From: Pseudolabrys sp.
GTDB taxonomy: Bacteria; Pseudomonadota; Alphaproteobacteria; Rhizobiales; Xanthobacteraceae
Direction: 5' to 3'
NCBI GenBank assembly: GCA_022841665.1
Contig: JALHRB010000039.1
Location: forward strand, 1-37,129
Length of the DNA stretch: 37,129 nucleotides
Under the pieces are notes generated by a model. The model was given only the letters and a program-made list of their open reading frames with translations. It had not been told where the DNA came from and searched no databases. A program made the position numbers and the translations under genes. This document shows, piece by piece, positions 1 through 37,129 of the stretch. Every line of letters starts with the position of its first letter. Position 1 is the first letter of the stretch.

Positions 1-169
1 TCGCATTGACCTTGATGCCGGTGTCCTTGGTGAAGGCGTCGAACAGCGGCTGGATCAGCTTGCTTTCGCGATAGGTGTAGACGTTGACCTCGCCCGACTG
101 GGCGAAGGCGGGGCCGGCCGCCAGCGCGACGGCGAGCGCGGCGATGCGCACGCAGGTTTTGATCGGCAT
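1..169 (-). CDS. Iron(III) ABC transporter substrate-binding protein, 5' part only
   Basis: Only the first 56 codons lie in the window; the rest is beyond base 1. The product starts with a short basic stretch and a hydrophobic segment ending in an Ala-Phe-Ala cleavage site around residue 24, followed by a mature start (VNVYTYRESKLIQPLF) typical of periplasmic Fe(3+)-binding proteins of the FbpA/FutA class, which feed ferric iron to an ABC importer. The ATG is preceded on the minus strand by a GAGGAG ribosome site about eight bases upstream. An ICE/Irr-like palindrome sits about 95 bases upstream of the start, which fits an iron-regulated transporter. The family call rests on the N-terminus alone; another class of extracellular binding protein is possible. 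Confidence 0.75.
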   Translation of the reverse strand, partial: MPIKTCVRIAALAVALAAGPAFAQSGEVNVYTYRESKLIQPLFDAFTKDTGIKVNA

Positions 170-263
170 GGGGATTGGTCTCCTCGGCGAATGGGCTTTC
201 GAGGGATAGATGGCGGCAAGCCGGGCCGCGCGTCAACAGTATTTGTACTTAAAAATCAATAGC

Positions 264-278
264 TTAGAATGATTCTAG
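264..278. promoter_or_regulatory. ICE/Irr-box-like palindrome upstream of iron-transporter gene
   Basis: TAGAATGATTCTA at 265-277 is a perfect palindrome around a central G, flanked by T on the left and G on the right. It resembles the iron control element (TTTAGAA...TTCTAAA type) bound by Irr in Rhizobiales. It lies in an AT-rich pocket between the DUF1194 gene and the minus-strand iron binding-protein gene. The iron role is inferred from motif and neighbour. Confidence 0.55.
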
Positions 279-378
279 GGTACTGGAAAGGCGGTGCCGG
301 CGCATGGAGATAGCCGTTCCGCGTGCAAACGGCCGCGTTTCTTTGCGACAATCTGCCCTAGATTTCCCACCTATAAGG

Positions 379-1113
379 TCAGTTCGGGGCGGTTTCCCGC
401 GGCGTGCCGGCGTCCGCGATCTCGGCGATCATCTTCTTCACGATGGCCTGGCCGAAGGAATTGAAGTCCTGCGCCTCGATGACGAAGGAGCCGGGCCCGC
501 CGGTGACGTTGTCGCGGTAGTACTTGGCGAGGCCGCCGGGCGGGTTGGTGTGCTCCGGATTCCACGGCAGCGGCCGCTCGCTCAAGATGACGAGTCCGTT
601 GATGGTGATGCCGAGGCGCAGCGCGTCGTCGCGCGCGAGGCTCACGTCACGGCCGGAATTGTTGGTGCCGTCGCCGGACACGTCGATGGTCTGCCGCGCG
701 GACTTGAACGGCGCGCGCTGGAGCTGCGCCACCGCGGCGTCGATGCCGGTCGATATCGAGGTGCGGTCGGCGAAGGAGCGCGGCGATTCCAGAAGCTTGT
801 CACCGAAGGCCTGCGCCGATTTCGGGCCGTCGATGATGGTCCAGTCGATCACGACGTTCTGGTTGCCGAAGCCCGACCATTCCAGGAACAGGACGCCGAT
901 ACGCCCGGTGCGGCCGGCGCTGATCGCCTCCAGCACGCGCCGATCGGACATGGCGGCGGCGTAGCCGGTGCGTTGCAACTGGAACTTCTGCGCATCGACG
1001 CTGCGCGAAACGTCGGCAGACAGCACCAGCAGCAAGTCGACGCGCTCCTGCGCGCGGGCGGGCGCGGCGAAAGCCGCCAGGAACAGAGTAAGAGCGAGGA
1101 CGAGGCGACGCAT
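379..1113 (-). CDS. DUF1194 (von Willebrand A-like) exported protein
   Basis: A 244-residue protein with an N-terminal signal peptide (hydrophobic core, Ala-Arg-Ala cleavage near residue 21), so probably periplasmic. The mature part opens with a hydrophobic strand and DVSRSVD, a MIDAS-like metal site of von Willebrand A folds, and later has VSGDGTNNSG, which supplies further MIDAS-type residues. This pattern matches the alphaproteobacterial DUF1194 family, whose function is not established. A GTG at 1119 is in frame, but the ATG at 1113 has a GAGG ribosome site at good spacing and is preferred. It lies between the histidine kinase and the iron transporter on the same strand, with no obvious functional link. 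Confidence 0.85.
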   Translation of the reverse strand: MRRLVLALTLFLAAFAAPARAQERVDLLLVLSADVSRSVDAQKFQLQRTGYAAAMSDRRVLEAISAGRTGRIGVLFLEWSGFGNQNVVIDWTIIDGPKSAQAFGDKLLESPRSFADRTSISTGIDAAVAQLQRAPFKSARQTIDVSGDGTNNSGRDVSLARDDALRLGITINGLVILSERPLPWNPEHTNPPGGLAKYYRDNVTGGPGSFVIEAQDFNSFGQAIVKKMIAEIADAGTPRETAPN

Positions 1114-1156
1114 GACCACCTCACGGTCGGGCCATGCCTAGCTTAGCCGAATCGGA

Positions 1157-3985
1157 CTAGTGCGCCAGCACTCTGGTGGCCGGGAAGGCGACTTCCACCA
1201 GGGTGCCGTCGTCGACCTGGCTGGTGATGCGGAACCGCGCGTGGTTGGCCTCGGCCAGCGCCTTGGTGATCGGCAGGCCGAGCCCGGTGCCGCTGGCGCC
1301 CTTGCGCGCCGAGGTCGCGATCTGACGGAACGGCTCGAGCGCGGTCTGCAGTTCCTTCTCGCTCATGCCGGCGCCGGTGTCGCGCACGCGCAGCACCGCC
1401 TCGTTATCGTCGTTGATCGCGGTGGAGACGATCACCTGCCCGCCCGCGCCGGTGAACTTGATCGAGTTGGACAGGAGGTTGAGCGCGATCTGCTTGACCG
1501 AGCGCGCGTCGGCGACGATCGGCGGCAGGTTGCCCGGCAGCGAGGTGCGGATGATGACGCGCTCGCGGTTGGCCTGGTCCTGCAGCATCGCCACGCATTG
1601 CTGCACCAGAGCATTGAGATCGACGCTCACGAAAGTGAGTTCCAGCTTGCCGGCCTCGATCTTCGACAGGTCCAGGAGGTCGTTGAGCAGCGAGATCAGG
1701 TGGCCGCCGGAGGCGTGGATGTCTTTGAGGTACTGCTGGTAGCGCTCGTTGCCGACCGGCCCGAAGCGCTCGTCCATCATCACTTCGGAGAAGCCGATGA
1801 TGGCGTTGAGCGGCGTGCGGATCTCGTGGCTGATCTTGGCGAGGAATTCCGACTTGGCGGTGGAGGCCTTCTCCGCCTCCTGCTTGGCGTTGATCAGTTC
1901 TTCCTCGGTGCGCTTCCAAACCGTGATGTCGCGCAGCACGGCGCACAATTTGTCGCCGTCCTCGATGCGCCCCATGGTGATGTAGAGCGGCACCAGCCCG
2001 CCCTGCTTGACGCGGCCGATCGCCTCGCGTCCGGCGTCGAGCATGCGCGCGCCCTGCTCGCGCGCCAGCCGGTCGAGATGGTCGAGCACGCCGCGCCGGC
2101 TCTCCGGCGCGAACAGGTCGCCGAGCGACATCTCGGAAAACTCGGCGGCGTCGTAGCCGAACAGCGCCTCGGCGCTGCGGTTGGCCGATAGCACGCGGCC
2201 GGCGCGGTCGAGCACCAGCACGCCATCGGTGGCGGTGTCGAGCACGGCCTTGAGCGCGAGGTTTTCCTCCTCCAGCCGGCGCAGCGCTGCGTCCGCCGTC
2301 TTGCTGCGCTCGTCGGGCGCGGTCTGCGTGTTGATCATCAGCACCAGCGCGTTCTCGCCGCTCCACGACACGCTGAACAGCCGGCCCTCGACCGCCTTCT
2401 GCTTGCCGTTGACGGTGGCGATCGAGAGCATCTTGCCGCCGTTCTTGCCGTCATGCGCCTCGGCGGGCGCGGCCGCGTCCTTGCTCTCGATGAACAGGCT
2501 GTCGAGTCCGCCCGCTTCGGCCAGCGCGTCGAGCGTGCCGTAGCCGGTCCAGTCGAGGAAGGCGCGGTTGGCGTAGAGCAGGCTGTTGAGCCGGTAGACC
2601 AGGATGCCGACCGGCAGGCGGTCGAGGATCGGGCGGCCCTCGTTGGTGTCGCGCGCGGCGTCGCCGTTGCGGGCGGCGCGTGGCGGCTCCGGCGCGGCGG
2701 CGACGAAGGGCTCGTCGACGACCGGGCCCTGCGGCGGATTTTTAAGGCGCTGGCTCAATTCGCGCGCCAGTTCCTGGAAGGCGCTGCGCTCGCCGGCGCT
2801 GAGCGAAGGCGCGGGCTCGGCCGGCTTTGGCTCGGGCTCGGGCGTTGGCGCCGGCGCGGACGGGAAGGGAAGAACCTTGGCCTCTTCCTTCGGCGCGGGC
2901 GGCGCCGCGCGGCGGCTTTGCAGCGCGTCGATGCGCTCGACGTCGCGGCAGACGCCGAAACCGCGATAGCCGGTGAACTGGCGGTCGCGGTCGAATACCG
3001 GCAGGCCCGACATCTCGATCGGCAGCCGCTCGCCGCTGTCGTCGACCGGCCACAGCACGACGATGCCGCTCCAGGTGTCGCGCGAGGCGAGCGCCTGCGC
3101 GATCTGGTTCTGCGGATCGAGCTTGAGTTCGGCCGCGATCTCGCCCCATGGCTTGTCGAGCGCGGAGGCCGTCTTCGGCCCGATCAGCCGGGCGAATTCC
3201 GCGGTGCCGGCGGTGAAGCGCGTGCCGGCGTCCATCTGCCAGACGAAGCGGATCGGCAGGCGGCGCGTGCGCGGCGGCTCGGCCGCCGCCGGCACGGTCG
3301 GCGGCGAAGCGACGGTCTGCGCGCGCGGCGCGGCGCCGTCCGCGAAGCCGACCATCAGCGCCATCGTCTGCCCGGCGCCGAGCTTGAGCATCGCCACCGG
3401 CCCGGCCGCGATCTCGCCTTCGACATCGCCGTTCATTGTGGCGGCGCGGGCGAGATTTTGCGCGCCCAGCGCGACCAAGTCGCACATCTGGCCCATGCGC
3501 GCGCGCGCGGCGGGCAGGGCGTCGATCAATTCGCCGTCGGCGGAAAAGATCGCCGCCGGCCTGTCGAAATCCTTGAGCAGCCGCTGCGCGCGCTCGGGCA
3601 GCGCGAGGTCCTTGCCGGCGCGCTCGGTCGACACGACGAGGATGGCGGCGCGGTTGTCGTTGAGCGCGATGCGCGAGCACAGGCAGATCAGCAGGCCACC
3701 GAAGCGCGCGCCGAATCCGCGCAGCCGTTCGAGCCTTGGTGCGCCGCCGGCGGGCAGCGTGCCGGAAAGCCGCGCGATCTGCACGACGGCGGGATGTTGC
3801 GGATTGAATGGCAGCGCGGCGACCGCGGCGGGCGAAGGCGCGTCGAAGATTGCGGCGCCGACCGGATTGGCCCACAGCAGGCGGTGATCGTCGGCGCTCC
3901 ACAGCCACGCCGGCACTGGGCTCAGGGCGTGCGCCGCGAGCCTCTGATCGCTCAGCCAGCCAAACTGGAACCTCGGATCGCCCAT
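1157..3985 (-). CDS. Large soluble PAS-domain histidine kinase, PdhS/PleC/DivJ-like
   Basis: A 942-residue kinase with no convincing membrane segment. The N-terminal half holds PAS-like folds at about residues 20-60 and 245-355, a Pro/Ala-rich linker near 360-400, a degenerate PAS near 450-510 and a clear PAS near 570-695. A short coiled coil leads into the HisKA domain (HEIRTPLNAIIGFSEVM, His720). The HATPase domain has an N box NLLSNSIKF (about 836-844), G1 DTGAGM (about 869) and G2 GTGLGL (about 899). The H-box sequence and cytoplasmic layout resemble the PdhS/PleC/DivJ kinases that act on DivK upstream of CtrA in alphaproteobacteria. The start ATG has only a weak ribosome site. Assignment within the PdhS group is inference; a generic PAS hybrid sensor is the alternative. 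Confidence 0.85.
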   Translation of the reverse strand: MGDPRFQFGWLSDQRLAAHALSPVPAWLWSADDHRLLWANPVGAAIFDAPSPAAVAALPFNPQHPAVVQIARLSGTLPAGGAPRLERLRGFGARFGGLLICLCSRIALNDNRAAILVVSTERAGKDLALPERAQRLLKDFDRPAAIFSADGELIDALPAARARMGQMCDLVALGAQNLARAATMNGDVEGEIAAGPVAMLKLGAGQTMALMVGFADGAAPRAQTVASPPTVPAAAEPPRTRRLPIRFVWQMDAGTRFTAGTAEFARLIGPKTASALDKPWGEIAAELKLDPQNQIAQALASRDTWSGIVVLWPVDDSGERLPIEMSGLPVFDRDRQFTGYRGFGVCRDVERIDALQSRRAAPPAPKEEAKVLPFPSAPAPTPEPEPKPAEPAPSLSAGERSAFQELARELSQRLKNPPQGPVVDEPFVAAAPEPPRAARNGDAARDTNEGRPILDRLPVGILVYRLNSLLYANRAFLDWTGYGTLDALAEAGGLDSLFIESKDAAAPAEAHDGKNGGKMLSIATVNGKQKAVEGRLFSVSWSGENALVLMINTQTAPDERSKTADAALRRLEEENLALKAVLDTATDGVLVLDRAGRVLSANRSAEALFGYDAAEFSEMSLGDLFAPESRRGVLDHLDRLAREQGARMLDAGREAIGRVKQGGLVPLYITMGRIEDGDKLCAVLRDITVWKRTEEELINAKQEAEKASTAKSEFLAKISHEIRTPLNAIIGFSEVMMDERFGPVGNERYQQYLKDIHASGGHLISLLNDLLDLSKIEAGKLELTFVSVDLNALVQQCVAMLQDQANRERVIIRTSLPGNLPPIVADARSVKQIALNLLSNSIKFTGAGGQVIVSTAINDDNEAVLRVRDTGAGMSEKELQTALEPFRQIATSARKGASGTGLGLPITKALAEANHARFRITSQVDDGTLVEVAFPATRVLAH

Positions 3986-4004
3986 GGGCCCGCACGGATT
4001 ACGG

Positions 4005-4019
4005 CTAATAAACCCTTAA
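4005..4019. promoter_or_regulatory. CtrA-like box upstream of the PAS histidine kinase
   Basis: Read on the minus strand the bases are TTAAGGGTTTATTAG, i.e. TTAA-N7-TTAG, one base from the full CtrA site TTAA-N7-TTAA. It ends about 20 bases before the kinase start codon. The kinase resembles those of the CtrA phosphorelay, so feedback control is plausible. A single degenerate site may occur by chance. Confidence 0.4.
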
Positions 4020-4175
4020 TAAGGCTGGATTTCCGCGCCGTCCACGACGCTGCCGGCGTTGTCCCGGGAACCCCCCGCTAACCTTAATAGATACAAGTTT
4101 CACGACTGGCGTGTCGTCTTACCGCCTTAGATAGCGGCTACGAATACGCACTCTGCACCGAAAAGGGAGGTCGCG

Positions 4176-4556
4176 ATGAGCAAGCAGGACGCACCGAATT
4201 TCGGCATTCCGGACGAAATGCGCGCATTCGCCGAAAAGAGCGTGGAGCAGGCGCGCGCCGCCTTCGACAGCTTCATTTCAGCCGCTCAGCAGGCGGTAAA
4301 CACGGCGCAGACCCAGGCGCTCAACGCCCAGAGCGGCGCGCGCGAGGTCGGCGAACTCGCGCTCCGCTACGCCGAGGAGAACGTGGCTGCCTCGTTCGAA
4401 TTCGCGCAGCGACTCGTCGCCGCCAAGGATCCCGGCGAGGTCGCGGCGATGCATGCCGACTATGTAAAAAATCAGATCGCCGTGCTGAGCGACCAGGCCA
4501 AGGAACTCGGCAAAAAGGCCGGCAAAGTCGCAGGTCAGAGCGGCGCGGAGCACTGA
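4176..4556 (+). CDS. Phasin family protein (first of two)
   Basis: A 126-residue, almost entirely helical, Ala/Glu/Gln-rich protein without signal peptide. It matches the phasin family (Phasin_2 type): an N-terminal FGIPDEMRAFAEKSVEQAR segment followed by long amphipathic helices containing ALRYAEENVAASFEFAQRLV. Phasins coat polyhydroxybutyrate granules and influence their number and size; some act as general stress proteins. A GGGAGG ribosome site lies at the usual spacing before the ATG. The neighbouring gene at 4805 encodes a second phasin, but the roughly 250-base gap contains a separate control region, so the two are probably transcribed independently. Confidence 0.9.
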   Translation: MSKQDAPNFGIPDEMRAFAEKSVEQARAAFDSFISAAQQAVNTAQTQALNAQSGAREVGELALRYAEENVAASFEFAQRLVAAKDPGEVAAMHADYVKNQIAVLSDQAKELGKKAGKVAGQSGAEH

Positions 4557-4625
4557 CGCCTCGTTTTCGGGCTGGAAAAAGCGATTTGACCGGTGGCCGC
4601 GCCGGGCACTGGTTCTGTGACATTT

Positions 4626-4659
4626 TTGTGCAATGCAATATTTTTATTGCATTGCACCA
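4626..4659. promoter_or_regulatory. Paired inverted PhaR-like operator over the phasin-2 promoter
   Basis: A perfect 13-base inverted repeat (4628-4640 with 4645-4657, loop TTTT) is built from TGCATTGCAC. On the plus strand 4648-4659 reads TGCATTGCACCA and on the minus strand 4637-4626 reads TGCATTGCACAA; both fit the TGCRNYGCASMA type of motif reported, as I recall it, for PhaR of Bradyrhizobium. TTGCAT (4647-4652) and TATATG (4669-4674), 16 bases apart, form a plausible -35/-10 pair, so bound PhaR would cover the promoter. PhaR is a repressor of phasin and PHB genes that is released by PHB. Confidence 0.6.
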
Positions 4660-4804
4660 AAAACGTGCTATATGAGGTTAATCAGCCCGTCCGGATGCCC
4701 ATTGGCGCGGCGGGCCGTGGAAACAAGGCGCAGGCGTTTTGCCGAGGGCGGACCGTCTGCACACGAGCCGGAAACGACCGCCCTCCGAGCCAAGGATGAC
4801 TGTC

Positions 4805-5326
4805 ATGGCCGACCCCACCACCACTTCGGCAACGCCGAAAATGAAAAAGCCGGTCGCCTCCGTGTCCGCGCCCGCTTTCGAAACCCCGAAATTCGAAATG
4901 CCCAAGTTCGAGATCCCCAAGTTCGAAATGCCGAGCATGGAGATGCCGGTTGCATTCCGCGAATTCGCGGAAAAGGGCATCGCCCAGGCCAAGGAAAACT
5001 ACGAGAAGGTCAAGTCGGTCACCGAACAGGCCACCGAAATGCTCGAGGACACCTACGCCACCGCGTCCAAGGGCTACTCGGACTACGGCCTCAAGCTGAT
5101 CGAATGCGCGCGCGCCAATAGCAACGCCGCCTTCGACCTCTACGGCGAATTGCTCTCCGCCAAGTCCTATGCCGAGGTGGTCGAGCTGACCACCGCCTAT
5201 GCGCGCGCCCAGTTCGACACAATGACCGGGCAGTGCAAGGAGCTCACCGAGACGGCGCAGAAGGTAGCCACCGAGACCGCCGAGCCGATCAAGGAAGGCT
5301 TCGCCTCCTTCGGCAAGGCCGCCTGA
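4805..5326 (+). CDS. Phasin family protein with FExPK repeat (second of two)
   Basis: A 173-residue phasin. Residues 1-24 are Ala/Thr/Pro/Lys-rich, residues 25-48 are a run of five-residue repeats of the form F-E-x-P-K, and the rest is a helical phasin domain (FREFAEKGIAQAKENYEKVK onward). The family binds polyhydroxyalkanoate granules. The ATG at 4805 is chosen because AAGGA lies eight bases upstream; an in-frame ATG at 4796 overlaps that ribosome site. The PhaR-like operator at 4626-4659 precedes the gene, and a strong terminator follows at 5356-5393, so it is probably monocistronic and derepressed when PHB accumulates. Confidence 0.9.
   Translation: MADPTTTSATPKMKKPVASVSAPAFETPKFEMPKFEIPKFEMPSMEMPVAFREFAEKGIAQAKENYEKVKSVTEQATEMLEDTYATASKGYSDYGLKLIECARANSNAAFDLYGELLSAKSYAEVVELTTAYARAQFDTMTGQCKELTETAQKVATETAEPIKEGFASFGKAA
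4877..4948 (+). repeat. In-gene pentapeptide repeat (FETPK/FEMPK/FEIPK/FEMPS/MEMP)
   Basis: Five near-identical 15-base units encode F-E-x-P-K blocks in the N-terminal linker of the second phasin. Similar KFEMP-type runs are familiar in alphaproteobacterial phasins. Such repeats can change length by slippage. Confidence 0.75.
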
Positions 5327-5355
5327 TCGCGCCGCGACACGCGTCACGACACATG

Positions 5356-5393
5356 CAAAGCCCGGGCGCCAAACGCGTCCGGGCTTTGTTTTT
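5356..5393 (+). terminator. Rho-independent terminator after phasin-2
   Basis: A 13-base stem (5356-5368 with 5376-5388, one G·U pair) starting with CAAAGCCCGG, followed directly by TTTTT. It lies about 30 bases after the phasin stop codon and before tRNA-His. Confidence 0.85.
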
Positions 5394-5493
5394 AGCCTCC
5401 GGGCGCTGGAAAACGCCCACCCAATCGCGCCTTGCCAAACCGGCAGTCGCCCCCTAGTTTCCGCCTCGCTCGGGCTCGCCCGGGCGAACCCGT

Positions 5494-5570
5494 GCAGGTG
5501 TAGCTCAGTTGGTTAGAGCGCTGGTCTGTGGAACCAGAGGTCGGTGGTTCAAGTCCACCCACCTGTACCA
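5494..5570 (+). tRNA. tRNA-His (anticodon GTG), CCA encoded
   Basis: The 77 bases fold as a complete cloverleaf: acceptor GCAGGTG/CACCTGT, D stem GCTC/GAGC, anticodon stem CTGGT/ACCAG with loop CTGTGGA (GTG at 5528-5530), T arm GGTGG-TTCAAGT-CCACC, and an encoded CCA end. The base before the acceptor stem is T and the discriminator is A73, so there is no encoded G-1 and no C73, the usual bacterial tRNA-His identity pair. Loss of this feature is known for a group of alphaproteobacteria. The first pair is G1·U72. Confidence 0.97.
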
Positions 5571-5587
5571 CCGTTGAAAGCGCGGCA

Positions 5588-6019
5588 ATGCACGTCCACA
5601 CCTCGCCGTTTCCGCTTCCCGACACGCTCGGCAACGAACTCGCCCAGGTGAAGACCTACTGGGAGAGCCTGCGGCGCGGCGGCAACGAGATGCCGTTCTG
5701 GGACGACTACAAGCCGGCAGCGCTCGGCGCGCTCAGCGGCAAGGTCTTCCTGGTCGACACCTTCGCCAACCCGGAGCGTTTCCGCTTCAACAGCATCGGC
5801 GACGCGCTCAAGCAGAGCTACGGCGAGCCGCTCGCCGGCAAATTCGCCGACGATCTCGACTTGCGCGATCCGTTCGGCTTCTTCCGCGCGCAGGCGAGCG
5901 CCACGATCGAGGCGCGCGCGCCGACCTTCTACCGCCACGGGCAGCCTCCCTATGCGCGCCTCATGCTGCCGATGTGGGGCGACGGCCGCATTTCCATGCT
6001 GCTCGGCGCGATCGCCTAG
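5588..6019 (+). CDS. PAS_5 family (pfam07310-like) protein
   Basis: A 143-residue soluble protein. Its pattern (VKTYWESLRRGGNEMPFWDD near the N-terminus, then VFLVDTFANPERFRFNSIGDA and a C-terminal YARLMLPMWGDGRISMLLGA) matches the small PAS-like PAS_5 family that is widespread in alphaproteobacteria and has no settled function. The ATG at 5588 is the first in frame after tRNA-His, with only a weak GAAAG upstream. It may be read from the tRNA promoter, as it begins 18 bases after the tRNA end. A bidirectional terminator follows at 6073-6102. Confidence 0.75.
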   Translation: MHVHTSPFPLPDTLGNELAQVKTYWESLRRGGNEMPFWDDYKPAALGALSGKVFLVDTFANPERFRFNSIGDALKQSYGEPLAGKFADDLDLRDPFGFFRAQASATIEARAPTFYRHGQPPYARLMLPMWGDGRISMLLGAIA

Positions 6020-6023
6020 GTTT

Positions 6024-6056
6024 CCGTTGTGGCCGGGACAAGCCCGGGCATGACGG
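6024..6056. repeat. Short GC-rich intergenic palindrome, dispersed-repeat type
   Basis: CCGTTGTGGCCGGGACAAGC followed by CCGGGCATGACGG is a short imperfect hairpin similar to the 28693-28717 element. Sequences of this form are scattered between genes in Bradyrhizobium and its relatives. The family assignment is from memory of such genomes. Confidence 0.55.
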
Positions 6057-6072
6057 AGTGGTTGGTCAAACA

Positions 6073-6102
6073 AAAACGCCGGCGATGTCTCGCCGGCGTT
6101 TT
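6073..6102. terminator. Bidirectional rho-independent terminator
   Basis: A perfect 13-base stem (6073-6085 with 6090-6102) of AAAACGCCGGCGA type with loop TGTC. The A and T runs at the stem ends give a U-tract in both directions. It separates the PAS_5 gene (plus) from the convergent L,D-transpeptidase gene (minus). Confidence 0.85.
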
Positions 6103-6121
6103 GCGTTTCAGCGCCTCGGGC

Positions 6122-8110
6122 TCAGCGCGTGTAGCGGCCGTTATTGCCTGTCGCGGCGCCAATATTGCGGCGCGGCCGGTAGACTTCCTCGCGGCCGCCG
6201 CCGAACAGCATCTCGAAGAAGCCGCCGCCGCTGTAGTAGCCGCCGCCGCCATACATGCCGACCGGCATGCGCACGGGCTTGGCCGAGGTGTTCGGCGGGC
6301 GCTCGATCGCGAGGTCGGCGACGCGGCGTTCGCTGCCCTTGAGGATGGCGATCATGCGGGCGTCGCGGCCGTACACGTCTTCGCGCAGCTGCAACTTGCC
6401 GCTCTCGTCCACGAAGGCGGTCTGATAGGTGAGGTGCACCCAGATCGGCTTCGGGAAGTTGATGTTGATCTCGCTGCCGCCGAACATCTTCTCCAGCCTG
6501 GCCTCGGAGTAGCGCTCGTTCGGCAGCGCCAGCGACAACAGCTTCTCGCCGTAGGTCAGCGGGTTCTGCACGCGCATGCAGCCGTGGCTGAAGGCGCGCT
6601 TATCCTTGGCGAACAGGTGCTTGTCCGGCGTGTCGTGCTGATACACCAGGAACTTGTTCGGGAAATTGAAGCGGATGCGGCCGAGCGCGTTGGCGGCGCC
6701 CGGCGGCTGGTAGATGCGCACAGTGCCGTCCGGCGCCTGCTCGAGCTTGAGGCCAATACGCTCAAGCGCCTGCGGGTCTTCGCGCAGCGCCGGCAGATAT
6801 TCGTTCTCGATGATCGATGGCGGCACGTTCCAGGTCGGGTTGACCGTGATGAACTTCATCTCCGAGCTGATCATCGGCGTGGCCTGGCTCGGCTTGCCGA
6901 CGACGATGCGCGTGTGCCAGTAGACCTTGCCGTCGTTCCAGAGCGTCAGGCTGTAGTCCGGCACGTTGACGATGACGTGCGGGTTGCCGAGATCGCGCGG
7001 AAACCAGCGCCAGCGCTCCATGTTCACGACGATGGTGTCGACCGGATTGGCGGCGGCGCGCGGCGCTTCCTTCGGGCCGCCGTTGAGCGCGCGCACGGTC
7101 TGCGGGCCGACATTGCCGTCGGTGTCGATGTCGGCTTCCGCCTGGAAGCCCTTTACCGCCTCCGCCACCGTGTCGTCGTAGAGCGGATTGTCCTTGTCGC
7201 CGGCGATGTCGAGGCGCTTGCGCAGCGCGACCACGCGCGCGTCCTTCATGCCCGGGCGCAGGATCTTGCCGTCGGGAATGTGCACGTTGGCGCCCGGCGC
7301 TTTCTTCTTCTCTTCCGGCTTGGCGATGAGGCCGCCGTTCTTGCGCACCTCGGCGAGCTTGTCGCGCAGCGCCTTGAACTCCGGCATCGGCGGGTTGTAG
7401 CTGTCGAGCGCCTTGCCGGCGTCGCCGTCGGCGGCGAGCTTGGCGAGCACCTCGGCCGGCTCCGGCGCCACCGGCGCGAACTGGATGTCGTTGCCGGCGC
7501 GGCTGAAATGCAGGCGGCCGGTCTGCGCGTGGCGCGCGAAGGTGAGGGCGGCGGCGGTGAGCTTGAGCTCGGCTTCCGCCAGCGCGTCGGCGGTGACCGC
7601 CGAACTGAAATCGGGCGTCGGATAGTCGGCCGGATCGAGGGCGACTTCGTCGGCCTTGCCGAGATAGGCGATGGCGGAGGTTGCGCGCGCGGCGGCCTTG
7701 CCGTCGGCGACCCAGAGCGGCGCGTAGTTGCGCGCGGCGTAGAAGGTCTCGATGCCGGCGCGGTCGGCCCTGCGGCTGACCATGCGGTCGAGCTGCTTGC
7801 CGGTGACGATCTCGCGCAGCTTGTCGGCGACCGCGCTGTCCGCGGCCGCGGCGGGCTTGGCCGGCGCGGCGGCGGGCGCCACGGCGTTCTGCACCGGCTC
7901 CGCCTTCGGCGCGGGGGCGGCGGTCTGCGCCTTCTCGGGCGCGACGTCCTTGGCCGTCAGCGGCGGGGGCAGCGCGGTGTCCGGAACGGGGACGGCGGCG
8001 TCGATCTTCTGCTGATCGGTCTGCTGCGCCATGCCGGGATGGCTGGCGAGGATGAGTGCCAGTCCGAGAGCGGTCGAAGTCAGCAGACGATTAAACCGAA
8101 CGCTTTTCAC
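6122..8110 (-). CDS. L,D-transpeptidase (YcbB/LdtD-like) with peptidoglycan-binding domain
   Basis: A 662-residue exported enzyme. Residues 1-28 form a signal peptide (GMA/QQ cleavage). A long Ala/Pro/Lys linker follows to about 90, then a helical YcbB-type scaffold (about 95-270), a PG_binding_1 domain (about 275-345, with LRPGMKDARVVALRKRL) and a YkuD catalytic domain (about 365-545) with the motif SHGCMRVQNP, catalytic Cys511. The C-terminal tail (about 610-645) is Gly/Tyr-rich. Such enzymes make 3-3 cross-links between meso-diaminopimelate residues in the periplasm, the dominant cross-link in many Hyphomicrobiales. It lies alone on the minus strand; a TTATAAGG sequence in the AT-rich leader near 8160 may be part of its promoter. 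Confidence 0.92.
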   Translation of the reverse strand: MKSVRFNRLLTSTALGLALILASHPGMAQQTDQQKIDAAVPVPDTALPPPLTAKDVAPEKAQTAAPAPKAEPVQNAVAPAAAPAKPAAAADSAVADKLREIVTGKQLDRMVSRRADRAGIETFYAARNYAPLWVADGKAAARATSAIAYLGKADEVALDPADYPTPDFSSAVTADALAEAELKLTAAALTFARHAQTGRLHFSRAGNDIQFAPVAPEPAEVLAKLAADGDAGKALDSYNPPMPEFKALRDKLAEVRKNGGLIAKPEEKKKAPGANVHIPDGKILRPGMKDARVVALRKRLDIAGDKDNPLYDDTVAEAVKGFQAEADIDTDGNVGPQTVRALNGGPKEAPRAAANPVDTIVVNMERWRWFPRDLGNPHVIVNVPDYSLTLWNDGKVYWHTRIVVGKPSQATPMISSEMKFITVNPTWNVPPSIIENEYLPALREDPQALERIGLKLEQAPDGTVRIYQPPGAANALGRIRFNFPNKFLVYQHDTPDKHLFAKDKRAFSHGCMRVQNPLTYGEKLLSLALPNERYSEARLEKMFGGSEININFPKPIWVHLTYQTAFVDESGKLQLREDVYGRDARMIAILKGSERRVADLAIERPPNTSAKPVRMPVGMYGGGGYYSGGGFFEMLFGGGREEVYRPRRNIGAATGNNGRYTR

Positions 8111-8509
8111 CTGTGTCTCCCAAGTATGAAGCCCGGCGCCATATTGTAGCGGGCTACCTTATAACCCGATCATTTGAACACGTCGTTTATTTAGCACCTA
8201 TTAGCGGATGAACGATGCGCCGGTGTGGCTATTTTGCACAGCCGAAGGATCCCGGCTTCGGCAATGATTTCCAGCACTTGCAGGGTCGAGACAAGAGCAA
8301 CGGCCGGGCCGGCAGCCGGTTCCTGCCGGCCGGTATATTTGGCAGTCCCCTGACTTTTCTGTGATCGCTTTTTCAAAAGACCGCCGCCCGCGACAAATCG
8401 AGCCGGACCCCCTTTACCGCCTGCCGCGTTATTGGGCTGACCCCTTGCGGCGGTTTGCTCATGCGCTAAGCTCTCTACAACCTGCGGTCTAGTTTGAAAG
8501 GGAAACGCC
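8111..8509. other. Intergenic region between L,D-transpeptidase and pqqA
   Basis: Nearly 400 bases without a convincing gene. It must hold the divergent promoters of the transpeptidase (minus; AT-rich 8155-8200) and of pqqA (plus). It includes a perfect 9-base hairpin, GGCCGGCAG (8307-8315) with CTGCCGGCC (8323-8331), that has no U-tract. No recognisable -35/-10 pair or known operator could be assigned with confidence. Confidence 0.5.
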
Positions 8510-8587
8510 ATGGCCTGGACCACTCCGATCCTCGTCGAGATCTGCGTTGGGCTCGAGATCAACGGCTATCTGCCCGCCGAATTCTGA
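8510..8587 (+). CDS. pqqA: PQQ precursor peptide PqqA
   Basis: A 25-residue peptide, MAWTTPILVEICVGLEINGY then LPAEF. Glu16 and Tyr20 are in the conserved E-x3-Y arrangement; these two residues are cross-linked by PqqE and become the carbon skeleton of the redox cofactor pyrroloquinoline quinone. AAGGGA lies seven bases before the ATG. The gene sits 33 bases upstream of pqqB, as expected. The Cys at position 12 is unremarkable. It is too short for ordinary gene finders but unambiguous from sequence and position. Confidence 0.97.
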   Translation: MAWTTPILVEICVGLEINGYLPAEF

Positions 8588-8620
8588 TCTCCTAGACCTG
8601 TCTCCCGGAAGACCCCGCTG

Positions 8621-9517
8621 ATGGGGCGCCTGACCGCCATCGTGCTCGGCTCGGCGGCCGGAGGCGCTTTTCCGCAATGGAACTGCCGTTGCCCGGTCTG
8701 TGAACTGGCCTGGCGCGGCGATCCGCGCGTCAAGCCGCGCACGCAAGCAAGCCTCGCGGTCTCGGCCGGCGACGGCCGCTGGACGCTGATCAACGCCTCG
8801 CCCGACCTTTCCCAACAGATACGCGCCACGCCCGCGCTGCATCCCAAAGAGCTGCGCGGCAGCCCGATCGACGCGGTGGTGCTCACCGGCGCCGAGATCG
8901 ACCAGATCGCCGGTCTGCTGTCGCTGCGCGAAGGCACGCCGTTCACGCTTCTGGCGACGCCGGCGAGCCATGCCGGCGTCGCCGCCAACGCCATGTTCGC
9001 CGCCATGACCGCGATGACGCGCCGCGCGGTGGCGCCCGGCGAGCGCTTCACGCTTTCGGGCGGCATCGAGGCCACGCTGTTCATCGTGCCGGGCAAGCTG
9101 CCGCTCTATCTGGAAGGCGACGATCCGGAACTGGCGGTGGAGACCGCGTCCAATGTCGGCATCGAGTTCGTGCGCGAAGGCGCGCGGCTGGTCTACGTGC
9201 CGGGCGCGGCCGGCGTCACGCCGGCGATGCGCGAGCGCTTTGCGCGCGCCGACGCGGTGCTGTTCGACGGCACGCTCTACACCGACGACGAGATGCAGCG
9301 CGCCGGCGTCGGCCAAAAGACCGGCCGCCGCATGGGCCACATGCCCATTGCCGGCGCCGACGGCACGCTCAAGGCGCTGGAGGGGATTGCGGCCCGGCGC
9401 ATCTTCATTCACGTCAACAACACCAATCCGATCCACGTTGCCGGCTCCGCGGAGCGCGCCGCGGTCGAAGCCGCCGGCTGGCAGGTGGCGGAGGATGGGA
9501 TGGAGATCGTGCTGTGA
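8621..9517 (+). CDS. pqqB: PQQ biosynthesis protein PqqB
   Basis: A 298-residue protein of the metallo-beta-lactamase fold, standard PqqB length. The N-terminus has LGSAAGGAFPQWNCRCPVC, the PqqB signature with three closely spaced cysteines, and the middle has VVLTGAEIDQIAGLLSLREG, where the usual hydrolase histidines are replaced, as in other PqqB proteins. PqqB is proposed to hydroxylate the tyrosine ring of the processed precursor. A GGAAG ribosome site precedes the ATG. It follows pqqA by 33 bases; a palindromic repeat separates it from pqqC. Confidence 0.95.
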   Translation: MGRLTAIVLGSAAGGAFPQWNCRCPVCELAWRGDPRVKPRTQASLAVSAGDGRWTLINASPDLSQQIRATPALHPKELRGSPIDAVVLTGAEIDQIAGLLSLREGTPFTLLATPASHAGVAANAMFAAMTAMTRRAVAPGERFTLSGGIEATLFIVPGKLPLYLEGDDPELAVETASNVGIEFVREGARLVYVPGAAGVTPAMRERFARADAVLFDGTLYTDDEMQRAGVGQKTGRRMGHMPIAGADGTLKALEGIAARRIFIHVNNTNPIHVAGSAERAAVEAAGWQVAEDGMEIVL

Positions 9518-9518
9518 C

Positions 9519-9645
9519 TCTTGTCCCGGACGCGATGCAGCGCGGAGCGGTGCATCGCAGATCCGGGACCGTAGCGACGACGCAGTTTGTAAAGGTCCCG
9601 GTTCAGCAGCGCGTCATTTCATGCCGCGCTGCGCCCGGGACACGA
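9519..9645. repeat. Complex palindromic repeat between pqqB and pqqC
   Basis: Two nested hairpins occupy almost the whole gap. The first pairs GTCCCGGA (9523-9530) and CGCGATGCA (9531-9539) with TGCATCGC (9551-9558) and TCCGGGAC (9562-9569). The second pairs GGTCCCGG (9594-9601) with CCCGGGAC (9634-9641), and the inner bases are CGCG-rich. TTGTCCCGGACGCG-type elements are scattered in Bradyrhizobium-like genomes. It adds strong RNA structure inside the pqq transcript. Confidence 0.75.
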
Positions 9646-9653
9646 GGCCGGTC

Positions 9654-10382
9654 ATGAAACTGTTGAATCCCGCCGAACTGGAAGCGGCGCTGCGCGACAT
9701 CGGCGCGCGGCGCTATCACCGCCTGCACCCGTTCCACGGCCTGCTGCACGGCGGCCAATGCAGCAAGGGCCAGGTGCAGGCCTGGGCGCTCAACCGCTAC
9801 TACTACCAGGCGATGATCCCGATCAAGGACGCCAGCCTGATCGCGCGCTGCGAGGATCAGGCCGTGCGGCGCGAATGGCGCTCGCGCCTGGTCGATCACG
9901 ACGGCGAGCATGAAGGCGACGGCGGCATCGCGCGCTGGCTCAAGCTCACCGACGGGCTCGGGCTCGAGCGCGACTACGTCACCTCGCTGCGCGGGCTGCT
10001 GCCCGGCACGCGTTTCGCGGTCGAAGCCTATGTGCGCTTCGTGCGCGAGAAGACGCTCTTGGAGGCCATCGCCTCATCGCTGACCGAGATGTTCTCGCCC
10101 GTCATCATCGGCGAGCGCATGGCGGGGATGCTGGCGAACTACGACTTCATCAGCCGCGAGACCATGAGCTACTTCGACAAGCGCCCGCCGCAGGCGCAGC
10201 GCGACGCCGACTTCGCGCTCGGCTATGTGAAGAAAAACGCGCGCACCCCCGAGCAGCAGCAGCTTGTGCTGGCCGCGCTCGAATTCAAATGCAGCGTGTT
10301 GTGGTCGATGCTCGACGCGCTGCACCACGCCTATGTCGATCCGGGAGAGGTGCCGCCGGGCGCCTTCGTGCCGGCGGACTGA
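9654..10382 (+). CDS. pqqC: Pyrroloquinoline-quinone synthase PqqC
   Basis: A 242-residue helical oxidase of the heme-oxygenase/TENA-like fold. It contains HPFHGLLHGGQCSKGQVQAW, NRYYYQAMIPIKDASLIARC and EAYVRFVREKTLLEAIASS, all characteristic of PqqC, which carries out the final cofactor-free eight-electron oxidation and ring closure giving PQQ. The ATG at 9654 has GAGG six bases upstream; an in-frame ATG at 9621 would start inside the palindromic repeat and is less likely. The gene ends four bases before the end of the convergent TctC-type gene on the opposite strand. Confidence 0.95.
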   Translation: MKLLNPAELEAALRDIGARRYHRLHPFHGLLHGGQCSKGQVQAWALNRYYYQAMIPIKDASLIARCEDQAVRREWRSRLVDHDGEHEGDGGIARWLKLTDGLGLERDYVTSLRGLLPGTRFAVEAYVRFVREKTLLEAIASSLTEMFSPVIIGERMAGMLANYDFISRETMSYFDKRPPQAQRDADFALGYVKKNARTPEQQQLVLAALEFKCSVLWSMLDALHHAYVDPGEVPPGAFVPAD

Positions 10383-10386
10383 AGCG

Positions 10387-11373
10387 CTACTTCACGCCCT
10401 GCGCCTTGTTCACCTCGCGCACGATCGGCCACCACAGCTTCTCTTCGTTGCGCATAAATTCGCCGGTCTGCTCCGGCGTCAAGTCGCGCGTGTAGGTGCC
10501 GAGCGTGTGGAAGCGCTCCTGCACCTCCGGCATCGCCACCACCTTGCGCAGGTCGGCGTTGACCTTCCTGATGATGGCGTCGGGCACGCCCGCCGGCGCC
10601 ATCAGCACGATCCAGCCGCTCGACACCACGCCGGGCACCGTCTCGGCGATGGTCGGCAGATCCGGCCGGTTGGGCAGCCGCTTGAGCGCGGCGACCGCCA
10701 GCACTTTGACGCTGTTGCTCTGGATCGCCGGCGACAGGCCGGCGAGGCCCTCGAACATGAGCGGGATACGGCCCGCGATCACGTCGTTGAGCGAGGCGGT
10801 GGCGCCGGCCGCGTGCACGAAGGAGATGTTGGCCTTGGCGCGGTTGCGGAACAGTTCGCCGGTCAGGTGCGCCTGGCCGCCGCGGTTGGTGGCGCCGAAC
10901 AGCATCGGGTCCTTGTTCTTGGCGGCGTGCGCGATCAGTTCCTTGACGTTGCTGACCGGCACGTCCTTGTTCACCGCCACCGCGATCGGCTGCTCGCCGA
11001 CCATGCCGACCGGCGCGAAAGCGGTTTGCAGGTTCACGTTCATCTTGCCTTCCTGCATGACCGGCAGGACCGTGTAGGTCGAGGCCTGCGTCATGTAGAG
11101 CGTGTAGCCGTCCTTCTCGACGCCGGGCGCGGCCGCCGCCTGCGCCGCGATCAGGCCGCCGGCGCCGGGCCGGTTGAGGATGACGATCTGCTGCTTCCAC
11201 ATCTGCGACAGCCGGTCGGCGACGATGCGGGTGACCACGTCCGGGCTGTTGCCGGCGGCGGCCGGGGTGATGAAGGTCACCGGCCGCGACGGATAGTCCT
11301 GCGCCTGCGCCGCCAGGCCGGCCGCGGCAAGGGTCGCGAGCGCGCACGCGAATTTGATGGTCGTCCGGAACAT
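10387..11373 (-). CDS. TctC/Bug-type tripartite tricarboxylate transporter binding protein (orphan)
   Basis: A 328-residue periplasmic binding protein with a signal peptide (AQA/QDYP cleavage near residue 24) and the Bug-family layout: QDYPSRPVTFITPAAAG, then RPGAGGLIAAQ, KDGYTLYM, NRGGQAHLTGELFRN and the closing PAGVPDAIIRKVNADLRK. Such proteins deliver carboxylates or other small acids to TctAB permeases; no permease is encoded here. GGGGGAGG lies a good distance before the ATG at 11373. It is oddly placed, reading against the pqq genes and separating pqqC from pqqD. Whether it has any part in PQQ biology is unknown. Confidence 0.9.
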   Translation of the reverse strand: MFRTTIKFACALATLAAAGLAAQAQDYPSRPVTFITPAAAGNSPDVVTRIVADRLSQMWKQQIVILNRPGAGGLIAAQAAAAPGVEKDGYTLYMTQASTYTVLPVMQEGKMNVNLQTAFAPVGMVGEQPIAVAVNKDVPVSNVKELIAHAAKNKDPMLFGATNRGGQAHLTGELFRNRAKANISFVHAAGATASLNDVIAGRIPLMFEGLAGLSPAIQSNSVKVLAVAALKRLPNRPDLPTIAETVPGVVSSGWIVLMAPAGVPDAIIRKVNADLRKVVAMPEVQERFHTLGTYTRDLTPEQTGEFMRNEEKLWWPIVREVNKAQGVK

Positions 11374-11479
11374 CGGTGTCCTCCCCCAGCGATCGATTGG
11401 TTTCCGATCTTTTATTTGCTGTATAACACGCTGTCCGTGGCCGCGAAATTGCGCGGCACTGCGGGCCGGGAGCGCGCCC

Positions 11480-11773
11480 ATGGAACAGGCGGGACCTATT
11501 GCGGCCGGCGCCAGGCCGCGCCTGCCGCGCGGCGTGCGGCTCACGCATAACGAGGCGCAGGGCGGCTGGCTGTTGCTGGCGCCCGAGCGCGTGTTCAAGG
11601 CCGATGCGGTGACGGCGGAAATCCTCAAGCGCTGCACCGGCGAGGCGACGGTGGAAGCCATCGTCGACGACCTGATGAAGGCCTTTGCCGGCGCGCCGCG
11701 CGAGCGCATCGAGAGTGACGTGATGAAACTGCTCGGCGGCCTGGCGGAGAAGCGGCTGTTGGAGTTGGATTGA
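11480..11773 (+). CDS. pqqD: PQQ biosynthesis chaperone PqqD
   Basis: A 97-residue winged-helix RiPP-recognition protein. It contains RPRLPRGVRLTHNEAQGGWL and LLAPERVFKADAVTAEILKR, typical of PqqD, which binds PqqA and presents it to PqqE. The ATG at 11480 has GGGAG eight bases upstream. Its stop codon abuts the GTG start of pqqE with no gap, so the two are translationally coupled. The 106-base gap upstream to the divergent TctC-type gene must carry the pqqDE promoter; TATAAC at 11422-11427 is a possible -10. Confidence 0.93.
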   Translation: MEQAGPIAAGARPRLPRGVRLTHNEAQGGWLLLAPERVFKADAVTAEILKRCTGEATVEAIVDDLMKAFAGAPRERIESDVMKLLGGLAEKRLLELD

Positions 11774-12859
11774 GTGTCGACGAACGGCGCAAGCGCACCC
11801 GCTCCCCTCGGCCTTCTGGCCGAGCTCACGCATCGTTGCCCGCTCGGTTGCCCCTATTGCTCCAACCCGCTCGCGCTCGATCCGCGCAGCGACGAGCTCG
11901 ACGCCGCCACCTGGGCCCGCGTCTTCCGCGAGGCATCTGCGTTGGGTGTGTTGCAGGTGCACCTGTCCGGCGGCGAGCCGGCCGCGCGCCGCGACCTGCC
12001 GGAGATCGTCAAGGCCGCGCGCGACGCCAACCTCTACAGCAATCTCATCACCTCGGCGGTCGGGCTCACCGCGGAGGGCTTAAGCAAGCTCGCCGATGCC
12101 GGTCTCGACCACGTGCAGATCTCGATCCAGGACAGCGAGCCGGCCTCCGCCGATCACATCGCCGGCTACAAGGGCGCCTCGGCGCGCAAGCACGCGCTCG
12201 CCGCCGAAGTCGTCAGGCTCGGCCTGCCGCTTACCGTCAATGTCGTCGTGCATCGCGCCAACATCGCGCGCGTCGAGGCGATGGTGGAAATGGCGCTCGC
12301 GCTCGGCGCCACCCGCGTCGAGATCGCGCATGTGCAGTACTACGGCTGGGCGCTGAAGAACCGCGCCGCGCTGATGCCGTCGCGCGCGCAGGTGGAGGAG
12401 GCGGTCGGCATCGTCGAGCGCCTGCGGCAAGCGCATCGCGGCCGCATCGTCATCGACGCCGTGATTCCGGACTATTATGCGCGCTTCCCCAAGCCCTGCG
12501 TCGGCGGCTGGGGCCGCCGTTCGCTCAACGTCACGCCGGCGGGGAGGGTGCTGCCCTGCCATGCCGCCGAGGTCATCCCCGGTCTCGAATTCTGGAACGT
12601 GCGCGCGCATACGCTCGCCGACATCTGGCGGTCGTCGCCCGCGTTCGAAGCCTTCCGCGGCACCGATTGGATGCAGGAGCCGTGCAAGAGCTGCGCGCTC
12701 AAGGAAAAGGATTTCGGCGGCTGCCGCTGCCAGGCCTTCCTGCTGGCTGGCGATGCGCGCGCCGCCGACCCGGTCTGCCATCTGTCGCCGCACCACGCGA
12801 CGGTCGAGCGCCTGGCGGGCGAGCGTGCCGACGCGGCTTATGCCTATCGCCATTCCTGA
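11774..12859 (+). CDS. pqqE: PqqA peptide cyclase, radical SAM enzyme PqqE
   Basis: A 361-residue radical SAM enzyme starting with GTG immediately after the pqqD stop; GGAG at 11761-11764 serves as ribosome site. The cluster motif CPLGCPYC (Cys22, Cys26, Cys29) binds the SAM-cleaving 4Fe-4S cluster. [12 protein letters not shown] is the SAM-binding GGEP motif. The C-terminal SPASM-type region supplies auxiliary cluster ligands (a Cys in LPCHAAE, then CKSC and GGCRCQ). It forms the Glu-Tyr carbon-carbon bond in PqqA with the help of PqqD. No PQQ-dependent dehydrogenase is present in the window. Confidence 0.96.
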
Positions 12860-12867
12860 GCGCGGCG

Positions 12868-12900
12868 AAAAAAAACCGGGCCCCACGAAGGGGCCCGGTT
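12868..12900 (-). terminator. Rho-independent terminator reading leftward
   Basis: A perfect 11-base stem, AACCGGGCCCC (12874-12884) with GGGGCCCGGTT (12890-12900) and loop ACGAA. On the minus strand the stem ends in a run of eight T (12875-12868), two within the stem; on the plus strand no T-run follows. It therefore terminates leftward transcripts, most likely those of the LysR gene whose stop is 245 bases away, although it also lies just after pqqE. Confidence 0.8.
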
Positions 12901-13144
12901 GGTAGGTATGCCGGCGTGGGGCACCGGCAACTCTTCCAGAGGGGAACAATGCTGGGGCACCGGCGACTTTGGGAGGATACTTGCCGGCGCTCAGCGTGGC
13001 GGCACTATGCGAGCCGGCTTGCAGGCCAGCAATTGGGGACGCCGCATGCCAGCCATGCGCATGCGTAAAGCGTCGGAAAAACAGGGGCGTTTGCGCATGC
13101 CGCCCGTGCGATTCACAGCGACAAATTCCCGCAGGTCAGAAAGC
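12901..13144. other. Structured intergenic region between pqqE and the LysR gene
   Basis: No secure gene. It holds a 16-base direct repeat, TGGGGCACCGGCRACT, at 12917-12932 and 12953-12968, and an inverted repeat of about 13 bases (13059-13072 with 13088-13100, GCATGCG...CGCATGC type). Two opposed tiny reading frames exist (plus 12949-13068, 39 residues, with an AGGGG upstream; minus 12991-13098, 35 residues); neither is recognisable. The leftward terminator at its left end makes it a candidate long 3' untranslated region or small RNA. Confidence 0.4.
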
Positions 13145-15018
<1,874 letters not shown>

Positions 15019-15210
15019 CTAAACGCCCCCTGGCGGGCGGGCCGGAATGAACCGCGGAGGCCGCCCAGGCGGGCCGGACAATCGGCCGGCTTCTTTTGCC
15101 CAGACCGATCTATGGCTTCCGGCCGAGCTATGCAAGATACGCAACCCCCATGACCCACAGTCTGGGGGTCGCAGGGGTCCGGGCGCTCGGCGCCTGGCGC
15201 AATAATCTTT

Positions 15211-15229
15211 CGCGAAACTTTGTTTCGCG
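15211..15229. promoter_or_regulatory. Palindromic operator candidate between trxB and lrp
   Basis: CGCGAAAC (15211-15218) and GTTTCGCG (15222-15229) form a perfect inverted repeat around TTT, 37 bases before the lrp start codon. It sits in the divergent trxB/lrp control region and has the dyad shape expected of an autoregulatory Lrp/AsnC site. The binding protein is unproven. Confidence 0.5.
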
Positions 15230-15265
15230 GTATGGATAGAGGCACACCCGCCGCAGGGGACACCT

Positions 15266-15733
15266 TTGCCCGCCCGTCTCGACGCCATCGACCGCAAAAT
15301 CCTGAAGGAACTGCAGGACGACGGCCGCATCACCAACGTGGAACTGGCGCGCCGGGTCGGCATTTCGGCGCCGCCCTGCCTGCGCCGCGTGCGCGCGCTG
15401 GAGGAGGCGGGCTTCATCAAGGGCTACCGCGGCCTGCTCGACGAGAAGAAGCTCGGCTACGAGGTGGCGGTCTTCGCCATGGTGCATCTGGCCAGCCAGG
15501 CCGAGCACGACCTCGCCGCCTTCGAGGACTTCGTGCGCCGCCAGCCGCTGGTGCGCGAATGCTGGATGCTGTCGGGCGAGATCGACTTCGTGTTGAAGTG
15601 CGTGGCGCCCGACCTCAAGACGTTCCAGGCCTTCGTCGAGAAGCTCACCGCCGCGCCCAACGTGCGCAACGTGAAGACCTCGCTGGTGCTGCGCAACTCC
15701 AAGGACGCGGCCATGGTGCCGATGGAAGGCTGA
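15266..15733 (+). CDS. Lrp/AsnC family transcriptional regulator
   Basis: A 155-residue regulator starting with TTG; AGGGGA lies six bases upstream and the product begins right at the conserved LDAIDRKILKELQDDGRITN helix. The N-terminal helix-turn-helix (about 5-60, VELARRVGISAPPCLRRVRA) is followed by the RAM/AsnC effector domain (about 70-150) that binds amino acids and mediates oligomerisation. Such proteins sense amino-acid supply. A palindrome just upstream may be its own binding site. In related genomes an lrp gene is commonly next to trxB and the LsrB-type regulator, as here. Confidence 0.93.
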   Translation: MPARLDAIDRKILKELQDDGRITNVELARRVGISAPPCLRRVRALEEAGFIKGYRGLLDEKKLGYEVAVFAMVHLASQAEHDLAAFEDFVRRQPLVRECWMLSGEIDFVLKCVAPDLKTFQAFVEKLTAAPNVRNVKTSLVLRNSKDAAMVPMEG

Positions 15734-15900
15734 GCCTGCCGTCGCCAACGCGAAGGAAAAATACAGCTTCAGCGATACATTTTTCTTAAAAATCGTGCCG
15801 GCGGTACCAACGCAACATTTACGACACATACAAAAAGCCGCCGGGCGTTCATAAATTGGCCCGCCTCCCGCACCTACCTTGCGGACTCAAAGGAGCCCGC

Positions 15901-18342
15901 ATGCTGGAGCTATATAATTGCATCGTCGTCGACCATGACCTACGCCTGATCGCGCTCGCCGCCTTCGTCTGCTTTCTGGCGAGCGGCGTTGCCATCAGCC
16001 TGTTTCACCGCGCGCGCGCGATGGCGGGGCGCAAGAGGCTGATCTGGTGGGGCCTGAACGCAACCGCAGCCGGCTGCGGCATCTGGGCGACGCACTTCAT
16101 CGCAATGCTCGCCTACACGCCGGCGGTCGGCGCCGGCTACGATCTCGCATTGACGGGCCTGTCGCTACTGATTGCGGTGCTCATCACCGGCTCCGGTCTC
16201 GGCATCGTATTGCTCAATGCCAATCGCTGGACCGCGCTCGCTGGCGGGGCGGTTGTCGGCAGCGGCATTGCCGCTATGCATTACACCGGCATGATGGCTC
16301 TTGAACTCGCGGGCCGCGTCACCTGGTCGCCCGGGACGCTGTTCGCCTCTGTCGCGCTGGGTATCGCTTTCGGCGCGACGGCGATGTTCTTTGCCACTAA
16401 GCGTGACGACTGGCGCACGACGTTGCCAGCATCCGTGTTCCTTACGCTCGCCATTGTCGGCATGCATTTCACGGGCATGAGCGCAGTCCGCGTCCTTCCC
16501 GAGCCGACGCTGACCGCGGGCGCGCTTTCACTTGCGCCGGAATCGTTTTCGCTGCTGATCGCGAGCGCGACGACGGTCATTCTCGGCATGTGCCTGGTGG
16601 CGGCCCTCAGCAACCGCAAGTGGGAAAGCAAGCTAAGGCAGCAAAAGAATTTCCTCGACGCCACGCTGGAGACCATGTCTCAGGGTCTGTGCGTGTTCGA
16701 CGCCAGCGGCCGTATCCTGATGTTCAACGACCGCTATAGCAAAATGGTCGGCATACCCGCCGCCGCCTTGCGCGGTTTATCGCTGATCGACGTGGTTCGC
16801 CGGCGCGAAGGGCTGGAAATTTCGCCCGAAGAATTCGTCGCCGGCGTGCTGGCTTCGGCGCGCGATGGAAAATGCAGCTCGCGTACGATAAAAACCGCGT
16901 CCGGCCGCTTGCTGCGCGTTGTCGAGCAACCGCGGCCCGAAGGCGGCTGGGTGGCCACGCTCGAAGACATCACCGAATGGCTCGAACAGCAGGCGCGCAT
17001 TGCGCATATGGCTCATCACGACGCCCTGACCGATCTTGCCAATCGGACGCAACTGGTCGAGAAACTCAAGGATCTGCTGACCAGTCTGCCGGCGCAGGGC
17101 TGTCTGGCTGTGCATTTCATCGATCTAGATCGCTTCAAGAAAGTCAATGATACGCTTGGCCACGATGCAGGTGACTACCTGCTCAAGTCGATCGCCGAAA
17201 GGCTGCGCGCGCAAGCGGGCCCCGACGACGTGGTGGCGCGGCTGGGCGGTGACGAGTTTGTGGTTGTGCAAAGCGCCGTCCAGGGCGATGAGGTCGCCGA
17301 AGCCTTCGCGAAGCGTCTCGTCGCCGCAGTGAAGGCCCCGCTGAAATACAAGGAGCAAAGCATCCATGCGGACATCAGCGTCGGCATAGCGCTCGCGCCT
17401 CGGGATGGCAGTTCGGCCGACCGGCTACTGAAAAGCGCCGATCTCGCGCTATACAAGGCCAAGTCCGAGGGGCGCGACTGCGTGCGCTTCTTCGCGCCCG
17501 AGATGGACATGGAATTGCAATCCAGGATCAAGCTCGAGCGGACTATCCGCAATGCAATCGAGCATGGCCTTTTCGAACTGCATTATCAGCCGATTTTTGA
17601 AATGTCAGGCCGCCGTCTCGCCGGTTTCGAGGCGCTCATTCGCCTGCCGGGCGAAGATGGGGCGCTCATCCCGCCGCTCGATTTCATTCCACTTGCCGAG
17701 GAACTGCGGCTCATCGACCGGATCGGCGACTGGGTGCTGCGCGAAGCCTGCCGCAACGCTGCAACATGGCCCGACGATCTGACCATTTCAGTCAACCTGT
17801 CGCCCGCGCAGTTTCTCAACGGCAGCATCAGCGAAACGGTCGCGTCCGCTTTGCGCGAGGCCGGCCTCGCGGCGCACAGGCTCGAACTTGAGATTACCGA
17901 AAATCTCCTGCTCAGCAGCACTGAGGCGATCATGGCGGAGCTTCGCAAGCTCAAGGCCATGGGTGTAGCAATTGTGATGGACGATTTTGGCACCGGCTAC
18001 TCGAGCCTGAGCTACCTCTGGAAATTCCCGTTCGACAAGATCAAGATCGACCGCAGCTTCATGCAGGGCCTCGACCGCTCCGGCCGCGACGCGGAAACCG
18101 TCGTCAAGACGATCATCGCGCTCGGCCGCGAGCTCAATATCCGCGTCACGGTCGAAGGCGTCGAAACCGCGCGGCAGGCGTCGTTCCTCGAAGAGGCGGA
18201 GAGCGACCAGGCGCAGGGCTATTTCTTCGGCCGGCCGGTGCCCGCGGCCGAACTCGGCAGCAAAATTCTCGCTGACTTCCAGCAGAAGAACGCGGCGGCA
18301 GCGCAGGAGCCGAAGCTCAAGCTCGTCGCGGCGGCGGGCTGA
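15901..18342 (+). CDS. MHYT-PAS-GGDEF-EAL cyclic-di-GMP signalling protein
   Basis: An 813-residue membrane sensor. Residues 1 to about 235 form an integral MHYT domain with its three repeats (THFIAML, MHYTGM, MHFTGM), thought to bind copper or sense a diatomic gas. A PAS domain follows (about 250-360), then a GGDEF domain with the intact motif at residues 449-453, then an EAL domain with EALIRL (577-579), DDFGTGYSSL, KIKIDRSF and VEGVET, all catalytic positions present. The usual RxxD inhibitory site before GGDEF is replaced by GPDD. It could make or degrade cyclic di-GMP. AAGGAG lies six bases before the ATG. It lies between lrp and greA without operon partners. Confidence 0.94.
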   Translation: MLELYNCIVVDHDLRLIALAAFVCFLASGVAISLFHRARAMAGRKRLIWWGLNATAAGCGIWATHFIAMLAYTPAVGAGYDLALTGLSLLIAVLITGSGLGIVLLNANRWTALAGGAVVGSGIAAMHYTGMMALELAGRVTWSPGTLFASVALGIAFGATAMFFATKRDDWRTTLPASVFLTLAIVGMHFTGMSAVRVLPEPTLTAGALSLAPESFSLLIASATTVILGMCLVAALSNRKWESKLRQQKNFLDATLETMSQGLCVFDASGRILMFNDRYSKMVGIPAAALRGLSLIDVVRRREGLEISPEEFVAGVLASARDGKCSSRTIKTASGRLLRVVEQPRPEGGWVATLEDITEWLEQQARIAHMAHHDALTDLANRTQLVEKLKDLLTSLPAQGCLAVHFIDLDRFKKVNDTLGHDAGDYLLKSIAERLRAQAGPDDVVARLGGDEFVVVQSAVQGDEVAEAFAKRLVAAVKAPLKYKEQSIHADISVGIALAPRDGSSADRLLKSADLALYKAKSEGRDCVRFFAPEMDMELQSRIKLERTIRNAIEHGLFELHYQPIFEMSGRRLAGFEALIRLPGEDGALIPPLDFIPLAEELRLIDRIGDWVLREACRNAATWPDDLTISVNLSPAQFLNGSISETVASALREAGLAAHRLELEITENLLLSSTEAIMAELRKLKAMGVAIVMDDFGTGYSSLSYLWKFPFDKIKIDRSFMQGLDRSGRDAETVVKTIIALGRELNIRVTVEGVETARQASFLEEAESDQAQGYFFGRPVPAAELGSKILADFQQKNAAAAQEPKLKLVAAAG

Positions 18343-18396
18343 GCGAAGGGCGGCGCTTTCGGCCACGGTGCCGATGGCGTGATAGTCAGGCGCGAG

Positions 18397-18789
18397 TCAG
18401 ATCACCTCGCGCTTGCCGTCCGAGTACGTCACCTTCACCGTCACCGTGCCTTCGTTGAGCAGCCACGGCCGCACCGTGTAGCTGCGCGCGCCCGCTTTGT
18501 GCATCGGGTCGGAGGCCGCGATCGCCTTGGCCTCGGCCAGCGAGCCGGCGCGGATGATCACCATGCCTTCGCCTTCCCAGGCATCCTCGGCGTCGTTCCA
18601 GAAGGGGCCGGCGCCGAACATGATGCCGCGCCGCTCCAGATCGATCTGGAAGTCGAGATGCTCCTTGAGATTGGCCATGATCGGCTCCATGCCTTGGGTC
18701 GGCGTGGTGAACACGACGTAGAGCTGCTTGCGCAGCATGCCCTCGCAGGCCTTGAGAATGTCCTTGGCGGGAATCGGCGGCATGCTCAT
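18397..18789 (-). CDS. YciI family protein
   Basis: A 130-residue cytoplasmic protein of the ferredoxin-like YciI fold. It contains LYVVFTTPTQGMEPIMANLK and HLDFQIDLERRGIMFGAGPF, followed by AGSLAEAKAIAASDPMHKAGARS, where the Asp-Pro and His positions match the putative active site of YciI-like proteins. The family's reaction is mostly unknown; some members act on chlorinated aromatics or pigments. The ATG at 18789 has GGAG nine bases upstream; a second ATG two codons on is possible. It lies downstream of greA on the same strand but behind a terminator, so it is probably transcribed separately. Confidence 0.85.
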   Translation of the reverse strand: MSMPPIPAKDILKACEGMLRKQLYVVFTTPTQGMEPIMANLKEHLDFQIDLERRGIMFGAGPFWNDAEDAWEGEGMVIIRAGSLAEAKAIAASDPMHKAGARSYTVRPWLLNEGTVTVKVTYSDGKREVI

Positions 18790-18849
18790 GTTTCGCGCTC
18801 CCTCGTGTCCGGTTTTTGTGCGCGAATACTAGCCACGGCGTGACAGCCG

Positions 18850-18884
18850 GCAAAACGAAATCGCCGGGCGCAGGGCCCGGCGAT
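18850..18884 (-). terminator. Rho-independent terminator after greA
   Basis: Minus-strand stem ATCGCCGGGC with GCCCGGCGAT (18860-18869 and 18875-18884, 5-base loop) followed leftward by TTTCGTTTTG. It lies about 30 bases after the greA stop codon. Confidence 0.75.
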
Positions 18885-18916
18885 GTCGCGTCTATGCGAA
18901 GCGAAAAGGGCGCGAC

Positions 18917-19393
18917 TCAGCGCCACTCCACCTTCTTGATCTCGTAGGCCTTGGCGCCGCCCGGCGCGTTGACCTCGACGGTGGCGCCCTTGGCCTTGCC
19001 GATCAGCGCCTTGGCGAGCGGCGAGGTGATGGAGATGCGGCCCTTCTTGGCGTCCGCTTCCGGCTCGCCGACGATCTGCCACACCTTCTTCTCGTCGGTG
19101 TCCTCGTCCACCAGCGTCACCGTGGCGCCGAACTTGATGGTGTCGCCCGACAGCTTGGACACGTCGATGATGTCGGCGCGCGCGAGCTTGTCCTCGAGCT
19201 CGGCGATGGCGCCCTCGTTCAGCGACTGCTGTTCCTTGGCGGCGTGATACTCGGCGTTCTCCGACAAATCGCCGTGCGTGCGCGCGTCGGTGATCTGCTG
19301 GATGATGCGCGGCCGCTCCACCTGCTGGCGGTGCTTGAGGTCGTTCTCCAGCGCCGTGTAGCCGGCGGCCGTCATGGGAATCTTCTCGACCAT
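18917..19393 (-). CDS. greA: Transcript cleavage factor GreA
   Basis: A 158-residue protein, the standard GreA length. The N-terminal coiled coil (about 10-75) carries the acidic tip [20 protein letters not shown], whose Asp and Glu enter the RNA polymerase secondary channel and stimulate cleavage of backtracked RNA. The C-terminal globular FKBP-like domain ends in [11 protein letters not shown]. The ATG at 19393 follows a clear GGAGGAG; in-frame sequence upstream is less plausible. It follows carB on the same strand by about 250 bases with a weak terminator between; carB-greA adjacency is common in this order. Confidence 0.97.
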
Positions 19394-19540
19394 CTCATCT
19401 CCTCCTGGCGGGCGCCCGAAACAACTTGTCGCGCCTGTCGCGCCGCCAAGCCCTTCCACCCTTCAAAAACAGCCTTCAACCACTCGTAATTCGACTCCGG
19501 CCGCGGTTTGCGCGCCGGAGTCCTTCACAGCCGGGACCGG

Positions 19541-19566
19541 TAAAAGAAACCCCGGCCGCGCCGGGT
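19541..19566 (-). terminator. Probable terminator after carB
   Basis: On the minus strand AACCCGGC and GCCGGGGTT (19548-19566, one bulge) pair and are followed by TTCTTTTA. It lies about 75 bases after the carB stop codon. It is weaker than the other terminators in the window. Confidence 0.5.
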
Positions 19567-19642
19567 TGCCCCGCGCGACCGTGAACTTCCCGGCCTAACT
19601 CTCGCCGTCGCTTTTTTGGTCCGCACCTGTCGGAAAAGCGCG

Positions 19643-22600
19643 TCAGGTCGAACCGTGCTCGTAGCTTTGCAGCGCGCGAACCTCGAGGTCGCCCCCGAGA
19701 TAGGCTTTAATGCCCTGCGCCGCGGCGACGGCACCCGAAAGAGTGGTGTAGTACGGTACTTTATGCAAGAGGGCGGCATGGCGCAGGGAGCGGCTGTCCG
19801 CCAGCGCGGTGGCCCCCTCGGTGGTGTTGAAAACGAGCTGAACCCCGCCGTTTTTGATGGCGTCCACGATATGGGGCCGCCCTTCCAGCACCTTGTTGAT
19901 CTTGGCCGCCTGCACCCCTTGTTCCGCCAGGTAACGCTGGGTTCCCGAGGTGGCGATGGTCTTGAAGCCGAGCGAGGCCAAAAGCTTCACCGCCGGCAGG
20001 ATGCGCGGCTTGTCGGCGTCCTTGACCGAGACGAACACCGTGCCTGAGCGCGGCAGGTTGGTGCCGCCGCCGATCTGGCTCTTGGCGAAGGCGATCTCGA
20101 AAGATTGGTCGAGCCCCATGACCTCGCCGGTCGACTTCATCTCCGGGCCGAGTACGGTGTCGACGCCCGGGAAGCGCGCGAACGGGAACACGGCTTCCTT
20201 CACCGCCCGGTGCTTGTACTTCGGCGGCGTCAGCTTGAAGCTCGCCAGCGTCTCGCCGGCCATGATGCGGGCGGCGATCTTGGCCACCGGCAGACCGATC
20301 ACCTTGGCGACGAAAGGCACCGTGCGCGAAGCGCGCGGGTTCACTTCCAGCACGTAGATCTCGCCGTCCTTGATGGCGTATTGCACGTTCATCAGGCCGC
20401 CGACGTTGAGCGCGAGCGCGAGCGCGCGCGTCTGCCGCTCCAGCTCGGCGATAGTCTTTTCGTCGAGCGAATGCGGCGGCAGCGCGCAAGCCGAGTCGCC
20501 GGAGTGGATGCCGGCTTCCTCGATGTGTTCCATGATGCCGGCGATGAAGGTGTCCTTGCCGTCGGCCAGGCAATCGACGTCCACCTCGGTGGCGTCGGAC
20601 AGATAGCGGTCGATCAGCAGCGGGCTCTTCTTCGACACCACCAGCTCGGACGGCTTGTTGAGGTCGCCCGTGAGCCGCGCCAGATAGCGGTCGAGCTGCG
20701 CCGTGTCGCGCACGATCTCCATGGCGCGGCCGCCGAGCACGTAAGACGGGCGGATCACCACCGGATAGCCGATCTCTTCGGCGATGGCGCGCGCCGCGTC
20801 CGGCGACGTGGCGATGCCGTTCTGCGGCTGGCGCAGTTTCAGCTTGTCGAGCAGCTTCTTGAAGCGGTCGCGGTCTTCCGCCAGGTCGATGGCGTCCGGC
20901 GACGTGCCGAGGATCGGCACGTTCGCTTTCTCCAGCGCCTCGGCGAGCTTGAGCGGCGTCTGCCCGCCGAACTGCACGATCACGCCGTGCAGCGTGCCGT
21001 TGCTGCGCTCGGTGTCGATGATTTCCAGCACGTCCTCCGGCGTGAGCGGCTCGAAATAGAGCCGGTCGGAGGTGTCGTAGTCGGTCGACACCGTCTCCGG
21101 ATTGCAGTTGACCATGATGGTCTCGTAGCCGACTTCCTTCAGCGCGAAGCAGGCGTGGCAGCAACAGTAATCGAACTCGATGCCCTGGCCGATGCGGTTC
21201 GGCCCGCCGCCGAGGATGATGACCTTCTTCTTGTCCGACGGCCGTGCCTCGTCGGCGAGCTTGCCGGCGAACGGCGTCTCGTAGGTGGAGTACATGTAGG
21301 CGGTCGGCGAGGCGAACTCGGCGGCGCAGGTGTCGATGCGCTTGAACACCGGGCGCACGTTGAGGCCGCGGCGCTTGTCCTTCACCGTGTCGGCGTCGGT
21401 GCCGGTGAGCTTGGCGAGCCGCTTGTCGGAAAAGCCCATGGCCTTCAGCCGCCGGAACGGCCCGGCCGTCGTCGGCAGGCCCTTGGCCTTGATCTCGGCC
21501 TCGGTCTCGACGATGCCGCGCAATTCGGCCAGGAACCACGGGTCGATGCGGCAGGCGTTGTGGATCAGCTCGTCGGAGGCGCCCAGCCGCATCGCCTGCG
21601 CGACCTTCAACAGCCGCTCCGGCGTCGGCGTGCCGAGCGCGGCGCGGATGGCGTTCTTGTTGTCGGCGTCGTCGATGCCTTTGGCGCGGTCGAAGCCCTC
21701 GATCTCGATCTCGTCGAGCCCGGTGAGGCCGGTCTCGAGCGAGCGCAGCGCCTTCTGCAAGGATTCCTGGAAGGTGCGGCCGATCGCCATCGCTTCGCCC
21801 ACCGACTTCATCGAGGTGGTGAGTACCGGTGAGGCGCCGGGGAATTTCTCGAAGGCAAAACGCGGAATCTTGGTGACCACGTAGTCGATGGTCGGCTCGA
21901 ACGAGGCCGGCGTCGCGCCGCCGGTGATGTCGTTGGCGATTTCGTCGAGCGTGTATCCGACGGCGAGCTTGGCCGCGACCTTAGCGATCGGGAAGCCGGT
22001 CGCCTTGGAGGCGAGCGCCGACGAGCGCGACACGCGCGGATTCATTTCGATGACGATCAGCCGCCCATCGGCCGGATTGACCGCGAACTGCACGTTGGAG
22101 CCGCCGGTCTCGACGCCGATCTCGCGCAGCACCGCCAGCGAGGCGTCGCGCATCATCTGGTATTCTTTGTCGGTCAGGGTCAGCGCCGGCGCGATGGTGA
22201 TCGAGTCGCCGGTGTGCACGCCCATCGGATCGACGTTCTCGATCGAACAGATGATGATGCAGTTGTCGTTTTTGTCGCGCACCACCTCCATCTCGTACTC
22301 TTTCCAGCCGAGCACGCTCTCTTCGATCAGCACTTCGTCGGTGGGCGAAGCGTCGATGCCGCCTTCGACGATGTCGATGAACTCGGCGCGGTTGTAGGCG
22401 ATGCCGCCGCCGGTGCCGCCCATGGTAAACGACGGACGAATGATGGCCGGCAGGCCGATGTCGTCGAGGGCTTCGAGCGCCTGCGACAGCGTCTTGACGT
22501 GGTGCGAGCGCGGCGTCGACAGGCCGATCTTGGTCATCGCCTCGCGGAACAGCTCGCGGTCCTCGGCCTTGTCGATCGCCTCGGCGGTGGCGCCGATCAT

Positions 22601-22942
22601 CTGGACGTTGAACTTGTCGAGCGTGCCCATCTTCTTGAGCGACAGCGCGCAGTTGAGCGCGGTCTGCCCGCCCATGGTCGGCAAGAGCGCGTCCGGGCGC
22701 TCCTTCTCGATGATCTTGGCGACGATCTCGGGCGTGATCGGCTCGATATAGGTGGCGTCGGCCAGATCCGGGTCGGTCATGATCGTGGCCGGATTGGAAT
22801 TGACCAGGATGACCCGGTAGCCCTCTTCCTTGAGCGCCTTGCAGGCCTGGGTTCCGGAATAGTCGAATTCGCAGGCCTGGCCGATGACGATCGGCCCGGC
22901 GCCGATGATGAGGATCGATTTGATGTCTGTGCGTTTGGGCAT
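19643..22942 (-). CDS. carB: Carbamoyl-phosphate synthase large subunit
   Basis: A 1099-residue enzyme of the expected length. It holds two ATP-grasp halves: residues 1 to about 400 (carboxyphosphate; [34 protein letters not shown]) and about 560 to 950 (carbamate phosphorylation; [37 protein letters not shown]). An oligomerisation domain lies between them and a C-terminal methylglyoxal-synthase-like allosteric domain (about 955-1099) that binds effectors such as UMP or ornithine. With CarA it makes carbamoyl phosphate from bicarbonate, ATP and glutamine-derived ammonia for arginine and pyrimidines. carA is about 4 kb upstream on the same strand, separated by unrelated genes. Confidence 0.98.
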
Positions 22943-22963
22943 CTAACTCACTGAAATCGGCAC

Positions 22964-22991
22964 AAAAAAAGGGCGCGCTTTTCGCGCGTCC
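22964..22991 (-). terminator. Rho-independent terminator after the small exported protein
   Basis: On the minus strand GGACGCGC and GCGCGCCC pair (one mismatch) around GAAAA and are followed by TTTTTTT (22970-22964). It lies about 100 bases after the stop of the gene at 23089 and just before carB, so carB has its own promoter or reads past this point. Confidence 0.75.
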
Positions 22992-23088
22992 TTGCCCCCG
23001 CGGCGGTGTAGCCCCGCGCGAGGGCGTGCTTAGACCAGATTCGCCGGGGAGGGAAGGGCGGCCCGCGCCATGCGTCCGCCGCCCGGGC

Positions 23089-23544
23089 CTATTTGAGGCA
23101 GCGCACCTGGGTCTGGCTCAGCGCGCCGCTTGCCGTGCGCCGGCCGTCGCGCACCAGCACCGTGCCGTCCGCCAGGACCGACGAGACCAGGCTGATCGCG
23201 TCCTTGCTCTTGTGCACCGTGACGGTCACGCGCTTCTTGTCGTGCAGCCGCTCCTCCAGATAGGTGAGGCGGTCGCGGCCGCTGCGCTCGGCGCTCAGGA
23301 TGGTGTAGACCGAGGCCGCGTAGTTCGGGCCGTTGTCGTAGGTGAGCATCACGCCATCGCCCCGCCCGGCGGCCAGGGCGTAGATCGCGTGCGTATTGCC
23401 GTTGTCGGCGCTCGGGGGCTGGTCGCAGGAGGGCGCCCAGACTCCGAATAGACCGAATTCGTGGAAGACCTGGCGAACCGATTGGGCCTGCGCGGTCATC
23501 GGCAGCGCGGCCAGCAGCAAGGCAAGGATAAGCGATTTACGCAT
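23089..23544 (-). CDS. Small exported protein of unknown function
   Basis: A 151-residue protein not recognised by family. Residues 1-20 are a clear signal peptide (RKSLILALLLAALPMTAQA), leaving a mature part of about 131 residues, likely periplasmic, with two cysteines (in APSCDQPPS and in the last residues VRCLK) that could form a disulfide. The pattern GVWAPSCDQPPSADNGNTHA suggests a beta-rich domain seen in other small alphaproteobacterial secreted proteins. GGAGG precedes the ATG at 23544; a GTG at 23565 lies upstream of that site and is rejected. It is divergent from the BrkB-type gene. Confidence 0.8.
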   Translation of the reverse strand: MRKSLILALLLAALPMTAQAQSVRQVFHEFGLFGVWAPSCDQPPSADNGNTHAIYALAAGRGDGVMLTYDNGPNYAASVYTILSAERSGRDRLTYLEERLHDKKRVTVTVHKSKDAISLVSSVLADGTVLVRDGRRTASGALSQTQVRCLK

Positions 23545-23695
23545 CACAGCCTCCCCTGTACGCACCGCTAATTTTGCACAACTTTTAGGAGCCGGGAAGT
23601 GCAGCGGGGCGGAACGGGGTGTCGCAGGCGCCGGGACCGGCCGGCTTCAGCCAAGGGACGGCGAAACCAGTGGGCGTTCAAGCGGTTATCGCTCT

Positions 23696-24721
23696 ATGCG
23701 TCTCTTCGACCGAGCTTTTTCCATGATCCGCCACCGTGACGCCCCCGCCTGGGCGGCCGGGCTGGCGCTGATCGGCACCTACGCGCTCGCCACTGTGCTC
23801 CAGCGCGGCCCGCGAAAGCCGGCGCAGCCGTCCGCCCGGCCGCGCGCCGCGGAAAGGGGCTGGCCGTTCTGGCGGCACGTCCTTTACCGCACCTATCGGG
23901 GGATCGGCGACGACCGCCTGCTCGCGCTCGCCGCCGGCGTCGTCTTCTACGGCCTGCTCGCGCTGTTTCCGGCGATCACCGCCTTGGTGTCGAGCTACGG
24001 GCTGTTCGCCGACGTGGCCACGATTTCGGACCATCTGACCTTGATCGCCCGCATCATGCCCGAGAGCGCCTTCGGCATCGTCAACGAGCAGGTCATGCGC
24101 ATCGTCACGCGCACCGCCGGCGACCTGTCGGCCACGTTCTTCATCGGGCTCGGGCTGGCGCTGTGGAGCGCAAACGCCGGCGTGAAGGCGATCATCGACG
24201 CGCTCAACATCGTCTACGGCGTGAAGGAGCGGCGCGGCTTCATCAGGCTCAATCTGGTGTCGCTCGCCTTCACCGTCAGCGCGGTGGTGGGGCTGCTGCT
24301 GTCCTTCGCGGCCATCGTCGTGCTGCCGATCGTGCTCTCGTATCTGCCGCTGTTCGGCTACGACACGGCGGTGGCGACCTGGCTGCGCTGGCCCGCCTTG
24401 CTGCTGCTGCTCTTGTTGGGACTGGCGGTACTCTACCGCTTCGGCCCGAATCTCGAGCGTCCGCGCTGGCGCTGGTTCAGCCCCGGCGCGCTGTTCGCGG
24501 CGCTCGCCTGGCTCGCCGGCTCCGCGCTGCTGTCGTGGTATCTCGGCAGCTTCGCCGACTACGACGCCACCTACGGCTCGCTCGGCGCCGGCATCGGCCT
24601 GATGATGTGGCTCTGGATGACGGCGATCGTGGTGTTGGTCGGCGCCGAATTGAATTCGGAGATCGACGCGGCCATGGGCGCGCTGCCGCCGCCGGAGGAA
24701 GCCTTGGCGCCCGAGGCCTAG
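23696..24721 (+). CDS. YihY/BrkB family inner-membrane protein
   Basis: A 341-residue polytopic protein. After a basic N-terminal region with one hydrophobic stretch come about six membrane helices: around GVVFYGLLALFPAITALVSS, FFIGLGLALWSANAGVKAII, LVSLAFTVSAVVGLLLSFAA, LRWPALLLLLLLGLAVLYRF, ALFAALAWLAGSALLSWYLG and GLMMWLWMTAIVVLVGAELN. This is the YihY/BrkB pattern; the family was once called RNase BN and its transport or other role is not settled. The start is uncertain (ATG at 23696 or 23723; both have weak ribosome sites). Its TAG stop codon shares one base with the palindromic repeat that follows. Confidence 0.9.
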   Translation: MRLFDRAFSMIRHRDAPAWAAGLALIGTYALATVLQRGPRKPAQPSARPRAAERGWPFWRHVLYRTYRGIGDDRLLALAAGVVFYGLLALFPAITALVSSYGLFADVATISDHLTLIARIMPESAFGIVNEQVMRIVTRTAGDLSATFFIGLGLALWSANAGVKAIIDALNIVYGVKERRGFIRLNLVSLAFTVSAVVGLLLSFAAIVVLPIVLSYLPLFGYDTAVATWLRWPALLLLLLLGLAVLYRFGPNLERPRWRWFSPGALFAALAWLAGSALLSWYLGSFADYDATYGSLGAGIGLMMWLWMTAIVVLVGAELNSEIDAAMGALPPPEEALAPEA

Positions 24722-24822
24722 CGCATGATCCCGAAAAGTGGGTACCGGTTTTCGGAAAAGATCATGCGCCAAGATAATGTTAGAGGAGCACGATGATTCA
24801 GCCTAAACGGATCGCGCTCTAG
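24721..24822. repeat. Dispersed Rhizobiales palindromic element
   Basis: GCGCATGATCCCGAAAAGTG at 24721 begins an inverted repeat closed by GATCATGCGC (24760-24769). A second conserved block, GATTCAGCCTAAACGGATCG, leads to CGCTCTAG at 24822. This two-part element, with its ATGATCCCGAAAAGTGGG...CCGGTTTTCGGAAAAGATCATG core, is repeated many times in Bradyrhizobium, Rhodopseudomonas and related genomes. Here it fills the gap between two convergent genes, and its terminal CTCTAG supplies the stop codon of the YqaA gene on the minus strand. Confidence 0.85.
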
Positions 24823-25256
24823 GTCCACTGCAAGGTCAGCGCGGCGAGCACCAGATATCGCCCGACCTTGGCGAGCGTGACCAGCGGCAGGAAGACCGCA
24901 AAAGGCACGCGCAGGATGCCGGCGACCACGGTGAGCGGGTCGCCGACGATGGGCGCCCAGCTCAACAGCAGCGACCACTTGCCGTAGCGGGCGTACCAGC
25001 GCTGGGCGCGCTCCAGCGCCGCGGCCTTGGCCGGAAACCACGGCCGGTCGCGCAAGCGCTCGATGCCGCGGCCGAGCAGCCAGTTGACGACCGATCCAAG
25101 CACGTTGCCCAGGCTCGCCACGGCGATGAGCAGCCACACCGGATAAGAGCCGGAGAGCAGCAGCGCGACCAGCGCCGCTTCCGACTGCATCGGCAGGATG
25201 GTCGCGGCGGCGAGCGCAGTCCCGAACAGGCCGAGGTAGATGAGGAGATCGGTCAT
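24819..25256 (-). CDS. YqaA family (DedA/VTT-like) membrane protein
   Basis: A 145-residue membrane protein with about four hydrophobic segments. It has the DedA-superfamily signature in LPMQSEAALVALLLSG and GNVLGSVVNWLLGRGIERLR, plus the later KWSLLLSWAPIVGDPLTVVA. YqaA proteins are small members of the SNARE-associated/VTT family, related to lipid-carrier flippases; the precise substrate is unknown. Length fits the family. The ATG at 25256 has a poor ribosome site. Its TAG stop lies inside the dispersed palindromic element, so the C-terminus may have been set by insertion of that element. Confidence 0.88.
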   Translation of the reverse strand: MTDLLIYLGLFGTALAAATILPMQSEAALVALLLSGSYPVWLLIAVASLGNVLGSVVNWLLGRGIERLRDRPWFPAKAAALERAQRWYARYGKWSLLLSWAPIVGDPLTVVAGILRVPFAVFLPLVTLAKVGRYLVLAALTLQWT

Positions 25257-25363
25257 GGCATCGGGCGGCCACGCGCGGCGAGGGAGGAAATTGGGTGAGC
25301 GCGGTCTTGGCCCTGCGGACTACCGCACGACAACCTTCGCCTCAACTGGTTTGCCGAGCCGAA

Positions 25364-25540
25364 GCCGCGAAGCTTTCGCCCGCCTTCGCTGAAGCAGCTT
25401 CGGCGGGCAACCTGCGCGGCGCGAAGGCTGGCTTGCCAACCGAAGCGGCGAAGCATTTCGTCCGTCTTCGCGCTATGCGCTACGACGGACACCCGCCTAC
25501 GCGAAGGTCTTGCCCGCCGAAGCCTTGGCGAAGGCGGGTG
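25364..25540. repeat. Cluster of GC-rich palindromes of dispersed-repeat type
   Basis: Three hairpins of related sequence follow one another: CCCGCC...GGCGGG at 25379-25407, GTCCGTC...GACGGAC at 25460-25490 and CCCGCC...GGCGGG at 25513-25538, with GAAGC/CTTCG-rich arms throughout. Sequences such as CGTAGCGCATAGCGCGAAGA are commonly scattered in Bradyrhizobium-like genomes. The cluster lies directly after the 3' end of tRNA-Cys. No gene or integrase is present. Confidence 0.65.
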
Positions 25541-25613
25541 GAGGCCCGGCCTGGAATCGAACCAGGCTGGAAGACCTTGCATGGCTTCTGCGTCGCCACT
25601 CCGCCACCGGGCC
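25539..25613 (-). tRNA. tRNA-Cys (anticodon GCA), CCA encoded
   Basis: The minus strand folds as a 75-base tRNA: acceptor GGCCCGG/CCGGGCC, T arm CCTGG-TTCGATT-CCAGG, discriminator U73 (a cysteine identity base) and encoded CCA. The anticodon GCA (25580-25578) falls at positions 34-36 with T33 before it. The anticodon stem AAGCC/GTCTT has a C30·U40 mismatch while its other four pairs and G26-C44 are normal. A complete tRNA is likely, though the mismatch is unusual. Confidence 0.88.
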
Positions 25614-25699
25614 GTCCGCACCATGGGACGGCGAGCCTTGACGGAAGGTTAGGGTCCGGCAGCGGGCTACCGGCGACGGCGGGCGCGGTTAATAAGCGA

Positions 25700-26392
25700 T
25701 TAAGCGCGCTTCGACAGGAAGGTCATGCGGCGCTGGTTATGGCCGATATTGCGCGCCGCGCGCTCCGGCGCAAAGCCGGCGCGCCGGAGTTTCTCCAGCA
25801 TCGCGGCTTCCTCGTAGTGCGACAGCCCGTGCGTCTTCTTCAGCGTGAAATAATCCGACAGCAGAATGCGGATCAGCCCGCCGACCGCCGCCCAGAAAAA
25901 TCCGTTGGCGGCGCCGAAGCGCAGCAGCGCCAGCGCGGCGAAGGGCGCGGCCAGCCGCGGCGGGATGATGTCGCCCAGGACGAAAGTGCCGGAAGGCTTG
26001 AGCAGCCGGCGGAACGTCGCCAAGAGGCCGTCGAGCTCGGCGCCGGTGAGATATTGCGCCACCGAGTGCAGCACGATCATGTCGAACGACGCTTCCGGTA
26101 GCGCCGCTGCCTGCTCGGGCGTGAGCACCGCGATCCTGGCGTCGCCGGCGTGGCGCGCGATCAACGCCGCGCGCACGTTCGGCGCCGCCTCCACCATGGT
26201 GAGTTGGCCGCAGGCCGCCGCCAGCAGGTTGGCCGAGGTCGCCTCGCCGCAGCCGTAGTCGAGCACGCTGGCGTCGGGCGAGGGCACCAGTTTGCGGATG
26301 TCCTCGGCGATGGTGCGGTAGTGCACGTCGCGGTGACGCGCGTTCACGTAGATCACCGAATGCTTGAAGTCGTAGAAGCTGATCCAGTCCAT
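25700..26392 (-). CDS. Class I SAM-dependent methyltransferase
   Basis: A 230-residue Rossmann-fold methyltransferase. Motif I is VLDYGCGEATSANLLAAA (about residues 43-60), the acidic end of strand 2 is in LTMVEAAPNVR, and motif IV is the ASFDMIVLHSVAQYLT stretch; FRRLLKPSGTFVLGDIIPP follows. A hydrophobic segment (AAPFAALALLRFGAANGFFW) in the C-terminal half hints at a lipid or membrane-associated substrate. The substrate is not identifiable. It starts three bases after the cupin stop, and with carA forms a tightly spaced three-gene unit. It has no specific paralogue in the window. Confidence 0.88.
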   Translation of the reverse strand: MDWISFYDFKHSVIYVNARHRDVHYRTIAEDIRKLVPSPDASVLDYGCGEATSANLLAAACGQLTMVEAAPNVRAALIARHAGDARIAVLTPEQAAALPEASFDMIVLHSVAQYLTGAELDGLLATFRRLLKPSGTFVLGDIIPPRLAAPFAALALLRFGAANGFFWAAVGGLIRILLSDYFTLKKTHGLSHYEEAAMLEKLRRAGFAPERAARNIGHNQRRMTFLSKRA

Positions 26393-26395
26393 GGC

Positions 26396-26923
26396 TCAGC
26401 GCCGCCACAACTGCGGCAGCGGCCCGTTCGCCTGCACCGGATCGGTCCGCGGCACCGGCACCTGCGGAATGGTTTGCAGCGCCTTGGCGTGCTCGTCCTT
26501 CGAGCCGCGGCAGAGATTGTAGGTGCCCTCCGGCGGATAGGCGCCGACCACGCTCAGCTCGGGCCCGTCCCACAGGCATTGATGGCCGGTGCCCGCCGGC
26601 AGCACCAGCACGTCGCCGGCGGCGACGTCGACCTCCTCGCCCTGGTTGCCGCCCAGGCGCAGCTTGGCGCGGCCGCGCGCGATTGCCATCACTTCGTGGA
26701 TCATCGAGTGGTAGTGGACGTAAGGAAAGATGCCGTTGCGCCACATGTTGTGGCCCCAGCCGTGGCTGGCGAAGACCTGCTCGATCGTCTTTTCCGGACT
26801 GGCGCTGCCGGAGAGCACGATGCCGGCGCGATAGATCAGCACCGGCAGCGTCGGGTTGTTCGGCACCGAGCCGTCGTCCTTGAGCAGGAAGCTGAGGGGC
26901 TTATTCGGCCGCGAGACCGCCAT
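26396..26923 (-). CDS. Cupin-fold metalloprotein (YjlB-like)
   Basis: A 175-residue single-domain cupin. Motif 1 is HYHSMIHEVMAIARGRAKLR, with several His and a Glu as metal ligands, and motif 2 is GDVLVLPAGTGHQCLW. The N-terminal FASHGWGHNMWRNGIFPYVH and the C-terminal VGAYPPEGTYNLCRG are characteristic of YjlB-type cupins, which have no confirmed reaction. It starts nine bases after carA ends and is followed three bases later by a methyltransferase, so all three are probably one transcript. A sugar or amino-acid-derived substrate would be guesswork. Confidence 0.87.
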   Translation of the reverse strand: MAVSRPNKPLSFLLKDDGSVPNNPTLPVLIYRAGIVLSGSASPEKTIEQVFASHGWGHNMWRNGIFPYVHYHSMIHEVMAIARGRAKLRLGGNQGEEVDVAAGDVLVLPAGTGHQCLWDGPELSVVGAYPPEGTYNLCRGSKDEHAKALQTIPQVPVPRTDPVQANGPLPQLWRR

Positions 26924-26932
26924 CGGTGTCGC

Positions 26933-28135
26933 TCACGCGCTCTTTCGCTTCGCCTGCCGCATCATATCGACGAAGCGCGTGAAGAGATAATGACTGTCGC
27001 GCGGGCCGGGCGAAGCCTCCGGGTGGTACTGCACCGAGAACACCGGCCGGTCTTTCAGCGCGATGCCGCAATTGGAGCCGTCGAACAGCGACACGTGCGT
27101 CTGCTCGACGTTCTTCGGGAGCGTGTCCTTGTCGAGCGCGAAGCCGTGGTTCATCGAGGTGATCTCGACCTTGCCGGTGGTCAGGTTCTTCACCGGATGG
27201 TTGGCGCCGTGATGGCCCTGGTGCATCTTGGCGGTCTTGCCGCCGACCGCGATGCCGAGCATCTGGTGACCAAGACAAATTCCGAAAGTCGGCGTGCCTG
27301 AGTCCACCACCGCGCGGATCACCGGCACCGCATATTCGCCGGTCGCCGCCGGATCGCCCGGGCCGTTCGACAGGAACACGCCGTCCGGCTTGAGCGCCAT
27401 GATGTCCTCGGCCGAGGTCTTGGCCGGCACCACCGTCACCTTGCAGCCGTAGCTCGCCAAGAGGCGCAGGATGTTGCGCTTGATGCCGTAGTCGATCGCG
27501 ACCACGTGGAATTCCGGCCGCGCCTGCCGTCCGAAGCCCTTGGCCCAGTCCCAGGCGGTTTCGTCCCAGGTGAAGCGCTGGCCCGAGGTCACCATTGGCA
27601 CCAGGTCCATGCCGACCAGGCCCGGCCATTCGCGCGCTTCTTTCTTGAGCGCCTCGAGGTCGAACTTGCTGGACGGGTCGTGCGCGATCACGGCGTTGGG
27701 CATGCCCTTCTCGCGGATCAGCGCGGTCAGCGCGCGGGTGTCGATGCCGGACAGGCCGATGATGCCGCGGCTTTTGAGCCAGTCGTTGAGGTGGCGGGTG
27801 GCGCGGTAGTTGGACGGCGAGGTGATGGCGGTGTGCAAGATGACGCCGCGCGCGCCGGGCGTGGCCGCCATGTTGACGGTCTCGATGTCGTCCTCGTTGG
27901 TGCCGACATTGCCGATGTGCGGGAAGGTGAAGGTGATGAGCTGGCCGGCATAGGACGGGTCGGTGAGGATCTCCTCGTAGCCCGTCATGGCGGTGTTGAA
28001 GCAGACTTCGCCGACCGCCTGTCCGGTGGCGCCGAGCCCGAAGCCTTCCAGCACGGTTCCGTCGGCCAGCACCAAAAGGGCCGTGGGCTTGGGTTCGGTC
28101 CAAGCTCCGCCCGGGTTCGCTTGCGTCTGGGTCAT
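26933..28135 (-). CDS. carA: Carbamoyl-phosphate synthase small subunit
   Basis: A 400-residue amidotransferase subunit of usual length. The N-terminal CPSase small-chain domain (about 17-150, with GEVCFNTAMTGYEEILTDPS) is followed by a class I glutaminase with FGICLGHQMLGIAVGG (nucleophile Cys in GICLGHQ), NHGFALD and YHPEASPGP (catalytic His and Glu). It releases ammonia from glutamine and channels it to CarB. It is divergent from yqeY and heads a short unit with the cupin and methyltransferase genes. A consensus -10 (TATAAT) lies 17 bases upstream, giving a very short leader with an AGAGG ribosome site. Confidence 0.98.
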   Translation of the reverse strand: MTQTQANPGGAWTEPKPTALLVLADGTVLEGFGLGATGQAVGEVCFNTAMTGYEEILTDPSYAGQLITFTFPHIGNVGTNEDDIETVNMAATPGARGVILHTAITSPSNYRATRHLNDWLKSRGIIGLSGIDTRALTALIREKGMPNAVIAHDPSSKFDLEALKKEAREWPGLVGMDLVPMVTSGQRFTWDETAWDWAKGFGRQARPEFHVVAIDYGIKRNILRLLASYGCKVTVVPAKTSAEDIMALKPDGVFLSNGPGDPAATGEYAVPVIRAVVDSGTPTFGICLGHQMLGIAVGGKTAKMHQGHHGANHPVKNLTTGKVEITSMNHGFALDKDTLPKNVEQTHVSLFDGSNCGIALKDRPVFSVQYHPEASPGPRDSHYLFTRFVDMMRQAKRKSA

Positions 28136-28151
28136 GGCCTCTTAGTTGCGT

Positions 28152-28157
28152 ATTATA
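28152..28157 (-). promoter_or_regulatory. Consensus -10 element of carA
   Basis: TATAAT on the minus strand, in the 100-base region shared with the divergent yqeY. Transcription would start about ten bases before the carA ATG. No good -35 hexamer is seen at the usual spacing. Confidence 0.45.
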
Positions 28158-28235
28158 ACCGCTGAGGCAAGGGGCCGCCTCCTGCCGCCCCCAGGTACGA
28201 ATATCGCCGTAATACCAATAGGAAAGGGGCTCCCC

Positions 28236-28688
28236 GTGCTGCGCGACGACATCAACAAGGCTTTGACCGAGGCCATGAAGGCCAAGAACGAGCGGGCGGT
28301 TTCCACGCTGCGCATGGTCAATTCGACGCTTAAAAATGCCGACATCGAGGCGCGCGGGGCCGGCAAGCCGGCGCTCGGCGACGCCGAGGTGCTGTCGATC
28401 CTGCAGAAGATGATCAAGCAGCGCCAGGAATCGGTCGAGCTCTACCAGAAGGGTGGCCGCGCCGACCTGGTGAAGCAGGAGCAGGAGGAGATCGCCATCA
28501 TTTCCGGCTACCTGCCCAAGCAGATGTCGGAGGCCGAAATGACGGCCGCCATCGAGGCCGCGGTCAAGGAAACCGGCGCCGCCGGCATGAAGGACATGGG
28601 CAAGGTGATCGGCATCCTGCGCGGCAAATATGCCGGGCAGATGGACATGGCCAAGGCGAGCGCCATGGTGAAGGCGAAGCTCAGCTAA
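28236..28688 (+). CDS. GatB/YqeY domain protein
   Basis: A 150-residue, mostly helical cytoplasmic protein of the YqeY family, related to the C-terminal tail domain of the GatB subunit of tRNA amidotransferases; a specific role is not established. It begins MLRDDINKALTEAMKAKNER, and the middle contains QKMIKQRQESVELYQKGGRA followed by the family's IISGYLPKQMSEAEM. The start is a GTG at 28236, supported by AAGGGG six bases upstream and by the conserved N-terminus. In Rhizobiales this gene is usually between carA and dnaG; here 4.6 kb of extra genes separate it from dnaG. Confidence 0.93.
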   Translation: MLRDDINKALTEAMKAKNERAVSTLRMVNSTLKNADIEARGAGKPALGDAEVLSILQKMIKQRQESVELYQKGGRADLVKQEQEEIAIISGYLPKQMSEAEMTAAIEAAVKETGAAGMKDMGKVIGILRGKYAGQMDMAKASAMVKAKLS

Positions 28689-28692
28689 CCGT

Positions 28693-28717
28693 CATGGCCG
28701 GCATAAAGCCGGGCATG
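28693..28717. repeat. Short hairpin after yqeY, dispersed-repeat type
   Basis: CATGGCCGGC (28693-28702) pairs with GCCGGGCATG (28708-28717) with one mismatch around ATAAA. It resembles the 6024-6056 element. No T-run follows, so it is not a standard terminator, though it may stabilise the yqeY message. Confidence 0.55.
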
Positions 28718-28748
28718 CCGCCGTAAAGATAAGATCCAGGGGGAGGAC

Positions 28749-29714
28749 ATGAAAAAGCTTCTGGCGGTGACGGCGATCGCGGCGGCGCTGATGGCAACGC
28801 CGGCCTTGGCGCAGGATTATCCGACCAAACCGATCCGCGTCATCACCTCGTCGAGCGCGGGCGGCATCAGCGATCTGTTCATGCGCGTGCTCGGCGACGC
28901 CATGCGGCCGCACATGAACAACCAGCCGCTCATCGTCGAGAACCGGCCGGGCGCCGCCGGCGGCATCGCCGCGCGCGCCTGCCAGGATGCCGAGCCGGAC
29001 GGCTACACGATCTGCATCCTCAATGTCGATACGCTCGCCTACAACCAGTTCCTGTTCAAGACGCTCAGCTACGATCCCGAGAACGGACTCGCGCCGATCG
29101 TCAACCTGTTCCACCTGATCCAGGTGCTGGTGATCAACGCCGACCTCAAGGCCAAGACGGTCGACGAGCTGGTCGCCGCGTCGAAGGAGAAGAAGGGAAC
29201 GCTGAGCTATCTCACCGCATCGATCCCGCTCGCCGCCTATATGGAGAACCTCAAGCGCGACAAGGGCGCCGACTGGGTGCGCGTGCCGTTCAAGGGCGGC
29301 GGCGAAGCGACCAACGCCATTTTGTCCGGCTCGACGCCAATCGGGCTGATCGGGCTCGGCAACGTGACCTCGCAGATACAGTCCGGCAAGATGACGGCTC
29401 TGGCGCTGGTCAACAACGTGCGCACGCCGCTGCTGCCCAACGTGCCGACGCTTGCCGACACCGGCTACAAGGGCGCGCCGTCGCAGACCTGGTACGGCCT
29501 GTTCGCGCCGGCCAAGACCCCGAAGCCGTCCATCGACAAGATCAACGCCGAGGTGCGGCGCGTCTTCGCCGACAGGGACTTCGTCGAGAAATACGTGATC
29601 AGCCGCGGCCAGGTGCCGGCGGTGGGCTCGCCGGAAGAATTCGCCGCCGAGATCAAGTCGAACCGCGAGGCGGCGAAGCAGGTGGTGAAAGACTCAGGGC
29701 TGGAGGCGAAGTAG
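28749..29714 (+). CDS. TctC/Bug-type tripartite tricarboxylate transporter binding protein (second orphan)
   Basis: A 321-residue periplasmic binding protein with signal peptide (PALA/QDYP cleavage near residue 21). It carries the Bug hallmarks QDYPTKPIRVITSSSAGG, VENRPGAAGGIAARA, DGYTICILNVDTLAYN and APAKTPKPSIDKINAEVRR. Ligands of this large family are carboxylates and related acids; none can be predicted here. GGGGGAGGAC lies just before the ATG. It is not accompanied by TctA/TctB permease genes. It is only distantly similar by eye to the other Bug protein at 10387-11373. It lies in the region inserted between yqeY and dnaG. Confidence 0.92.
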   Translation: MKKLLAVTAIAAALMATPALAQDYPTKPIRVITSSSAGGISDLFMRVLGDAMRPHMNNQPLIVENRPGAAGGIAARACQDAEPDGYTICILNVDTLAYNQFLFKTLSYDPENGLAPIVNLFHLIQVLVINADLKAKTVDELVAASKEKKGTLSYLTASIPLAAYMENLKRDKGADWVRVPFKGGGEATNAILSGSTPIGLIGLGNVTSQIQSGKMTALALVNNVRTPLLPNVPTLADTGYKGAPSQTWYGLFAPAKTPKPSIDKINAEVRRVFADRDFVEKYVISRGQVPAVGSPEEFAAEIKSNREAAKQVVKDSGLEAK

Positions 29715-29799
29715 CGCGGCCGAATCCAGCCCTTTGCCGCCCGCCCGCCGGCGCGATTTGTTCGTGCACATCCTATCGGCGCAGATTGATCAACAGCAA

Positions 29800-29814
29800 T
29801 GCACAGGTTGTGCA
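29800..29814. promoter_or_regulatory. Palindrome TGCACA-GGT-TGTGCA upstream of the lipoprotein-hydrolase pair
   Basis: A perfect 6-base dyad in the 207-base gap before the lipoprotein gene. Flanking ATCAACA (29789-29795) and TGTTGAT further right form a wider inverted arrangement, and another GTGCACA lies at 29764-29770. The region is AT-richer than the neighbours. It is a likely operator or promoter zone for the two-gene module; the regulator is unknown. Confidence 0.45.
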
Positions 29815-29921
29815 CACGCGATTGCGCGATGTGTTGATAAAAGCGCTCATAGGTTGTCGTCGCCTTCCAACCCCTCCGTAATGCCCGCGGGGTCAACCGC
29901 AAGCGGCGGGTGGGGGCATGC

Positions 29922-31337
29922 ATGCGTTCGTTTGTGTCGGTGATGGTGGGCGGCGCGCTGGCGCTGGCGCTGGCGGGGTGCGACCCGGTCACCGATAAGC
30001 ACTATTTCACGAAGGGCATCGGCACCGAGCTCTATACGAGCTCGATCAGCGAAAAGTCGAACGAACTCGAAATTTACATTCACGAGACCTGCCAGCAGGC
30101 CGGTCTCGTCTACAGCCACGACGGCGAGTGCCTGCCCCTGACGAAGATGGATCGTGCCGCCACCTGGACCCTTTTCGTCCAGGCCGGCATGAACGACATC
30201 GACCGGCGCTGCGATGGCTATCTCGTGTGGCTCGACAACATCCGCCGTTCCGAAGCGCCGCGCCTGAAGCAGTTGGGCGACACGAACATCGCCACGCAGC
30301 TCGTGCTGACGACGACGAACGCCGGCGTCGTGCCGATGGCGCTCGTCGCCACAGCCTTCGGTTTCGCGGCCGACACGCTGACCAACGTCAATTCGCGCCT
30401 GATCCTCACGGTCAATCATTCGACCGTGCAGGCGGTGGTGCTCGGGCGGCAAAAGGAATACCGCAAAGACCTGCTCGGCGACGGCAATAGCAAACCAAAG
30501 GTCATCATCGACAACCGCCCCGCGGCGGTTCACGCGCTGCGCAACTACATGCGCCTGTGCATGCCAATGACGATCGAGACCGAGATCAACAATACGATCG
30601 TGGCCTATGAGCGCGGTGGCATCGAGGCGCTTCGCGCCGAGAAGATGATCACGGCGATGAGCGTGTCGCAGCCCGTAACGGCGGCACAGACGCTGATCAG
30701 GCCGATCAGAAAATTCGAGCCGACCGATGAGTATGCACAGTTCTTTGAAGAAAAATTGTCGAAGACTGAGGCGCAAAAAGTCTTGAACGGTCTGTGCCTC
30801 AACAAGAACTCGACGCCGGATATGACCAAGGCGGAGGTCATTGCTTCGCTGGTCGCGATATTCGAGCAGTCGAGAGATTCCGACATCAAGCCGGTGCCCG
30901 ATGGAAAGATCAGCAGGCGCGAGCGGCCCTTTATTGCAAATCAGACTGACTGCGGAGACGCCAAGAACTTCTTCGAGCGGAAGGCTTACGCTAACTCCGT
31001 AACCACAGGTGCCGATAATGCGGGGGCGCTCGCTTGGTTCGTCAAAAATCGACTGGTTCGATCGCCTGATACCGAGCCGGTCCCCGATCCGATTACGTTG
31101 ACCAATCTTCGCAAGAAGATTCAAGCCGCGCGCGTCGCGCTAAAGCTCGAGGATGTTCAGGCGCCGATGAACGACCAGATTACCCGGCAGTTGGACCTTG
31201 CTCTCGCAAGATTGCCAAGGCCGCAAACGCCGCCTGCCACGCAGCCGCCTGCCACGCAGTCTGGCACGCAGCCGCCTGCCACGCAGCAGGGCGAGCAGTC
31301 GCCTGCCGCACAACCCCCCGCGCCGCCTGCCAGATAA
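29922..31337 (+). CDS. Unrecognised lipoprotein preceding a cell-wall hydrolase
   Basis: A 471-residue protein I cannot place in a family. Residues 1-20 are a lipoprotein signal ending in the lipobox LAGC (Cys20); Asp21 is the residue that keeps lipoproteins in the inner membrane in E. coli. Cysteines at 57, 70, 97, 213, 292 and 344 could form disulfides in the periplasm. A hydrophobic stretch (about 133-150, NAGVVPMALVATAFGFAA) is followed by helical segments; the tail (about 434-471) is Pro/Gln/Thr-rich with PPATQ repeats. The ATG at 29922 has GGGGG upstream. Thirteen bases separate it from the hydrolase gene, so they form an operon. GC falls in its second half. It could be an immunity protein, anchor or partner of the hydrolase; all of these are inference. 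Confidence 0.8.
   Translation: MRSFVSVMVGGALALALAGCDPVTDKHYFTKGIGTELYTSSISEKSNELEIYIHETCQQAGLVYSHDGECLPLTKMDRAATWTLFVQAGMNDIDRRCDGYLVWLDNIRRSEAPRLKQLGDTNIATQLVLTTTNAGVVPMALVATAFGFAADTLTNVNSRLILTVNHSTVQAVVLGRQKEYRKDLLGDGNSKPKVIIDNRPAAVHALRNYMRLCMPMTIETEINNTIVAYERGGIEALRAEKMITAMSVSQPVTAAQTLIRPIRKFEPTDEYAQFFEEKLSKTEAQKVLNGLCLNKNSTPDMTKAEVIASLVAIFEQSRDSDIKPVPDGKISRRERPFIANQTDCGDAKNFFERKAYANSVTTGADNAGALAWFVKNRLVRSPDTEPVPDPITLTNLRKKIQAARVALKLEDVQAPMNDQITRQLDLALARLPRPQTPPATQPPATQSGTQPPATQQGEQSPAAQPPAPPAR
31230..31286 (+). repeat. Tandem 15-base repeats encoding PPATQ
   Basis: CCGCCTGCCACGCAG occurs at 31230-31244, 31245-31259 and 31272-31286, with a shorter variant unit (TCTGGCACGCAG) between. They encode the Pro-Pro-Ala-Thr-Gln repeats of the lipoprotein tail. 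Identical DNA copies suggest recent expansion. Confidence 0.85.
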
Positions 31338-31350
31338 TCCGGAGGCTTCG

Positions 31351-33189
31351 ATGAAGTACCGCGTGAAATTCGGTGGCGACCTGCTGGATGCACCGAATGG
31401 CAACTTCAAGGACAGTCTTGTCGCAAACCAGACAGTTACCGGCATAGGCAAAAAGTCAGGCGACTTTATTGAAGTCAAGACGTCGGCCGATACCGGATGG
31501 GCGCACAAGGATGACCTCGTAGCGCTCGAGCGCGAGATTCTCGCTTTAGAAGCGTTTGTGCGTGAAACAATAATTGCGGAACGGACGTTCAACGACCTTG
31601 AGCAAACCGGCTTTTGGTTTGTGCTTGCGGATTTCATCATCGCACGTGCCTTGATCGAGACGAGGCCCGAGATTTCCAACGTAGGCAACAAGTTTGAGGG
31701 GTCTGATGCTGTCGGTCCGCTGCAAGTATCATCGGCCGAGTGGAATCGATTTCTCGGCGGCGATTTCCCGATCAAACAGGGTTACGAACCGGACGACTTC
31801 GACAATTATCTGATGCAAGTCTGGGGCGCCGCTTACACCATGCACGCGGACGCAAAGGCCATCAGCAAGGTGAAGCAGGAGGCCGGGCTTGGCAGCGATG
31901 AAGACCCGCCGCTCCCGAGCTATCTCGAAATCTATCTCGCTTATCTTACAGGCAGCCCGAAGGCCGCCGTCGTTCTTGTCGCGGGCACCGCGACTGCCGA
32001 GGATATGGGGCAGAAGGATGCGGCGAGTAGCCCGCAACCGCCGGGACCGGACCGCGCTGTCAAGCTTAATGAACTTTTGAAGACAAAAGGCGGCATGTCT
32101 TCCGACGGCATCGCCACTTTGTTCAAGCGGCGCGCGACCTGGACCGGCAGCAACGACGCCAACGCGAAAACAGCGGGCGAATTCGTCACGGCCGTTTCCG
32201 ACGAACTCAACAAGGCGCTGCGGGAGGCGTTTGAACTCATCCAGAAGCACGCGCCGGAGACGATCGTGCCGCCGGGCGAAGGCCCCGCACCGTGGTTTAC
32301 GGTGGCCCGGACAGAGGAGGCCAAACTCAAAGATCTCGACGAATCCGCGCCCGTGGCCGACGCGCGCATCAAGGCCTACTTCCAGTCGATCGGCATGGCC
32401 GCGGGCGGAAGCACACCCTGGTGCGCAGCCTTCGTGTCGTTCTGCGTCAAGAACAGCGGTAATGACACTGTAGCCGCCACCGTGCCAAAGCGCGGACCGG
32501 CTTTGGCCGCGTCATGGCAGTTCTGGGGAGAACCGCTCCCGGTGAATGCGAAAACCTTGCCCCCGGGCGCAGTCGTCGTGCTCATCCCGACGGAGAAAAG
32601 CGACAGCTCGGGGCATGTCGGCTTCTATGCGCGCGGCGACGATAAGACGGTGACGTTGCTGGGCGGCAATCAATCCAACCGTCTGAAGGAGAGCACCTAT
32701 TCGCGTTCGCGCGTCGTCGCCGTCCGCTGGCTCAACGCTTCAGAGGCGTCACTTACGCCGGTTCAGGCGACGAATATCAAGCTCAATGCCTTCAACGCAC
32801 AACAGCAGGAGATGGCGAAGCTTATCATTCAGAAGTTCGCAGACGCCGGATTTAACAGACTTCATCAGATTGCTGCGGTCGCGAATGCCTGGAGGGAGTC
32901 CAGTCTAATTCCGACAAAACAAACGACAACGGCGAAAGAAGACAGTGTCGGACTTTTCCAACTCAACATGAAGGGAGGTCTCGGGGAGGGGCACGACCCC
33001 GATGAACTCAAGAAGCCCGAAAAGAACATCAGCCTGATCATCGATAAGTGCAAACGGGTTGGCGAGTTCAGGCGGGCGGCGACCTTGGAACAGGCGGTCG
33101 CGGCCTTCGTCCGCTTTGTCGAGATTCCCGGCAACATGGAGGCAGAAATCGCGGATAGATTGGCCAAGGCCAATTCGCTTTTGGCCTAG
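31351..33189 (+). CDS. Multidomain peptidoglycan hydrolase: SH3-like, transglycosylase-like, TIGR02594/CHAP-like peptidase, phage-tail-lysozyme-like
   Basis: A 612-residue protein with no signal peptide or membrane helix. Residues 1-60 look like a bacterial SH3 domain. Residues about 85-210 resemble a lytic-transglycosylase core (ALIETRPEISN with Glu103; GPLQVSSAEW). Residues about 310-480 match the TIGR02594/CHAP-like peptidase pattern: TPWCAAFVSFC with Cys358, GHVGFYARGDD with His422 and LLGGNQSN. Residues about 495-610 match phage tail lysozyme (AAVANAWRESSLIP with Glu516; DSVGLFQLNMKGG). It should cut both the glycan and peptide parts of peptidoglycan. GGAGG precedes the ATG. It is co-transcribed with the upstream lipoprotein. 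Low, patchy GC and its place between yqeY and dnaG suggest acquisition. Phage-derived endolysin, injected toxin or wall-remodelling enzyme are all possible. Confidence 0.85.
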   Translation: MKYRVKFGGDLLDAPNGNFKDSLVANQTVTGIGKKSGDFIEVKTSADTGWAHKDDLVALEREILALEAFVRETIIAERTFNDLEQTGFWFVLADFIIARALIETRPEISNVGNKFEGSDAVGPLQVSSAEWNRFLGGDFPIKQGYEPDDFDNYLMQVWGAAYTMHADAKAISKVKQEAGLGSDEDPPLPSYLEIYLAYLTGSPKAAVVLVAGTATAEDMGQKDAASSPQPPGPDRAVKLNELLKTKGGMSSDGIATLFKRRATWTGSNDANAKTAGEFVTAVSDELNKALREAFELIQKHAPETIVPPGEGPAPWFTVARTEEAKLKDLDESAPVADARIKAYFQSIGMAAGGSTPWCAAFVSFCVKNSGNDTVAATVPKRGPALAASWQFWGEPLPVNAKTLPPGAVVVLIPTEKSDSSGHVGFYARGDDKTVTLLGGNQSNRLKESTYSRSRVVAVRWLNASEASLTPVQATNIKLNAFNAQQQEMAKLIIQKFADAGFNRLHQIAAVANAWRESSLIPTKQTTTAKEDSVGLFQLNMKGGLGEGHDPDELKKPEKNISLIIDKCKRVGEFRRAATLEQAVAAFVRFVEIPGNMEAEIADRLAKANSLLA

Positions 33190-33329
33190 TGGTCATGTCT
33201 TCGAAAATCGCAGGACTCCGATCTCCACCCCCTGTGAATAGCCGGGACAACCGGCCTGTGGCGCCGTAAGGCTCCGCCTTGGCGGGGACAGAATCGGTGG
33301 CTAAGCCCCGATTCGGCCTATAAAACCCC

Positions 33330-35318
33330 ATGCGCTTCACGCCCCAATTTCTCGAGGAACTGAAAGCCCGGCTTCCGGTTTCGGACGTCGTCGGCCGGCG
33401 CGTGAAGCTCGTGCGCGCCGGGCGTGAGTTCAAGGGCCTGTCGCCGTTCAACAAGGAGAAGACGCCGTCCTTCTTCGTCAACGACCAGAAGCAGGCCTGG
33501 TTCGATTTCTCCTCGGGCAAGAACGGCAGCATCTTCGATTTCGTCATGGAGTCGGAAGGCGTCACCTTCCCCGAAGCGGTCGAGCGCCTCGCGCAAATGG
33601 CCGGCGTGCCGCTGCCGAAGGTGTCGCATGAGGACGCCGCGCGCGAGGCGCACCGCAAATCGCTGCACGACGTCATGGAGCTCGCCGCCAAATTCTTCGA
33701 GGCGACGCTGTCCGCCCGCGTTGGCGCCAAGGCGCGCGGCTATCTCGCCGACCGCGGCCTCGATGCCGCGACGCAGGTGAAATTCCGCCTCGGCTACGCG
33801 TCGTCCGAGCGTTTCGCGCTCAAGGAGCACCTGGGCAGCCACGGCATTCCGGTCGAGGACATGGTGGAGGCGGGGTTGCTCGTCTCCGGCGACGACATCC
33901 CGGTGCCGTTCGACCGCTTCCGCGATCGTGTGATGTTTCCGATCACCGACCTGCGCGGCCGCGTCATCGCCTTCGGCGGGCGCGCGCTCGACAAGGACGC
34001 GCCGGCCAAATACCTGAACTCGCCGGAGACGCCGCTCTTTCACAAGGGCCACACGCTCTACAACATTTCCGCCGCGCGCCAGGCTGCGCACGAAGGGGCG
34101 CCGGTTGTCGTGGTCGAGGGCTATGTCGACGTCATCGCCATGGTGACGGCGGGTTTCCCCGCCGCGGTCGCGCCGCTCGGCACCGCACTCACGGAAGACC
34201 AGCTCGGCCTCCTGTGGAAAATGGCGGATGAGCCGGTGCTCTGCTTCGACGGCGACAAGGCCGGCGTGCGCGCGGCCTATCGTGCGGTCGATCTCGCCAT
34301 GCCGCGGCTCAAGCCTGGCAAGAGCCTCAAGTTCGCGCTGCTGCCGGAAGGGCAGGACCCCGACGACCTGCTGCGTTCGGCCGGTCCCGACGCGATCAAG
34401 GACGTCATCGGCGCGGCCAAGCCGCTGTCCGCCATGCTGTGGGCGCGCGAGACCGAGGGCCATTCATTCGACACGCCGGAGCGGCGCGCCGCGCTGGAGG
34501 CGCGCATCAACGAGGTGACGAACGCAATCGCCGACGAATCCGTGCGCAAATACTACCGGCAGGATTTCGGCGACCGCTTGCGGCAGTTCTTCGCGCCGGC
34601 GCAAGCCGCGCGCGGCGAATTCCGCGGCCAGCGCCGGCCTTGGGGCGAGCGCGGGCAGGGCGGTTTTGGCGGCCAGAGTGGCCAAGGCGGCGGCCGCCGC
34701 GGCGATTGGCAGCCGCGCGGTCCCGCGGGCCCCGCCACCGGCGGCCGCAGCGCGCCTTACGTCGTGCTGAGCCAGCAGATGGCGGCCGGGCCGCTGCACC
34801 GCGGCCATCGCACGTCGATCCCGCGGCGCGAGGCGCTCATCTTGCAGGCCACGCTCAGCCATCCCTGGCTGCTGCACGACCACCTGGAGGAACTGGCCTC
34901 GCTCGAGTTCCGCCACGCCGACGCCGAGAAGCTGAAATCGGCGCTCATCGATATTGCCGCGCATGCGGCCGCCCTCGATGCCGCGGGACTCGCGGCGGAA
35001 TTGGCCGGGCGTGGCCTGTCCGACGTGGCCGCCCGCGTTGCCGCCGCCATCACCACGTCTTCCGTCTGGGGGGTGGGGCCGGAGGCCGCCGCCGAGGACG
35101 TCCTGACCACCTGGGGCCAGCTTGTCGCCTTGCATCGGCAGTGGCATTCACTAACTAAGGAGCTCAAGGACGCCGAGCAGGCGCTCGGCCAGGACGCCAG
35201 CGAAGCCAATTATCTGCGGATGCGCGACGTCAAGGCGCGCCTGTCCCAAATGGACGGTACCGAGGCCCTGATCGAGGGCTTCGGGGCCTCTTCCGGCCGG
35301 GGCGCTCGTAGCTTATAG
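33330..35318 (+). CDS. dnaG: DNA primase
   Basis: A 662-residue primase. The N-terminal zinc-ribbon region (about 35-70) is FKGLSPFNKEKTPSFFVNDQ then WFDFSSGKNG, so the CHC2 zinc ligands found in most DnaG proteins are replaced (Ser38, Asn41, Asp59, Ser62). The catalytic core follows, with the TOPRIM motifs VVVVEGYVDVIAM and LCFDGDKAGVRAA. A Gly/Arg/Gln-rich linker (about 425-475) leads to the C-terminal helicase-binding domain. It makes primers for replication. There is no clear ribosome site; TATAAA (33319-33324) lies about six bases before the ATG, which would give a leaderless message if it is a -10. The gap upstream (33190-33329) also holds a GAATCGG/CCGATTC hairpin (33291-33314). Confidence 0.97.
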   Translation: MRFTPQFLEELKARLPVSDVVGRRVKLVRAGREFKGLSPFNKEKTPSFFVNDQKQAWFDFSSGKNGSIFDFVMESEGVTFPEAVERLAQMAGVPLPKVSHEDAAREAHRKSLHDVMELAAKFFEATLSARVGAKARGYLADRGLDAATQVKFRLGYASSERFALKEHLGSHGIPVEDMVEAGLLVSGDDIPVPFDRFRDRVMFPITDLRGRVIAFGGRALDKDAPAKYLNSPETPLFHKGHTLYNISAARQAAHEGAPVVVVEGYVDVIAMVTAGFPAAVAPLGTALTEDQLGLLWKMADEPVLCFDGDKAGVRAAYRAVDLAMPRLKPGKSLKFALLPEGQDPDDLLRSAGPDAIKDVIGAAKPLSAMLWARETEGHSFDTPERRAALEARINEVTNAIADESVRKYYRQDFGDRLRQFFAPAQAARGEFRGQRRPWGERGQGGFGGQSGQGGGRRGDWQPRGPAGPATGGRSAPYVVLSQQMAAGPLHRGHRTSIPRREALILQATLSHPWLLHDHLEELASLEFRHADAEKLKSALIDIAAHAAALDAAGLAAELAGRGLSDVAARVAAAITTSSVWGVGPEAAAEDVLTTWGQLVALHRQWHSLTKELKDAEQALGQDASEANYLRMRDVKARLSQMDGTEALIEGFGASSGRGARSL

Positions 35319-35319
35319 G

Positions 35320-35349
35320 GGCGGGACTACGGGCCGTTCCCGCCGGTTT
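35320..35349 (+). terminator. Weak terminator-like hairpin after dnaG
   Basis: GGCGGGA (35320-35326) pairs with TCCCGCC (35338-35344) around an 11-base loop, followed by GGTTTT. It begins right after the dnaG stop. It may only partly stop transcription into rpoD. Confidence 0.45.
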
Positions 35350-35528
35350 TACAGGGTTAATCGGAGCTTAAGCGGGTTCCGACGACACTGGCGGCCTGAT
35401 TCGGGGCGGCGTCTGGCAGGGCGCGGCCCTTTTTGCCCATGCGGGCGAACACACGCCGGGGAATCGGCGTAAAAGGCGGCGGCGGGACGATGGCCAAAAA
35501 GGTCCTCAAGGTTTCGGAGAAATCAGAG

Positions 35529-37129
35529 ATGGCGAGCAAGGCAAAGGCTGCGCAGGCGAAGGAAGAGGCGCCGGAAAAGGACGCCGAAGGCGCCCCCGAC
35601 GCAGCCCTGCCGTTGCTCGACCTGTCGGACGCCGGCGTCAAGAAGATGATCAAGGCCGCCAAGAAGCGCGGCTTCGTCACCTATGAGCAGCTCAACGCCG
35701 TGATGCCCTCGGAAGAGGTTACCTCCGAGCAGATCGAGGACACCCTCGCCATGCTCTCGGAGATGGGCATCAACGTGGTCGAGAACGAGGACGCCGACAC
35801 CGAAGAGGGCGAGAAAGCCACCGACGAGGCCGAGGACGACGACGACGACGATACCGGCCGCGAGGTCGTCGAGGCGAAATCCAAGTCGCTCGCCACCGCC
35901 GAAAAGAAAGAGCCGTCCGAGCGCACCGACGATCCCGTGCGCATGTACCTGCGCGAGATGGGCTCGGTCGAGTTGCTGTCGCGCGAGGGCGAAATCGCCA
36001 TCGCCAAGCGCATCGAGGCCGGCCGCGAGGCGATGATCGCGGGCCTCTGCGAATCCCCGCTCACCTTCCAGGCCATCATCATCTGGCGCGACGAGCTCAA
36101 CGAGGGAAAGGTCTTCCTGCGCGACATCATCGACCTGGAAGCCACCTACGCCGGCCCCGACGCCAAGCAGATGCAGACGCCGGTCGTCATCGGCCCGGAC
36201 GGCAAGCCGGTCGCGCAGGTGCCGGGCGGCCAGCCCGTGCCGGGCGCGCCGCATTTGCAGGTCGTGCCGAGCGCGGCCCCGCCGGCCGCGCCCCCTGCCG
36301 CCACGCCGTTCAAGGCGCCGGGCGAGGAGGGCGAGGAGAAGGATCCGGCCGAAACCGCCGCCGAGGGCGACTACGATGAAGACGACATGGAGAACTCCCT
36401 GTCGCTCGCGGCCATCGAGGCCGAGCTCAAGCCCAAGGTGGTCGAGACCTTCGACAACATCGCCGACGCCTTCAAGCGCCTGCGCCGTTTGCAGGAGCAG
36501 GACATCGACCTGCGCCTGCGCAGCGACTCGCTGTCGCCCGCCCAGGAGCGCAAGTACAAGAAGCTCAAGGAAGAGATCATCGCCGAGGTGAAGTCGCTGC
36601 GGCTCAACCAGGCGCGCATCGACTCGCTGGTCGAGCAGCTCTACGATATCAACAAGCGCCTCGTGTCGAACGAAGGCCGCATGATGCGGCTCGCCGAAAG
36701 CTACGGCGTCGCGCGCGAGGACTTCCTCAAGAACTACCTCGGCTCCGAGCTCGACCCGCGCTGGCTCAACCGCGTCTCCAAGCTCTCCGCCAAGGGCTGG
36801 AAGAACCTGGTCGCCAAGGAGAAGGACAAGATCAAGGAGATCCGCACGCTGGTGCACGACCTCGCCGCGCAGACCGGCGTGCAGATGACCGAGTTCCGCA
36901 AGATCGTGCACATGGTGCAGAAGGGCGAGCGCGAGGCGCGCCAGGCCAAGAAGGAAATGGTGGAGGCGAACCTGCGCCTCGTCATCTCCATCGCCAAGAA
37001 ATACACCAACCGCGGCCTGCAGTTCCTCGACCTCATCCAGGAAGGCAACATCGGCCTGATGAAGGCGGTCGACAAGTTCGAGTACCGCCGCGGCTACAAG
37101 TTCTCGACCTACGCCACCTGGTGGATCCG
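35529..37129 (+). CDS. rpoD: RNA polymerase primary sigma factor (sigma-70), 5' part
   Basis: The gene runs off the right edge; about 533 codons are visible. The N-terminal region 1.1 ([40 protein letters not shown]) is followed by a very acidic stretch, then region 1.2 ([20 protein letters not shown]), a long non-conserved insert with a Pro/Ala-rich loop, and region 2 ([49 protein letters not shown]) that binds core polymerase and melts the -10. This is the housekeeping sigma factor. GGAG lies nine bases before the ATG at 35529; an in-frame ATG at 35490 would add 13 residues and is the alternative start. The dnaG-rpoD order is conserved in bacteria. Confidence 0.96.

What the first reader, a model, noticed from the sequence alone, without database searches (positions are those of the whole stretch)
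29715..33189. Two-gene lipoprotein / multi-enzyme cell-wall hydrolase module inserted between yqeY and dnaG
The sequence shows an operon of an unrecognised lipoprotein and a 612-residue protein carrying SH3-like, transglycosylase-like, TIGR02594/CHAP-like and phage-tail-lysozyme-like segments. It sits, with an orphan TctC protein, inside the carA-yqeY-dnaG-rpoD neighbourhood that is usually compact in Rhizobiales. Hand counts give 28/60 GC (31561-31620) and 30/60 (32881-32940) against 41/60 in dnaG (34321-34380). There are no phage structural genes nearby. Inference: a domesticated phage-like lytic or interbacterial-antagonism module, with the lipoprotein as protector, anchor or export partner.
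Basis: partly seen in the sequence, partly recalled or inferred. Interest (0 to 1): 0.8.

Follow-up and report, generated by a model that had tools for sequence, protein, structure and literature searches.

The report
Lipoprotein paired with swappable wall-cutting enzymes
This stretch holds a two-gene module, an undescribed lipoprotein followed by an enzyme that probably cuts bacterial cell walls; it recurs in many relatives with changing cutting domains, as toxins that bacteria use against each other often do, though no function has been tested.

Summary
Window 29922-31337 encodes a lipoprotein without a significant family match. Thirteen bases later, 31351-33189 encodes a 612-residue peptidoglycan hydrolase lacking a signal peptide. 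The pair is a real unit: in a genome scan 47 of 51 lipoprotein loci have a second gene directly downstream, 45 of these with the same core; the other four are broken frames or contig ends. The lipoprotein's N-domain is constant. The partner is a mosaic: SH3-like and lysozyme-like core, often a TIGR02594/CHAP peptidase, then C-termini of unrelated wall-cutting types. Beside dnaG, clpB and uvrB the pair occupies fixed slots: flanking proteins average 82-90% identity, the lipoprotein about 40%, the partner about 30%. In the window's genus 4 members have it in the yqeY-dnaG slot; 27 complete intervals lack it. It also occurs on Rhizobium plasmids, and its GC is lower than its flanks' in 39 of 52 loci. 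T6SS and VirB4-type T4SS are both undetected in 20 of 48 carriers, including this one. Best reading: a polymorphic, probably antibacterial lysin with a constant lipoprotein partner (immunity and/or export). Function and delivery are not shown.

The parts
29922..31337 (+). Lipoprotein gene (471 aa): constant all-helical N-domain, variable C-domain, Pro-rich tail
   Evidence: no significant Pfam, NCBIfam, PHROG or PADLOC match (best Pfam E 0.016, below cut-off)
29922..29981 (+). Signal peptide and lipobox (ALAGC), Cys20
   Evidence: Sequence; Cys20 in 56 of 56 aligned members
29979..30656 (+). Constant helical N-domain (aa 20-245) with invariant D94, C97, R181, Y209, C213, P215, I218
   Evidence: 56 of 56; AF2 helices 78-131, 136-157, 166-185, 199-211, 215-238
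30729..31211 (+). Variable helical C-domain (about aa 270-430); in some relatives peptidoglycan-binding-like
   Evidence: Model. PG_binding_1 in 7 of 56 relatives at E <= 0.05, best 0.0035, not in the window protein; the call gives no positions, placing it in the C-domain is by eye
31341..31345 (+). Probable ribosome-binding site GGAGG of the second gene
   Evidence: Sequence
31351..33189 (+). Modular peptidoglycan hydrolase (612 aa), no signal peptide
   Evidence: hydrophobic N-terminus in only 3 of 58 partners by a Kyte-Doolittle test
31351..31530 (+). SH3-like domain (aa 1-60)
   Evidence: AF2 strands 2-58; Foldseek 2krs SH3, prob 1.00, E 0.012
31531..31995 (+). Lysozyme/SLT-like domain (about aa 61-215); putative catalytic Glu103
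   Evidence: Glu in 28 of 34 at column 103; weak profile match to endolysin gp144 and a lytic transglycosylase (E 0.11-0.12)
32407..32730 (+). TIGR02594/CHAP peptidase domain (aa 353-460), Cys358, His422, Asn440
   Evidence: C in 32, H in 31, N in 32 of 34; that these are catalytic is recalled
32812..33180 (+). C-terminal phage-tail-lysozyme-like domain (aa 488-610), the swappable position
   Evidence: below cut-off; this C-terminal type in 9 of 30 clustered partners, the window included

Best explanation
A polymorphic lysin module. The second gene makes a multi-domain peptidoglycan hydrolase without signal peptide that acts on cell walls once it leaves the producer or leaks into a periplasm, most likely to harm competing or sister cells. 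The first gene makes a periplasm-facing lipoprotein whose constant domain meets the hydrolase's constant SH3/lysozyme-like core. It protects the producer and/or helps export the enzyme, while the C-terminal cutting domain is swapped over time. Shown: linkage, gene order, domain content, domain swapping, allelic divergence, patchiness, lack of signal peptide. Inferred: enzymatic activity, binding, protection, release route, target.
For: Linkage: a second ORF (200 aa or more, same strand, -148 to +306 nt) in 47 of 51 scanned loci and 5 of 5 annotated plasmid loci; 49 of these 52 ORFs match the core profile, 19 of the 49 not being rows of it. In 397 order genomes the partner core has 12 strong hits (E <= 1e-10); 11 have the lipoprotein beside them. 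Polymorphism in 58 partners: CHAP 29, SleB-like Hydrolase_2 15, Phage_lysozyme2 14, SLT_3 10, SLT 6, DUF2272 3, and others in one to three each. Divergence in fixed slots: lipoprotein and partner less alike than the flanking protein in 66 of 66 pairs (clpB slot) and 36 of 36 (uvrB slot); dnaG slot DnaG 82-84%, lipoprotein 34-53%, partner 25-40%. Mobility: 11 plasmid records, 10 Rhizobium and 1 Skermanella; pair GC below flanks in 39 of 52. Tandem lipoproteins at one locus.
Against: No activity, binding or protection has been measured. The lipoprotein does not follow the catalytic C-terminus in the way expected of a toxin-specific immunity protein: rank correlations of identity are 0.22-0.24 with the C-terminus, 0.35-0.41 with the core, 0.15-0.38 with the peptidase. 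All are weak, and linkage alone could give them. Partners of one C-terminal type do have somewhat more similar lipoproteins (45.3 against 37.9% N-domain), but also more similar cores (38.4 against 29.9%). One carrier (L046/L078) has a disrupted lipoprotein frame with a full-length partner, which a self-toxic partner should not allow; another (L027/L088) has a disrupted lipoprotein and a partner frame that stops early near the contig end. Three genomes carry a short lipoprotein with no partner core in the stretch read. Two other slots show only ordinary divergence. No delivery system is known. Abortive self-lysis would leave much the same signature.
Confidence: 0.45

Rival explanations
1. Self-lysis or anti-phage module: the hydrolase waits in the cytosol and lyses the producer when the inner membrane is breached, for instance by a phage; the lipoprotein restrains or times it. 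Diversity would come from the phage arms race.
For: No signal peptide, endolysin-like domains, strong divergence, mobile islands and plasmids, some with defence-like neighbours such as McrC and SIR2. One carrier keeps a full-length partner without an intact lipoprotein.
Against: No PADLOC match; no sensor or holin gene was seen to recur beside the pair.
Confidence: 0.22
2. Envelope housekeeping: a peptidoglycan-remodelling enzyme and its lipoprotein anchor, with ordinary drift.
For: Most recognised domains cut or bind cell wall (the exceptions are ankyrin, a DurB-like hit and DUF2272, whose function is not known); the pair keeps one slot within several lineages, and in two slots diverges little more than its neighbours.
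Against: Patchy: 4 genus members have it and 27 complete intervals lack it; 15 of 397 order genomes. Different catalytic domains at one slot. No signal peptide.
Confidence: 0.15
3. Effector and immunity pair of a known injection machine (T6SS or X-type T4SS).
For: Same logic: hydrolase without signal peptide plus periplasmic lipobox protein, as in X-Tfe/X-Tfi (PMC10933484, passages). VipB is if anything commoner in carriers (12 of 48) than in the order sample (28 of 199).
Against: VipB not detected in 36 of 48 carriers and VirB4 not in 24 of 48 (no VirB4 background was run); neither in 20 of 48, including the window's genome, which is an incomplete assembly. C-termini are of unrelated types, so no shared C-terminal signal domain.
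Confidence: 0.1
4. Lysis or release module for other cargo (type X secretion-like), with the lipoprotein acting as spanin or holin.
For: Endolysin-like enzyme with lipoprotein; hydrophobic stretch about residues 123-157.
Against: The lipoprotein is a large helical protein with two inner cysteines invariant in 56 of 56; no cargo or holin gene was seen to recur nearby.
Confidence: 0.08

Closest known systems
MafA/MafB of Neisseria (PMC7738311, PMC4287609; passages read)
   Same: A constant lipoprotein often encoded directly upstream of a polymorphic toxin with a constant N-terminal part and variable C-terminal toxic domain; PMC7738311 presents MafA as the dedicated MafB secretion factor (PMC4287609 saw no such effect in its own test).
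   Different: MafB has a signal sequence, DUF1020 and a downstream MafI immunity gene; here there is no signal peptide, DUF1020 is not among the Pfam hits and no gene recurs downstream of the partner across lineages; toxic domains are wall hydrolases.
X-Tfe/X-Tfi pairs such as XAC2609/XAC2610 (PMC10933484, PMC6536674; passages read)
   Same: Peptidoglycan hydrolase without signal peptide paired with a lipobox-bearing periplasmic partner; the enzyme reaches the producer's own periplasm.
   Different: X-Tfes share a C-terminal XVIPCD and use a T4SS to reach other cells; here the C-terminus is the variable part and 24 of 48 carriers have no VirB4 hit.
WHIX-type T6SS effectors (PMC12135965; passages read)
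   Same: Polymorphic, mostly peptidoglycan-targeting effectors, some with two toxic domains.
   Different: WHIX proteins occur almost only in T6SS genomes and have one immunity gene per toxic domain; 36 of 48 carriers here have no VipB hit. No WHIX profile was run.
TIGR02594 / phage tail lysozyme and endolysin proteins
   Same: The peptidase domain (aa 353-460) matches TIGR02594 and phrog_1259.
   Different: No tail genes recognised between carA and dnaG of the window; the lipoprotein has no match in the phage records.

Membership tests
Polymorphic toxin system | Constant part joined to exchangeable toxin domains | tested here: met
   30 partners with a C-terminus fall into six types without mutual similarity at E 1e-4; further families among 58.
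Polymorphic toxin system | Specific immunity gene that tracks the toxin domain | tested here: inconclusive
   Weak correlations (0.22-0.24); same-type partners have slightly more similar lipoproteins but also cores. No other gene recurs across lineages.
Polymorphic toxin system | Toxicity and protection shown | not testable with these tools
   Needs expression assays.
T6SS effector and immunity pair | T6SS in the genome | tested here: not met
   VipB not found in the window's genome; 12 of 48 carriers have it.
X-T4SS X-Tfe/X-Tfi | VirB4-containing T4SS in the genome | tested here: not met
   No hit in the window's genome; 24 of 48 carriers have one.
X-T4SS X-Tfe/X-Tfi | Common C-terminal XVIPCD | tested here: not met
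   C-termini are of unrelated types; no XVIPCD profile was run.
Maf system | Lipoprotein gene directly upstream of polymorphic toxin gene | tested here: met
   (architecture only; the MafA sequence was not compared).
Maf system | Toxin with signal peptide and DUF1020, and downstream immunity gene | tested here: not met
   Hydrophobic N-terminus in 3 of 58; DUF1020 not among Pfam hits; no gene recurs downstream across lineages.
NCBIfam TIGR02594 | Score above 70.55 bits | tested here: not met
   70.0 bits, a near miss; Cys, His and Asn kept in 31-32 of 34.
Domesticated prophage lysis cassette | Phage homologues of both proteins | tested here: not met
   Lipoprotein: no match in 50,697 phage records; partner: around the peptidase only in the 20 listed of 430 records.

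The most novel reading that the evidence does not exclude
A new, self-contained class of antibacterial system in Hyphomicrobiales and relatives: a previously unrecognised helical lipoprotein family serves as the dedicated export and immunity partner of swappable peptidoglycan hydrolases, independent of the T6SS and T4SS, and kept as hypervariable alleles in fixed housekeeping slots.
Probability: 0.3. Interest if true: 0.85.

Novelty: new variant of a known kind. Interest (0 to 1): 0.68.

Why it matters
It gives a concrete handle on competition among rhizobia and related soil and marine bacteria. In 20 of 48 carriers neither a T6SS nor a VirB4-type T4SS was detected, so it is unclear how a wall-cutting enzyme without a signal peptide would leave them. 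The lipoprotein family has no significant match in Pfam or NCBIfam, so annotated plasmid records call it 'hypothetical protein' or leave it out, although its neighbour is a probable wall hydrolase. One slot with many divergent alleles allows direct tests of kin discrimination within a genus.

Tried and rejected
Phage origin as a whole: rejected. T6SS or T4SS effector as the general case: rejected on genome content, although VipB is not rarer in carriers than in the background; no VirB4 background was run. TctC as part of the module: rejected, since it lies in the same interval in 16 of 27 genus members without the pair. Known defence family: none. Fold of the lipoprotein: no PDB match at E <= 0.001 in Foldseek, one at E 0.71 by profile; the XaxA (E 1.7) and SLATT (1 of 56 each, E 0.03) likenesses are at chance level. 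Mirror-tree test of binding: weak and confounded by linkage. Conserved third gene: none across lineages; one cluster of unidentified genes, mostly 3.9 kb or more from the start of the lipoprotein and on either strand, spans five groups of loci, and a BTAD regulator upstream is limited to six Bradyrhizobium loci. One search printed only its 41 largest clusters. Literature: searches listed no paper on this gene pair that I recognised; I saw listings and starts of abstracts, and passages of five papers. An early note that G012's copy lies elsewhere was wrong; it sits after yqeY.

Limits: the genome-contig scan used one peptide pattern, [MLF]NDIDxRCD, so divergent members are under-sampled and motif conservation is partly by construction. 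Gene starts and ends come from simple ORF calling. One search's profile search failed on a bad character in its input; one search repeats it.
Full report
Observation. Both genes are present as described. Its stop is 13 nt before the ATG of a 612-residue protein (31351-33189) preceded by GGAGG. The hand-counted GC values are exact, and the pair (0.593) is lower in GC than every equal-sized stretch sampled upstream in the window (0.626 or more). GC3 is 0.78 and 0.71 against 0.87-0.92 in dnaG, tctC and yqeY. Pfam confirms CarA, YqeY, TctC and DnaG.

Domains. The lipoprotein has no significant Pfam, NCBIfam, PHROG or PADLOC match; the weak Pfam ones are Arm_2 (E 0.016) and BEN (E 0.17). Over 56 relatives, 7 show weak PG_binding_1 matches. 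AF2 gives an all-helical N-domain with a 54-residue helix (pLDDT 82, pTM 0.53) and no PDB fold match at E <= 0.001. The residue after the lipobox Cys varies (D 12, S 10, T 8, N 6 and others of 56), so inner or outer membrane cannot be called. The partner has CHAP (E 7e-6) and TIGR02594 (70.0 bits, cut-off 70.55), a sub-threshold phage tail lysozyme domain, and SH3-like and lysozyme-like parts in the model (pLDDT 89). Foldseek lists NlpC/P60, SH3 and lysozyme chains, none at E <= 0.001.

Linkage. A scan of genome contigs with 12 lipoproteins gave 51 loci in Bradyrhizobium, Pseudolabrys, Rhizobium, Roseibium/Labrenzia, Methylobacterium, Mesorhizobium, Ensifer, Sinorhizobium, Hoeflea, Beijerinckiaceae and others, including MAGs labelled Candidatus Accumulibacter and Armatimonadetes that may be misbinned. 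L078 and L088 have disrupted lipoprotein frames; L113 and L114 end at contig ends. Of the 47 ORFs, 45 match the core profile; L080 (268 aa) and L087 (366 aa) do not. L082 and L103 are short; in L076 (the locus of G031) an SH3-like ORF is split off. Of the 11 plasmid records with the lipoprotein, six were fetched; one has no annotation, and in the other five the partner is named phage tail tip lysozyme (2), cell wall hydrolase (2) or NlpC/P60 (1); four of the five match the core.

Reverse test. In 397 order genomes the lipoprotein is in 15 and the partner core in 34 at E <= 0.001, 12 of them at E <= 1e-10. Of these 12, ten lie beside a lipoprotein, an eleventh (G071) beside a divergent one (E 9e-20), and the twelfth (G127) is a different, prophage-like protein with none in 12 kb. 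The 22 weaker hits were not examined. Of the 15 lipoprotein genomes, 10 have the core beside it; 2 (G125, G245) have other proteins downstream with ankyrin or PG_binding_1 domains; 3 (G284, G301, G359) have a short lipoprotein with no core in the stretch read. Further afield the lipoprotein profile hits 7 of 289 genomes of the class, the window included, three of them only at E about 1e-4. Of 60 close relatives 4 have the lipoprotein; the partner matches 16, but over most of its length only in the window and G017.

Polymorphism. The 58 partners given to Pfam matched CHAP (29), Hydrolase_2 (15), Phage_lysozyme2 (14), SLT_3 (10), SLT (6), DUF2272 (3), PG_binding_1 (3), M15 (2), and GH24, NlpC/P60, M23, GH19, Amidase_5, Transglycosylas, SH3_3, a DurB-like hit and ankyrin in one each. 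Of 31 partners compared, 30 have a C-terminus and fall into six types with no mutual similarity at E 1e-4. The peptidase Cys, His and Asn are kept in 32, 31 and 32 of 34; the lysozyme-like Glu in 28 of 34. Only 3 of 58 partners show a hydrophobic N-terminus, against 44 of 56 lipoproteins by the same crude measure, which is hurt by overlong starts.

Allelic divergence. In the clpB slot (12 loci, 66 pairs; ClpB confirmed) ClpB is 89.6% identical on average, the lipoprotein 40.3% (31-69) and the partner 30.4% (20-78). In the uvrB slot (9 loci: 7 Roseibium/Labrenzia, one Mesorhizobium MAG, one Hoeflea; 36 pairs) UvrB is 82.4%, the lipoprotein 42.1% and the partner 29.3%. Every pair is below its flank. 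Thirteen clpB loci were given; L114, without a downstream ORF, was dropped, and L078 was not given because its frame is broken. Short partners in L080 and L082 are included. In the dnaG slot DnaG is 82-84%, the lipoprotein 34-53% and the partner 25-40% (three loci; G031's partner over its main ORF). Not every slot is hypervariable: in three Bradyrhizobium loci at another site (L064-L066) the lipoprotein is 83% and the partner 87% identical beside neighbours of about 91%, and in three Beijerinckiaceae (L075, L079, L081) both are about 90%.

The locus. DnaG was found in 39 of 43 genus genomes. Upstream DNA was fetched for 35; window, G017 and G031 were held already, and G023, whose match is partial and ends at a contig end, was not fetched. 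27 contigs span yqeY to dnaG without the pair, with intervals of 150-7219 nt; the other 8 are too short or lack a yqeY match. The four carriers (window, G017, G031, G012) all have it after yqeY; in G012 the contig ends near the partner and dnaG is on another contig. Over 52 loci the pair is lower in GC than its flanks in 39.

Delivery. VipB (T6SS) is in 12 of 48 carrier genomes and 28 of 199 order genomes; VirB4 (T4SS) in 24 of 48, with no background run. By the two lists 20 of 48 have neither, including the window's genome and its three genus mates; several are draft MAGs. L093 was not held. Other routes (contractile particles, vesicles, cell lysis) were not tested.

Neighbours. No third gene recurs right beside the pair across lineages. 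In six Bradyrhizobium loci at two different sites (L064-L066; L074, L092, L096) a BTAD-type transcriptional regulator (Pfam E 9e-20 in L064) lies about 1.3 kb upstream, and in four of them a protein of 80-86 aa lies between. That two sites share these genes suggests that they can travel with the pair.

Interpretation. A constant lipoprotein, a constant enzyme core and exchanged cutting domains, diverging strongly in fixed slots and riding on plasmids, is what polymorphic antibacterial toxins look like. The nearest arrangement in print that I know is MafA/MafB (PMC7738311, PMC4287609, passages), where the lipoprotein is reported as a dedicated secretion factor. The nearest enzyme logic is X-Tfe/X-Tfi (PMC10933484, passages), where a hydrolase without signal peptide reaches the producer's periplasm and the lipobox protein protects it. 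Membership in either is not met. Because the lipoprotein's N-domain is constant over all C-terminal types, I favour a partner of the core over a classical specific immunity protein, but the identity data do not decide this. Self-lysis against phage remains a serious rival. Nothing here shows activity.

Noticed in passing
window 28689-33329 and L122-L156: The yqeY-dnaG interval is a variable slot in this genus (150 to 7219 nt in 27 spanning contigs); contents other than TctC were not examined.
   Followed up: partly
L064:6694-7975, L065, L066, L074, L092, L096: In six Bradyrhizobium loci at two different genomic sites a BTAD-type regulator lies about 1.3 kb upstream of the lipoprotein, in four of them with an 80-86 aa protein between (L064's has no Pfam match): possible regulator of the module.
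   Followed up: partly
L055:1330-2103, L056:8308-9096, L057:803-1573(-): Short (about 260 aa) members of the lipoprotein family with no partner core in the stretch read; in L056 next to trigger factor and clpP (Pfam).
   Followed up: partly
L051:8171-13222: Two lipoproteins in tandem followed by two modular proteins, one with ankyrin repeats and one with a peptidoglycan-binding domain.
   Followed up: partly
L059, L062, L058/L189: Rhizobium plasmid copies sit near S8, C25 or zincin-like peptidases, McrC and SIR2 genes and conjugation genes.
   Followed up: no
L043 (IMG/VR contig): The one 'viral' relative lies near a resolvase, a transposase and a pentapeptide-repeat protein, so the contig may be a bacterial island rather than a virus.
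   Followed up: partly
L187:3440-5053(-): A divergent lipoprotein (537 aa) in which I see no NDIDxRC motif still precedes a partner with the common core.
   Followed up: partly
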